From positions 3,895,482 to 3,959,481 of the forward strand of contig NC_030990.1 in assembly GCF_000149955.1 (NCBI RefSeq): a stretch of DNA of 64,000 nucleotides, read 5' to 3'. The notes beneath the pieces were generated by a model. The model saw nothing but the letters and a program-made list of their open reading frames with translations, was not told the DNA's origin and made no database searches. Positions 1-64,000 of the stretch are shown one piece after another. Source of the DNA: Fusarium oxysporum f. sp. lycopersici 4287. Lineage: Eukaryota; Ascomycota; Sordariomycetes; Hypocreales; Nectriaceae. The stretch's first letter is position 1, and every line of letters begins with the position of its first letter. The position numbers and the translations under genes are program-made.

Positions 1-420
1 GAGTATGAGCCAACACAGACGATGCTCTCTGAGCTTCCCGATGGCCAAGAGACGCCAACAGGGTTCCAGCACGCACAGTTTGAGCACCCACCTCAATCTG
101 CAGGCTCTGGACCACCGACACAGCTGAATCTTTCTCACCAACCTGACCAAGGATTCGACATCCCTGACTTTTCACGGTATGGTGGTGCCGAGCACAAGCA
201 GGGCCCCGTTCACAGACGTCCTGTTCCTGGGCACGCACCACCTCCTGAGCCCATCCCGGGGAACGGTCAAGCGCCGCCCCAGATTCGGCTACCAGGCGTG
301 GACGGACGTGAAGAGGTGAGCTTTTGGCAGCAGCAGAACAAGGGAGAAAAGAGCGAGGAGGACTGGACAGCTGAAGCCATCATGCATATGAATCTGGCGG
401 GTGATATGAACCCTCGATGA
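1..420 (+). CDS. 3' end of an unrecognised protein-coding gene
   Basis: The reading frame is open from the first base of the window to a TGA at 418-420, so this is the C-terminal part (about 139 residues) of a gene that begins outside. The visible protein is low in complexity: rich in Pro, Gly, Gln and His, with a charged tail (EKSEEDW) and ending MNLAGDMNPR. No domain or catalytic motif is visible, and such sequence is typical of a disordered tail of a fungal regulatory or scaffold protein. Function cannot be assigned. An internal ATG at 22 exists but nothing favours it as the true start. Confidence 0.6.
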   Translation, partial: EYEPTQTMLSELPDGQETPTGFQHAQFEHPPQSAGSGPPTQLNLSHQPDQGFDIPDFSRYGGAEHKQGPVHRRPVPGHAPPPEPIPGNGQAPPQIRLPGVDGREEVSFWQQQNKGEKSEEDWTAEAIMHMNLAGDMNPR

Positions 421-784
421 TAATTACGACATACAACGTGATGAAGCGGAGTTGGAGTTGGGATTCATCTAGAAACGAATATAGCAGACAATTGGACTCA
501 TTGGCCTATGGCCATCATCTATTTGCTTTCACAAGAAAACCTTCCAGTCTAGATATCTAGAGTGTCTACTACTTGATTTGAAATTTTGCAAGTAGCGAGA
601 AGCATTACATGCATAAGCGGTTACGTTTCTGAGGCCATGATTAGCCTTATGGCCAGCAATAGCTACGTAGATGCAATCGGATTTATCTGTCCAAGTGTTG
701 AGTGGCAAAACACATGGGAAAGAAACACAGGCACTTGAGCAAAAATGAATCCTTGTACAGCACAAGAGCAAAAGACCAACCAAT
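421..784. other. Intergenic stretch between the partial gene and tRNA-Ser
   Basis: AT-moderate sequence, probably the 3' UTR of the upstream gene plus the downstream flank of the minus-strand tRNA. I see no gene in it. Confidence 0.5.
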
Positions 785-866
785 CGACGCAGGCCTGATT
801 CGAACAGACGCCTCCGAAGAGAATAGATTTCTAGTCTATCGCATTAGACCACTCTGCCACTGCGCC
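785..866 (-). tRNA. tRNA-Ser (anticodon AGA)
   Basis: Read on the minus strand, an 82-nt tRNA is complete. The acceptor stem GGCGCAG (866-860) pairs with CTGCGTC (92-86 of the same 700s block, 792-786), with one G-U pair. An A box (TGGCAGAGTGG) follows. The anticodon stem ATAGA/TCTAT encloses the loop CTAGAAA, so the anticodon is AGA. A long variable arm (TCTCTTCGGAGGC region) marks a class II tRNA, and the T-arm carries GTTCGAATC. The discriminator base is G, as expected for serine. There is no intron. It would decode UCU (and UCC after A34-to-inosine editing). Confidence 0.93.
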
Positions 867-1031
867 TTACCTGATTGGACAGTGATCGTGGTCCCTAATT
901 CTCATTGTGGATGCTTCCCTAGTGTTGTGGATATCCCAATCCCATTCCCCATCTATGCTAATGCTAGTATAATATACAACAGTATAAGTTGAATCGAGAA
1001 TAAAAAATGCTTGGTATATAGAGTCGAGTCG

Positions 1032-3887
1032 CTATTGTCTCATCCTTCTCTTTCTCTCCATATCCGCGAGGGCTCGTTTGACTATTCCCTCTGCTTCTGC
1101 AATGACATCGTTTCCTCGTCGCCATGTATACAAGGCTACACCTAGCCCGTCTAACTGTTCGTGTGCTCGTGCTAATCTTCTTCTCCATAGTTCTAATTTC
1201 TTGTTTACTGCTTGTGGACCCAGTGTTGGCGAACCTGCTGTTGATGTGTTGCCGTCTGACCGATACCCTGATCCTGCTGAACCAAATGACGGAGGGGGGT
1301 TTGATGATGGTGGTGGGAGCGGATCGTAGTCCACGTCTAGATTGGCCATGTTCTGAGTCGGCCGTGGTGGAAGACGTGGATTTTGATTGGACTCGGTGAT
1401 GCTTGAGGGTGTACCGCGTCGTCGTGGCGGAGGTGGCGGAGGACGATCCCCTGAATTAGAGCGTGCTGGGATTTTGAAACCGCCATTGCTGCTACCAGAG
1501 CTCTGCTGGGAGGAATTGTGAATCTGCTTCAGAGGATGAGGCACTGATGGTTCTCGAATCTGCACCGCTGGTTTTCTAGGCGGAGGTGGTGGAGGTATCT
1601 CATCAGAATTCTGCCTGCTGAGACCCTTGTTCAGCTCAGTGATCGACTTGGCACTCCTCAACGCAACTGGTTTTGCCGGTCTGGGCGGAGGTGGCTTACG
1701 TCCGCCAAGTAGATCAGTCGTACTGGCACTCTTGGAGTTGGCATTGGCACTGGCATTTCGAACTTGAGAGAGAGCCGCATTACGATCGATCTTGGTCTCA
1801 CCTGGCTCGTCTGAGAAGTCGATCAGAGTTCCCATAGTCGGGCCTGTGGGTGGTTTGCTTTCTCCCCGATATCCACTGGGCCCCAGGTTCTGGTATGAAG
1901 GGTTTCTCGAGACATTCCTTGAAGCGTTGCTAGAGGTGGCTGGCGTCTTCGGCCGGCTAAAATCATATCCCGAGTTGGAGTTGAAGAATGCTGTCTCCTC
2001 TGGTGTTGTGACATCTCGAATGAAGACAGCAAGAATCCGTCCTGGGTTCGCAAGGGCAAGCTCCGTGTAAACCTCCAAATCAGCTTCTCCACTGTCTCCC
2101 ACAAGAATAAACATTCTCTCAGGGAAATCTCGTAATAGGCGAGTAAGTGTAGATCGCTTTCTTTCTGCCACTGGCTCAAAGATGCCCTGCAACATGCCAC
2201 TGTATTGCTTTAGATGAAGAGATCCTGGTGGCAGGCCGTGCATCTTGAAGAAACTGGCTAGGACTGGGAAAAGTTGCCACGGACTGTTTGAACAGTAATG
2301 AATGCTGACGCCCATGTCGGCCATGCGATTATACCACTCCTTAACACCTTCGACAGAGAGCTCACCTAGATCTCGTATGAACGTGTTGCGGAAGATCTCT
2401 TTGGCACCCGCAGAAATATTGGACTTCTTGACTGTATCGTCAATGTCGCTAATAAGACTGACTCCATATGGTTCAATGACTTTGATCTCTTGGATAGCTG
2501 ACAGATCCTCATCCGCCAGAACTCTAACATGAGTTGGGATAAAGTCGAGAGCAGCACGAATGACGAAATGACCCGCATCGTTGGTCATGACGGTCTTTGA
2601 TTGAGACTTCTCGCTGTTGTAAAAGAAGAAAGTGACTGGTAGAGCAACAGAAGGATTTGTCATGAAAGGGGCAATTCGAGCCATGAGATTGGCATTGGCC
2701 AGAATGAGATCACTCTCGCTCATCTCGCTGGCAGTGGTATTCGATGTCATAGTTTTGGCTGGCATCGTTGGACTGGAAGGGGCAGAATCTGGAGATTGGT
2801 TACCCTGGCGAGAAGGATAGTAAAAGCTGTCCGTAAGAGGGTCGTCATTATCAGGCGTTTTCTCACTAAAACCTCCCTGGTATGCAACCTGCTTCTCTCG
2901 TTGTCCTACTCTTTCAATGCGCCGAGCTTCAGAGTTGATCTTCTCCTGCTCTTTTTGCTCTTCGTGTATTTGATGATGTGTACGTGGAAGTCCAGTCTCT
3001 GGATTATATGTTTGGTCTGCCCTGGGCGCAGGGATACCACTGAGCTGCCGCGCCAGACCGATGAGAACTCTGTTTCTCCTCGTCATCGGACCACTGTGAG
3101 GCGTATAGATCCAGCCTCGGACGTCAACGTCAACGATTGCCCTTTCATCTTCATTGCGCTCCCACTCTTGCCGCCAAAAGCCTTCATCTCTGATGCTTCC
3201 ATGTGGCGCATCCGAGTCGTGCATCGCCATCTCGCCCCAATCACGTTTGGTATGTTGTTTCGCATACGACGGAAACAGCACCATTTGGCAGTCACCCTTT
3301 ACTGTGATTGCAACATCTGGAAATGCGCCGGGGATGTGTATCCGTCCGTGGTTCTCATGTCCTGAAGCCGCAGGCCCTGCCCTGGTCTGGGCATATGATT
3401 CCTTGATCTCGGTCACTGCGGCTTGGCCGCTTCTGTACAGATTTCCTGCCATCGCTGCCAAACGCTTCCTCCTATATCCCCTCTCGCCATCGCCAGGGCT
3501 CGTAGCCCGGTTAGAGCCATATCCCATCATGATTCCTGCTGTCTGGGGCGTTTTATGCGCCACTGAACCCTTGGATCGGGTCCTTGCATGCTTGACAGGG
3601 CGATTCGCTTGCGATCCTAGCCAGAGCTGTCTACCTTGCCGCTTCACGATATCCAAAATGCGCGATTGATCCGCGCGCCTCCGTTGGCGCTCAAGAATGT
3701 ATCGGTAAACTCGGGACTGGAACCTGTGCTTGAGGAGCGGAAGAGTGTTGAGGTGGAAATTGAGTAGTCGTTCACGGTATCGGTCTCTTACGGCGCGAGG
3801 GAACAGGAAGCGCGCGAGGCTCTGCTTGTGACGCGGGTGAGGGCGATAGGGGCCGAAGAATCTGAACGGCGCCAGCTTGTCGACTTT
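1032..3887 (-). CDS. APP1: App1-like phosphatidate phosphatase (LNS2/DUF2183 domain, Pro-rich tail)
   Basis: Likely Mg2+-dependent phosphatidate phosphatase of the yeast App1 family, which dephosphorylates phosphatidic acid at endocytic actin patches. The catalytic HAD-like motif DxDxT is visible as SDIDDTVKKS near 2440, followed by family blocks (WYNRMADMGVSIHYCSNSPW; ILVGDSGEADLEVY). The C-terminal third is rich in polyproline runs (PPPPPPRKP, RPPPPPPRRR) suited to SH3 partners, and the tail is basic and helical. The frame starts with no ATG: it stays open upstream to 3887 and reads SLARFLFPRAVRDRYRERL and a basic stretch that looks real, so the true start must lie in an upstream exon I could not place. 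The stop is at 1032-1034. App1 identity rests on motifs and architecture; the 5' end is uncertain. Confidence 0.82.
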   Translation of the reverse strand, partial: KVDKLAPFRFFGPYRPHPRHKQSLARFLFPRAVRDRYRERLLNFHLNTLPLLKHRFQSRVYRYILERQRRRADQSRILDIVKRQGRQLWLGSQANRPVKHARTRSKGSVAHKTPQTAGIMMGYGSNRATSPGDGERGYRRKRLAAMAGNLYRSGQAAVTEIKESYAQTRAGPAASGHENHGRIHIPGAFPDVAITVKGDCQMVLFPSYAKQHTKRDWGEMAMHDSDAPHGSIRDEGFWRQEWERNEDERAIVDVDVRGWIYTPHSGPMTRRNRVLIGLARQLSGIPAPRADQTYNPETGLPRTHHQIHEEQKEQEKINSEARRIERVGQREKQVAYQGGFSEKTPDNDDPLTDSFYYPSRQGNQSPDSAPSSPTMPAKTMTSNTTASEMSESDLILANANLMARIAPFMTNPSVALPVTFFFYNSEKSQSKTVMTNDAGHFVIRAALDFIPTHVRVLADEDLSAIQEIKVIEPYGVSLISDIDDTVKKSNISAGAKEIFRNTFIRDLGELSVEGVKEWYNRMADMGVSIHYCSNSPWQLFPVLASFFKMHGLPPGSLHLKQYSGMLQGIFEPVAERKRSTLTRLLRDFPERMFILVGDSGEADLEVYTELALANPGRILAVFIRDVTTPEETAFFNSNSGYDFSRPKTPATSSNASRNVSRNPSYQNLGPSGYRGESKPPTGPTMGTLIDFSDEPGETKIDRNAALSQVRNASANANSKSASTTDLLGGRKPPPPRPAKPVALRSAKSITELNKGLSRQNSDEIPPPPPPRKPAVQIREPSVPHPLKQIHNSSQQSSGSSNGGFKIPARSNSGDRPPPPPPRRRGTPSSITESNQNPRLPPRPTQNMANLDVDYDPLPPPSSNPPPSFGSAGSGYRSDGNTSTAGSPTLGPQAVNKKLELWRRRLARAHEQLDGLGVALYTWRRGNDVIAEAEGIVKRALADMERKRRMRQ

Positions 3888-5084
3888 TTATACGAATTGG
3901 ACTATACTGGAGTCAGACGAGGCTCTCTCGGGATTGCGATGGCGGCTGACAAGTTGGGGTATTTATTGGAGGTAGGGACAGATCTCAGGCGGCTGAGTCT
4001 TCTGATGGGGGGTTGCTCAGCCTGACACTGACACTGGCAGGGCTGTCAGTTAACGACGGAGATGATGACTGTAGCACATGATTTGGACGAGTTTCAGTGT
4101 ATTTGAAGATGGTTTGCTGCTCTCAGATACCGAGACACAGAGGAGAGACAGTGTAGCTCGTGACCCTAGTCTAGTCTAGACCTGACCTGGCAAGGTTCTT
4201 TTGTGCCGATCAAACCTTACGTCATCAGCCATGACCACCTCATTTAATGGAACCTGCAGGCTGTAGGTACGTACCTAGTGGCAGTGGCAACAGGTAGAGA
4301 CCGGCCTCCATGATAAAATCGGAGGTATCCATAATATACCGAGATCCAGTTTTGACCCCCGAGAATTGAGGTAGATACCGGCCGGTCTTCTTGAGGCCGA
4401 TGCCGTTGATCGGTGTTAACTTGACTTCATTATCGGGCTAATCGTAGCGGATGATTTACTGTGGATATCAGTATATTGTTTCTGGGTGCCCATATTGAAA
4501 GAATACTCTCTCACAAGCCTCAGTCTTTGGACTAGTTGACTAAACTGTTTCTTACAGAACACTCACTCAACTTGGAAGCCACTTCCAATGGATTCACTCT
4601 TCAACCTATGGATTCCCTATCATTACCTAGATACCAATATTCAGGTATATCTTCAATAGTGACAAGGATAACTCTTCTCCAGTCCTCACTAGTAAACTTT
4701 CAATGGGGTCCTCCTCCGACTCCGGATTCGGATAACAGCGGGCAATCAAGGTACAAGCAAAAAAACAAGCAGAGCTGCAGAGCAATTGTATCATCTCGCA
4801 AGGGAATGCCCCTCCAAAAATGTCAATTACCTTGTCTTCCACTCGCTGTAACCTCCCACCTCAGGGCGCGCCTCCAAATCAAATCTACTGTAACTCCGTA
4901 CTACCCCGCCTCCGCTACCGTGACTCAAACTTTTTGACTTTGACTGACTCAATCTTTTTTTTTGACGTCTCATTCTCTGAAACTATTTGTATTCGTGCTT
5001 CTTCCCTCTTGTTCCCTATATTTCGACATACACACTCTGCTTTGGAATTGAGATCAAGTTGCTCTTCAACGTCCCATTGCCAAG
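3888..5084. promoter_or_regulatory. Divergent intergenic region between the App1-like gene and LEU4
   Basis: About 1.2 kb separating two divergently transcribed genes. It should hold the missing 5' exon of the App1-like gene as well as both promoters. One candidate first exon on the minus strand is ATGGCTGATGAC followed by GTAAGG (from 4231 downward), but its phase does not join cleanly to the open frame. The LEU4 side (4960-5084) is pyrimidine-rich, as is common upstream of fungal starts. Nothing else is recognised. Confidence 0.4.
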
Positions 5085-7209
5085 ATGACTATGTAAGTTG
5101 CGATATCGGCCTTTCAGACATGCCATGATACTAACTTTTTTCCTTCACAGGCTCAAGGAACCCTGGAAGAAATACAAGCCGTTTAAGGTCAGTTTTGTTT
5201 TCTATCAACCTCAGGTGACCTTATAATTAACGTGCTTAGGCTCCTAAACTGCCAAATCGAACATGGCCCGACAAGACCATCGAAAAGGCCCCTCGATGGC
5301 TTTCGTACGTCACCAATTGAGACTCATGAGATACCTGAATAATACTAATTCCCTTCAAGAAGCTGTCTGCGCGATGGCAACCAGAGTCTGCCCGATCCCA
5401 TGGTACGTTCTCCCCATTCACACGCCCAATTGCGACACGAGACTGACCTGCCATGATAGAACGGTGAGGAGAAGTGGCGATACTTCAAGATGCTCTGCGA
5501 TCTAGGCTACAAGGAGATTGAGGTCTCTTTCCCTTCTGCCTCCCAAACCGACTTCGACTTCACCCAGCGCCTGATTCAGACCCCAGGCGCTGTCCCCGAC
5601 GATGTCTTCCTACAAGTCCTCTCCCCCTGCCGACCCGACCTCATTCGCAGAACTGTCGAGTCTGTCCGCGGTGCCAAGAACGCCATCATTCACATCTACC
5701 TTGCTACAAGCGCATGCTTCCGTCAAGTAGTCTTCGGCTACACTGAGGAGCAGACCCTGGAGCTTGCTGTAGAGTGCACCAAGCTCGTCAGATCTCTGAC
5801 AAAGGATAACCCCGAGGCCTCGGGCACCAACTGGCAATTCGAGTTCTCTCCTGAGTGCTTCTCAGACACGGACCCTGACTATGCCGTGAGAGTCTGCCAG
5901 GCTGTCAAAGCTGCTTGGGGACCTGACGCGACCAAGGGCGACCAGATTATCCTGAACCTCCCCGCCACAGTAGAACTGGCGACACCTAACATCTACGCCG
6001 ATCTGATCGAATACTTTTGCAACAACATTGGCGACAGACAGGATGTTTGTATCTCTCTGCATCCCCACAACGACCGTGGATGCAGTATTGCTGCTGCTGA
6101 GCTTGCTCAAATGGCTGGTGCTGACCGAGTAGAGGGCTGTCTGTTCGGTAACGGCGAGCGAACTGGAAACGTCGATCTCGTCACTCTGGCCCTCAACCTG
6201 TACACACAAGGTGTCAGCCCTAACATCGACTTTTCCGACCTGAACTCAGTTATCGACATGGTCGAGTCCTGCACCAAGATCCCCGTGCACCAACGTGCTC
6301 CTTACGGTGGCAGCCTGGTTTGCGCTGCTTTCTCTGGCAGCCATCAAGATGCCATCAAGAAGGGATTCCAGGACCGCAAGGCCAAGGGTCTGGGCCACGA
6401 GGACCCCTGGAACGGCATGCCCTATCTGCCTCTGGACCCCCGAGATATCGGCCGCAACTACGAGGCCATCATCCGTGTCAACTCTCAGTCTGGAAAGGGA
6501 GGAAGCGCCTTCATCGTACACACCAAGCTCCAGCTTGATCTCCCCCGTGGTCTCCAAGTCGCCTTCTCCAAGGTTGTCCAGAAGAAGAGCGAGGAGGTTG
6601 GACGCGAGCTGCTGGCCAATGAGATCACCTCTCTGTTCGAGAACACATACTTCCTCAACGACAACCCTCATTTCAGCCTGGTAGACTACAGCATCACCCC
6701 TGACCGATCGCGATCTCCTGCCCCCGCCGCCCACGGCAGGACCCAAGACACCAAGGACTTTATCCGTATCTTTGAGGGTGTCCTTCTGGTAAATGGCAAG
6801 GAGCTCAAGCTGCGTGGCCGTGGTAACGGTCCTATTTCCAGCATGGTTTCTGCCCTCAAGGAGCTTAACATCGAGTTCGATGTCAATGACTACAAGGAGC
6901 ACGCCATTGGCGAGGGACGCGGTGTCAAGGCTGCCTCATACATCGAGTGCAAGCCCGTTGGTAGCAAGCAGTCAGTATGGGGTGTTGGTATCCACGAGGA
7001 TGTGGTACAGAGTTCTCTGATTGCTCTCCTGAGCGCAGCTAGCAACGTAAGTCTCTAACAACTTCTTTCAGTAGAATCAACACTAATAACATGTGCAGTT
7101 CGTCACCAGCAGACCCGCCAGCCCCGTTCAGAAGCCCACTGCTGTTCCTGCTCCCCAAGAGACCCCTAGTGTGGTGTCTATTCTGGAAGAGAAGGCAAAT
7201 GGCATGTAA
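5085..7209 (+). CDS. LEU4: 2-isopropylmalate synthase
   Basis: Catalyses condensation of acetyl-CoA with 2-ketoisovalerate to 2-isopropylmalate, the first committed step of leucine synthesis. Six exons join in frame: 5085-5092, 5151-5187, 5240-5304, 5360-5402, 5460-7046, 7099-7209, giving 616 residues (yeast Leu4 is of similar size). The N-terminus reads MTMLKEPWKKYKPF, then the conserved LRDGNQSLPDPM metal/substrate motif, YKEIEVSFPSASQTDFDF, and the metal-binding SLHPHNDRGC near residue 251. The C-terminal third fits the leucine-sensing regulatory domain (LeuA dimer). The first exon has only eight coding bases. The N-terminus lacks an obvious mitochondrial presequence, so this form looks cytosolic. 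Exon 4 could start three bases later (SC instead of SSC before LRDGNQ). Confidence 0.95.
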
Positions 7210-10200
7210 AGCGAATGAAACGAGAAAAGAAAAAGAAAAAGAAAATTGAAAAGGGGGCCTGCCTCTCGATTTGCCGCGAACCGCTTGGCATGTTTGTACA
7301 GTTAGTTCATTGTGTTCATATGAATGAGGGGGCGCGGGTGCTGAAAAGCTTTGTCATCTTGAGGAGTTAGTAAAAAAATTGAAGATAATTGACTTGACCA
7401 AAGGTTCGATATCATCGTGGAAGAGGGCATTTGCATCATGTGTCTTTTCCTGGTTTCTTCTTCCATATTCTCTTGTGACCCCTGTGCCGTACCACATCGT
7501 CATATGTCTTCGATTCAATCGTGCTTGATGATCTCAAAAGACTTCTCAAACGTCTTTAAGCTGTTGAATGACGGTGGCTCATGTCACATTACAACAAAAG
7601 CCCAGTGGTGTCTCAAATGGCTATCGAGAATCTTTACCCATCGTGCTAAGGGGCTGAAACAAGTCACGATGCCCTCCACTTCCTGAACACAACTGTCACC
7701 ATAGACAGCCAACTTCAGAGGCAGTGGAACGATACAATGAACTGAATACCCTCTACGTTCAATAGTAGGGTTGTCCGTTTGGTCCGGTAGATCAAGATTC
7801 TCATCCGCCACCATATCTAGACGGCCGAAAGTGATCAACGCTTCTTTACCGTTATTAGTAGCTGATCCTGAACCTGTCTCACACACTCATCAGCTGAACA
7901 ACAAGATTCCAAGCAAGCCTATCAAGACAAGAGAGGCTTGGTTGACCGCTGAATAGTGATGGAAATGTCGATCTCACCGTAACAGGGTTTAGGTTTAAGA
8001 CCTGGATCTACGAGACATGAGCTTATTCAAGCCATTGGAATGCCAATCAGTGATTAAGAAGTTGAAAGATAACGGCCTCAAGAGACTCTAGTTGCTCAGT
8101 ATTGAGACAAACTGACATCGATACTGTTCATCGAGTTGATCGAGTTTATGGTGCGTATAGTCCGAGACGGCTGAAAAGAAAAGCTCACCCCTTTAATGTG
8201 CACACATGCTCAGCTTGACGCAAGGAGAAATAACATCGATATAATTTCTCTTGGCTGATCACACAGAGGCTTTGAGTCGTCATTTAAATGCATTTTCTCG
8301 ATCCATGCGTAGCTCCTCGTCGATTAACTAGATACGTTGAAGTTACGGCTTGAAGGCTACCTGTAGGTCTCCTGCGGAGTTTCAGCTCGATTCGGATGAA
8401 CAGCACCCGTTAAATGATGCGTTTAATGAGTGAGAAGTATTTTTGAAGTTACTACAGCTGAGAGATCAGAGTAACTTGGAGTGACCAAGTAGGTATGTCA
8501 ACACGCAGTACAACTCTTGGTCTAGGTCAAGTCGATATGCACTACCAAGACACGAACTCCGCCCGGCTCTACGCAATAATAGTAAGGCGGATTATAAATG
8601 GTTATCATATACATGTTGCTCAAGCTCAAGCTACGTAGATTGGATGAGTTACGAGCGCCAGACCTCAAGCTTCGGGTCATTACCGAATAGGGGCTATGTC
8701 TGCGCTGTATGGGCTTACAGTTCACAGGTTATGCAGTCTTCAAAAGGGATGTCGCCTATCCGTATATTCTTTACGGATCTGCAGATGTGGCATATGCAGC
8801 CAACATGTAAGTATGAAGCCTGCATGTCCTATCTCATCTCGATCTCGCCCATCTATCGATCACAAGACGAAGTTTGAACACACTCAAACAAGTCTCCGAA
8901 ATCTTACTGCTTGGATCTGATTTTTAACAGATCTGTCGGAGTGAGAGAATTGCCTCAGAAATGATCAAGATGTTGTAAGTCAGACTTTCCATCCGTGGCT
9001 TAGAACACACTGCGCCGTGAAGCTGCAGTTGTTCTGGTCCAGATCTGTGATGCAACATATTCCCTAAGCAGTGAATGCACCGCGAATATGGCTTATACGT
9101 GAGACAATGGATAGTTCCGGAATATATTCCGTTGTCAAATGAGGGCAAAGTGACAGTTGTCTAAGACACACAGGCAACCCACACAACGACTCGGAAGCCG
9201 ACTGGTTCTTCAACCCTGCTTTTACAGCTGGCATCAAGGTGTTCATCACATATCTCGAGATGCAGAGGTAATCACAATCTAGATATCCGACTTGCGATCT
9301 TGTGCAGCGCCAAGATTACATAGATGCTTCAAGTTTCGAGACCATGGAGGATCGTTATTAGCTAAGTGGCTGGAAGAGCATGACTTAACATCTTTGCTCC
9401 GAGACACCAAGTGGAGAGTTGAGGTTTTCGATCGAGGCGGCTGAACTTATGTTTAGAATCGAAGTGTTGATTTGAGAAACCACGAGTTCAGTCTAAGCTG
9501 ATTTTCTACATATAGACACTAATTCCGGGAGACAAACACGGCACGCCTTGAACTAACCCCAGGAACTAAGATAGTACCGGAGTACTTTTGTAATAGGCTT
9601 TCCCAAACTCAGACATTCAAATCTAAGTCACCTTGTCTGCCGCTCGATCACACAACGCCCGACTATCACCGTTGTCTCAAGCATGGGGAAATCCCTCCCC
9701 TCCCAATGGCCGCCTCCCAACAAGCTCAAAAGAACCAAGACAAGATCGACCGTTCCAGACGTCAAATTGTCTCTCACCAACATGCGTGTTTCTGTCGAAA
9801 GGGTAGTACCGCATGCAAATCCCCCTCCCCTGGATAAGCGCCCCCTCGTAACGGCCCGGCGGCAACGGCGTGGTCCGAGACTGCACTAGGTCTAGTCCTC
9901 GGAGGAAACTGTCAAGGTTAACTCTCAGGCGCTGGAATGGGGTCTAGTCTAGAGCTGTGATGCGTGTCTGGGTTTTGGAATGTCGCTCGGGAGGGTTGCC
10001 CAAAACCTGTTAGCTTGGACTCGATAAGCTGTGGATGTTGGTTGTTGAGATCGAGGTGGCGAGTTATACGGTGACATCTGGACTTGGTGTTGAAGCAAAG
10101 TCTATATAACCTGCTTGGTCTGGTGGATGAAAATATCACAATCACTTCACTCACAACTCACCAGCTCATCACATACTCAAGACTTGCCTTGATCACTTCA

Positions 10201-10215
10201 ACTACCACAATCAAC
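7210..10215. other. Three-kilobase intergenic region without a recognisable gene
   Basis: Only short open frames with no domain-like sequence occur on either strand. The first few hundred bases are the LEU4 3' UTR. The last about 600 bases contain a pyrimidine-rich segment and presumably the promoter of the small secreted protein gene at 10216. No tRNA, transposon end or tandem repeat was found by eye; a non-coding transcript cannot be excluded. Confidence 0.4.
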
Positions 10216-10903
10216 ATGAAGTTCCTCAGCCTCCTCACTCTTGCTTCCTTCGCCACGGCCTCTCCTTTCCGTCGGCAACAAACCGTCACAGGAACCATCA
10301 AGTCTTCAGTTGACACTCTATCTGACGCCTCCTTGGTAACTCTCAACCAGATCAGTAAGCCACTTCTTTAAAACACTTCAACCTGAACCATATTGACATA
10401 CCATTTCAGATGATAATGTTCAACTTATCAAGGACAACGTCGATGCCCAAATCATCGTAGAAGCTCAAGCCCTTCTCAAGGCCAATTACCAAGCTATCGC
10501 CCAAGGCCTGGCCACTTCCACAACCACGATTGTCGGCGTCACAACAGGAGCAGCTGGTGGTGTTGCGGCCCAAGCCATTGGACTTACCAATCAACAGATC
10601 GTGACACTCACTGTCGTTATTCGCCTCGTTATCGACATCCTTGAGAACCTCGGCGCCACTATCACCGTCACTGTCACAGACCTGACTCCTGCTCTGCGAG
10701 CTACTTTCCAGGCTGAGATCAATGCTGTCAAGGCTGCCATCAACCCCTTTGTTAGCCCTGTTCTTCTCTTCGCAGCTGCTGTACGAGCTGCGAATGTTGG
10801 CGGTAGTGCCACTATCACTGGTCTTGACAATGCTATTGTCAATCTCCTCCGGGTCCAGAGCGAAGTTGCGGCATCTATCGGCATTCCTGCCCTGAGTCTT
10901 TAA
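10216..10903 (+). CDS. Small secreted, cysteine-free, alanine/valine-rich protein
   Basis: Two exons (10216-10354 and 10410-10903, intron 55 nt with GTAAGC donor and TTTCAG acceptor) give 210 residues. The N-terminus MKFLSLLTLASFATASP is a clear secretion signal, followed by a possible dibasic processing site (FRRQQ). The mature part is helical, rich in Ala, Val, Ile and Thr, and has no cysteine. The layout resembles fungal hydrophobic surface-binding or cell-wall galactomannoprotein-type proteins (HsbA family), but I cannot see a diagnostic motif, so that is only a suggestion. It could equally be an uncharacterised surface protein or effector candidate. The split codon AAT across the junction and a continuous frame support the exon model. 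Confidence 0.78.
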
Positions 10904-11358
10904 GTCTGGAAATAGTTTTACGAATGAAGTTATGAGGACTTTCTTTTACAAATGATGAAGCGATATCTAGTGTGCTTCTTATGACAAAAGCAATGGTGCT
11001 AGCGGTATAGCGAGCGATTACACACTCCTTGACACTTAATATAGTAATTTTCTTTGTGAACCTTCTTGACCACTGACTTGTGATAATTTGTAATGTACGG
11101 CCCTGAAAAGTGCAAGTGTTGGACGGATTCGTCAATCACTTAGCGTCACGTAAACGTCAGATTGCCGATCAGGGTTGCATAGATCAACAGGCACGTCTAA
11201 TCCTTTCAAACCTTATTGCAACATTCCTCACAAAGCGCCGAATCAGGTTAGATACTCCTCGAAACAGAAAGACGAAGACGGGTTGTGTATGGTCATGGAT
11301 ATAATTAACCTGAATCTACCTATACATCGCTGCCAATAAACTCCTCTAAACTTTTAGC
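10904..11358. other. Convergent 3' intergenic region
   Basis: Lies between two genes whose 3' ends face each other, so it should hold both 3' UTRs and polyadenylation signals. No gene seen. Confidence 0.5.
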
Positions 11359-13801
11359 TCATCTTCTCTTACCACCGGCTCTTCCCTTTCCCTTGGGTTT
11401 GCTAGGAGCCGCGTCTTTTCCTCCCTCCTTAGTCGCCCGGCCCTTGGCCCTTGATTTGGCCTGTTCCTTATGTCGGGCCTTCATATCAGCCTCTGACGAC
11501 TTGCCCTTTCTCCACTCTCCGCCACCCTCGGCACGTAGTTGCTTTGCGTCAAGTCGTTTCTTATCCTTGTTGCTTAGCTTGCCCGTCTTCTTCTTCATCG
11601 CCTCTCTCATGCCGTTAAGCTCATCTTTGCCAGCTTGCTTGGACTGCTTCTTGTCGTGTTCAGACTCGAACCATGTTCGCCTAGGTCGTCCCTTGATCTC
11701 AGCCTCATGCTGGATGAGGTTCTCGCCCTTCTTGACTTGCATCTCGACATGGGCGAGCTGCTTCTCTTCCTTTTCTTCTTGCATGATCTCCTCGATTTCA
11801 TCATCCATCTCGTCGATCTGTGCTTGAAGAGCGTCAACCTCTGCAGCCTCAATCTGTCGGCTGACAATCTTGGCACCTTGGGCCTTGCCAGCCTTCACAG
11901 CAGCCTTGACGACCTTGCGGTCTGTCTCAGAAGCTAATGTCAAAGCAGTACCCTTGCGACCAGCACGAGCTGTTCGACCAACTCTGTGGACGTAGATTTC
12001 TAATGACTGAGGCGCTTCGTAGTTGATGACGGTATCGACGCCTTTGATATCAAGACCACGGGAAGCAAGATCGGTGGCTAATAAGTACGCCACCTTGCCG
12101 TCTCGGAAGTCCTCAACACTTGAGATACGCTAAACAGAGTCAGTGATGGTCATAGCTGTAAATCGGAATAAGACTAACCTGTGTTTGGTTCATGCTACCG
12201 TGAAGCTCAGCGCATGAGAGACCGAGTAAGCCAAAGATAATTCGAGCTCGATGAGCTTCCTTCTTTTGTCGGAAGAAGATAATAACTCGCTCCTTGTAGA
12301 GGTTCTTGCAAACATGTGCCAGGTAACCCATTCGCTTCTCCTCTCGGCCAGGGCGCAGGCGAACGAATTCTTGCACCAGTGTAGTAACAGTCTTCTTCTG
12401 AGAATCCACCATAACCCTAGCAGGTTTGTTAAGGCCGATCTTGATAAGACGGTCGACAGTCGATGTCATGGTAGCGGAGAAGAGCATAGTTTGTCGTGAC
12501 TTGGGGAGTGTTGTGAGAATTTCGTTAAGTTCGTCGGCAAAACCGTCCTCAAGCATACGATCAGCTTCATCAAGGACCATAATCTCAACAGTGTCAACGC
12601 TGAAGCTGGCAGAGTTTCGCATGTGATCAATGAAACGACCAGGAGTAGCAATAATAACATCTGGGCGCAACTTCAGCTCAACCTCCTGGGCCTTGAGACT
12701 CAGACCACCGACAGCAAGGGTGAACTTGATATCAGTGAAGGCAGCAAGCTTTGTGGCTACAGCGTGACATTGGATAGCCAATTCACGAGTAGGAGTAAGA
12801 ACAACGACACGGGTGGTGGGAATCTTCTTGGGTCGATATAGCAAACGCTCCAGAATAGGAACGATAAAGGCACCAGTCTTTCCGGAACCAGTGACAGCAC
12901 CACCGACAAGATCTTTACCCATAAGCGCAATAGGAATTGACTTGGCCTGAATGGGCGTAGGCTTGGAGAATCCTACTGTAGCAAGACCACGGAGAATTGG
13001 ACGTGACAGAGACATGGCCTGGAAAGACGAGGCACTCTTCTTGCCAGATGCCTCCTCTTCCTCCGGGGCGAAGAAAGCCTTTCGCTTCGCTTCCTCCTCG
13101 GCGTCCTCCTCATCGTCGCTATCTTCGGAAGCATCGTCATCTGGGTGTCCTGTGGGAGTAGCGACAGAGTCGTTGTCCGATGCAGCATCATCATCGTCTT
13201 CCACGTCCTCATCCTCATCCTCATCCTTGTCTTCAGCTCCAGATTCATCCTCATCATCTTCGTTCTTCTCGTCACCGGATTCCTCAACATCAGAAGCAAC
13301 GTTCATACCGAATGCGTCGTCTGCGAGAACCTCGTCATCATCGTCATCCAGATCAACGTCCATGGCCTCGTTCTCTTCAGCATCGACAGTCTCTTCGGGG
13401 TCAGATTTGCCAAGCTTCTTTTCGCGACGCCTTCGAATAATCTCATCCAGATCAACACCCTTCTTTTCAACGGCCATACCCTTCTTTGCGCCATCGAAAC
13501 CCCATCCCTCGAATTCTACTGTACCAAGGTCGGCAGCTTCCTCAGCGCCAAACTCGAATTCGGAGTCCATGGCACCATCGTCGTCATCATTGAATCCCCA
13601 AATGCCCTCTACGCCATTCTCCTCCTCGTCATCTTCAGGACTGGCTGCACGCTTTGACTTCTTTGACTTTTTGCTGGTCTTGGCCTTCTTCTTGGGAGGT
13701 TCCGCGGTCACTTCCTCCTCCTCGACAGGAATATCGTCATTGTCGTCAATTGTAAAGATGAAATCGTCTTGCGCGGGTTTTCGCTTCTGCAAGTGCGCCA
13801 T
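11359..13801 (-). CDS. DRS1: DEAD-box RNA helicase for 60S ribosome assembly
   Basis: Orthologue of Drs1, a nucleolar ATP-dependent helicase needed for 27S pre-rRNA processing and 60S assembly. Two exons (13801-12179 and 12129-11359, intron 50 nt, GTTAGT donor, TTTAG acceptor) give 797 residues; yeast Drs1 is 752. The N-terminus has Lys-rich nuclear targeting stretches and about 150 residues of Asp/Glu-rich acidic sequence. The core shows a Q motif (GFSKPTPIQ), motif I VTGSGKT near residue 303, PTRELA, TPGRF, motif II DEAD near 409, SAT near 444, and motif [12 protein letters not shown] in exon 2. The tail is a basic coiled coil (Lys/Arg/Glu-rich). Splicing keeps the frame at [16 protein letters not shown]. 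It is head to head with the EB1 gene. Confidence 0.95.
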
Positions 13802-14390
13802 CTTATCGGATTAAAAGGCACTCGTACAGCTCTTCTATCAAGATTTGCAGACGCGACAGAAGCAGTGGGGCACCTTTCGCTGCAAATCTCGAACTTTTTT
13901 TTCTGCCGCTTCTCGAAATTTTGGCGGTGAGAGCTTGCAACTTTACCAAGCGATGGGCTGCTCAACACGTGACTCCACTGGCAGGAGCCAGCTATAGGGG
14001 ACGTAGCGGGGGGTAGGAGGGGTTCTAGCGTTGCGGTACGTGGCGGTACGTGGCGGTACCTTCTGTACCAAACACAATCAGCAATAACACGGCGGATGCG
14101 CTGGTCCCTCTGGGTACCCCCCACCAATGGCCGGTTGGTTGATTGGGCGACAGGCTACCCATGAACAACTTCGTGGAATCAGCGCGAAGACGGTTGCTTT
14201 TAATTTCTCCCCAACTTAACCCGACGAACGCAATCTCCTTAGCTTCCCTTTTGCGCCTTCGTTCAGTTTGTTTTCTTTTCTCGACTCGATATCCTCTAGA
14301 AACGAACGCCTTTCGTCTTTCTCCTACGTCGCTTGTTTGCGCTCTCACAATTCCGAATAATAAATCACACCCTACAACAATCAGTTCAAA
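13802..14390. promoter_or_regulatory. Bidirectional promoter of DRS1 and the EB1 gene
   Basis: A 589-bp space between two divergent starts, so both promoters must lie here. The EB1 side is C/T-rich and the middle contains a short tandem repeat (14031-14060). No protein gene is visible. Confidence 0.6.
14031..14060. repeat. Three tandem 10-bp units in the shared promoter
   Basis: Three consecutive near-identical units based on TGGCGGTACG: the first lacks one G (14032-14040), the second is complete, the third ends in CC. The position between two divergent housekeeping genes makes a protein-binding role possible. Confidence 0.7.
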
Positions 14391-15480
14391 ATGGGCGAGT
14401 CGAGGTTGGTGATGCCTTCTGGAGCTGTTCACAAGACAGCTACCTCCAAATATTGTTTACATACTAATGCATAACATTGCAGACAAGAGCTTGTTGCATG
14501 GCTTAACAGCCTGCTTCAGCTTAACATCACCAAGGTTGAGCAATGCGGTACTGGGTGAGTCCATCCATCTTTTGTTTGCCCCGCCCCCTCGTCACGGATC
14601 GCTGCGTTTTGTTGCACCATGCCATGATCGAAGCAACGGATTATAAACAACACCAAACAACCCCGCGATCGCTATCACGACCACTTTCAGGAAGCCTCAC
14701 ATGTCATTCCTGATCTATACAACCACCACACGAGCACGCATCATCATCTTCATCATGACACTTTCTAACACCGCCTTTCTAGTGCTGCCCTCTGCCAGGT
14801 TTTTGACAGTATCTACATGGACGTCCCCATGTCCAAGGTCAAGTTCAATGTGAACTCGGAATACTTGTATATTCAAAATTTCAAGGTCTTGCAAAGTCAG
14901 TCATTTCTTTTACACTTTTGCCAACGAACAACATGCTGACGTGTCTTCAGACACCTTTACCAAGCACCAGATTGACAAGCCTATTCCTGTCTCCGCACTT
15001 ATCAAGTGCAAGATGCAGGACAACCTCGAGTTTCTCCAGTGGACAAAGCGATTTTGGGATCTTAACTTCCCCGACCACGAGTACGATGCCGTTGCCCGCC
15101 GAAAAGGTGGCTCAATGCCTCCCGCTGCCGCCGCACCCCGACCTGCTGCTAGCACTGGCGCCGCTCGCCGTGTGGGTAGCGGTACCCCCAGTGGTGGACC
15201 CCGAGTTGCAAAGGCCGCTGGACCCGCTACCGCAGCTCTTCAGCAAGAAAATGCCACATTGAAGGAGACTGTCACAGGCCTGGAGAGGGAACGAGATTTC
15301 TACTTCAGCAAGTTGCGGGATATTGAGCTACTTGTCCAACAGGCTGTTGATGAGGACCCGGAGCTGGAGAAACAAGAGGATGGCCTCGTAAAGCAGATCC
15401 AAACTATCCTTTACTCAACGGAGGAAGGATTCGAGATTCCTGCTGAGGGCGAGGGTCTCGATGACCAAGAGACCTTTTAA
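14391..15480 (+). CDS. BIM1: EB1-family microtubule plus-end binding protein
   Basis: EB1/Bim1/Mal3 orthologue that tracks growing microtubule ends and recruits partners. Four exons (14391-14404, 14483-14554, 14783-14895, 14951-15480) give 242 residues. The N-terminal calponin-homology domain is plain: RQELVAWLNSLLQLN, KVEQCGTGAALCQ, FKVLQNTFTKHQIDKPIPV and LIKCKMQDNLEFLQW. A short Ala/Pro/Gly-rich linker (about residues 125-165) follows, then the EB1 dimer domain (LERERDFYFSKLRDIELL) and an acidic end. The protein ends in QETF rather than the classic EEY/F motif, common in fungi. The first exon is only 14 nt and the second intron is unusually long (228 nt). It shares its promoter with DRS1. 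Very confident in the family and exon joins. Confidence 0.96.
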
Positions 15481-17567
15481 ACTTGTTGATGGCATCGAAG
15501 GCTGGAAGATGTACTTAACGCGACCACGATTTGGGTTGGGGTGACACACTGGTTTCTCTGGCACGAGTTAAACAGGGCATGGATATGGAGTTGTGACCCA
15601 AAACCTTTGGGGAGGGAGTTCGCTGAGCTGATGGAGGACAAGATTTGGCTCTAGAAGCGAAGATTGTCTCTGTACTTGTTCTGGGGCTCGCATAGAGTAC
15701 TCGAGAATGAGGGTAAAAATTGATCTTGTTGGACACTCGAGCTTGTGTCGCCGTGTTTCGAGTAACGTTATGGCCAGCAAATGGGAGCGGGACGGACCGA
15801 GACCATGGAAGTCAAAGTCAAACTTGGGAAGTATAGAAACAAGCATGGCTGAGTTGACATGTTAGAGTAATGTGATGACTTTGTACATAAACTGTCGAGA
15901 TACCCAAAGTATACATTGTTTGGGCTGGAGTGATATAAATGATATTCAATCTGACAGCCTGTGGGATAATATGTTGCTAATACACTTTAAGAGCTAGGCG
16001 AACAATTGTCCCTAAGAGTTCTGCCAAATTCCAGATTGTCAGAGCTATAGGGTCGATTTACAGAATAATAAGAATACGCTCAAGCACAGGAGACTGTGGC
16101 CTATTATCAAGCCAGACCCGTTATGTATGCCAACAGAACCTTGGGATTCTGCGATAAATGCTGGGTATTCCTGTAAGGCTATGATATGAATGAGTTCAGT
16201 CCCTCCCCTTGTACAATATCCAAATTGTCTTTGCTCCTCCAAGTCTTGCTATCACTGATGTAAGACTCTCGGATATTACCAAGGCCATTCGATCTTTGAG
16301 GTATGTTTGTTGATATAGTTTCACGGTCTATATTGAAGAACGGATTCGAGAGAATGTAGGTGCGATCAAAGCCTCTTTTGGCTGTTCTATCAAGGCCGCC
16401 AAAGAGGTAGCATCATATATGAGATGTAATTTGGAGCCTGGGAACAATGGCGCTTGATGCCTGAAGCGATTTTGCCACGAAACTATGAAGTGCTTGTTCA
16501 AGTCAAATGTTTCGTAGTCAGAAATCCTTTCATGTCACCTATGATCAGGTATCGAACATCAACATGATGGCATTATAAAGATAAGTGCATGATTCGAGAT
16601 CATGCTTGGGGGCTTATGTATGGTGCTGTATCAGCCGATTATGGGAGGACTTGCTTAATGTCAAGTTACATTATCAGCCAGTTTAGTGATGTCGGAATTC
16701 AGGTAGTTACAATTACAAAAGAGGCGTATATCGTTCGACTAATACTAATTAAGGCAGACTATGGTAGTAATAGCTCATGGGTTTCAGCCATGGCCGCTCA
16801 ATTAAAACATTCTTTGACTTACACAACCAACATATTTGCTGGCGAATTTGTGATTATCAGGAATATCTATGCTCTTTGCTCCAGCTGTAGACATGACTCA
16901 CATGCCTCAGCCATGGGAAGCTCCGAAGCCAGAGGTACCTTGAAATTCATCATCATTACGAAAATAAACGACTGACGGGTATCAGAGAGTATTGGCGCAT
17001 AGATAGTGGTTATTTAAATTATGTTCCAATACCAATTTGATAAACCACAGTTGTAAAGTGACACTCTGCCAAGTTTGGAGCATACACAACTCTTTGGACA
17101 AAAGACCACGTGTAATAAGATCAGAGCTAAATCTTCTTCATCAATGCTATCACCATGATAGGTCATCATGAGTTCTCACATGACTTTGTTCACATTGCAT
17201 TGTGAGGCTCAAAGGCCTTTACTTCAAATGTGGATCACTCTGCCAACAGGTCGCATGCGCAGCCAATTGTAGTTTAGTGCCGCCAATTGCCGAGCACCGT
17301 GACCTTCACCGACGGTCAGCCACCAGCACTAAAACACAGCCTGGACATGCATAATAAGCTGTACGAATACGTCAGGCAGCTTCTTTTGATAGACGCCATG
17401 ACCATGACGCATTTATCGTCTTTCATGTCTTAATTTACACAATCAACATTCGCCGTTCAACCACGTAACAGGCGAACATCAATATCATTTTCTTTCATAC
17501 TTTTCATCTGAATCGAGAACCATTCTACAGTACCGATTATCATCACTACAACCAAGCTTCAATCAAT
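15481..17567. other. Two-kilobase intergenic region
   Basis: Contains the EB1 3' UTR, then AT-rich sequence with only short non-conserved-looking open frames, and at the right end the promoter and leader of VAM7 (CATC/AACC-rich, 17440-17567). No RNA gene or repeat was recognised. Confidence 0.4.
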
Positions 17568-18653
17568 ATGGCACCGCCGCCAGAAATCGCCATTCCTTCA
17601 ACGAGCGTTTCCAACGAAGGCTCCAAGAAACCTTACACACTCTACAATATCACACTTCGACTCCCTCTGCGATCCTTTGTCGTTCAAAAGCGGTACTCAG
17701 ACTTCGATGCTCTCCACCAGGCTCTGACGCAACAAGTTGGCGCTCCGCCACCAGAACCTCTACCAGCGAAACACTGGCTGAAGTCGACTGTCAACTCAGT
17801 CGAATTGACCCGAGACCGCCAGGTAGGACTCGAGAAATATCTACGAGCGATTGCGGAATCGCCCGATCGACGATGGCGTGATACATCAGCTTGGAGAGCC
17901 TTCCTGAACCTACCAAGCTCGAGCACAACCAACTCGGCGATATCAGCGGGCGGCATGATTAAGAATGCGGTCGCTGGTGCTGCTGATCCGGGAACATGGC
18001 TGGATATTCATCGAGACTTGAAGCAGAATCTTCACGAGGCTAGACAATGCCTGTCGCGGCGAGATGCTGCTGTTGATAATGGCAATTCAACGGCCGCCGC
18101 GGAAGCGGGCGCAGCGGCCAAAAGGGTTCTCGTCCGAAGTGGAACGTTGATCGCAACACTTGCGGATGGACTACGAAAGATACAAGAGTCAAAACGACTG
18201 GGCGAGGGTGAGCTGCGGCGTCGCCGGGATCTGGTTTCCCAAGCCCGCATGGAACGCGAGGGCTTAGATAAGCTCTCCAACAGTATGCCCAATTCCACAT
18301 CAGCTTCAGGAAGAGGCGGCTTAAGTCAAGGCCAGGCCTCAGCAACCGACAAAGCTGGACTACTGAAGGGAGGTCGTCCTGCTGGTCGTGTTCTAGGTGC
18401 TCCTTTACCAGAGACTGATAAGACACGGGAATTGGGTAACGAAGGAGTACTGCAGCTGCAAAAGGAGGAGATGCAAAACCAAGATCTTGCTGTTGAACAG
18501 CTTACTGCAGTCATTCGACGACAAAGAGAGATGGGCGAGCGAATCCATGAAGAGGTCGAAGATCAGATTCGTCTACTAGATGAACTGGACCAGGACACCG
18601 ATCGCACAGGGGCTAAACTGAAGGTCGCGAACAACCGGATCAAGAAGATGTGA
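17568..18653 (+). CDS. VAM7: Vacuolar SNARE with PX domain
   Basis: Vam7-type soluble Qc-SNARE that drives homotypic vacuole fusion with the HOPS complex. One uninterrupted exon of 361 residues; yeast Vam7 is 316. The PX domain that binds phosphatidylinositol 3-phosphate spans about residues 5-115 (YTLYNITLRLPLRSFVVQKR with YSDFDALHQAL, then RQVGLEKYLRAIA). The middle is helical and Gly/Ser-rich. The SNARE coiled coil is at the C-terminus, about residues 300-357 (EEMQNQDLAVEQL to LKVANNRIKKM), with a Gln in the central layer (VEDQIRLLDEL). There is no transmembrane anchor, as expected for Vam7. The start is the first ATG after a CA-rich leader. Confidence 0.92.
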   Translation: MAPPPEIAIPSTSVSNEGSKKPYTLYNITLRLPLRSFVVQKRYSDFDALHQALTQQVGAPPPEPLPAKHWLKSTVNSVELTRDRQVGLEKYLRAIAESPDRRWRDTSAWRAFLNLPSSSTTNSAISAGGMIKNAVAGAADPGTWLDIHRDLKQNLHEARQCLSRRDAAVDNGNSTAAAEAGAAAKRVLVRSGTLIATLADGLRKIQESKRLGEGELRRRRDLVSQARMEREGLDKLSNSMPNSTSASGRGGLSQGQASATDKAGLLKGGRPAGRVLGAPLPETDKTRELGNEGVLQLQKEEMQNQDLAVEQLTAVIRRQREMGERIHEEVEDQIRLLDELDQDTDRTGAKLKVANNRIKKM

Positions 18654-21600
18654 CAGCTACCTCTCTTGCTACTGGTAAAGCTGGTTCTATTTGTAGTACA
18701 AGTCGCCGTTTGGTGGCTTTGGATTCTAAGGGTATTATCTAATGGGCTATCATGGGTTGCAGACATTGCGACATTCCTGGTACAGAATCGATGGGGAAGC
18801 GTTTGATATGGGCATGCAAGGCGTCTTGTGTGGCTTTGGATTTAATTGAATTGTTTGTTGGGTGCTTTATACACTGAACTGGTGTTTGTAAAGTAAAGTA
18901 ATAATAGATTGACAGGCAATGAACGCTGCTGAATGCATCACCGTTGAGAGCACATGGAAGTTTACGCAGCATTTGAAGTGAAACCTTGTTCCTTGTCTCA
19001 AGCAGATTATGTTGAGTTAATGTCACTAGGACCCTTTCTCCACAGACAGCCGTGTGTCTCATCCTTGAAGCGCGGATTTGGCTCAATCTCAAAGCCATTG
19101 TTTCTCATCACGCCTCGTGGTTTCTGGTAGTAGTCAACTACATCACATCGCAGTATCACCGTCACAATAGAAACAAAAAACACAAAACCTGCTTCGTAAA
19201 CAGATGATGCTACTCGACGGATTATCAGAATGGACAAGTCAAGCTCTACCTGGCGCGCCGGACCGTTCCACGTTGCATGAGGATGGGCCTGGGTTGGGTT
19301 GCAGATGGTACCACAGAGGTACATTGAGGTGACTTAAGTCTGTCACTTCAGTCCACCAAAACGAACAAGGTGACAACCTTCGAGCGATTTGAGTGTTGTC
19401 TGCAGCTCTACCAAATTAGCATCACATGAGAGAAATAAGTAAACAAATAACGTATTGTTATCTGCTCTCTTTTTTTTTTTTTTTTTTTTTTGTTGCTTCA
19501 GCATGAATTGGTTCAATCTGAGATCTGGCATCAGGCTCAGACACACAGTGGAATAACTGAGACTCAGACCGTCCCGCCCATCCTTTAGGCTCAAATTGTT
19601 AGTGGCGTAGCTACGTCACTAGCCGACGTCGTCAAGAACTTAGCGCGTTTTTCTTTTCTTTTTCCTGGGTTCAACAGTGTTGTATTTTGCTGATCTCTGG
19701 TTGCCAGGCAACGGCGAAATAAACGTGGTCAACTGGACGCTTTCGAGTCAGTCACCAATTGGTTGCACAAAAGGACTCGAATTGAACGAATTACAAGTCA
19801 TGATTGGAGCCACGCAGTGAATAATGCATGTTCTCGTAAAATTGATTACTTGCATTCAGAAGTGGCTGGGAAATTATGTTTGAAGATTCTCCGTAGAGAG
19901 AAAACAAAAAGAGGTGGGTGGTGGTGGATAGAGGGCCTCAGCGGTGAGGCGATGAACGGACATCCACTCCTCTTTTGCTTGGCACTGCGGAAGCTGCGGA
20001 CATTTCACGATGAATTGTGTCTCTTTCACAAATCATGGAAAGAAATAATGCACTGGTAAGCACTGAGACCCTTCGTAACAACTAATTTAGGCTTTGAAGA
20101 AGCAAACCCTCTGGGTTGCATCCAAGCGGCATGACGTCGGCAATTGGTCTCCTCCAAGAGAGTTTGCCGGCTTCAGGGACGAAACTCTAGACTTTTTTTT
20201 ACTACCACGGGAATCGGGGAAGTGGAAGTATAGTTGTTGACTTTTCTACTTTCACGAGAACAAGCACCGCATCCGTGGCATTGGTGCCGTAGTATCCGTA
20301 CCCCGTTGTACAATCTCTAATGTATGTAGCTGTGGGCAGGCAGTCGGCAAAAAAAGAAAAAAAAAAAAGAAGAAAAAAAAGAAAACAAGAGGAGGCCGCG
20401 GCATCGCATCTAAGCCGCAACAAGGGTATCGTGAGGCCTAGACCACGGATGCGGATATCAGTTACCTCAGCATTCAGAGCGGTGAAAATGCCGACATTGC
20501 TAGCTTGAAGTCTCTTTGCTGCGTTTTGTCGGTGACGACGTGCAAACTTTGCACATGTGGGTTGACAGGCGGTATCGAAGCTTGGACTTTTTACCCACGA
20601 GCTGTGGAACTGGGATCAAGTGTCTTGTTGCCGATGCGGGAGATATCACGGATGTTGCTCGACGACAGATATCTGCTTTGGGGCGGGGAATGCATACGAG
20701 ATCCTGCAGTGGTTTTTTGGTCAAAACACTGAGGCAAAACACGCGTACATGCTGTGGGAAGAAAGCTGCACTGCTGCAGGACAAGAGAGCGATATCAATT
20801 GCAGCCCAATCGTTTCAAATCGTAGAGCTTGGATGCTTATCACGATACTGCTGCTGATGAGATCGACAGGCGGGGGCAGTCCCATTTGCTGCAGCGTGAA
20901 TTGGCCACGGAGTTACGAAGGAGCCAGATATCTTCAACTTCCCCTCTTTCTTGATCCTGGGCTCTCGCTTGTTCCACGTTCGAGCTCTGTTCTGTTCGTG
21001 CCTTTGATCCACAGGGTCCAGTCAATGCTTCTCGTGAATGCAAGCCATACGAGCTGCACAAGGACCTGTGCGAAGGAATAACCTTGAGAATAGAAGATGT
21101 TGAGAAGTTGACAAGCAGGGGAGACCCAGCTTTGAATGGTGTCATGTTCTGAGGGGAAATGAAGACGACGAACGCTGGGGGCTAAAAGGCCGCTCGACCG
21201 TTGGACCAGTGGAAGTAACGGAAATGACCATTGAAAAAGCATATCCAAAGTTCATGGATCGCAGGTATACCTCTCAATTCCTGTAAGGAATACCTCTCGG
21301 CTATCGACCTTCGATATATGTAAATCGGATATTGAGATCCTTTCACCCTGGGGAAGAAGCGAGATATCATGAGATCCCTCAAGATCAAACAAAGACAGAA
21401 CCTGGCCGTTTTGCCCATCAAAATGGAGTTGAACTGACACATCAAACTCATCTCATTCAACTGTCCACTCAGCCCAGTTCAAACATCGTACCACGAACGA
21501 GTGGCCTCGCCAAATTGCGTGTACACAAAAGCCGCCTTTCGAGTCGTTGAAAACCGCGGCATTGGATCCTGGTTCCTAGTCTCTCACAACTGATAGGTTG

Positions 21601-22548
21601 AGACATCTTTCTCGTTTCTGATACTATCCACCAGTCAAAAACCACGAGTGAGTGACGATGTCCAGGAAGTGGGGCTGATGAAGGCGTGCACCGCTGGCGG
21701 GGTGAAGTTTAGCGCGACTGGGCTAGCATTCAAGCGTCCCGTGGCCCTGGACTAACTGCAGAAGGCGCTGAAAGTACCTGCGATGTACTCGCGTACCTCC
21801 AGGCCCTCCACCCGTCCCGCCCGGGGCCACAGCGAACTTTCCTCAAAGTGGAAGTAAACAATTGGGGGGGTGGCTCTTCATGGTGCTTCCTTGCTCTCCT
21901 TCTTGTTCGCTGCCTCGACCTTGTCTTCTCTGCCTCCGCCTCCGCTCTCCATCTTCATCTCCACCAACGACCGCCGAGCCATTTTTCTCCTTTCCTCGTA
22001 ACTCTTAACATCCTAGTTTTTCTTTCCTCCTCTCGCTTGTGCGTCCCTGACCTGACCGACTCGCCGTTCAAACCTTCAGCATCTGCACAAAGTTGGAGCA
22101 AGTAGGGCATTGTCATTTTGTATCACAAGCGGTCGCTTCTGTTTCGTTGCTCTTTGTCCGATACTTTTTGCAGCGTCTCTTTTTGTGCTCGGGATCCTCG
22201 AGTAGATCCAATCCCCTGTACTCCCCATTTTGTCTTGCGTGAGTCCTGTCTTGTCCAACCTCGTTTCCTTTTGCCGTAACCTAGCCCCAGCCACTCGGGA
22301 ACGGAAGTTTTTGTCGACTCAATCCTCACTTCTCAACTTCAGTGGCTTTGCGAGGTTGCTGTTCATTATGCCAAAACATGTGGATGGCATTAGCTGACCT
22401 GCTCGTAGTTCCAATCACACTAAATAGCCTTAATGGCTTCCTCGACACTCCCCTAAACAATCGATTTCGTCAGCGTTTGCGACTCCAAAAACTCCATAGT
22501 CCGAGGAGCCAATATTAAAACACAACCTACTCGAGCTGACAGTCGAGA
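18654..22548. other. Long intergenic region (3.9 kb) with homopolymer tracts
   Basis: No convincing gene on either strand; the longest open frames (for example 20620-21081) have no domain-like content. The region includes a T22 tract, an A/G-rich tract around 20348-20395, and from about 21840 a strongly C/T-rich leader leading to the gene at 22549. A long 5' UTR, possibly with introns, is likely for that gene. A non-coding RNA is possible but unsupported. Confidence 0.45.
19470..19491. repeat. T22 homopolymer
   Basis: Uninterrupted run of 22 T in an AT-rich intergenic region. Such tracts are often nucleosome-free and variable in length. Confidence 0.9.
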
Positions 22549-25071
22549 ATGAGCGGTCCCCCTCCGCCGCCTCCGCCTCATGGCGGAGTGCCAAAGGGTT
22601 CTGGCTTGCCTCCGGGAAAATATGACATTTTTGTTATTCCCGAGCACTCCTCTGGAGGCGGATTCTTGTACCTACCATCCATGCAACCAAATGTGAATAG
22701 TTTCGCAGCTGGATTCGCTTCAGCTCTGATCCTCGTGGTCCTTGGCCAGACTTTGGCGCCTGCTTTTCGTACGTGGTGGGAAGGCTTCCATGGATTAGGA
22801 AACATGGCAATGGCAATGCTGGTTGTGGGTGTTGGCTTCGGTGCATGGGCACTTGGTCGTTTCCAAAATCAGGACAAGGGGTTTCCAGGTAGTGGTGGTG
22901 GTTTCAGCGGTCCAGGAAATTCTGGCCGTGATAGCCAAGGCGGATGGAGTTCGGGCTTCCGTTCAGCAAATGCCGGAGCGCCTCCTCCTCCTCCCCCTCA
23001 TGGCACTCCTCCTCCACCACCTCCTCATCATGATACACCCCCAAGGCCACCGCCTCATGATGGTCCCAAGACATCTTGGCATAGCTCGCCGCATTCAGAA
23101 CGTCCTCCTCCTCCTCCTCCTCCTCCTCCTCCACAGCCGGAGCCTCAACCAACTTCGCGAGATGAACCCGAGCCACCTCCTCGACCACCTCCCCAGGCTC
23201 GACCTCCCCAACCACAGACGCCTCCTGAAACGCCACCCCCGAAACCGAAATCAAAGAAGTCCAAATCCAAGCCAAAAGACCCTCCAAGAGATCCTCCAAG
23301 AGAGCCGTCACCACCGCCAAAGCCTCGCGCTGAGACTCCCCCTCCTCCACCAAAGCCCAAGGCCAAACCAGAACCTAAACCAGAGCCAGAGCCCGAGCCC
23401 GAGCCGGCTCCTGCGCCCAAAGCTGAAAAGTCTGAGCGTGAAAAGCAAAAGGGTTCATGGGAAAAGGCCCGCGAGGAAATGAGGAAGAAGGAAGAGGAGC
23501 GTAAAATCAGGGAAGCCGAGCAAAAACGACGTGAGGAGGCTGCAAAGAGACTTGCTGAGCTGAGGGCGAAGGATGCCAAGGAACGACAAGAAAGAGAGAA
23601 GGAGAGGCAGCGCAAGGAGCAAGAGGCCCGTGATAAGAAGGAGCGCCTCGAAGCTGAGCAGCGAGCCAAAGAACTTGCCATCAAGCTCGAGGAAGAGCGA
23701 AAAGAACGGGAACGCCTGGAGAAGGAAGCCAAGGAAGCCCGTGAGCGAGAAGCACAGCGAGAAAAGGAGGCTCGCGAGCTTGAGGAGAAGAAGAAAAAGG
23801 AAGCTGAAGAGCGCGAAGCAAGACGAAAGAAGTTTGCCGCTGAACGAGAGGCTTTGAGGAGGAAGGAAGCTGAGGAAGCTAAGCGACGAGAAGAAGAGAA
23901 GAAGCAAAAGGAGCTTGAGAAACAGCGAGAGCAAGAGAGATTAGAGAAGGAGAAGGCTGAGAAGGAGAGGATCGAGAGGGAAAAGGCCGAGAAAGAAAAG
24001 GCTGAAAAGGAACAGGCAGAAAGAGAAAGAGCTGCAAGGGAAACTGCAGATCGACAACGCATGAGTTATGCCTACTCAGGTGTTGGCGAAAAGATCAGCA
24101 TGTGGCCTAACGGACGCCCACCAGCTGCACCCAAGTCTACAACCTCTTCTGCTTCCAAGCCTCCTCCAAGCGCCGCTTCTTCTCAACGAAAGCCTGGCCC
24201 TGCTCCCTCTGCCGCCAAGTCCAACGTTTCTGGCGTCAGCACGGAGAACTCGTATCGACCCTACGACAAGCCCAAGCAGCAACCGAAGCGTAGGGGCTCT
24301 GTGTCTTCACTTGGTTCTGAATCGTCGTGGGCTGCATCGCAGACTACTGGTCGAACAACGCCGCCTCCTTCGACACGTGCTGGTCCCTATTCAACCAAGG
24401 ATCCTGACAAGATTGTCATTTCAGGTGTTTACCTTTTCATGAACCAATTCTCCAAGACGCCCGCTAGCCAACTTATCTCGGGTGTGGGAACTGTAACCGA
24501 CGGACTCATCCTCCGTGTGACAACCGAAGGCCTTTTTATCGATGATGACGTCCGAAATGTACCACAGCGGGAATGGGACGTCAAAACTTGGACGCTGAAA
24601 CAAGTAGAGGTATGGTGCCCCCCGCATTGCTTGAAATCGCCTGCTGCTTCTTCCCCCGCCCCTGGTACCAAACCGAACCCTTTGCTTTACAAAATGGCCT
24701 CGTCTCGAGCACGCGATCGTGGAGCAACTCAACCTCTCGTAGGTGAAGAAGCCGACGTTTACCTGACCGAGATGCTGCGCGCATGCAAAACTTGTTGTCG
24801 TCTTGGTTTATGCAATCGTACATTTCGAGATACTAACATTACGTCTTCGACTGGCCAGACTGGAGAGTGGAAATCCAAAGGCCTTCACCTATTACGGGCC
24901 ACGAACCGAGAGGGAAAACGATACCTGTTCGTTATCGACGAGTCGGAGAGCTGGAAGGTATCTACCGGGCTTCAGCGTCTTCGAAAGAGCCCTCTTGCCC
25001 AGCAGCTTGCTGTCAGCGGCATGGCAGCTTCGGACGCTCGAGGAACCCTCGAGATGCTGGGCTGGGCCTAA
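22549..25071 (+). CDS. Large membrane protein with Pro-rich and Lys/Glu coiled-coil regions
   Basis: One open exon of 840 residues, not recognised as a named family. From the N-terminus: a short Pro stretch, then two predicted membrane helices (about residues 50-72, FAAGFASALILVVLGQTLAP, and 83-104, MAMAMLVVGVGFGAWALG). About 150 residues very rich in Pro follow (runs of 8-10 Pro), then about 220 residues of charged single-helix or coiled coil (EREKERQRKEQE style). Next is a Ser/Pro-rich basic linker, then a folded C-terminal part of about 210 residues (from SGVYLFMNQF) with alternating beta-like segments, which could be a PH-like domain. The layout suggests a membrane-tethered scaffold. A strong antisense frame in the charged region is a compositional shadow. 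Confidence 0.75.
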   Translation: MSGPPPPPPPHGGVPKGSGLPPGKYDIFVIPEHSSGGGFLYLPSMQPNVNSFAAGFASALILVVLGQTLAPAFRTWWEGFHGLGNMAMAMLVVGVGFGAWALGRFQNQDKGFPGSGGGFSGPGNSGRDSQGGWSSGFRSANAGAPPPPPPHGTPPPPPPHHDTPPRPPPHDGPKTSWHSSPHSERPPPPPPPPPPQPEPQPTSRDEPEPPPRPPPQARPPQPQTPPETPPPKPKSKKSKSKPKDPPRDPPREPSPPPKPRAETPPPPPKPKAKPEPKPEPEPEPEPAPAPKAEKSEREKQKGSWEKAREEMRKKEEERKIREAEQKRREEAAKRLAELRAKDAKERQEREKERQRKEQEARDKKERLEAEQRAKELAIKLEEERKERERLEKEAKEAREREAQREKEARELEEKKKKEAEEREARRKKFAAEREALRRKEAEEAKRREEEKKQKELEKQREQERLEKEKAEKERIEREKAEKEKAEKEQAERERAARETADRQRMSYAYSGVGEKISMWPNGRPPAAPKSTTSSASKPPPSAASSQRKPGPAPSAAKSNVSGVSTENSYRPYDKPKQQPKRRGSVSSLGSESSWAASQTTGRTTPPPSTRAGPYSTKDPDKIVISGVYLFMNQFSKTPASQLISGVGTVTDGLILRVTTEGLFIDDDVRNVPQREWDVKTWTLKQVEVWCPPHCLKSPAASSPAPGTKPNPLLYKMASSRARDRGATQPLVGEEADVYLTEMLRACKTCCRLGLCNRTFRDTNITSSTGQTGEWKSKGLHLLRATNREGKRYLFVIDESESWKVSTGLQRLRKSPLAQQLAVSGMAASDARGTLEMLGWA

Positions 25072-26043
25072 TAAGACCTTTGCGGAGTATATACTCGCTT
25101 CGGTACATAACTTTTGGGTTAGACGGTACCAATACAGAAGGAAGAAGGATAGAGGTGTAGAAAGTGGTGGACAGTGCAAGGATTTATGGCGAGCCGGGAA
25201 AACCAGCGGTTACCTGGGTGAAAACGATGGAGTGCAGCATTTGTGGCGACATGGTTGTTGGAATGTCAGTGAATTGCATAGCAAGACAGGAGTACGGGGC
25301 AATGCGGATCTGGGTTTGACTGACTGGGCTGGCCAACTCTGCGCGTGCGTCGGCTTGAGATCAGCCCAGGCGTTCATGTTTTGTTGCGAGCATTCTGATT
25401 CTGTTCATCATACCCCTTTGGCATCTTTGAAAAATTGGATCAAGGATAGACTTTACGATGAAAGACATGACCATAATAAAAGGATTTTAATTTCTCAATT
25501 CTCAAGTTGCATGTCAACAAGTACCAAATGCTGTGTCTATAGGGTAATCTCTCTCTATATAATATCCAATTTTAATTGCAACAGAATTGATAGAAGTACT
25601 GTTTAGAGTAAGTACCATTACTATATATGGATAAGGTCGTTTCAATTCAAGATTCATTGTATATTGATATTATTTACCGTTGTGTGGAAATCGTTGTACT
25701 ACTCTCTTCTTTCAGTCTCTGGAATGCCACGTAATTAACACCGCTTGATGCCCCAGACAAAAACAATATAGTATCTCTCGATCTCGTCACAAGCAACAAA
25801 TAATAATTGTTGATATTCTAGCTCTTTATAGAAAAGCAATATTTCAAATCCATTTATGCTATGTGCAATTTGGAGGAGATGATGGGGATGCTACTTGTAG
25901 GACGGTGGCCGATGGCGTGCCAAGTAAGTCATGTGATGCGACCTTTGTCATGCCTGTTCATAGGTACCTTAGTGAGCAACATAACATCACGCTGAGTCTC
26001 ATTGAGATCCTTCATAACGTAAGAATCAAAGTCTTGAAACAAA
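25072..26043. other. Intergenic region
   Basis: Holds the 3' UTR of the 840-residue gene, an AT-rich centre (25450-25850) and the promoter of the thioredoxin gene. An open frame that overlaps the preceding gene in another frame (to 25606) is not credible as a separate gene. Confidence 0.45.
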
Positions 26044-26580
26044 ATGGAGACAATTTACATCGTCTTCGGCCTTTTGGCTCTCTTCATGATTGCTCAGGTA
26101 AGTAATCCTACTAAGTCATTCCAACCCCCAAAACTCACTCACCTTCAGGCTGTATTCGCGGATCGTTCACCCATCCCCGAGACATCCGGCAAAGTCTACA
26201 AGATCTCCGCCCCCTCGGAGCTCGAATCAGTCCTCGCATCAAACACGCACGTCGTAGTAGATTTCTACGCAGACTGGTGTCCACCCTGCCGCGCCATCGC
26301 GCCTGTATTCTCAAACCTAGCAGACGCCCACGCCTCAGAGGGACAACTTGCTTTTGCCAAGGTCAACACTGATCATGTGAAGGATGTTGCGGCAAAGTAT
26401 GGAATTAGTGCTATGCCGACCTTTGTTTTCTTTGAGAATGGCGTTGCGAAGGGTGTGCAGGTTGAGGGGGTGAAGAGCAGGGCTGTTGCGTTTACGAAGG
26501 ATGGGAGGGTTGATAGGATTAGGGGCGCGGATCGGGGTGCGCTTGAGGCTGTTGTTAAGGCTTTGGCTAGTGAGAAGTGA
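26044..26580 (+). CDS. Membrane-anchored or secreted thioredoxin
   Basis: Thiol-disulfide oxidoreductase with the active site DWCPPC (a CPPC variant of the usual CGPC), inside VVVDFYADWCPPCRAIAPVF, with the cis-proline in AMPTFVFF. The N-terminus METIYIVFGLLALFMIAQ is a hydrophobic signal or anchor. A likely 51-nt intron (26098-26148, GTAAGT donor, CTTCAG acceptor) removes 17 in-frame codons without stops; spliced length is 161 residues, unspliced 178. The join Q/AVFADRSP is cleaner than the unspliced reading. After the fold, KSRAVAFTKDGRVDRI shows a slightly longer loop than in classic thioredoxin. Its partner and compartment are unknown; the hydrophobic start suggests the endomembrane system or mitochondria. 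Confidence 0.88.
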   Translation: METIYIVFGLLALFMIAQVSNPTKSFQPPKLTHLQAVFADRSPIPETSGKVYKISAPSELESVLASNTHVVVDFYADWCPPCRAIAPVFSNLADAHASEGQLAFAKVNTDHVKDVAAKYGISAMPTFVFFENGVAKGVQVEGVKSRAVAFTKDGRVDRIRGADRGALEAVVKALASEK

Positions 26581-26954
26581 TGGGATTGAGGGATTGAGCA
26601 GGGGTGTAGGTCAAGATGTTGAAGGTCACATGAGGAAACCAGCTCAAGTAAGGCATTAAGAATGAAGCATCACACTATTGTGTACTTTGCTACAAACTAC
26701 GATCGAGACTCTCGGAAAACACTATGAAAAGGCAAGCTCATGTTAAACAAGGGGAGTTCAATAGGCTCCCCCGGAGAGGAAGAAAACTTCTGATGTACAG
26801 CTGCCGTGATAAAATAAACCAGCCTCAAGGACTGTTTAATTTATGTCAGACTTACCTAGATCCTTGCTTCGTTTAGAACAGTGGGCGTAAGTTTTCTTCC
26901 CCCCTTAGGCCCCTGCCCGGTCTTCACTTAGAGGTTGCCATTTCTCCTAGCCTC
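26581..26954. other. Convergent 3' intergenic region
   Basis: Separates the convergent thioredoxin and reductase genes; nothing but UTR-like sequence seen. Confidence 0.5.
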
Positions 26955-27971
26955 TCACTTCATAGTAACAACAATCTTCTTTGCCGATACACCAGCATCA
27001 AGAGTGTTCAGAGCAGACTGAAGACTCCCGAGTCCATGACCAACAACCTCTGCCTCAGGTGCCGGCACAAAACTTCCACTTGCCAACGCCTCCGAGATGT
27101 AATCATTAAAGATCCACGAAGCAAGGTCTTTATCAGTCGCCAGAGGAACGACAAACTTGGTCTCGACACCATCAGGGACTGGGAATCGCGGTACCATTGT
27201 AAGAGGGACAAGCTTGCAATTGTCTGGTGAGCTCAGGGCTACAGCTGCACAAGTTTCAACGATTGAAGGATAGACTGAGATGTTCAAGCCGCCGTTGGCT
27301 ATGGCTCCGGCCACGACCTTTCCTTTGACTGCGGTGAGGAGATCTTCTTTGATGGTTGGAGAGTTGTAGTCGAGGGTCTGGCTGGCCCCAAGTTTCTTGA
27401 GATAGTCAAAGTTCTTGGGTGAGGCGGTAGTTATGACCTCGAAACCAGCTGCTTTTGCAAGTTGGATGATGTTACAGCCGACACTGGTAGATCCACCCCA
27501 GATGAGAATGACTTTCCCATTGGCTTTAGTCTCTGTAGTAGGGAGGTCAAGCGCAAGGTAGCCAGGATGGAACAAAGTCTTGACAGCAACACTCAAGCAA
27601 AGCGGAAGCACAGCTGCTTCAGCAAAACCAATGCTATCTGGGAGTTTGGCACAGAGGTACTCTTTGACAGGAACATATTCCTGAAAAGTACCCATGTTGT
27701 ATCCAGTCACACGGTCGCCGACCTTGTACTTGGTAATACCAGAGCCAACAGCTGTGATACGTCCCGCGACATCACAGCCGAGAATAGCTGGGAATTTGAG
27801 CCATGGGAAGATGGAGGGTCCAAGTCTCTGCTGAGCTGAGTCAACAGGATTGAGAGCTACTGCGTGGTTCTCGATGATGACCTCGTCATCTTTGGGCTCT
27901 GGGAATGGTGCTGGTTTCACCTCGAGAGGTGCCTTTTCAGCGACGAGATATGCAGCGTTGTTTGTAGCCAT
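26955..27971 (-). CDS. ToxD-like zinc-independent enoyl reductase / quinone oxidoreductase
   Basis: Medium-chain dehydrogenase/reductase of 338 residues in one exon. The N-terminal GroES-like part shows HAVALNPVDSAQQR, FPAILGCDVAGRITAVGSG and YKVGDRVTGYN. The nucleotide-binding part has IWGGSTSVGCNIIQLAKAAG and a conserved YNSP segment. Catalytic zinc ligands are missing, which places it in the fungal trans-enoyl reductase / ToxD group, often found next to secondary-metabolite genes and using NADPH to reduce activated C=C bonds. Its position at the left edge of the accessory block suggests it may belong there, but the 1-kb gap to the P450 leaves this open. The substrate cannot be inferred. 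Confidence 0.88.
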   Translation of the reverse strand: MATNNAAYLVAEKAPLEVKPAPFPEPKDDEVIIENHAVALNPVDSAQQRLGPSIFPWLKFPAILGCDVAGRITAVGSGITKYKVGDRVTGYNMGTFQEYVPVKEYLCAKLPDSIGFAEAAVLPLCLSVAVKTLFHPGYLALDLPTTETKANGKVILIWGGSTSVGCNIIQLAKAAGFEVITTASPKNFDYLKKLGASQTLDYNSPTIKEDLLTAVKGKVVAGAIANGGLNISVYPSIVETCAAVALSSPDNCKLVPLTMVPRFPVPDGVETKFVVPLATDKDLASWIFNDYISEALASGSFVPAPEAEVVGHGLGSLQSALNTLDAGVSAKKIVVTMK

Positions 27972-28229
27972 GATGGGTTTGAGAGATAATTGTTTGATGG
28001 TAACTCCATTGATGACTATAAACCACAGAAATCCACTTCTTTTATATTAAATCTTCAAAATTGGACTGTGAATACTAAAACTGTTGCTGAATGAGCTTAT
28101 GACGATGGTGTATTTAGGTTTACATGAGTGAATACGAGACGAGGTTAGCGCAGGATGGATGAATGTACGACATCGGATATAAGTTGCCCAAAATCCGTAG
28201 ACACCGCCAAGACCACATACATTTGACAG

Positions 28230-28568
28230 ATGCAGGTACTCATGCAACAAGATTCAGCTCTAGGTAGACTATCGGTAATAATGGAGATAGCGATGTTTCT
28301 GTGCGGCATTGGCTTGCAGAAGATCTCTGTGCCTCAGAGACCCTTTGACATTGTTACGTTAGCCAATCACAGCTTCGATGCATTGATAGTGAGACATGAG
28401 TTTATGGAAAAGGAGACATCTGCCGGAAAGGATGAACTTCCAACACCTTTAGAAACGTTGTTGATCATGGTGAGTTCAGTCACTGACGCTCTATCGCAAA
28501 TGAGACGAAACAAACGAGATTGGCTTGGGAGGTTTGGTCCCTCACCAATTCTCGAGGATACTCAATAA
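28230..28568 (+). other. Possible gene remnant (112-codon open frame)
   Basis: An open frame of 112 codons with unbiased, protein-like composition (FLCGIGLQKISVPQRPFD, then TPLETLLIMVSSVTDALSQM and a basic end). It has no domain I recognise and no clear upstream exon. It could be the 3' relic of a larger gene such as a transcription factor, or chance. It lies in the space between the reductase and the P450. Confidence 0.25.
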
Positions 28569-28800
28569 TCACATGAGTATTACGTGGAAACAAAATTCTT
28601 AATAAAATATTGTGAGTCCCGTTTGTCAAAGAAAGTACAACTTGGCCGAGACCTTCACAGAATGTGGTTCTGCGGAGATAATTTGGTAGCTCTTCAGTGG
28701 AGGTTGTCAGAACAGCAGATAGTGCTTCAAAACCTGCAGAACGACTTTCATTATATCCAAATATAAAGATACGAGATAGATTTACAAAATGTCCGGTCTT

Positions 28801-28900
28801 GATATCTCACTGTTCGGTTGGCTTCGGTTCGGTCGACGCTCTCGGATCGGCCCCACGTCTCTCCTCCGTTGAACAGCTCCGGCCGAACTGTTCCGGATGA
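28801..28900. promoter_or_regulatory. CGG-rich element cluster upstream of the P450 fusion gene
   Basis: A dense group of CGG/CCG motifs in otherwise AT-rich sequence: TCGGTTCGG near 28824 and an inverted repeat GAACAG (28871-28876) / CTGTTC (28888-28893) flanking CTCCGGCCGAA. CGG triplets are the usual half-sites of Zn(II)2Cys6 regulators, one of which is encoded at 35281. The P450 start is about 110 bp downstream. That this is a binding site is an inference. Confidence 0.4.
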
Positions 28901-29009
28901 CAAGACAGTATGATACCGGCGCTGTCAATCATATAAGACAATTTGATAGAAAGCCACCGCAAGGTAGATTAATTAACGAAATGGTGAATCCGCAGGTCCA
29001 ATTCTCACG

Positions 29010-31226
29010 ATGACCTGTCCTTTCAGCAACCCGAGAAACCTTTTCGACGACCTCGCCACAGCCCGAGAAACACCAAGTATAGAATACAGCGAGAAACTCG
29101 GAGGCTATGTGATCTCTCGATACGACGACATAGTCTCAGTTTTAGACAACCCCGCTGCTTTCAGTTCAAGGCCCACTGTTCCTGATTTCCCTCCACAAGT
29201 CAAGCAAATCTTCGCAAATAAGGTCCCAGAAAGGGGGACTTTGCTCGCGTATGACAATCCTGACCATGATAGGCTGAGAAAGAGCGTAGCTTCATTCTTT
29301 GTGCCTAGAAGACTAGAGCGTTTTGAGCCATTGTTGCGAGCCACAGCCCATGGTCTGATAGATGGGTTTGTGGAAAAGGGTTGTGTCGATATCAAGAGCA
29401 ACTTTGCACTCACGCTACCTTTGCGGACTATAGTTATTGTTGCTGGCCTTGAGCCATCGCGATGGCAATGGATTGGAAGATGTCTCGCGCTGTTCGGTGG
29501 GATTACACAAACAAATGAGGAGTTGAGTATCGAGCAACGAGTTCAGGATGTATTGGATCTCCACGAATATGTCGCCGAAGTCATCGCAGAGCGCAAAACA
29601 GACCGAAGAGATGATCTGATCAGTCACATCTGGAATGAGCGAGATGCTGGAGTCGTGGAGATGACAGACTATGAGCATCTGAGCATGATTCCAGGACTTC
29701 TCTTAGCTGGACACGAAACAACCACCAACCTTCTCTCAATGGGGATATCGCATCTACTACACCACGACCTATGGAACGCCGCCACAGAAGATGAAGAGGC
29801 TAGAAGTACTGCGATTGAAGAACTTCTTCGCTACGAGTCAGCCATCACAGGAATGGAACGCCTCGTTAAGGAAGAATCAAAGATCGGAGATCATATTGTC
29901 CAGCCTGGCCAGAAACTCTTTGTTGCATATAACTCTGGAAGTCGAGACAGCACAAAATTTGGCAACCCGGATAAACTTGACTTCAAAAGACAACATAAGC
30001 ACCAGCACCTTGGGTTTGGACGCGGTATTCATGCCTGCCTTGGTGCACCTTTTGCACGGCTTCTTTTACGGACCGAGCTTGCCGTGCTGAAAGAGAGACT
30101 ACCAAACATGAGGCTCGAGACACCATATGAAGAAATTCAGTACTGCAGGGTTCATTCTGGTCGTGGGCCAGAAAGAGTTGAGATTGCATGGGATGTACCG
30201 TCTTTGGATGAGATGCGCGTCAATGTTGGCCAAGCCACCGTCAACTCCGCGCTTCGGTCCTCTGCCAAGACGGAAGATTTGGAGATGGTCGTTGAAAATG
30301 TCGAAAATGTTACAGAGAGGATAGTTACCCTGACTCTACGTCCCAAAGATGGTGGGAAGGTACCAAAATGGTCTCCTGGGTCGCACGTCGACGTCCAAGC
30401 TGGTACTATTGGCTATCGTCAATATTCCATCAGTTCAAAACCCTCTGACGACCAGCACATAAAAATAGCCGTACTTCGAGAGAATGACACTGGGGCTTCG
30501 AATTGGATCCACCAGAATGCTATCAAAGGGAGTCAGATGTTAATTCGGGGACCACGCAACCACTTCAGTCTCGAGTTTGGATCCCGCAAGACCATCTTCG
30601 TTGCGGGTGGTATTGGAATTACTCCAATCATTCCGATGGCTGAGGCTGCGAAGCAAGCTGACGTTGACTACACCATTTTGTATCTCGGCCGATCGAAGAA
30701 CAACCTTGCATTTGTGAACGAGTTGACAGAAGAGCATGGTGATCACTTCAAGCTCTGGGTCAGCCAAGACCAAGGCGGTAAAAGATTTGACCTGAAATCC
30801 TTCCTAAAACAAGAAGATGCCAGCGATCTGCGTGTATACTGTTGCGGTCCAGAAGGCCTCCTCACAGGTGTCGAAGAAGCCCTGGCAGACGCACCACCGG
30901 GAGTTTTAAGGCTCGAACGCTTCGCTGCACATAATAATGGAAACACGAAACCAAATACTTCATTCAATGTAGTATTGGCCCGAAGCAACAAGGTTCTGCG
31001 AGTACCGGAAGACAAATCGGTTCTGGAGGTAATCAACGAAGCGGGCGCTGGAGTGCTGTCGACCTGCAGTACTGGAGTGTGTGGAACCTGTGAAGTGAGG
31101 GTTCTTGATGGTCTAGTGGATCATAGAGATGTAGTCTTAACGCAGCCTGAAAAGGCGGAGGGGAAGAGTATGATGCCGTGCGTTTCAAGGTGTCTGGGGA
31201 AGAAGTTGACGTTAGATCTTTGGTGA
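29010..31226 (+). CDS. Self-sufficient cytochrome P450 fused to FMN/2Fe-2S reductase (P450-RhF/CYP116B type)
   Basis: One intronless gene of 738 residues encodes a monooxygenase with its own redox chain. P450 part (1-about 400): I-helix AGHETTT at 233-239, ExxR in EELLRY, haem loop FGRGIHACLG with Cys343. Reductase part: FMN-binding RQYSIS from Arg470, NAD(P)H-binding AGGIGITP at 532-539, and a C-terminal plant-type ferredoxin with cluster ligands Cys686, Cys691, Cys694 and Cys724 (CSTGVCGTC). This P450 / phthalate-dioxygenase-reductase order is known from bacterial class VII P450s; the usual fungal self-sufficient P450s (CYP505) carry a FAD/FMN CPR domain and a membrane segment instead. All cofactor residues are present, so it looks functional. 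No membrane anchor is seen, so it is probably cytosolic. The substrate is unknown. Bacterial origin by transfer is an inference. Confidence 0.93.
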   Translation: MTCPFSNPRNLFDDLATARETPSIEYSEKLGGYVISRYDDIVSVLDNPAAFSSRPTVPDFPPQVKQIFANKVPERGTLLAYDNPDHDRLRKSVASFFVPRRLERFEPLLRATAHGLIDGFVEKGCVDIKSNFALTLPLRTIVIVAGLEPSRWQWIGRCLALFGGITQTNEELSIEQRVQDVLDLHEYVAEVIAERKTDRRDDLISHIWNERDAGVVEMTDYEHLSMIPGLLLAGHETTTNLLSMGISHLLHHDLWNAATEDEEARSTAIEELLRYESAITGMERLVKEESKIGDHIVQPGQKLFVAYNSGSRDSTKFGNPDKLDFKRQHKHQHLGFGRGIHACLGAPFARLLLRTELAVLKERLPNMRLETPYEEIQYCRVHSGRGPERVEIAWDVPSLDEMRVNVGQATVNSALRSSAKTEDLEMVVENVENVTERIVTLTLRPKDGGKVPKWSPGSHVDVQAGTIGYRQYSISSKPSDDQHIKIAVLRENDTGASNWIHQNAIKGSQMLIRGPRNHFSLEFGSRKTIFVAGGIGITPIIPMAEAAKQADVDYTILYLGRSKNNLAFVNELTEEHGDHFKLWVSQDQGGKRFDLKSFLKQEDASDLRVYCCGPEGLLTGVEEALADAPPGVLRLERFAAHNNGNTKPNTSFNVVLARSNKVLRVPEDKSVLEVINEAGAGVLSTCSTGVCGTCEVRVLDGLVDHRDVVLTQPEKAEGKSMMPCVSRCLGKKLTLDLW

Positions 31227-31631
31227 AGATGGTTTCTGAGTAATGAAATTCTTGGTAGTAAAGAGGACACGCAGTAACGCATGGAGATGGATGAGATTAA
31301 AATGTCAACAAGAGTGAACAAAGGAGTGAGTCCAAGGCCCCCAAGCGGACGAAAGATGTGTACTAGTGACGATTCATCGAAAAGATGGTGACAGAGAGAT
31401 TGCACGTCAGTCGGTGATGAAAAGTCTCCAAGGCTTAAACAACAGGAGTCGCCTTCGTGCAGGCCCTTTGTGCCATTATCGTGAGATTTTATGGTCGTGC
31501 AGACAGTTTTTGGTCACACAAGAGCACAAAACGGGCTGTTCATAGCATGGCAATTTAGGCTCATTAGTTTTTCATAGAGCTATAGTCCACATTGGATTGT
31601 ACAAGCTCAAGTCTCCACACATATCAAGTCC
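31227..31631. other. Convergent 3' intergenic region
   Basis: Between the P450 fusion and the convergent MFS transporter; 3' UTR-like, no gene seen. Confidence 0.5.
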
Positions 31632-33358
31632 TTAGTCAGTGGTGGTAGTACCCTTTCGAGCCTCCCTCTCAGCAACATATGCACGCCATTTCGGGTTCCA
31701 GATACAGACAGGAATGCCCAGCAAGAAGATACCACCAAACAATCCAGCCAAGACACCAAAGGCCCATTTATACCCGTGCTCCTCAATCATAGGAGTCAAT
31801 CCATAGGTAACACCAAAAGAGATGATGTTCTTGGTGCCGACGACAGTGACGAGCGCAGGACCAGGATGCTTGGGAGCAGCCTCAGAAGCAAATGTTGTCG
31901 AGATGATGATGACAGCTGTGAATGAGTACTGGAAGATGGTCCAGCCGAGATACGGTCCCCACCAGGTTGCACCACCGCCAGCTGTGAAGCCATAGAGGAG
32001 AAGCATGCCCACGCCGACAACAGCTGGAGGAGCCATGGTGATGAGGTGATGCTCAGGTTGGTGAATACCGCGGTTTCGACGAGCCATCCAGAGAACGAAG
32101 GGATTGGCCAGGAATGTGCAGTAGAGCATGCCCAGAACAGCTCCAACGACTCCGCCAACGTTGATCAAACCGATGTCCTTAGCTTCCCAGTGATAATACT
32201 GCATGAGAACTTGATTGTATGTTAAGGACATACCAACACCACAGCCAAGAGCGATTGAGGATGTGAGGACCGCGTATAAGATACCGGGTGATGAGAACGA
32301 CGCGAGCATGTACTTCCAGCTCAGCAGAATGACACGCAACGGCTGAGAAGATGGTTTGGACCAAGGGCGGAGACGCTCAACGTATGCCTTGCGCTCAATA
32401 TCCTGAGCAGGGTTTCCGGCATTAGGCGGCGTCAATCCCGATCGGGACATCTCCTCCAGATAGGCCTGAGCCTCAGAATCAGGGATGACCTTTGTGACTC
32501 CAAACTCATCAGTGATGACAAGCTGGCCATCAAGCGAGGCAGCAGGACGAGTAAACTGTGTCTCAAAGCCAAGTAAGAAAGCAATGATCAAACCGACTCC
32601 AACAGTGATGGTGAATACCCAGTAGTACCACCTCCAGCCGAGGTCAGCGTTGATGTATGACGATGCCAGGTTGAGAGAGGATGAAATAGCGTTTTGAACC
32701 ATCCAGTAGAGGCCGAAGATGAAGGCTCGTTCGTGGAGGAATGTCACTTCTGTGAGCATGAGAGGAAGAAGAGATTCGGATGCGCCTGTTGCGATACCCT
32801 GAAGTATGCGTGAGACGAGATGGCCGTAGTAGCTGTTTTGAGTGGCTGCTGCGATGCTGGCGGCGAGAAGAACGACCACGGAGATGAGGAAGATGGGTCG
32901 ACGGCCGTAAGCAAGCGACAAAGGCAGAATGATGTAGTTTCCTGACCTTGTTAGTGCCATAGTAACAGAAAATATTCCAAGAACATACCAAGTCCAATAA
33001 ACAAGGTCGGCAATGTAATGAGTAACACAACCTGATCCGAACTAAAGCCCTTGGGAATATACATCTCAAAGAAGACATTCAAGATAGCTCCCAGACCCGA
33101 AGCAACTGAGAGTCCCATAACCGAGAACCAACAGCAACAAAAGACCAAGCCGTATTTCTCCCACGGTTTAAAATTTAAAGGATCATTAGGATCCGACGAC
33201 GGCACGGGAATCTTTCGAATCTCGCCCTGTCTGTTAACAAGAAGAGCGTTTCCTTCAATGTGACCGCCATCGTGGGCTGTGTGTGCCTTTTTCTCGTCTT
33301 CGATGTGGTCTGCTGAAGCGATGGTTGCGAGATCTGGGAAATCTGACTTCTCAGCCAT
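31632..33358 (-). CDS. MFS transporter (DHA1-like)
   Basis: Two exons (33358-32989 and 32941-31632; 47-nt intron, GTATGT donor, GTCAG acceptor) give 559 residues. A cytosolic N-terminal stretch ending KIPVPSSDPNDPLNFKPWEKY is the typical entry to a fungal drug:H+ antiporter. The loop 2-3 motif is seen as LSLAYGRRPIFL, and about 12 hydrophobic segments follow with a large central loop (around residues 270-340, FGVTKVIPDSEAQAYLEEM). It is convergent with the P450 gene and could export its product or take up its substrate; the substrate is not predictable. The exon join LFIGLG/NYIILP is exact. Confidence 0.9.
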
Positions 33359-34017
33359 TGTGAAGTTGAGGTCGGTGCTGAGACTGGTTTAGAGGCCAAG
33401 ATTGAGGCTCATTGAGGCTCTTTATGAAGTGGGAGGTTAAAGGGCTTGGCTAGTGTTTCTTACTAATGTAAGTCCATTGATCGGGGGAGTCTAGATGAGT
33501 CGTTCCCCCACACTCCCGTTCCGGGGAATCGGTTCGGAAACATATTTTTCGGTTCCTGAGCCGTGTTAGCGTGGGGTTTAAATACAGCATCACTTCATCG
33601 ACGTGCGCGGTCCTGGTCCTTTGGCTATTAGATAGATTGTAACACACTCATCAAATTGCAACAAACTAGACTTGTTCCGGCTAGTATTCGATGACCTTAA
33701 CTCACTTCCTAACTGTCTCGAACCAAGAGTTGAGGTTGTGGACCGAGTGTGGCATCATTTATGCCATCATAACTTGAACAGAATGATTTAGTCTCGGTTA
33801 GCAATCTATAGTTAAAACGATCAAGATCTATGCTGTGAAGTTTATTTCCGGCGAATAAACTCAACTGCAGATTTTCGTATAAAACGAACCGAAGTCCGTT
33901 GGCAATAAAATCCCTGTCCGTTGGTCGAGCCGACTCCTCCACATCCCCGATCTCACCCCGCATCCCCATATTGCCCCGGATTTCAGTTTGTCAACATCTC
34001 AGCTAATGAAAACACCA
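33359..34017. promoter_or_regulatory. Promoter of the MFS gene and 3' flank of the cycloisomerase-like gene
   Basis: About 660 bp upstream of the MFS start on the minus strand. It contains TCGGTTCGG near 33531 and TTCCGGGG just before it, resembling the element cluster upstream of the P450 gene. No gene seen. Confidence 0.4.
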
Positions 34018-34845
34018 TCAAAGAGGCCCAATTATCTTTGCCCAAAGCTCAAACAACAGCAGTATACACGTGAATGCAGCCAGAGCTTCCGTGACTACTC
34101 TGCTGAGAGGCCAATCTTCGCCACGGTTATCGACGCGTCCGAGCATAGGCAAGCCAGTGACAAAGAATATCATGTATCCAAAAGTTCCTACTTTCATCAT
34201 ACGATCTCTCTTGTCATAGAGAAATACTTCGGAGAGAAGAGGGCTTGCCATGAAGAATGTTTCGCCGAACGCAACGACGTATGAGAGAGCCAGCACCACA
34301 AAGATTCGTCCAATACGTCCAGGTTGTAATCGACGAATAATCTTACGCTCTGCAACCAACAAGCAAGTGAAGTAACTCATAAAGTATGCATGCGTAAGCG
34401 GATACAAGAACAGAGGAACTTCACCGCCCGTTCGACCAGCAACAGCAGAACTGAAATTTATTCTGTTGTTGAACATGTATCGCATGCCCATAAGATCGAA
34501 GAAGTAGTGCGAGATGAAGTATGTTCCCAGGAAGACTATGATTGATACCCATAGGTTGAGCTTCACCCAGTATCTGCGGTACCATGGACGACCACCGGGC
34601 TTCGATAAGAGTGCTGGAAGAAGTATCGAGGGCAAGGCAGCGGTGATAGAGAAGAGCATATAATCAACGTCGTTCCAGCTGTTAATTATGCCGCTCAACA
34701 TCACAAACGCCACGGCGGTGACCCAGAAGGGGCTTTGAGCTAGTATCAAACCCTCCGTCCATCTTTTGTCGGCTTCGAGGTATTGAGCAGAGACTTGTTT
34801 CTTGTTTTTAAGAGATTTTGCCATGACTTGCTTACTATTTTGCAT
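34018..34845 (-). CDS. Cycloeucalenol cycloisomerase-like membrane protein
   Basis: A 275-residue multi-pass protein resembling plant cyclopropylsterol isomerase (CPI1, about 280 residues), which opens the 9beta,19-cyclopropane ring of cycloeucalenol. Shared features: an N-terminal amphipathic stretch (EADKRWTEGLILAQSPFWVT), DVDYMLFSITAALPS, the hallmark RYWVKLNLWVSIIVFLGTY followed by ISHYFFDLMGMRYMF, LTHAYFMSYF, ALSYVVAFGET, VGTFGYMIFF and the C-terminal DWPLSRVVTEALAAF. Six to seven membrane helices are likely. I chose the ATG at 34845; the frame stays open to 35037 but has no earlier ATG. Fungi make ergosterol through lanosterol and do not need this enzyme, so the substrate may be another cyclopropyl or terpenoid compound. 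Family membership is from recognised pattern, the function is inference. Confidence 0.8.
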   Translation of the reverse strand: MQNSKQVMAKSLKNKKQVSAQYLEADKRWTEGLILAQSPFWVTAVAFVMLSGIINSWNDVDYMLFSITAALPSILLPALLSKPGGRPWYRRYWVKLNLWVSIIVFLGTYFISHYFFDLMGMRYMFNNRINFSSAVAGRTGGEVPLFLYPLTHAYFMSYFTCLLVAERKIIRRLQPGRIGRIFVVLALSYVVAFGETFFMASPLLSEVFLYDKRDRMMKVGTFGYMIFFVTGLPMLGRVDNRGEDWPLSRVVTEALAAFTCILLLFELWAKIIGPL

Positions 34846-35280
34846 GTCTTTGATTTTCGCTTGAGGTGCAGAAGTATTATAAGAGCCGAGTTGAAGTTGA
34901 GAGAATGTCAGCTTTGGATTTAACCGCCAACTCTCGCTGAGCCAATCCGAGGGGACTGTTTTTACCCGATATAACCTTACAGTCAGAGTGCCCAGGCTCG
35001 TCTGCTCACATGCCACGCTAATAACGTTATCGAGCACATTAACGCCATGAAGTTATTCCCATTGCTATTTGGGCATTCTGGTGAAGTTTAGTCCTGAAGG
35101 TTGACATGTTACATTTGCTTCAAGCTCATGTAACGTTATGTAATACCCATTGTTTCGACCAGGATCTATCGTCATATATGATGACAAATCCGTCCAACAA
35201 CACTTCATCCACACAATATATCGTTTCTCGATAACATAATGTTACTCATCAAATAAGGTTTTCAATTCTCTGCTTCTACG
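34846..35280. promoter_or_regulatory. Divergent promoter of the cycloisomerase-like gene and the Zn2Cys6 regulator
   Basis: A 435-bp space between two divergent starts. It includes CTCGCTGAGCC at about 34934, whose GCTGAGC matches one arm of the inverted repeats in the promoter at 38305-38823. Confidence 0.45.
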
Positions 35281-36423
35281 ATGACCCCTTCCAACGGAAT
35301 ACCAGATACGTACACCACCCGATGGAACACTCACTCGACCCCTATCAATAGCTCTGCGAGCAGGAGTCCCAGCTCTTCAACACAAACAAGAAAATACAAT
35401 ACTTCTTGTGACGGGTGTCGAAAGTCTCGCGTTAAATGCTCAGGTGGCGTTCCTTGCCGTCGGTGTGCGACTTCATATATTTCATCAACATGTGTCTACA
35501 GCCTTTCTCAGCGTCGAGGGAAGAAAAGAGCAGGCACAAACAATGTGTTATCAGCATCGAACGAACTCCCGTCATTAGAGATCACACCACCAGACGTTGA
35601 CATGGGAGCATTCAGTATAAATATGTCATCAACCTCATTCGAGCCTCAAAGCATAGACCCAGCTGTGAGTAGCCTGCCAGATTTAGCCGAGACCTGTTAC
35701 TGATAGAGATAGCTTTTTAATAACGTATTAGGGTTTGAGCAAACCCTTACAGACCAAGATGCAGGAGCCATCTCAGGAACTTCAGGCACCGCAAACTCTC
35801 CATCCCTGACCGAGATTGTGAACGCTCTGGACTCTCCACCTCCATCCTTTTGTCTCAAGCCAAAAGCAAAGTGCCCCAAAGCATGTTATGCCGATATACA
35901 CGACATGAGCGGCAGCGTGGATGCTATAACGCAATGTCCCGGGCAGACGCCACTCGATGAGATACTATCATTATTCCAGCGCGTCTCCCACAAATCTGCA
36001 CAATACCTCGCATGTCAGAATTGCGATACAGGCTGTCTTCGTCATATCAACCTCGTGATGCTTCATCAGCGACAAGTCAACCTTCTTTCCGAACTTGCTG
36101 AAGACCCAGGGGAATATCTCAGGAATTACTTCACACAAACTACCCTTGGAAGCTTTCAGACCTCAAAACCGGATGACATTGCGATAAAGCAGTTGATGGT
36201 TAGACATGCGACGAGAGATGTCAGAATCTCCGTGGACGCTGATCATAAAAGCGCGACAGGGTTTCAAGAGAGGTACATAGCGGGTACATTGGATTTGAGT
36301 GATACGGGCAAGCTTAATGTGAAGTGGCTGGTGGAGGTGTCGGAGAATCTTAGGAGGACGCTTGAACATGTAAGAGTTCTGCTAGAGAAGGATGATTGGG
36401 CCACGAAGCTCCTACATTCATAA
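35281..36423 (+). CDS. Zn(II)2Cys6 transcription factor (AflR-like), probable cluster regulator
   Basis: Two exons (35281-35664, 35713-36423; 48-nt intron with GTGAGT donor, TACTGAT branch and GATAG acceptor) give 364 residues. The binuclear zinc cluster is at Cys43, 46, 53, 59, 62, 71 (CDGCRKSRVKC), with a basic linker QRRGKKRAG. A later region (CPKACYADIHDMSG; DEILSLFQRVSHKSAQYLACQNC; LVMLHQRQVNLLSEL) resembles the C-terminal AflR-type regulatory domain. It lies between the cycloisomerase-like gene and an MFS gene, and the closest guess is that it activates this cluster. Other acceptors downstream break the frame, which is why I chose 35712 as the intron end. Its targets are not shown by the sequence. 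Confidence 0.85.
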
Positions 36424-36613
36424 CACCTGGAAAAAGACAGGCAGGGGCTTGATATGCATTCATGTCATTCTTTGGTAATAGTTGGGCTAAACCAAGCGAA
36501 TTCAGTCAGGGGAAAACCTTCGGGCAACGACCCCTTGTTCTACCAATTCTATAAGTACACTAATCAAAAGACATCTTGGATACCAAAATGTCAGAAAGCC
36601 TCAAGAGACATTA

Positions 36614-38304
36614 CTAATCAAACTGTACATCGTACTTCTTGCGCAGAGTCTCGCCATAGCGCCAGAACAGAAGAGGTGCGATCGATACTACGATGGCAAT
36701 GAATCCAAGAAGTGAGTTTCCCTAATAGTTGTCAGTATCAAATGAGGTATATTCATGGCGAACTCACCCATCCATAACCAAGAGCAGAATACAGCGGTAG
36801 GCCAGCAATAGGGAGGCATCCGCCGACTATACTACGTATGACACTTGTAGCAGCCAGAGCGCTAGCCGCATAGGTTGTGAAGGCATCGATCATATATATC
36901 TGAGTGGGAAGCTACTATATGTCAGTCGTAAGCATAGGTCACGGTGAGACTACAGCTTACAAAAGAGAAGATCAAACCAGCACCAGAGAATCCCGTGAAG
37001 ATTATAGGAACTATCCAGTGGACCTTATACTCTGCTGTCCAGCCATACACGAACAGCCCAATGGGGAGAAGCGGAATCCCAAGGACGATGGGAAGCAATC
37101 GATATCTGAAACACTTAGTGACGTTCGTTGTTTTTGAAGACATACTCACTCAGGCTTAGACTCTCCGTCTTTCTTGGTAAGATGGTCTTGAAGCCAGTCA
37201 CTCAGCCAGGAGAGAACCACCAATGCAACGATACAGCCTACTCCTACTCCAAGGAAAGCAAGCCCAAGAACATCAATCTTAAACCCGTACTGCTCAGGAA
37301 AGATCGTTGAGAACGTGGTAAAGAGAAGATATAGGTAGCCATATATCAGTGCGAGATATAGAGAGAGACCAGTGACGATAGGACTACGGATCAACATTCT
37401 CATCGGCCTCATTAGCGCTCGAAACAGTACTTGTCCGACTTTCGGTGCTTCTTTATTAGGAGTCGGGTCGTCTGTGCCCTTGGCTCGTTTTCGCTGGATC
37501 GTGGGGTGGTGGGATTCGGTGAGGAAGAGAAATGTCGCGATCGTCATGAATCCTTTCTAAATGCAAAAAGATTAGCACTGATTATGGGACATAAAATCGT
37601 ACTCACAAAGATGGCCATGATCCAGAACACCCATCTCCATCCGAGGTCCTTCGCAACGAAGCCACCTATTACAGGTCTATTGGACGGGTCAGTACCTCAA
37701 TGTTCGGTAAGGAGAGTAAACTTACCCAATGACAGGACCTAAGAAGTAACCAGTGAAGAATATCGACATCACAAAACCTCTTTTCGACAGTTCAATCTGA
37801 TCAGCAATACTTCCACCTCCGATATTCATAGGGCCAGCACCAAAGCTCCCAGCAATAAACCGAAAGACAATAAACGTTGCAATGTTCGGTGCAAGGGCAC
37901 TGCCGATCGAAAAGCCAAGGGTGACAACATTAGAGATATTCAGAAGCAATCGACGACCGTAAAGTTCCGAAAGCGGTGACAGCAGTACAGGACCGAACGC
38001 GAAGCCTAGAACAAAGATTGATACGACGAGAGATGTCACGGGTGGTCGAGTTTCGTGGAAGTCTTCTTTCAGGAGAGGAACGCCTGGGACGATGACGGAT
38101 GATTCCAAAGGACTAATATGAAACCGTGAGATGATAAGGATTTTTGATGTTGGAGAGGACTTACGTGATAAAACCCAAGATAGACACAATTCCCAAGTTC
38201 AATGCTTTCCTCCACAGGCTCCAATTTTGAGGATTATTAGGGTCTCGTTCCCAAGGGATCGGGAAGCCTGGTTGTTGCTTTTCAGCGTCTGATTCGGTCG
38301 ACAT
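36614..38304 (-). CDS. MFS transporter, DHA1 family (seven exons)
   Basis: Seven exons join in frame: 38304-38165, 38112-37726, 37676-37607, 37556-37150, 37105-36961, 36911-36768, 36721-36614, giving 466 residues; all introns are 43-56 nt with GTRAG donors. The start is MSTESDAEKQQPGF, with IPWERDPNNPQNWSLWRKA before the first helix, usual for fungal drug:H+ antiporters. The motif A region is LSELYGRRLLL and motif C is GYFLGPVIGPVIGGF, the antiporter signature. About 12 helices are predicted, and the end is RYGETLRKKYDVQFD. It shares a divergent promoter with the hydrolase gene, so the two may be co-regulated. The substrate is unknown. Confidence 0.9.
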
Positions 38305-38823
38305 TCTTTTGTACAAGAGGGAACTCAGACAAAAGACAGCAATACTGGCATCCTATATATTTTTAATCATTCCTCTCTATATAATAAACAGAGCCGTCGC
38401 GTTTTCTACGAATTTCTAGACAAATCGCAATGTCGCCAAGCAAATCGTAGTTCGCTTTACGAAAATTGCCCGATTAGGAAATCCTGCCACCTCGCTCAGC
38501 GACGACCGGCTGAGTTTTTGCGGCTCATCGGAGTTTAATAAGCTTGTCCAAACGCCAAAATGAGCTTTAGCCTGGGGAAATTAGCTGCATATGTCATTCT
38601 TGACTTTCAATGCCGGGAAATATCACGATTTAACGTTGACGGTCGGAGATTATGTGACACTCCAACTCGCTCAGCGATGCTGAGCCCATAATGGTATAAG
38701 TGGCTGAATAACACCGAAAGAGATCAATCGTCGAGATATAGTATATAAAGCCTTTCACAGTGTACGTATATGAAATCATTACTTCAAACAAGACAGCAAA
38801 ACATCACATAGCCTTTCATTCAT
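38305..38823. promoter_or_regulatory. Divergent promoter with two related inverted repeats
   Basis: Between the MFS and hydrolase starts. Two copies of CTCGCTCAGCGA occur (38491-38502 and 38666-38677). Each opens an inverted repeat: CTCAGC (38495-38500) with GCTGAG (38509-38514), and GCTCAGC-GAT-GCTGAGC (38669-38685). This looks like a dimeric regulator site. An AT-rich TATATAA-like stretch (38740-38750) precedes the hydrolase. Confidence 0.55.
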
Positions 38824-39755
38824 ATGTCAAACACCACAATGTCGGGAATTTATACCCAGGTTCGGCTCAGTGACGGAGTTAAACTCAATGTCTGCCTCCT
38901 CGGAGCTGAGAACAAGTCGAAACCCTTGATAATCTCTCTTCATGGCGCTCCAGGACTCTCGTCACACACCGGCATAAAAGAGGACTTCAAGTTTCTTGCA
39001 GACAGGTTCCGTGTTCTCGTGTATGATCTTCGAGGCAGTGGAGGCAGTGAGGTCAAGGGCCCTTTCACCGATGAGCAGTGGGTCTCGGATCTTGAAGAGC
39101 TCAGGTAAGTGACCGTTGGGCGTTTACCTCAAGAATCGTGGTTAACAGTCTTTACAGAGCTTGGGCGGGAGACGAAAAGTTTATCCTTGCTGGAGGATCG
39201 TACGGTGGCTTCCTTGCGCTGAACTACGCCCTCAACTACCCAAACCGTCTCCTGGCCTTGATCCTTCGTAACACCTGGACATGTGGCCCCCAGGGAACAC
39301 ACCGCGCACTGGCAAATATCCTCCTATCACACCGCATTAATCCTGATCCCATGCGCCAAGTAAGACTCTGGACCGGCAACGTACGAGGCCAAGAAGACGC
39401 AGAACAAGGCATGGCCGAGATTGTCACCATCTACACCCCCGAGAGTAACCCGGCGCCTGAATCATTTGAAGGTGCAAGTACCGAACTTCGTTGGGAGGTT
39501 CACAACGCTGCGTTTTCGTGGTCACAGCCTCGTTTTGATGTGAGGTCCAGGTTGATTGAGATCAACGTTCCGACCTTGGTGGTTGTTGGAAGGCTTGACA
39601 TTATTTGCCCCATCGAAGAGTCTGAGATGATCTGGAGGCATATCAAGGGTAGTGAGCTTGTTGTCTTTGAGAAGTCAGCTCATAATCCTGCTACTGATGA
39701 GCCAGAGAAGTTTCGAGAGGTTCTCTCGGACTTCCTCGGAAGGCTTAAGTGTTAA
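38824..39755 (+). CDS. Alpha/beta hydrolase, proline iminopeptidase-like (S33)
   Basis: Two exons (38824-39104, 39158-39755; intron 53 nt, GTAAGT donor) give 292 residues. The oxyanion-hole motif is LHGAPG at about 39-44, the nucleophile elbow GGSYGG has Ser108, the acid is Asp in VVGRLDIICP, and the His is in KSAHNP near the end. The motif set and length (about 300) match the prolyl iminopeptidase / epoxide hydrolase-like branch of the superfamily. There is no signal peptide, so it is likely cytosolic. In a metabolite cluster such enzymes often hydrolyse esters or lactones; the substrate here is not known. A second ATG at 38839 is possible. Confidence 0.9.
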
Positions 39756-40540
39756 CTGTGTTGGTAGATCCGATATATTGATGTTTTTGAGCTTGGAAAT
39801 GCCATGGACATCAAATTTAGGATATGTCTTTTGAACAATATGGACCAGTGAACTATTAGTTCTGTCGAGACCGAGATCGATCTCTAGCGACGGAGATGGC
39901 ATCTCACCTCTCGTAATATATATATATTTTGGTAAAACTGAAGCACGAAGTATCGCTAGCTCTGATTTGAATGGACAGCAAAACTGTCTTCCCAGCTGTA
40001 CGGATTTCCCGATGGAGCCTGGCACCAACTTTTGTCCGCCTTCGGTTGTAGTCGCACATATACCATCAATCGATGACAATTACTCAACCATCTAGATTCT
40101 ACAGTAGATCTGCTTGAAGATGTGCAGCCCAATACTACTTGAATTATGTACCAATGCCTCGACTTGCAGCCTTTCAGCGCTCTTTATATTAACGTGCTCC
40201 ATTTGAAGACCCCATCTTTTCATTACACTATGTCGACGAGCCAATTTCATCGATGCATAATACATGAGTATACAGCAAACTTCCACCCCCAGAATATCCA
40301 CATTTCCTAGTGGTTTGGCAGAGTGTTGCGGTCACTGACGGGTTGTGGGAGAGGTGATGCATATCTGTACGATAGGGGCTATCGGCATCAATCTACTACT
40401 GCAAGTCAACATTAGGTCAATCAACAACAGGGCATGCTCGCAAAATCTTATAGCTGACAATATTTATTATATTATTAGCATCATTTGTATGTGCTAAGCT
40501 GGTGCCCGCCCCTCGCAACCTATAGACAACCACCAATAAC
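39756..40540. other. Intergenic region
   Basis: 3' flank of the hydrolase gene followed by AT-rich sequence; no gene seen. Confidence 0.4.
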
Positions 40541-41116
40541 TCATTCGTCCTCATCCTCATCATCACGCCAGAGTGGCTGAAGGAATACATCACCATGCTT
40601 TAGAAACTCTCCGCATTTTTGTTGGATCGATTTCCTGGCTGAATTGTGTATCAAGTTGGGTGAATGCTCCATCGTTTCCCGGTAAGAGTACATATCTGGC
40701 ACTGTGGACGCTTCCGGAAAGTCAAGAACCCCTGAGAACTTGTTCAACGACTTCGTGAGCCATTCTTCATCAAGACCCAAGTCGTATGTAGAGATTTATC
40801 TTATGATAGCCTCCTTCACATACTTTCCAAGTTCCGGATTCTCAGAAAGAGTCCTACAGAATAAGAACTCTGCTTTTGGATGAGTTTAGAAGTAGCCAAA
40901 ATGGTGATGCAGTACCTTCTGTGCGATATATCCCCATCTCTTGCAGATGAAGGAGAGATTTAAGACCGTCTGGCGACGTTCTTTGGCCGCAGGAGGAGGT
41001 GCTATCTCGCCTGTACAGCCTACGTCCGGCCAATCTCTATAAAGCTTTTGACAATGAGGACATATGCTCTCGCAGATGAGAAATATAATCTCCCGTTGGA
41101 GGTTCTGTATCTTCAT
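40541..41116 (-). pseudogene. Decayed F-box-like gene, copy A
   Basis: Read from 41116 downward, one frame runs through 192 codons with two internal TAA stops (after HHHFGYF and after VKEAIIR). It begins MKIQNLQREIIFLICESICPHC and contains LSFICKRWGYIAQKVLHH, like the F-box region of copy B (41708-43068). It continues with FCRTLSENPELGKYVKEA and EEWLTKSLNKFSGVL, matching copy B's FCRTICEKPELGRFVERI and LKSLDKFSDIL. The long middle domain of copy B is missing, but the end (KCGEFLKHGDVFL) is kept. Stops plus the internal deletion indicate a pseudogene. F-box identity is a judgement from the N-terminal LP/CKRW-like pattern. Confidence 0.6.
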
Positions 41117-41707
41117 GTTGTTTGAATGATTGTTTTGCGATATATGATAATGGGTGGTTTTGTGAGTTTTAAGAGCTTGAGTCGAGCAAGGTTGTACCCA
41201 GGAGGAAATCGGGGCCTTTTATAGTCCAAAGATGAGCTGAATGACTGGAAGGTGCGAACAATTTCTCACAGCCAGCTACTATTTCTCATTCAAGGCTCTT
41301 CTCTTGTATCACTGTAATAGTGGCCGCATTATCAGCATGTGCTGATTGTCGTCAGGAAGCACAGTCGGAGTGTGCCTCCTCTAGGGACTAGCAGTCAACC
41401 GATTGCCAGCGGTTTGTTTAGGTTGTGACTATCTTTTGTAAGCATTCTCAAATAAACTTGGTAGCATACTAGCTTTATTAAAAAGACCTACTCCATTTAC
41501 AGGTTGGTAGGCTACCGTCCGCTTGCTAAGTAATAACATCAATGACTCCTCTCTAAGTCTCACACGTGACAAATGACAATCAGGCGATTCGAGAGCAATT
41601 TATTTGTCTTTTATGAGGCTGAGCTGTTGTTGAAAGCTTTCATGGTATACTAATCCTACACGATATGTGCCACAGAGCCCTCCAAGGCTCCGTAAACCAC
41701 CTCAGTA
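41117..41707. other. Intergenic region
   Basis: Between the two F-box-like copies; AT-rich, no feature seen. Confidence 0.4.
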
Positions 41708-43068
41708 TCAGATGTCATAGACCAAGCTCACGTTTATCTCTCCCCTCTCAAGAAACAGAGCGCATTTCTGTCTTAATTTCTCACAAGAAGGATCCTCCGA
41801 GGGTACCGGCGGGTCTGGTGTCCCTTCCGGGGGAAGGCCTAGATGAACATTTATCTGGATAGTTTTCAGTACTTGATCCTCAGGGCTTTCGGGGCAATTG
41901 GATAGAATGTATGTAGCGACTGAGGTAGATAGCCCCTTCATGTCTTCACGTTCAATTTCGAATGTTGTGGTTGAGAGTGCAGGGGGGAATACAGCTACCC
42001 AAGCCTGTTCATGTAGCATTAACTCGTTTTCTGTTCTCTTACAGATGGGTTTTGTTGCGATACGTAGCCGAGTAACATTTTCAAGGATTCTTGCCGCTGT
42101 AAAATAGCGTGCTTTTTATTGCGTCAGTACTGTCGCTTCTGTCAAATTATCCTTCTTTTTGGTAAAGATTTCACAAATATCTTGAGCTGTGGCTGGGTTT
42201 GGTTCTTCTGTATGTCTTCGCATGTAGCTGGAAACTTTAAGGGGCCCCGTGGCAGACACCAAAAGTTGCAGTACTTTCCGGCCCAAACACACGTCTTTCA
42301 GATGAAGAGTAGGTATATTGTTGAGCTGTAAAGGACTCTTCATCGTTTGGCGAGTTGGGTTTCCAACTATCAGGATCTCAAAACCCTTGAATATTTGACA
42401 ACAATCCACCACCAGCTGTATCTGAGAGATCGACTGGACCAGACAGAGGATGAGCGTCCTGATAGTGGGGCCCTTCTAACATGGTAACCTTGATGACATT
42501 ACGAGGAAAAGTATTCAGATGACTGCTGGATGGTTTCTTGAATTGCTGCATCAGATGGTCGAGATTTTGAGTATCCATTTGAAGATCTTCGATACTTGGT
42601 ACTTGAAGCAAGATGATTGGTATAACAAACGCTGACCACGCTCCGATGCTCAAAGTTGAAGGGCGTCAGGGGGGGGTTTAGAATGTCCGAGAATTTGTCT
42701 AAGGACTTGAGTAGCCAAGCATCATCCTGCTGGTCGAGATCCCAATCCAGCTGAGGAATGTACTTCAGGTAAATCCGCTCGACAAAGCGACCTAGTTCTG
42801 GCTTTTCGCAAATGGTCCTGCAAAATCTGATATCGCCTCTATCGCTTCTCTCAGGAAAGCCATAAGTATGGTAGAGCACTCGCTGTGCTATATTACTCCA
42901 TCTTTTGCAGAGTAAACAAAGGTTTGAAAGCGTAATTTGTCTGCTCTTGCAATCGGTTGAGTCGATATGTCGGAACGTGGCATATGTTCTCGTGTCTATA
43001 TAACAGTGTAGACAAAGGTCTTCACAAATTAGGTATATGAGCTCGGCAGGCAAGTCCTGGAGGTTCAT
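41708..43068 (-). pseudogene. F-box-like gene, copy B, probably disrupted
   Basis: The start MNLQDLPAELIYLICEDLCLHC has an F-box-like LPAEL pattern, followed by LCLLCKRWSNIAQRVLYHTYG. The coding potential then changes frame twice: after FSDILNPP near a run of eight C (42669-42676), and again around 42400 (to KGFEILIVGNPTRQ). A TAA lies in frame at about 42116 before KARYFTAARILENVTRLR. The C-terminal frame ends cleanly at 41708 (CALFLERGEINVSLVYDI). Introns could explain some changes but none of the joins has good splice sites at the right phase, so frameshifts are more likely. It is a longer relative of copy A. Confidence 0.55.
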
Positions 43069-44138
43069 GTCGTTTGTTTTACAATGATGGGATACAAGAT
43101 AGTGTCGGTGAGATGGATGATTTGTTTGACAAGATTGAGCTAGGAGAACTTGGTTGGGAGAAATTCCCGGCCTTTTATAGTCCAGGGATGAGGTGATTCA
43201 CTGGAGATGCGAACAATCTGTCACAGGCGTGTATGGCAATGTAGCACTGACGGTAGCTTGTGACAAACTGTAACTCCGAATCTTGGCACTCTGGTCTTCG
43301 ACCACATAGCTGACCCCTGTGTAGATACAGTTTTGTGTGTGAGTTTTTGTGTTGTATGCAGAGTTTCGGACCTATGCTAGATGTCAGAACATTTCAGGGC
43401 ATTGTCATGAATGCTCAACAAGCCATCTTGGACATTCGTGTATTAAGTATGTTTCCGCTCATGAACACCCTCAATAGCTTACCACACCGGTCATACTAGC
43501 AGTTTGTTTTATGTTTGGGTATGTAGGTTTCTCAGAGAACTTAGATACCAAACGGGTTGTACTGGCCCTTGGATATATTGATGGATGGGTAAGATCAGTC
43601 TGGATAAGTATGAAGAAGGGGGACCTTGGGAGGACTCGCGACAAGACTTTAGAGGCTGGAAAAAACAAGCTTTGATACAAGATTAAGTGTTGTTGATCTG
43701 GGTCTGCATGTGATTTTTTGAAACACTACCTATGTGACAAATTGTGTTCTTCGGCTCATAACTTCAGCATTTGATGTGATCCCCTGATTTGCCGATTATT
43801 GTTTGACTTTGCTAAATATCTGTCTCAGAGCACTGATGTGGCTTGTAAGAACTTTTTTACCCCTGGATCCATTCAGCTTGGGGGAACTCAAAAGTCAAAA
43901 TTGAGGATATCTCGCCGCTGGGTCCAACGAACATGTATGTAGATAATTGAGGGAATTAATTTTGAGTATGTAAATACTTGCTGTTGAGAGCCTGGCATAT
44001 GCTCTTACAATCAACGATGTTGAATATCTGAGAAACAGTAACAATCCCTATACGCCCGTGTAAAGCAAACGCCCATCCTTCCAAAACACATCTATCCAGC
44101 TCATTTACAGTCTGGTCATCCCAGGGTATCACAACTTT
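43069..44138. other. Intergenic region
   Basis: Upstream flank of copy B and 3' flank of the WD40 gene; no gene recognised. Confidence 0.4.
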
Positions 44139-45192
44139 TCACCTCCTGTCAAAAACATCCCGAACCTCAACAACGCCATCCATCCTTCCAAGGACCAGAA
44201 CCTTAGCATCCTCATCAAAAGCCCCAGACATAACCATCTCCTCCGTAGCCTCATCGTACATAATCGTTCCCGTCGCAACATCCATGATGTCGAACCCATC
44301 TTCGGTTCTGCAGAGCATGTATCGGCAGTCGGGCGAGATCGCAAGGGGCCATCCCTCAACAGCGCGCACTGCGTTGAGGTTATAAGACGTCAAGTCGTTG
44401 GCAGAGGGGATCCAGATGTGAACGTTTGTTCCCCAGACTGAAACGATGCGTCGACCATCGGGGCTGACTGCTAGAGCGCGGGGGTTGTTTGAGCCGTCGA
44501 TCTCGAGACGGCGAATTGTCTTGCAAGTCTTGGTGTTGGTGATGCGCAGCGTTCCGTCGCGTGAGATAGTGACGAGGCTCTGGTCGGGGAGGAAAGTAGC
44601 GTGAGTAACTGCGTCGATGTGGCTCAGAACCTTTCCGACTCGGACTCCATTCTTCACATCCCAAACTCCAATGCGATTCCTCGCTTCACCGACTGCGATG
44701 AGTCTCCCATCACGGCTCCAAGCAATTGGCTCACCCTTAGCCTCCTTGAGTTCGCAAGCCGTCTTTCCACTAACATAGTCCCTCAGGAAGACAGTGCTAG
44801 AGTGGTGAAAGTCGAAGCCTCCTGTAAACTGAACGGTCCAGTCCCTCATAGTAGCCAACTTCGAGCCATTGGGTGAGAAGACAGCGCGTGAGCCACTTGT
44901 CTTGGAGTAGCCGCTCTGAGTCTTGATGTCAAAGACGTCGATCCAGGATTGAGAGGTTTGCGCAGCTGTGTAGATTGCGAAGACAGCTGAGGTTGAAGGG
45001 GAGATGCCTACTGAGGCGATCTCTGCCTTGCTACAGGAGCGGCTAAAGCGACGTGTGATGTCCATGAGTGATGTTGGGTCTCTGGCACCTGAAGTCTGAG
45101 ATCTTGATGATGAAGATGAAGGAGATGCAGATGATTGTCCCCTGCGGTGTCGTTAGTCGTGAGCTCGAGGCTGAAAGGGGCTGGACTTACAT
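44139..45192 (-). CDS. WD40-repeat protein with an intron-split start codon
   Basis: The main frame (45065 down to 44139) encodes beta-propeller repeats: GEPIAWSRDGRLIAVG, NRIGVWDVKNG, AVTHATFLPDQSLVTISRDG, ALAVSPDGRRIVSVWGTN, MDGVVEVRDVF. An intron at 45190-45142 (GTAAGT donor, GACTAAC branch, CGCAG acceptor) joins AT from 45192-45191 to G at 45141. This makes an ATG that opens a Ser-rich extension (MGQSSASPSSSSSRSQ) in frame with the rest, for 334 residues. Without it, translation could begin at the internal ATG at 45065 (308 residues). The function is unknown; such small WD40 proteins are common in fungi and act as scaffolds. No catalytic domain is attached. Confidence 0.75.
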
Positions 45193-45217
45193 GATGATGA
45201 TGATGATGATGATGATG
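45191..45217. repeat. ATG trinucleotide microsatellite (nine units)
   Basis: Nine ATG units on the plus strand (CAT on the minus strand), lying immediately upstream of the splice donor of the WD40 gene leader. Its last bases provide the AT of the split start codon. Confidence 0.85.
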
Positions 45218-46264
45218 GATAGTCAATAGAGAGTGTAGAAATGTGGAGAAGGTATCCAAAAGTTTTGTGAAAAATCTTGATATGATTGTATTGTTGTAGT
45301 ATTGTCTTGTAGAGTGTAGTTTGAAGGTATCACCAACTTCCAAAAAACCGGCGATCACCTTGATCTTTAAACAAACCGCGAAGCCCACCACGATGACTCC
45401 TCCCTGCATCTAAACACACCGAATCTTACAGATTGCTAATCACATCCCTCGATTTGGCGAGGCTCAAAAGCGACTGCTAACAAAAGGCGTTAGGAAATTT
45501 CACATTATTCTCAGCATGTAGTGAAAAAGGCTGAAGACATACAGCGGTAGGGGTGAGTCACTAGTAACACCCGCCGGTCTCCGCTGGAGATACACGGAGG
45601 AGAATTCGGCGTGGCAGAATTAGGGATAGCGCTGATGACATGGGTGCCGGCGTCGTTATTTTTGGACGTGAAGAGGGAATTGGAGGTTGTAAGAATGAGA
45701 CTCAGCGGGTTCATGATAGCCCGCACCTTGGCATTGCATGCAATGACTCTGAAGATCAATTACTCTTACTGACAGCTAATCACTCCAATTGCCCGCTTGC
45801 AGCTCATCTTCACAGCTCTTGATCTTCATTGTGATGTGAAAAGGTGAGATGGAGACCCCCACAACCCCATGAGTTGTGATGCGGGGAGTATAAGTGAAAA
45901 TGGTCTAGCCTTCTGAACCGAAAACTCCAAAACCAGACTACGCGATGGTCCATTAGAAAGCAGAAATGGAATCATTGATTATGAAATCATTGCTTTGTAA
46001 ATACTCGCTATTCAGCTCATGAGCTAAAGTTACAATCGTGTCCGATCACGGAGACAGACAATGGATAGATTTCATCATATTCAATTCATCATTTCATTCA
46101 GGCCTGATCACACTGATCATACCAGACTTATTCGTCATTTCGACCCATCAAGGTGTCTTTGATGCGCGCCAACAAGAGCATTCAGCTCCACCATTAACTC
46201 ATTCATAACTCCCAATGCTACTCCCAACAAACTCCTTCTTTTTATTTTTGACAATACCACTCGC
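45218..46264. other. Intergenic region
   Basis: Promoter of the WD40 gene and 3' flank of the alcohol dehydrogenase gene; no other gene seen. Confidence 0.4.
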
Positions 46265-47396
46265 TTAAGCACCGAATGCCTCCTCATAGTTGGTCATGCA
46301 AGATCGGTAGCGAACAGAGCTCGTCCTCAGAGCCTCCATAGCCTGCTGAAGACCCTCCTTGGAGATAGGAATCTCCTCAATCCACGACTTGATGCCCTTG
46401 TCAGCAGCGAGCTGCAACATCTCGAGCATCTCACGTCGGCTACCCAAGTGCGATGTTCCGATGTAGCAACCGTTGGTGATGAAGTCCTGGTTGCGGATGG
46501 AGATACCATCACCACCGGGAAGACCAACGGAGTTCCAGTGGCCGTGCACATCGAGAAGGCTCAGGTACTCGCTGAGAGCGAAGCCCTCGAAAGAAGTGGC
46601 GGTGTTGATGATGATGTCGAAGGACATCTTGTGGCCCTCGGTCCAGTCCTTCTCACCAGTGGCCAAGAAGCCATCGGCGCCCATCTTGCGGGCGTCGGCC
46701 TCCTTGGCTCGTGAACGAGAGATGGCCCAGACTTCAGCGCCGAGGGCCTTGGCGAAGAGAACACCGTAGTGGCCAAGACCACCGATACCAACAATACCGA
46801 CCTTCTTGCCGGGTCCGGCGCCGAGACGCTTCAGTGGGCTGTATACGGTGATACCGGCGCAGAGCATGGGAGCAGCTTGGGTGCTGGACAGGGCTTCGGG
46901 GATGGGGTAGACCCTACGAATTGTAAGTCAACGGGGTCGATTGGGTGGACAAGTGAACTCACCAGTACTCATGCACTCTGCTGTGAGAAGAATAACCGCC
47001 CTGGGTCTTGAAACCAGTATCGAGGTAATCAGCGCCATAAGCGTCGATCTGGTGCTTGCAGTAGGTCTCGTTGTCATTCTTGCACTGACGGCACTCAAGA
47101 CACGACCAAACCTGGGCACCAGCACCGACACGGTCGCCGACCTTTGCGAGAGTGACCTTATCACCAACACGAAGAACCTTGCCAACAACCTCGTGGCCTA
47201 CAGCGAGAGGATAAGGGCAACCGCCCCAGTCGCCGCTGATGGTGTGACGATCACTGGCGCAGACACCACAGCACTCGATCTTGATGTCGACATCGTACTC
47301 GCCAAAGGGACGGGGCTCAAACGAGTTCTTCTGGAAGTCGGTCCAGTGCTCGGCGCTGGGGGACTGAAAGCCCTGGAACTTGTCGGGAACAGACAT
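46265..47396 (-). CDS. ADH6: Zinc NADP-dependent alcohol dehydrogenase (ADH6/cinnamyl-alcohol type)
   Basis: Two exons (47396-46963, 46913-46265; 49-nt intron, GTGAGT donor, CGTAG acceptor) give 360 residues, the same as yeast Adh6. Catalytic zinc ligands: Cys46 in ECCGVCASD and His68-Glu69 in GHEVVG. Structural zinc: Cys99, 102, 105, 113 (CLECRQCKNDNETYC). The cofactor loop is GIGGLGHYGV. Family members reduce aliphatic and aromatic aldehydes with NADPH in the cytosol. The start at 47396 (MSVPDKFQGF) is chosen over in-frame upstream codons because it aligns with family starts and has an AACAGACATG-like context on the other strand. The symbol reflects family level, not proven orthology. Confidence 0.92.
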
Positions 47397-48123
47397 GATG
47401 ATGATGAACGATACAAGGGTAGTATGAGTATTGAGATGACGAGAAAGAGAGAGTAAGGCAATTGAGAACAAGTCAATTGGGGTTTCTCTTCCTTTATAAA
47501 GCTCATCTCATGACGACGAGCCGACCAAATACCCCCACTCGTCGAAACCACCTCAGAGCTCACCCCTCATCGCGTTGACTACCGTATCCGTTACGTGTGA
47601 GGGGCATTTTTTTCTACTACGACCCCTCCATCATGAAAGATCATCTGATTCGAGTAAGCGACGCGGTTTGGGGGGAGGAATTGAAGTGTCGCATTTCGAG
47701 ATTGGGGGTTTCGGGACGCTATGCCCGAATTGCAGACAGGCGACATGCGATACCCGATAGCCGATGTGGCCATGTTATTGGCTGAGGGGTCATCATGACT
47801 CTTGACATGAAGCTCGGATTATCGTGGGCCGGCGGAGTCTGAATTCCTCCACCAAGAATCGTGGGGGATGAGGTAGCATGAGAGGAGCTGCATTGGCGAT
47901 CTGTGAGGAGTTGGCTCGCGCTGTGTTTTATAGTTCCATTTGTCCTGATGGGGGTATCCTTTCATACGGCATCATATGTTCTAGACCTTGCTATATCATG
48001 TCTTGTCAAGGCGTAGTCAAGTTATATCCAAATCATTCCTCCTCATGACCACAAAATTCGGGTACTCCAAACCGAAATCTCGCCTCCCCAAATACCGAAC
48101 CTCGCTATAACCGTCCGAAAAGC
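47397..48123. other. Intergenic region
   Basis: Promoter of the alcohol dehydrogenase gene (a CT-rich leader just above 47396) and 3' flank of the membrane protein gene. No gene seen. Confidence 0.4.
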
Positions 48124-48624
48124 TCACTGCTTCTTCCAATCCTTCTTCTTCAAAGCTCTCGACTCTCCCAGTCCAATACCCATCAAAAAGCTCAGTCTCA
48201 TAGTCATCCCAAGATACACAAACGGCACATTCCCCCAATCACTAGCATTCCACGCCATGACATCCCAATAAATCCTCGGCCCAAGCTCACTCATCGAAAA
48301 CAAGTGTCCCAGGTCCGCAATAAGTAGTACAAGCAGGACCGTCCTCCAAACCCGCAAATCCGCTGTAGATCGCAGAACGAGCGCTTCGTTGAGCGCAAAG
48401 AAGAAGAACATATTGGCGAGCTGCGACATAGCTACAGATGTAGCCTTTGGTGTTTCTGCTGGTGCTGAAGATGCGTGAAGGAGAGATAGGTAGGTGTCTT
48501 GGCGGAAGTGAGTGTAGAAAGCGCCGGTGAGGGCAGAGATGGGTTCAAGAATGAGGAAGAAGATGCGGTAGATGGGATGGATGCGGAAAGCCACTTGGGC
48601 AGACCTTGGAGTTGGAGTGGCCAT
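48124..48624 (-). CDS. Small four-helix membrane protein
   Basis: One exon of 166 residues from an ATG in a GGCCATG context. Four hydrophobic helices: about 15-35 (YRIFFLILEPISALTGAFY), 65-85 (MSQLANMFFFFALNEALVL), 92-112 (TVLLVLLIADLGHLFSM) and 133-150 (VPFVYLGMTMRLSFLMG). The tail is basic (KKKDWKK), which may act as an ER retrieval signal. Conserved-looking polar residues (ADLGH, W-x-W-N) suggest a ligand or catalytic role, as in EXPERA/emopamil-type or related fungal DUF families, but I cannot identify it further. Confidence 0.75.
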   Translation of the reverse strand: MATPTPRSAQVAFRIHPIYRIFFLILEPISALTGAFYTHFRQDTYLSLLHASSAPAETPKATSVAMSQLANMFFFFALNEALVLRSTADLRVWRTVLLVLLIADLGHLFSMSELGPRIYWDVMAWNASDWGNVPFVYLGMTMRLSFLMGIGLGESRALKKKDWKKQ

Positions 48625-50856
48625 GATGAAGGTGAGTTGATGTGATCACGGAAGGTGAATTGTGTCTCTGATATGTTGCTACGTGGTGATAATGAACAAG
48701 CTCTCAAAAACTTCAGTATGGATCCTTGACACGGGAAAAACTTGATCCACTGTCTTCCCCACGACAGCCCTGCAGCATTAAGCTTTGGAAGGGCTGCATC
48801 CTGAGACAAAGGTGAAGATTGCTGGAATTGAGATGCAATATTGGATATTTTAGCATGAGACCTACCGATCCCAACAATTTGCGACTTATAGCACTTGTCT
48901 TCGAAGGCCGTTCTTGAACCAGGGTGTTCCGTAGGGTAGCCATGACGTCCAGACTCAGGACACTTCGGCCAAATTGTCGAGGTCTAGACCTTCAAGACTT
49001 AAAGCTTCAGGCTGAAGTCAATTCGAGCTTACAGAAATCCAGATCAACCCATATGGAGAATTTCCCAGCCGTGGCTGCCTGGTTCCAAGGAGCCGGTATC
49101 GGACTGTCCGGTTCACCAATTGTAACAAACCCAAGTTCTTCTCAGCGACTTGTCGATCCCTTCCTCAACTCAGTCAGATTTTTCGTTCTACGGGTTTCAG
49201 GGACTGATGTACGCAAATCTTTTTGCAAACAGTTTCGGGCTGTGAACCGTCCACTCACAAAGGGGAAATGCTGTTACTGTTCGGAGTAACAAAACGGCAG
49301 AATAAGGGTCTTCAGCCCCTGTGGATGAGATCAGTCAGTGAGCCCAGCTAAATCCGGGGTTGCTTTGGGGGATTAGCTTGTTTGGGGTGTTGATCCAGAC
49401 CCCTGGATGACCTGGGCGCATTGAGTGTTGCACTGCATGGGTTCTCGAAGTAACGCTGTTGTTGTGGTGAATCAATGGTGCACAGCCATTGGCCGTTGGA
49501 GGTCTCGTCAATAGGGATTAACGGCCTTGATATGAAGGCCCAACATTGCTGCTACGTTATAATCACAGTTATTGCGGCATCGTTGCATTAGTCAGTGCCT
49601 GCAAATTTCTCTACTGAAAAGATTCAGCCCCGGAAATAAGAATACGGAAAGTTTGCATCGCCACTATTAAGTGTCTTTCGCCCTGTTTGGTAGGGTTGGC
49701 TGAGGATGGCTTGATGGAGGGGCGGCTAGCAACAGGTGCTACTGCTACCGTATTCAAGGGACCTCACCGCTACAGATTAAAAAAGCAAAGAGTTTTACGG
49801 AGTACCGTCATAATCTTTAGCCTCGTCAACAAGTAACTTCTTTCTTCAACTACGTTGTATGAGCTTGTTCAGACCAGACCGAGGAAGAGAATCGCGGGCT
49901 CCGAGAAAACTGGAACCATACGATCCACCTCCGCTCGATAAATCAAGAATCGTTGTCCTTCCCGCATTCCAAGACTCCTTCTGGGGCAGCGCTAGCTCAC
50001 AAGTGCATGTCATCGTGTACTGTAGATGGCGTTAAGCATGACTTGGGACCAGTCGCCTTACATCACCGCCAAGGGTCGTTCAGTATCGTGACTCGGCCTA
50101 TGGAGCACTAGCCTTTGTTAAGAGATACTTTTGATCTCTTCCCTTTTCTAGACGACACCCTCTCCTTCCTTTATTCCCCTGATCACCGTTCTTCTGACTC
50201 GTCTTGTTGTGCTGTGCTGTACAGTACCTCCTGTGAAAACCCAATCAGGGACCCCCTGTTTTCCAGATCCCTTCAGTGGCAGTTCAGTTCGCCCTTTAAA
50301 TTCAAGCCCCCCCTGTCTTCCGCCGACTTTACCGGGATTGCTAATCGCAACGGTTTTTTCTCAAGAAGCCTGCTCTTCCTCCCTCACATCCATCTCCATT
50401 CCTTTTTTACTCCTTTTCTGTTGTTCTTTTTCTGCTTTTCTGTTGGGATCAGCACAGAGCGTATAACGAGTACTAAAACACCCTCTGAAACCTCCGTCCT
50501 TTTTTTCTTTTTGAGTTGTTTGCTTCGTGTACCGTTGCCACCCAACACCGAACGACCAACGACAGGAACGGGCCCAAATCAAGGTTCCGCGAAACTTAAA
50601 GAAGGCCTGAGACCGCCTCTGCGACCAGGCCATACCGACCGCCCGATCGTAAACAACAACGACAGAGGCCAAACCCTGCGACGAGCGCATTCATTTAGCT
50701 CGTTGTTCCTCACTGCTCGACTATTCGGTCAACTCGACATTCCTTCACATTCATCGTCGTTCGATTATTTGCATTTCCAGCTCTGATAGTTCCAGCACAG
50801 CCCGCTTTGACACACGTTCCTTTCTCTAGTTCGACAGTTTTGCTACCACCTCGATT
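48625..50856. other. Long divergent intergenic region
   Basis: 2.2 kb between divergent genes. From about 50110 the sequence is strongly C/T-rich up to the start at 50857, consistent with a long 5' leader of the F-box/WD40 gene. A 223-codon open frame at 50115-50786 in this leader is Ser/Pro/Phe-rich, as expected from pyrimidine-rich sequence, and is not counted as a gene. Confidence 0.45.
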
Positions 50857-53082
50857 ATGACCAAGCGCATTTTCCCCATCAACGACTGGGCTCCTGCTCA
50901 AGAGGTCATGATGGAAGCTCCCTCCGAATCTTCGTCCTTGGGCGTCTCGACGCCTGCCCAGACTGCGAACACCACTCTCCGCCCTGAAGCAGTCGCCATG
51001 CACACAGCTACCCCCCCTCGAAACCGCAGCATGAGCCTTTCTATGCCCTGGCGACGACCTAAATCATTTGCTTTTGGTCATGACCATTCTCATTCGCAGC
51101 ATCTTTCTCGGCATTTTAACGATCTCGCTGTTGACGATACCGAAGACGAGTTCCACGAACTGAACAGCGCCCATCACGAGACCCAGCACCAACACCACTT
51201 CCACACTCCAGGCGCCAAGCAGATCAAAGGCATTTTTCGCCGCGCTTCGCTCTCGATCAACCGAATGGTTCATCGACGACCTTCGATTGCTGAAGATGTC
51301 GAACAACCCGAAACTGGTAGACCTACTACTTCATACAACAATGCGCACTCGACTTGGAGCCGTCTTCGACAAGCAACTGTTCGTCGTTCACGATCAATCT
51401 ATGGATTCGACCTGAAGCATGACCAAAACGCCTACAACTATGAGAACCCTTCACATCTCCCGATTCCCGGTTTCCGTGGCGAGCCACCCGTCATTCCCAG
51501 CAACTCTGGAGCTGCTGCTAAGGCCTCAGCTGCTATGCAGAATGAATACCTCGCCCGCCAAGGCCTCTATAACATGTGGTTGAATCCTAGCACCAACGAC
51601 GAGAGCAACGATCGTGAGAGCGGAATCGGAATTACAGTGACACTTCCTGGAGCCGAGAGTGAGACTGAGATAGAGCAAAATGCTGCTATTAGCACGATCG
51701 ACTTTATCTCCAGACTTCCTGCAGAGCTCGCTATTCATGTCCTCGCAAACCTCGACGCTTCAGCACTCACCAAGGCCAGCATGGTTTGTAAGAACTGGAA
51801 CAAGATTGTGAGCAACCAGCACATCTGGCGTGAGTCTTGTCTTCGCGAGACTACTGCCACTTATGCTACAAGTGAGCCCGTTGCGCCTGGAAGTGGTCTT
51901 GGAGTTCCTGCTATTTCACCGGCGAATGACTGGAAGGACATTTACCGTGTCAAGCAGGAGTTGAGCCAGCGATGGAAGACTGGCAAGGCCAGACCTGTCT
52001 ACCTGAATGGACACAAGGATAGCATCTACTGCCTTCAGTTCGACGAGTAAGTTAATCGGTCCTTTTACAAGTGGTTTACTAACCTGAAAAGGCACAAAAT
52101 CATTACTGGTTCCCGCGACAAGACGATTCGGGTTTGGGATATGCATACCCTTGAATGCACCCTCATTATTGGACCACCCGAGATCATCGCCGAACCCGAC
52201 ATGCTCATTGACGAGGATGGCAACCCTACTCATTTCGCTTCAGGATCCTCCGACAACGAGAGGTCAAACTTCTCTATGCCTCGCAGTACATCATTCCCTA
52301 CACATCACATGGCCTCTATTCTGTGCCTGCAGTATGACGACGAGATCCTGGTCACTGGATCCTCCGACTCTACCTGCATCGTTTACGACGTACGCGCAGG
52401 ATACCGTCCTATTCGCCGACTCCGACACCACACCGCAGCTGTTCTCGATCTTGCCTTTGACGACAAGCATATCGTCACATGCAGCAAGGACTTCAGCATC
52501 TGTGTCTGGGATCGCCACACCGGCGACTTGATAAAGCAGCTTCGGGGACACAGCGGACCTGTTAACGCAGTACAGATGCGGGGCAACACCATCGTGTCTT
52601 GTTCGGGAGATTTCCGCGTCAAGTTGTGGAACATTGAAACAGGCAAAAATATTCGTGAGTTCACGGGGCACACCAAGGGGCTTGCTTGCTCCCAATTCTC
52701 CGAAGATGGCCGATACATTGCATCTGCTGGTAACGACAAAGTTATCCGCATCTGGGATGCCAACACTGGCGAGTGTCTCCGTGAGATGCGCGCCCACGAG
52801 AACCTGGTTCGCAGTCTGCACATAGATAGTGTGAGCGGCCGACTGGTCTCTGGAAGCTACGACACCGACATCAAGGTGTGGGATATGGAGACTGGACACC
52901 AGCTGCTCGACTTTCCCAAGTGGCACGCAAGCTGGGTTTTGAGTGCAAAGAGTGATTACCGTCGCATTGTCAGCACAGGACAGGACCCCAAGATTTTGAT
53001 AATGGATTTTGGTGCTGATGTTGATGGTATTGAGAATATCGAGAGTGCCAGGCCTCTTCAGATCGAGGGAGGGTTTATCTGA
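50857..53082 (+). CDS. F-box/WD40 protein, SCF ubiquitin ligase substrate receptor (FWD1-like)
   Basis: Two exons (50857-52046, 52092-53082; 45-nt intron, GTAAGT donor) give 726 residues. A long disordered N-terminus has Ser/His-rich stretches and basic blocks. The F-box is at about 285-330 (ISRLPAELAIHVLANLDASALTKASMVCKNWN). Seven WD40 repeats follow from about 380 ([31 protein letters not shown] to LVSGSYDTDIKVWDMETG). The F-box would bind Skp1 and the propeller recognises phosphorylated substrates. The layout resembles beta-TrCP/FWD-1 of Neurospora, which targets the clock protein FRQ, but other F-box/WD40 proteins (Met30, Cdc4) are built alike, so I do not assign a symbol. Confidence 0.9.
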
Positions 53083-54934
53083 GCCCCGAGCATGCGACGG
53101 AGCAATACGATTGGGCGGATACTAATATGCCAGACGAACACGATTGACCTGGCTTTACGACTTTATGACATGGAAGGGTTTGCTAGACTGATTTAAGATG
53201 TAAGGCAGCATTAGGGCATGTTGGATGGACATGGACATGGTGCATGCGTGCAACCTCATGGAGCACATTCGAGATCCGGCGATGGATCTATCGTTCATGA
53301 GGATTACTCGCCAATAGCGTTGATGAGCGATCTGGATCACATAGACTGCGTCTGGAGTTTATATAAACGAATTTACTTATTTACTGCTTTCGAGTCTTGG
53401 GATCCTCGAGTCTCTGACATTGTGCTTCGTTTCACGACGAACGGTGAATTAATTTGTTTAAGTGGTTACAGGGTTCAAGGCCGATGCGTGAAACAAGGGA
53501 GTTCGAGATCCACGGGAACGCGCATCGATATCGAAATGCGGGATGAAAAAAAGGATGCGGAGTGAAACACATAGCGTGTGATGAATAAACGTAGATCATG
53601 TGAAGGGAATGGTTCAGAAACAGATTGCATGAACACGCACCCTGAATTAATATATTTCATGTCTGCATGTTCACAGTTCACCTGACTTTGATGGTCTATC
53701 CTGTGCTATATCGGGTAGGTGGTATAGATTTAGAGTAATTGTTGTACCACATGCAGGCAACCGTTGACCTTAAATGCGACTCTATTCTCAGATTGATGTG
53801 CATTGTGAGGAGGTGGATTGGGCTGGAATGCGCTTCATGGTGTGGCGGGATGTGGGGAGAGGTGTGTTGAAACAGGGGACCACAAGGGGACTTGTTGGCT
53901 GTGATGGCTTCAAAGCCACCAAGATTCAATATTTGCGTAGATCAATGGCATTAATTCAATATCGATAGCTCCAAAACTTGCTTTTTAACACTTTCATGCT
54001 CGGTGTTGACTCTGAATGGCTTCATAACCGCCACTATACAGCGAAAGCCAAGGAATAGATGAGACCCCTACTGTAAATCCCTTTAATTAGCATCACCTCA
54101 CGTACCGGAGCCACCTCGGCCACAACGTGATTAAGCGCTTAACAGATGGTAGTCGCGCGCGTGTTTAGAAGGGTCCTGCTAATAGCTGAGACAACGAGGG
54201 GGATTCTATGCCGTGGCGCAGAGAGAGTGGGAATGTCTTGTCTTGTAATTAAACGGACCATGGCGTAATGCTTCAGTGGGATAGGAATGTAGTTTCGTCT
54301 TTGGAGGAATGGTGGATGCATGGGTGACTGGAAATTAGAGTATGCGAAGCTAAAAGTTATCGATACCACGTTACTGGTAGCCACGGGTTATCTTTGCAGC
54401 GAGAGAGGCCACCCGCCTCTTTCGGTGTTACCGTGAATCATGGTTCTGAGATGTATGATCTGGTGGTTTGGACTTGTGATAACTTCTTTAGTCTCTAGAC
54501 AAGAGAATTGCCGCTGTTTAGATCATGCCCCGGCTCTTTTGATCCGGGAGACGTAGCGTGAGCCACCCGCTGGCTTGTCCGGGGTCGTCCAGTGAAACAG
54601 GGCGCTAGACCGATTTCGTCGAGATAGAGGGTACTTTCCCTTTTTGTCGAGAGATCAAGGGTGTTCTCTTCGGTAACTGGATGAGCTTGTTCCCCTTTCC
54701 CGTCCTTTCTCTTCTCTGCATCATCGCCTCGACTTTCATCATCCTATACTCGTCAACCCATCCTTGACTTTTGTATCAAAATCTTTATCGTTTCATGTTT
54801 TGTTCTGGCCTGGTTGGCCTTGTTTGAAACGGTCCGTGATGCTACTATAGCCAATGACGATCCCTCTAATCTGGTCTTTTTTTCTGCCCGCCCTTGTCTA
54901 GCTTCGGCCCCTTGGAAGAGTGAACAGACAGTCA
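53083..54934. other. Intergenic region
   Basis: 3' UTR of the F-box gene and 1.5 kb of sequence without a recognisable gene; from about 54690 it becomes C/T-rich, like a fungal leader preceding the short exon at 54935. Confidence 0.4.
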
Positions 54935-55042
54935 ATGGACAACTCCACTCCAATGGCAGGTCCTCGGAGGCAAAGACGGCGGATGGCGTCCGAGGAAAGT
55001 TACCACGATGAGATCCCTGTTCCTGGTCAGGGCAATAATAAG
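54935..55042 (+). other. Orphan first exon (36 codons, strong splice donor)
   Basis: An ATG at 54935 opens exactly 36 codons (basic MAGPRRQRRRMASEES, then EIPVPGQGNNK) that end at a consensus GTAAGTCG donor. It follows a pyrimidine-rich leader. Basic starts of this kind precede the zinc cluster in several fungal Zn2Cys6 regulators, but no matching second exon is found before the GH55 gene. It may be a truncated gene, an upstream reading frame of the GH55 transcript, or chance. Confidence 0.35.
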
Positions 55043-56073
55043 GTAAGTCGAGTCAATAGTTCATGTCACATATAATCATCCCAACCGTGTATATCTATCC
55101 TTACCCTGTCTACTCTTCCCTTTCTTCGTTCCATTTCAAGTCAGTCGAAAGCTACCACACCACACCCTCCACCACGACAGTCAGTCTTTATCGTGTGAAC
55201 ACGCGATCGCGTGTGTCTCTCCTTGCCTCTCTTTTTTATTCATATTCCTGCTTGTCTGGAACAGCGTCATCTTGATCACCACCCTCTCTTTTATTTTGCC
55301 TGCTTTTAAAGAACAAGTCAGCGCCCGTCTCTCCCTCGAATAGCTTTGTTTCTTGGCTTAAGATTTTTGGTCTTATTTTCTTTGACCTATCTACTTGGTA
55401 AGTTTCATCTGTGAACAAGCCTCAATATGCAAGCGGAACAGGGGACCAACAACACCTGCGAACCCTCATCTCAAGTGCCCCTTTCGAGCATTGCCGGCCG
55501 GATCATGTAAACAATTGATTCCTAGTGGTCTCAGCGCCTATAGATCCTGCTCTGCTGTACACCCTTTCGGTGCCACTGTCGAAAGCTGCCGAGATATATC
55601 ATCACCTGCCTCACTTGGACTTGGACGGCTGTCGACAGTGTCAGGCTGCCAATTCGATTCAGATACTGCACCTCACTTTCGTTCTGCCAGTGCCAGTGCC
55701 ATTGTTATTTTCTGCCTTATTTAGTCTCGTCTGTTCCTTCGTCCAACCTCTCTTTTCATCCTTTCTTCACCATTGTGCAGATCATTGTTCCCTTCCTTTG
55801 TTCACCTCGATCTAACACAAAACCCAACCCCAAACCTAGTTGATAGCTTTCTAGAGCTTAATACTGAGATCTCTTCTTTTCTCGCACATTACACTGCTTT
55901 CCCCAAAGTTACTTTTGCGCATGATTTTCTCCAATTTTCTCAGAACAAATATAAAAATACAGGCATACTGACTGCATCCTTCATAGCCATCCGCAACATC
56001 AACACACTCTCTAGAGCGATACTACACCTCTACACCCCAGAAACAACGACTTAGCTGGCTATTCATCGTCATC
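55043..56073. other. Leader region of the GH55 gene
   Basis: About 1 kb of mostly pyrimidine-rich sequence with at least one further donor-like site (TTGGTAAGTTT at about 55397), so a long spliced 5' UTR is likely. Short open frames here are not convincing as genes. Confidence 0.45.
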
Positions 56074-58512
56074 ATGGGGCTTTCGACTATCGTCACGGCC
56101 TCCCTCTTGGCCATGCGCCTCTTCACCCTCCCAGCTTCGGCTGCTCCTCAGGCCATTGAGGTTGAGGTTGAGGTCGCTGCTCCCGTGGCCTCTGTGTCTA
56201 CTGCCGCTCCGGCCTATCCTGCACCCCCCTCATCTGAGCCTGCCACTCCCGAGCCTCCTGCTTACTCGGCTGCCGCTGCTGCCGGTTCTTGGTGGTTGTC
56301 CGACATCAAGCGCCAGGGTGTCGTTGCCTATGGCTCTGCCGACTACAAGATCTTCCGCAACGTGAAGGACTACGGTGCCAAGGGTGATGGTAGCTCTGAC
56401 GACACTGAGGCCATCAACGCCGCCTTCTCTGATGGCAACCGTTGTGGTAAGGGCTGTGACTCTTCTACTGTCACTCCCGCTCTCGTCTACTTCCCTACTG
56501 GTACCTATGTTGTCTCCAAGCCTATTCTCCCCTACTACTACACCCACATGATCGGTGATGTCAACAACCTTCCTGTTCTCAAGCCAACTGCCAACTTTGA
56601 GGGCATGGCTGTCATTGACGTCGATCCCTACAACTCGGACGGCTCCAACTGGCACACCAACCAGAACAACTTCTTCCGACAGGTCCGCAACTTCAAGATT
56701 GATCTCACCGGTATGCCCAAGAGCTCCGGTACTGGTATCCACTGGCAAGTCGCCCAAGCTACCTCTCTTCAGAACATCGTCTTCCAGATGATTGAGGACC
56801 CTAGCGACGACAACAAACAGCAAGGTATCTTCATCGACAACGGCTCCGGTGGCTTCATGACCGACCTCACTTTCATTGGTGGTCGATACGGCGGTTTCTT
56901 TGGTAGTCAACAGTTCACCAGCCGAAACATGACTTTCCGCAACTGCAACACTGCCGTCTACATGAACTGGAACTGGTTGTGGACTCTCAATGGCCTCGAC
57001 ATCTCTGGCGCCAAGGTCGGCATTGACATGACTGCTGGCGGCAACGTTCAGAACGTCGGCTCTATTCTCCTTACTGACAGCAAGATTGCCAACACTGCAG
57101 TCGGTGTCCTGACCAACTACAATCCCGCCCAGCCCGATACCAACGGCACTCTTATCATCGACAACGTCGACATGTCCTCTGCTGTCCCTGTCGCCGTCAA
57201 GGGTGGTGGATCTAGTGCTACTATCCTCCCCGGCAACGCCAAGATTGCATCTTGGGTCCAAGGTCGTGCCTACACCGGCGGCAGTGGTAAAGCTATCCAG
57301 GCCACTCAGACTCCTGTCACCAAGCCCAAGGCTCTTCTCGATACCAAGGGTAACGTCGTCACCAAGAGCAAGCCTCAGTACAACAGTGTCCCCGCTGCCA
57401 ACTTCATCTCCGTCAAGTCAAAGGGTGCCAAGGGTGATGGCAAGACTGATGATACTGCCGCCATTCAGGCTGTCTTCAACAGTGTCCAAGATGGTCAGAT
57501 CGTTTACTTCGACCACGGCGCTTATGTCATTACCGATACTGTTAAGGTTCCCAAGAACATCAAGATTGTTGGCGAGGTCTGGCCTCTCATCATGGCTGGT
57601 GGTAACAAAAACTTCAAGGATCAAGCCAACCCCAAGCCCGTCTGGCAAGTCGGTCAAGCTGGTGATGTCGGCAACGTCGAAATCCAGGACCTCATGTTTG
57701 AGACTCTCGGACCCCAGCCCGGTGCCATCTTGATGGAGTTCAACGTCGCTGGTTCTACTCCCGGCTCCGCTGGTCTCTTTGATGTCCACTTCCGCGTCGG
57801 TGGCTCTGCCGGTACTCAACTCCAGTCTGACACCTGCAAGAAGACTCCCGACGTCAAGACCGAACCCAAACCCGAATGCCTCGGCGCCTTCATGCTCTTC
57901 CACATGACCAAGCAGTCTAGCTGCTACCTCGAGAACACCTGGTTCTGGGTTGCCGACCACGAGCTCGACCTTAGCGACCACTCTCAGATCAACCTCTACA
58001 ACGGCCGTGGAGTTCTGATTGAGAGCACCAAGGGTGCTTGGCTGTGGGGTACCGCTTCCGAGCACAGCGTTCTCTACAACTATCACCTTGAGAATGCCTC
58101 TAATGTCTACATGTCGCTCATCCAGACCGAGACTGCTTACATGCAGGGCAACCCTGACGCGACCGTCCCCTTCACCGTGAACAAGAAGTATTTCGACCCT
58201 GACTTCAAGGCCACCTGCACCGGTACCTCTGAGCGATGTGCCCGTACCTGGGGTCTCCGCGCTGTCAACTCCAAGGATGTCTTCATCTATGGAGGAGGTC
58301 TCTACAGCTTCTTCGACAACTACGACCAGGTCTGTGTCGGCCAGAACAACTGCCAGGACAACATGATCGACATTGAGAGCTCCCAGGTGCACCTTTACGG
58401 CATCAGCACCAAGGCCTCTGTTAACATGGTCAATGTTGATGGCAAGTCGGCGGTCCTCGACAAGGACAACCGCAACAACTTCTGCGCCGCCATCGCGCTC
58501 TTCTCATCTTAG
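56074..58512 (+). CDS. Secreted GH55 beta-1,3-glucanase
   Basis: One exon of 812 residues. A signal peptide (MGLSTIVTASLLAMRLFTLP, cleavage near ASA/AP) is followed by a Pro/Ala linker. Two right-handed beta-helix modules follow, each opening with the same pattern: FRNVKDYGAKGDGSSDDTEAI near residue 93 and ISVKSKGAKGDGKTDDTAAI near 448. This tandem pectate-lyase-like layout is the mark of glycoside hydrolase family 55. Enzymes of this family release glucose or oligomers from beta-1,3-glucan outside the cell or in the wall and act in nutrition, wall remodelling or mycoparasitism. Codon use is strongly biased to C-ending codons, suggesting high expression, and long antisense frames over the gene are a result of that bias. 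Confidence 0.95.
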   Translation: MGLSTIVTASLLAMRLFTLPASAAPQAIEVEVEVAAPVASVSTAAPAYPAPPSSEPATPEPPAYSAAAAAGSWWLSDIKRQGVVAYGSADYKIFRNVKDYGAKGDGSSDDTEAINAAFSDGNRCGKGCDSSTVTPALVYFPTGTYVVSKPILPYYYTHMIGDVNNLPVLKPTANFEGMAVIDVDPYNSDGSNWHTNQNNFFRQVRNFKIDLTGMPKSSGTGIHWQVAQATSLQNIVFQMIEDPSDDNKQQGIFIDNGSGGFMTDLTFIGGRYGGFFGSQQFTSRNMTFRNCNTAVYMNWNWLWTLNGLDISGAKVGIDMTAGGNVQNVGSILLTDSKIANTAVGVLTNYNPAQPDTNGTLIIDNVDMSSAVPVAVKGGGSSATILPGNAKIASWVQGRAYTGGSGKAIQATQTPVTKPKALLDTKGNVVTKSKPQYNSVPAANFISVKSKGAKGDGKTDDTAAIQAVFNSVQDGQIVYFDHGAYVITDTVKVPKNIKIVGEVWPLIMAGGNKNFKDQANPKPVWQVGQAGDVGNVEIQDLMFETLGPQPGAILMEFNVAGSTPGSAGLFDVHFRVGGSAGTQLQSDTCKKTPDVKTEPKPECLGAFMLFHMTKQSSCYLENTWFWVADHELDLSDHSQINLYNGRGVLIESTKGAWLWGTASEHSVLYNYHLENASNVYMSLIQTETAYMQGNPDATVPFTVNKKYFDPDFKATCTGTSERCARTWGLRAVNSKDVFIYGGGLYSFFDNYDQVCVGQNNCQDNMIDIESSQVHLYGISTKASVNMVNVDGKSAVLDKDNRNNFCAAIALFSS

Positions 58513-59063
58513 GAAGATGAAGTCAACGCGCCACCTTATGGTGTGCCTCCTTACGCATAGCCAGCGCGAATACCCGAGCGACACGTGCTCATTGCTGATT
58601 ATGTGCTTTGAACGTGCGTCTGATTTTCTTTCTCTTTCTTCTTTTTTCCATAGGGTCTTTTTGTTCCAGGATGGAACTGGAGTTTCGGATAGTAAGCGAT
58701 GAAAAACGCTTTTGATAACTGCACCTTACCTTTGAGTAGACAGGGTAGCTGAATGAATCAAGTTGAGACAAGAAATGTGACCCCCAAATGTGACATTTTT
58801 GTGAGTGTGATATGCTGTGCTGTGATGTTATGACGTAAGGGAGCCAGATGTGATGTTTGACCGCGGGAGGTTGTGGTCACAAGGCGGTTGGTGGACAGAG
58901 CCCAAGAACAAAAGAACAAACAACCACATGAAACAAGAGTAGACTAGAAAGAGCTTGAATAAAACGAAAGTCAATCTTGTATACAGAGTATGTTTTGTCT
59001 CTGTATGAGAAGAACTACGAAAAGGCAAAAAGATGCTGGTGGAAATCGAACCATCAAATCAGC
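58513..59063. other. 3' flank of the GH55 gene
   Basis: 3' UTR and AT-moderate spacer up to the first of the repeated ncRNA elements, whose B-box-like sequence is at 59041-59052. No gene seen. Confidence 0.45.
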
Positions 59064-59161
59064 AAAAGCGAAGCCGAGTCCCGAAGGAGATGAGAGGCGG
59101 AGTGATGAAAGGAAGAGTTACACCACTCCGCCAAAGTTCAGCTGTTTTTAGCTACTTCGCT
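59064..59161 (-). ncRNA. Repeated Pol III-type ncRNA element, copy 1
   Basis: Minus-strand start AGCGAAGTAGCTA (59161 downward) pairs with CTTCGCT (59073-59067), followed by TTTT. Inside, GGCGGAGTG pairs with CACTCCGCC (9 bp), and a 3' hairpin TCC-UUCG-GGA lies before the closing strand. The upstream box is degraded: TGATAA at 59190-59185, the right distance (29 nt) but not a good TATA. A B-box-like GGTTCGATTTCC lies 11 nt past the T tract (59052-59041). The best explanation is a small structured RNA gene transcribed by RNA polymerase III; a mobile element with inverted ends is the alternative. Confidence 0.6.
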
Positions 59162-59492
59162 GAAAGAGAGAGCAATAGAATGAATTATCAAGGCTGATTC
59201 CATGTCTTGGAGGAAGGTTAGCGTGGCACCGTGGCGTTGATGTTGCCTGGTGTTGGTGCAGGGGTTATGTCGATCCATGGCTGAACGACAAGCAAGGTTA
59301 GTATGCTTAGCCCAGCAGATTCAGGCACAGAGAACAAGACTCTGTATGGTTAAAGAGAATAAGTAAATTATTAGTTTCTTTTATCTATGCCTCGCTTAAA
59401 ATTGAGAACATTGTAAAATCGAGAGGGGAAAGATGCAGCATGGTTGCAAAAAAATAGAGGCTCAAGGGTAGCTAACATTCGAACTCATGACC

Positions 59493-59574
59493 AAAAAGCG
59501 AAGTCTCCCGAGGGAGAGGTTTCTTTGGAGATGCAACCGGAGTACAGTTGAGTTAAAGATGTAGCTACTTCGCT
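59493..59574 (-). ncRNA. Repeated Pol III-type ncRNA element, copy 2
   Basis: Start AGCGAAGTAGCTAC at 59574; closing strand CTTCGCT at 59503-59497 followed by T5. A 3' hairpin UCUCC-CUCG-GGAGA abuts the closing strand directly. TATAGA sits 29 nt upstream (59603-59598). Past the T tract, GAGTTCGAATG (59486-59476) is B-box-like, six nt away. The body between is unlike that of copy 1, so only the ends and control elements are conserved. Confidence 0.68.
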
Positions 59575-59848
59575 GGGAGTACTGCATGTTGGTCTGGTCT
59601 ATAAGGCTGTGGTGTTGGCTGAACTAGGGTGTCTCGCAGCACATCTTTCCAAGCTGGAGCTTTTGCAAGTCAACGGGAAGCTTGCCTGACTGAGGGGATG
59701 TTATTACAACAACATCAAAAAGGTATCTATATATTTAATATGTCATGTTTAAAAGTATGTCTCTCAGGTCCAGAAAAGTCCAAAAGAAGTGGTCAGTATG
59801 GCCATCCATGGTCATATTGCGCCTCGAACTGCAGGACTCTAGCTTGGC

Positions 59849-59933
59849 AAAAAGCGAAGGCTTAACATCCGGAGATGGTCAAGCAAGGTTGGTTCAGTTG
59901 AGCTATTGAGCACGTATTTCTCGCTACTTCGCT
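59849..59933 (-). ncRNA. Repeated Pol III-type ncRNA element, copy 3
   Basis: Start AGCGAAGTAGCGAG at 59933; closing strand CTTCGCT (59859-59853) and T5. The 3' hairpin is strong: GCTTGAC plus ATC pair with GATGTTAAGC around one bulged C and a UCCG loop, about ten pairs. TATATG lies 28 nt upstream (59961-59956). The downstream B-box-like element is GCAGTTCGAGGC (59832-59821). Confidence 0.7.
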
Positions 59934-59961
59934 GGTAGCTGTTTGTTTGCCTTTGCATATA

Positions 59962-60545
59962 AGCGACTGTTCTTTGTCGCTGTTGTTGTTGGGTGGAGAG
60001 TTGTGGTGATGTGCTGCAGGGGTTGTTAGCGGGTGTGGGGTACTGGAGCCGGCGTTGAGTCACCTCGCCGAGATGCATCTGTGAGGACCCCTGCAGTCAG
60101 GACCGTGTTGACTTGTCTGACACTAATAGGGAGAGCGACGTCTCTGTTATTCAGCGTAGCTGTGTCTTTCAGTAATTAATCTCAACTCCTCAGATACCTG
60201 GGTACTAGTCAAGGCGAGTAAGATTTCCTTCCGAGGTTTGTATTGGGACGAACGACTTGATTTGCTAAGCTATATAATGGCTATGTAGATATCTATAACT
60301 CAATGAGTACTTCAGAATGCAAGTTGACGAGCAGATTAAAATACAATGTAAAGTCTTATTTACTTCATGATCTTACGTGAACACTGAACAGTCACGTTAA
60401 TAGTGAACGGTTGTTGTGGCATAAGGTTATGCCTAATTTGACCGCCTGCTGTACAGTATTCATTCGGCTAGATCTCCCGCGGTTGGTGCCACATGACTCC
60501 CCGACAGCTCTCATCTTCACATACTCATCGTATTGCTTCAGCAAA
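59962..60545. other. Spacer between ncRNA copy 3 and the conserved protein gene
   Basis: Upstream flank of copy 3 and promoter of the gene at 60546; no further copy of the element found. Confidence 0.4.
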
Positions 60546-61423
60546 ATGTCATGGACAAGGAAAAAGACAATAGGGCCTGCACCACCTCAACCTTCTTTCA
60601 CGCCCAAGTTTCCAGAGCTACATGAGGAAAAGCGGGCTTCTAATAATGGCCGGGGCACTGATGATGCTCTCACTGTGACCCGAATCCTTGAAGCAGCCGA
60701 TATCCCATGCTGTATAGTCAGTACATGTGCTCTCATATTTTACGGAGCAGCCAGAGTGCGTCACGTATGTTTTTCGGTCACTCAAATATGGATGATTTCG
60801 TTGACGCCCAATAGCACTGGGAAATCTGTGTCCCGACACATCTCGTTGATAAAGCGGTAGCATTGTTACAGTCAGAACCTCATTGTGCCAGTTACCACCT
60901 CGCGGAACCCTGGGACACACCAAGCTCATCTCTATTGCATACTTGGCACCGGTTCAAACATAATGAAACCGACTTTTGCTTTGTCATTGTTCCCGACAGG
61001 GATGTCCACATTGTCTGTGAACCCCCCAACTTCACTCGCAGCCTTCGAGGACTACCTTATCCCAGACTAGACGTCTTTATACAAAGCTGTCTAGACTCTG
61101 GAGATGAACTACAGCTCTGCGATGTGATTGACGGTACTGACTTGCCGGAGGAATGGGGAGAAAAGAACCTTGAACTAGACGGTACAAACGACGTCGAATG
61201 GGCTAATGAAGCAACTAGGAGGAGTGATGAATACAAAGGCGGGAAGTATCCCAACTGGTCGCCTTTTGCATGCAATCGAAGAAGCAGAAGAGCTATGTGG
61301 CAGTCCTACGTACGAACAAAGAGGGATAGAATGGATTGGACCAAGCCGAGCCATGTGTTTACTACCCAGTATCATATTATCGATACTCCAGATTCGTGGA
61401 CTGTTCTCTCAGATGATTACTAG
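60546..61423 (+). CDS. Conserved fungal protein, possible nucleotidyltransferase-like fold
   Basis: Two exons (60546-60764, 60815-61423; intron 50 nt, GTATGT donor, CAATAG acceptor) give 275 residues. After a Pro-rich start (KKTIGPAPPQP), the core reads LTVTRILEAADIPCCIVSTC, ALIFYGAARVRHHWEICVP and then a beta-rich part (DFCFVIVPDRDVHIVC). The C-terminus is basic and aromatic (RRSRRAMWQSYVRTKRDRM; HVFTTQYHII). The pattern of a helix, a C/S-rich strand, then ALxFYGxxR and a WEIxVP strand recalls fungal proteins with a minimal nucleotidyltransferase-like fold, but catalytic acids are not obvious. It sits between the ncRNA copies, on the opposite strand. Confidence 0.6.
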
Positions 61424-62239
61424 AAGCAAGGAAGACGGGAAACATGGCTGCACTTACCAGTTATACAGACTCACCGCAGTAGGCCTTACGCGACGTTTTA
61501 TGGACAGACCGGTATTGCTAAGAAGTCCATTCGGTCTCGACTTTGACCTTGCACAAGCGTAATCGGTACTCGAACTTTATCTCTTGTGTGTTTAAGCCCA
61601 TCAAAACCATCACCAATCGCCCACGTCCTTCACAATGTCTCAACCAATCACCACCACCCTCACCACCATCCAGGCCAGTGTGTAATTTTCGCTGGAAGCG
61701 GACCTGGGGAGCTCACGGCCTTGATCCTAAAAGACAAAGCACTGAGGTAAATTTAGTATAGCTTAGGTAACTTTGTAAGACTTTATAAATATCCTTGCAT
61801 TCAGAAAAGAATGTTCGTGGACATTGCTCTCTCAAACCAGTCGTTTTGATGTAAGCATATATGCTGCGATATCTAAAATCGTCACTCAGCCATTGTTAAA
61901 AGAAGGGGCCCTCGAACTTATCACGCCTCATTTCGGAACAACTCAATAATCACAAGTGCCAATCATTGCCTTGACTTGCCAGGTCGAAGGAAGCTCCCGT
62001 ACATAGATGAAAGGAAAGAAAGCGATTAGACTATTTGGATATAATTTCCCTATTCAGAAAAAATGGAAGGGACATCGGAGAGTAGAGTGAGCGTCTGTCG
62101 AAGAAGTGGCACCGAGAGTTTTGCAAGGTATTCTAGATTAAAAAGTGTGATAAGACGGTTCGCAAGGAGATAAAAGGGTCCTTCAACTAGAGTAGAAGAT
62201 GAGATGGTAAAAAGCAAAGGGGCGCATGTCTTGCAGCTT
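61424..62239. other. Intergenic region
   Basis: 3' flank of the conserved protein gene and AT-rich spacer before the B-box-like element of ncRNA copy 4. No gene seen. Confidence 0.4.
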
Positions 62240-62265
62240 GGACTCGAACCTGTGATACTAATGAC

Positions 62266-62363
62266 AAAAAAAGCGAAGGGAGCGTTCTGGGATTCCGGAC
62301 TCCCCGCTCGACCATGTTAGTAATTGGGTATATCCAATATTTGGTGTGTGCAACTACTTCGCT
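62266..62363 (-). ncRNA. Repeated Pol III-type ncRNA element, copy 4 (best control elements)
   Basis: Start AGCGAAGTAGTTG at 62363; closing strand CTTCGCT (62278-62272) followed by T7. TATATA lies exactly 29 nt upstream (62392-62387). Past the T tract, GGTTCGAGTCC (62250-62240) is an exact match to the Pol III B-box consensus GGTTCGANTCC. The 3' hairpin is GAGCG/CGCTC around GGGA/TCCC, including a 16-mer (62304-62289) that is also in copy 6. This copy has the strongest promoter, terminator and B box and is the best candidate for an active gene. Confidence 0.75.
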
Positions 62364-62618
62364 GGTGGCCAAATCTTTTGTTTTGGTATATAAGGGTATG
62401 TAGGTCGCTCTTAGAGTTATGTGCGTGAACCTACTGCTCGTGGCTCCGGGGCTGTGGCCTGGGGGTACGCGAAGAAACAAGAGAATGTATAACATTAGTA
62501 TGTTAGTTACGATTGGGGAACTCTCATATTTATATTAGATACACCAAAAAAAGAAGAATGAGTAAGGACATGTTATAATAGGAGCTCAGGAGTTCGAACA
62601 TGCGATGTGACGAACAGC

Positions 62619-62694
62619 AAAAAGCGAAGGCAGCGAGGCGTTTGCTCCCCGCTGCGTTATACTTTTGCTTTGTATGTATTTCAGCTACTTCGCC
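62619..62694 (-). ncRNA. Repeated Pol III-type ncRNA element, copy 5
   Basis: Start GGCGAAGTAGCTG at 62694 (first pair becomes G-U) with closing strand CTTCGCT (62629-62623) and T5. TATATA lies 29 nt upstream (62723-62718). The 3' hairpin is long: GCAGCGGGG pairs with CCTCGCTGC (nine pairs with one G-U) directly before the closing strand. The B-box-like GTTCGAACTCC (62599-62589) follows. This is the shortest copy at about 76 nt. Confidence 0.73.
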
Positions 62695-62882
62695 GGGAGG
62701 AGTGTCTGAGATTGTAGTATATAAGCTTATGATCACTGTCCGTAAGGCTACGACTCTGAACTTACTGTTGGGGACACATGGGCAGGGGCTCGACAGAAGA
62801 AGTAAGGTATGTAGGCTCTATCACGGCATAATGCACTCTCAAAACCCAAGTCCAGCCAATTCAAGACCTTTGTGCATTTGAG

Positions 62883-63174
62883 GTGCTTAAATCGAAACAT
62901 TATCGTTGCATCACTTTTGTTGATCTAGTTGTTCACGACCAACAGGTGCTGTATTCAGCCGCTTGTTCCGGTTGGCTCACACATCCTTCAGCCCCTCAAC
63001 ACCTCGGTATCAGTCCACTACAGGCCAAAGTACTGGGAGATCTGCATGAACTTTCATCACATCATACATCTCTTGCACAATTCCCAGGAATACTGCACCC
63101 CCAAATCATTATTCAAAGGTATGGCAAGCCATTCATTATATCCTTGGGGCTCAGGATGATAACCACCGATAGAT
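62883..63174 (+). other. Possible decayed coding region upstream of the 63175 gene
   Basis: Two overlapping frames look protein-like: one (ending 63185) with VLYSAACSGWLTHPS and PQIIIQRYGKPFIISLGLR, the other (62929-63159) with HYRPKYWEICMNFHHIIHLL and SLFKGMASHSLYPWG. The second shares the frame of the gene at 63175 but is separated from it by TGA TAA. It may be an eroded 5' part of that gene or a missed intron. Confidence 0.3.
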
Positions 63175-63573
63175 ATGAGCCATAACGATACCGAAACCCC
63201 GGAATATCTTTTCCTGGATATTCCTATGAAGCAGGTTCTCGAGCAAGATGGGATACAAGTTGAGGAGCCTTGGGGGCGTTTATATATTAATGCCATTCAT
63301 GAAGGAAGGTTTGGAGACGTGATATGGGCTCGCTATCATATGCTGGGCGATGTGGAGGATGGAAAGGTTGAAGGCGAGGATATGACCGTGGCTGAGAGTA
63401 TCAAGCAAGACGCAATCGGATATAAGCAGCATGACCGGGAGGACTTCGACAAGGCTGTGTCATTCTACGAGGAGCATATGAACAGCGGTGATGGACACCC
63501 TGAGGTTCTTGAGATCATCTTTGGGGTTGATAGAGAGGATGTCAGTGGGATCAAACTCCCTCCAGTTGGTTAA
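63175..63573 (+). CDS. Hypothetical 132-residue acidic protein
   Basis: An ATG-started frame of 132 residues with balanced composition: MSHNDTETPEYLFLDIPM, then DGIQVEEPWGRLYINAIHEG, a charged middle, and a C-terminal EVLEIIFGVDREDVSGIKL. It is acidic and soluble, with no signal peptide or membrane segment. No domain recognised. The same frame upstream is protein-like beyond two stops, so this may be the 3' part of a decayed gene. It runs towards ncRNA copy 6, which is on the opposite strand. Confidence 0.45.
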   Translation: MSHNDTETPEYLFLDIPMKQVLEQDGIQVEEPWGRLYINAIHEGRFGDVIWARYHMLGDVEDGKVEGEDMTVAESIKQDAIGYKQHDREDFDKAVSFYEEHMNSGDGHPEVLEIIFGVDREDVSGIKLPPVG

Positions 63574-63812
63574 ATACTTGACGAAAATAACAGAGTCGTG
63601 CTGTCAGGGTGATTGTTCTCGAGTTAACGCTGGACTCAACCGCAGCTTGACTGACGCTACCAATTGAGAGTGTTGTACATCGTGATAGAACCTAGAAAAG
63701 AAAAACAGAGTATACTGTAAGTGATGAAAAGAGGAAGAGCTAAAAGAAAGACAAAAAACTAGAATGTGATGGCCATCACAGGACTCGAACATAGAGTCAT
63801 AAACACTGTAGG

Positions 63813-63891
63813 AAACGAAGGGTGGATCCGGGATTCCGGACTCCCGCTACACCAAGTGGTTCAGCTTGTGTTTCTTTTTAGCTACTTCGTT
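63813..63891 (-). ncRNA. Repeated Pol III-type ncRNA element, copy 6 (compensated stem)
   Basis: Start AACGAAGTAGCTA at 63891 with closing strand CTTCGTT (63820-63814): relative to the other copies, the second pair is A-U in place of G-C, so both strands changed together and the stem is kept. TATATA lies 28 nt upstream (63919-63914). The 3' hairpin (GGTG/CACC and GGGA/TCCC) contains the 16-mer at 63845-63830 shared with copy 4. The T tract is only TTT, a weak terminator. The B-box-like ATGTTCGAGTCC is at 63792-63781. Confidence 0.65.
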
Positions 63892-64000
63892 GAGTGTGAT
63901 TGATTTAATTTGATATATAACGAAGCTTGCAGGCTGATGATGCTGGTTGTCTGGTCGAAAGGGATTGTTGCTGCCTGGGCGTGCAGGCAGCAGCCGAGGC

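What the first reader, a model, noticed from the sequence alone, without database searches (positions are those of the whole stretch)
59041..63919. A family of six unrecognised small RNA genes with Pol III signals, all on one strand
Six elements (59064-59161, 59493-59574, 59849-59933, 62266-62363, 62619-62694, 63813-63891) share the minus-strand 5' motif RRCGAAGTAG, a complementary 3' motif CTTCGYT closing a 7-bp stem, a TATA-like box 28-29 nt upstream, a T tract straight after the stem, and a GTTCGA B-box-like element a further 6-20 nt on. The bodies (76-98 nt) differ strongly, but each keeps a 3' hairpin. Fixed spacing of outside and inside signals is what one expects of genes rather than of random repeats. 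I know no fungal RNA family with this set.
Basis: partly seen in the sequence, partly recalled or inferred. Interest (0 to 1): 0.93.

Follow-up and report, generated by a model that had tools for sequence, protein, structure and literature searches.

The report
New fungal cluster of small-RNA genes
On a chromosome that is likely from the wilt fungus Fusarium oxysporum, 23 related gene copies lie on one strand, six of them in this window; they are predicted to be read by RNA polymerase III into small hairpin RNAs and would, if expressed, be a fungal RNA family absent from the RNA-family library searched.

Summary
All six elements are at the stated places: TATA-like box at -28/-29, 7-bp terminal stem, GTTCGA 12-23 nt past it; five of six end in T4-T7 (63891 does not). 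Added: an internal tRNA-type A box, exact in 3 of 6 (0.013 expected). The six are the divergent end of a one-strand cluster of 23 copies; 17 more begin 674 bp beyond the last one, outside the window. Eight further copies and one decayed copy lie on other contigs. The array type folds into a terminal stem of up to 20 bp with an open loop; compensatory changes support it (40 cells, 13 pairs, 0 of 500 shuffles). TATA, internal A box and B box beyond the terminator is the layout of the yeast U6 gene, though only 5 of 17 array copies have a near B box. No Rfam family fits and no paper of the library holds the array strings. Best reading: a Pol III gene family whose RNAs likely act as RNP RNAs, built like Y RNAs but not members (no Ro protein found). 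Expression, Pol III use and function are untested; no other fungal genome could be searched.

The parts
59067..59161 (-). E1: predicted small RNA, 7-bp terminal stem AGCGAAG/CTTCGCT, inner hairpins; T4 counted with the stem's last T
59183..59189 (-). E1 TATA-like box GATAATT, starts at -28
59123..59133 (-). E1 exact A box TGGCGGAGTGG
59041..59051 (-). E1 downstream B box GTTCGATTTCC
59497..59574 (-). E2: predicted small RNA, stem AGCGAAG/CTTCGCT with a short 3' hairpin abutting the stem; T5
59597..59603 (-). E2 TATA box TATAGAC, -29
59545..59555 (-). E2 weak A box TAACTCAACTG (2 mismatches)
59474..59484 (-). E2 downstream B box GTTCGAATGTT
59853..59933 (-). E3: predicted small RNA, stem AGCGAAG/CTTCGCT; T5
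59955..59961 (-). E3 TATA box TATATGC, -28
59895..59905 (-). E3 A box TAGCTCAACTG (1 mismatch)
59819..59829 (-). E3 downstream B box GTTCGAGGCGC
62272..62363 (-). E4: predicted small RNA, stem AGCGAAG/CTTCGCT; T7; DNA search of the genome found only itself
62386..62392 (-). E4 TATA box TATATAC inside CTTATATACCAAAA, the exact promoter motif of the neighbouring array
62304..62314 (-). E4 exact A box TGGTCGAGCGG
62239..62249 (-). E4 downstream B box GTTCGAGTCCA
62623..62694 (-). E5: predicted small RNA, stem GGCGAAG/CTTCGCT with a 9-bp 3' hairpin next to it; T5
62717..62723 (-). E5 TATA box TATATAC, -29
62649..62659 (-). E5 A box TAACGCAGCGG (1 mismatch)
62589..62599 (-). E5 downstream B box GTTCGAACTCC
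63814..63891 (-). E6: predicted small RNA, stem AACGAAG/CTTCGTT (paired change at position 2); no T4 after the stem
63913..63919 (-). E6 TATA box TATATAT, -28
63844..63854 (-). E6 exact A box TGGTGTAGCGG
63780..63790 (-). E6 downstream B box GTTCGAGTCCT; a T6 follows further on

Best explanation
The six elements are the divergent end of a one-strand cluster of 23 related gene copies that are predicted to be transcribed by RNA polymerase III into hairpin RNAs of about 72-105 nt, which would likely work as protein-binding RNAs of small RNP particles. Predicted steps: TFIIIC binds the internal A box and, where present, the B box beyond the terminator, and TFIIIB sits on the TATA box at about -30, as at the yeast U6 gene. 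Transcription starts near the conserved stem and stops at the T tract. The 3' U tail would be held by La, and the terminal stem plus loop motifs (ACCUA and CCGCWCCUA in the array type) would bind shared proteins, while the variable parts give each RNA its own specificity. Shown here: the family, its layout, one-strand clustering, and conservation of the stem through compensatory change in the array type. Inferred: Pol III use, transcript ends, protein partners and function.
For: TATA at the TFIIIB distance in 5 of 6 window copies plus one near-TATA, against 2 of 30 tRNA loci of the same genome (30 of the 63 hits, several of them copies of one tRNA). Exact A box in 3 of 6 bodies, shuffle mean 0.013, 0 of 5000. 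B box past the stem in 6 of 6. U6-like locus L009 reads, by eye, TATATA upstream and GAGTTCGACTTCC inside an intron-like insert (L009 itself is below the U6 cut-off). SNR6 has TATA, internal A box and B box beyond the terminator (passages of PMC11346459). De novo scan for TATA + 7-bp stem + T + B box: 9 loci in 84 kb (five in the window, four in the 20 kb beyond its right end), reversed control 0. R1, a model that holds no TATA, finds 17 array copies, 16 of which have TATA at -25 to -32 and 15 an exact A box. Array type: in 12 aligned copies 15 cells in 5 pairs of a 20-pair stem have both sides changed, 0 of 500 shuffles for cells; 40 cells in 13 pairs in 23 matches; RNAalifold finds 18 of these pairs and an open loop. 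Loop motifs ACCTA and CCGC-N-CCTA invariant in 12 of 12 aligned.
Against: No transcript evidence of any kind. The near B box is not universal: among the 17 array copies GTTCRA lies within 30 nt of the stem in only 5; others have one about 80-90 nt on, only TTCGA, or none seen. The A-type stem alone shows no covariation above shuffles (145 of 500), and the C9 A-type copy folds no better than shuffles (z -0.6). No T4 after the stem at 63891. Bare-stem and loose promoter patterns are not clearly enriched over reversed controls genome-wide (7 against 7, 22 against 139, 70 against 58), and a scan without the B box gave 20 loci against 6 in its control. No Ro60-type protein found. Two array copies (3963343, 3960511) look decayed, and the loop motif is altered in some copies (by eye: C11, the array-type C9 copy, 3961230). 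Conservation in other species could not be tested.
Confidence: 0.6

Rival explanations
1. Pol III-transcribed milRNA precursors: Dicer would cut the hairpins to 20-25 nt silencing RNAs, as for the major Neurospora milRNAs.
For: The major Neurospora milRNAs are Pol III products; their loci have TATA-like elements and T tracts, some with putative A/B boxes (passages of PMC3547838). Array-type stems reach 18-20 bp. F. oxysporum has Dicer and Ago genes (passage of PMC4139310).
Against: The six window copies have only a 7-bp terminal stem (8 in one) with inner hairpins, the longest 12 bp in E1. None of 13 F. oxysporum small-RNA sequences typed from Table 2 of PMC4139310 matches the last 6 kb of the window or the C9 A-type, C7, C13 and C11 copies with small errors allowed; the neighbouring array was compared only for exact matches and gave none; C1, C4 and the second C9 copy were not compared. 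Conserved arm sequence coincides with the A box, so it needs no milRNA explanation. The supplementary milRNA lists could not be read.
Confidence: 0.2
2. SINE-like mobile elements: a Pol III-driven repeat that spreads by retroposition; the cluster is a pile of copies without function.
For: A- and B-box repeats on C5 and six other contigs plus a decayed copy on C10; the copy at C1:5670546 is flanked by a 19-nt direct repeat like a target-site duplication.
Against: TATA and B box lie outside the predicted transcript and are copied too. No such repeat at the six window copies or at the six other scattered copies tested; C4 failed in that script. Copy number is low (31 plus one decayed, a lower bound). 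E4 has no DNA relative in the genome search. The stem is kept by compensatory change, unlike the decayed copy on C10.
Confidence: 0.08
3. TFIIIC-binding chromatin boundary (ETC-like): the A/B boxes matter as DNA and any RNA is incidental.
For: Clustered B boxes on one strand; nearly all invariant columns of the seven A-type copies lie in the stem start, the TATA start and the B box.
Against: RNA-level pairing is kept by paired changes (13 pairs), and loop motifs are invariant in 12 of 12 aligned. Near B boxes are missing in 12 of 17 array copies.
Confidence: 0.07
4. Chance assembly of motifs or ordinary low-complexity repeats.
For: Single motifs are common: 32 GTTCGA and 91 TTATA on both strands of the window; bare-stem and loose patterns are not clearly commoner than reversed controls genome-wide.
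Against: Stem plus B box: 7 in the genome against 0 in control; de novo scan 9 loci against 0; 17 related copies next door.
Confidence: 0.01

Closest known systems
Yeast U6 gene SNR6 (Pol III gene with TATA, internal A box, B box beyond the terminator)
   Same: Order and kind of promoter parts; TATA at about -30; T-tract terminator before the B box in five of six window copies.
   Different: SNR6 makes spliceosomal U6; here a 23-copy cluster of hairpin RNAs without U6 match in Rfam scans. A and B boxes are 49-82 bp apart in nine of the ten copies (93 in C11). The near B box is missing in 12 of 17 array copies.
Metazoan Y RNAs (and vault RNAs); features recalled except where a call is named
   Same: Pol III-type small RNAs of about 70-110 nt, paired ends, open or variable loop, U tail, A box in the 5' part.
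   Different: No Rfam match; no TROVE/Ro60 protein found in the genome; B box outside the RNA.
Dictyostelid Class I RNAs
   Same: Multi-gene family, clustered, conserved terminal stem kept by compensatory change, variable body, conserved upstream element, possibly Pol III.
   Different: Those have a 6-bp stem, a CTGT 3' end, a DUSE element and about 60 nt (sections 8 and 13 and passages of PMC7919456); here a TATA box, 7-20 bp stems, a CTTCG-like end plus T tract, 72-105 nt.
Neurospora Pol III milRNA loci (milR-1 to milR-4)
   Same: Fungal Pol III loci with TATA-like elements and T tracts.
   Different: Those give small silencing-type RNAs; no small-RNA evidence here and only short stems in the six window copies.

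Membership tests
SNR6-type Pol III promoter | TATA box about 30 bp upstream of the start | tested here: met
   5 of 6 window copies plus GATAAT in the sixth; 16 of 17 array copies, though these 16 were also listed through the TATA motif; 5 of 7 scattered array-type copies, three of them found through TATA patterns
SNR6-type Pol III promoter | gene-internal A box | tested here: met
   exact in 3 of 6, within 1 mismatch in 5 of 6; exact in 15 of 17 array and 7 of 7 scattered array-type copies
SNR6-type Pol III promoter | B box beyond the terminator | tested here: inconclusive
   6 of 6 window copies and 7 of 7 scattered array-type copies, three of them found through a B-box pattern, but only 5 of 17 array copies within 30 nt
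SNR6-type Pol III promoter | occupancy by Pol III and TFIIIC | not testable with these tools
   no ChIP data
Y RNA | match to the known family model | tested here: not met
   no Rfam match to a Y RNA or other fitting family
Y RNA | Ro60 (TROVE) partner in the genome | tested here: not met
   PF05731: 0 matches at E 0.001, six-frame search exon by exon
Y RNA | paired ends closing an open loop | tested here: met
   for the array type; 7-bp stem in the window copies
tRNA | tRNA fold | tested here: not met
   ARAGORN (bacterial setting) and Rfam find only 785-866 in the window
Dictyostelid Class I RNA | CTGT 3' end and 6-bp stem | tested here: not met
   window copies end CTTCGYT plus T run; stems 7-20 bp in intact copies
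fungal milRNA precursor | 20-25 nt products | tested here: inconclusive
   none of 13 published sequences matches the loci compared; no read data
SINE | flanking target-site duplications | tested here: not met
   0 of 6 window copies; 1 of 7 scattered copies tested, C4 not tested

The most novel reading that the evidence does not exclude
A previously undescribed class of fungal Pol III RNAs, the fungal counterpart of Y, vault and Class I RNAs: a 31-gene family, mostly in one cluster, with a covarying terminal helix, loop protein-binding motifs ACCUA and CCGCWCCUA, and a U6-type promoter reused many times over; in the array type the A-box promoter sequence itself forms part of the 5' half of the RNA helix.
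Probability: 0.5. Interest if true: 0.87.

Novelty: new variant of a known kind. Interest (0 to 1): 0.78.

Why it matters
To my knowledge (recalled) fungi have few known Pol III RNAs beyond tRNA, 5S, U6, RNase P and SRP RNA. A 31-copy family in a genome that is likely a well-studied plant pathogen's, with sequence-level support for its promoter and fold, would add a class of structured RNAs, show the U6-type promoter layout used for a whole family, and give defined loci for direct tests (northern blot, deletion, pull-down).

Tried and rejected
Rfam at gathering and relaxed thresholds: no fitting family; one search gave two sub-threshold hits far below their gathering scores, one of them (mir-2071, E 1.9) on the opposite strand of E1, taken as chance. 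Ro60 partner: none. tRNA origin: A and B boxes are shared, no tRNA fold. Published F. oxysporum milRNAs: no match to the loci compared. Sequence strings in papers: 0 papers for the array-type strings; 10 for A-type strings, none of which looks from its listing to be about fungal small RNAs; one search was uninformative (14,395 papers, 1 row shown). Topic searches showed no fungal family of this kind in the rows listed. Paper on 15 fungal RNA motifs (PMC5640933): passages only, none tells of such a family. PMC4230795: passages only, not relevant. Viral and prokaryote collections: 0 matches for an array-type string. R1 hit at window 11274-11369 (E 0.57) taken as chance. R1 also matches the antisense strand of many array copies because the stem is nearly self-complementary; strand was settled by TATA and T tract. 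Body-to-body similarity among the six: E4-E6 z 4.3, three pairs at 2.1-2.7, the other eleven below 2. No covariance model of the six alone was built.
Full report
WHERE IT IS. The window is contig C5:3895482-3959481 of a 61.2-Mb, 71-contig genome. Three published F. oxysporum f. sp. lycopersici small-RNA loci on supercontig 2.19 (319690, 1054067 and 73418; Table 2 in section 7 of PMC4139310) overlap tRNA hits at the same coordinates of contig C12, so the genome is likely that of this fungus. This is an inference from coordinates.

THE OBSERVATION. All six elements are confirmed on the minus strand. Stem ends, TATA starts (-28/-29) and B-box distances (12-23 nt after the stem) are tabulated. Counting the stem's last T, five of six have T4-T7; 63891 has T3 then CC, and a T6 only after the B box. 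The bare stem pattern is not enriched over its reversed control genome-wide (7 against 7); stem plus B box gives seven copies, six here and one on C9, against none. The C9 copy has TTATATATC, the stem, TTTCTTTTT and GTTCGATTCC.

WHAT WAS ADDED WITHIN THE WINDOW. Each body holds a tRNA-type A box or a near match: exact in E1, E4 and E6, one mismatch in E3 and E5, two in E2. In 5000 sets of dinucleotide shuffles none reached 3 exact bodies of 6 (mean 0.013), and none reached 5 of 6 within one mismatch. From the positions the A-to-B gap of the six is 49-71 bp; a review gives 30-60 bp as optimal for TFIIIC and describes yeast SNR6 as TATA, internal A box and B box beyond the terminator (passages of PMC11346459). 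Of 30 tRNA loci of this genome (30 of 63 hits, several of them copies of one tRNA) only 2 have TATA at that distance; 28 of 30 have a T4-T8 within 40 nt, so T4-T7 is a plausible terminator here.

THE CLUSTER IS LARGER. A loose search without the full stem letters (22 hits, reversed control 139) held one further copy, with another stem, on C11. A second (70 hits, control 58) held two on C7 and C13. These three were accepted for their stem, T run and B box, not for the pattern match. A de novo scan of TATA + 7-bp stem + T + B box over the window and the 20 kb beyond its right end found five loci in the window and four outside, with 0 in reversed controls; without the B box a scan of 40 kb gave 20 loci against 6 in control. 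That outside region carries an array of copies with promoter CTTATATRYCAAAA. A covariance model of 12 sequences (R1), which holds no TATA, finds 17 array copies on the same strand in L011 and none in L012, at C5:3959952-3965788. With the six this makes 23 copies on one strand, spaced 217-2430 bp. Of the 17, fifteen score at E 1e-7 or better; the two others (TATA at 3963343 and 3960511) look decayed.

SCATTERED COPIES. DNA searches with two array copies and the pattern searches give seven scattered array-type copies: C1 (two), C4, C7, C9, C11 and C13 (R1 bits 52-93). There is one A-type copy on C9 and one decayed copy on C10 that has lost the 3' half of the stem (L080). Total 31 plus one decayed; the tool calls its counts lower bounds, and one further pattern search did not complete. 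E4's DNA search found only itself.

STRUCTURE. In the array type RNAalifold predicts one 18-bp terminal stem and an unpaired loop. On 12 sequences 95.4% of cells pair; 15 cells in 5 pairs have both sides changed, reached by 0 of 500 shuffles for cells and 9 of 500 for pairs; slid controls pair 42-64%. On 23 model matches (12 of them used to build the model, one an antisense match, and the alignment fitted to the model) there are 40 cells in 13 pairs, 0 of 500. Unbroken stems run from 10-12 bp in some copies to 20 bp in others. By eye, the C4 copy has four extra bases on one side of the stem matched by four on the other. Loop motifs ACCTA and CCGC-N-CCTA are invariant in the 12 aligned copies; by eye the second is altered in C11, the C9 array-type copy and 3961230. 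The A-type stem of the six plus C9 shows one paired change only, not above shuffles (145 of 500), so the A-type fold rests on pairing, promoter layout and kinship. E4's promoter is exactly the array motif; E2 scores 12.3 bits to R1, E 1.7, which is no evidence by itself.

PROMOTER PARTS IN THE RELATIVES. TATA at -25 to -32 in 16 of 17 array and 5 of 7 scattered array-type copies; exact A box in 15 of 17 and 7 of 7. Some of these copies were found through TATA or B-box motifs, so these shares may be biased upward; the R1 and DNA searches do not ask for them. GTTCRA within 30 nt of the stem is present in only 5 of 17 array copies but in 7 of 7 scattered ones.

MOBILE ELEMENT TEST. The C1:5670546 copy lies between two copies of a 19-nt repeat (20 nt with one mismatch). 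Six other scattered copies show repeats of 7-10 nt, and the six window copies 8-11 nt, a mismatch allowed; the cross-pair controls of those copies lie at 6-12. C4 failed in that script. Longer direct repeats inside the array fit tandem duplication of whole units, B box included.

HOW IT LIKELY WORKS. Inferred: TFIIIC on A and B boxes and TFIIIB on TATA recruit Pol III; the RNA ends at the T tract; La and other proteins hold it. In the array type the A box lies in the 5' strand of the helix, so promoter and structure constrain each other. In the six window copies the A box lies further inside (starting at +20 to +50) and the terminal stem is short. Rivals are weighed in their own sections; the milRNA rival is the strongest.

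KNOWN OR NEW. No fitting Rfam family, no paper of the library holding the array-type strings, no Ro60. Dictyostelid Class I RNAs are the nearest parallel in design (sections 8 and 13 and passages of PMC7919456) but fail the tests of stem length and 3' end. No other fungal genome could be searched, so age and spread of the family are unknown.

Noticed in passing
C5:3959952-3965788 (L011), just right of the window: Array of 17 array-type copies on the same strand, 217-505 bp apart among themselves, continuing the cluster; R1 finds none in the roughly 13 kb held beyond it (rest of L011, L012).
   Followed up: yes
L076 (C1:5670450-5670760): A scattered copy flanked by a 19-nt direct repeat, like a target-site duplication, although the copied unit includes TATA and B box; suggests an occasional insertion mechanism.
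   Followed up: partly
L009 (C7:3890980-3891082) and L008 (C4:3413432-3413598): Two U6-like loci (36.6 bits, below cut-off, and 61.6 bits); by eye each holds a B-box-like stretch within an intron-like insert, and L009 has TATATA upstream.
   Followed up: partly
L039, L040-L050, L059: Six of 13 published F. oxysporum 'milRNA/sRNA' sequences typed from PMC4139310 occur exactly in loci held here: five in loci brought in as tRNA hits and one in L059, which reads by eye like a tRNA, so several may be tRNA fragments.
   Followed up: partly
window 785-866 (-): tRNA-Ser (AGA anticodon), the only tRNA that ARAGORN and Rfam report in the window.
   Followed up: no
window 56074-58512 (+) and 50857-53082 (+): Pectate-lyase-fold protein (Pect-lyase_RHGA_epim) next to the cluster, and an F-box protein whose downstream frame reads by eye like WD repeats.
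   Followed up: no
window 63175-63573 (+): 132-aa open frame between E5 and E6 without a Pfam match; may be a lineage-specific gene.
   Followed up: no
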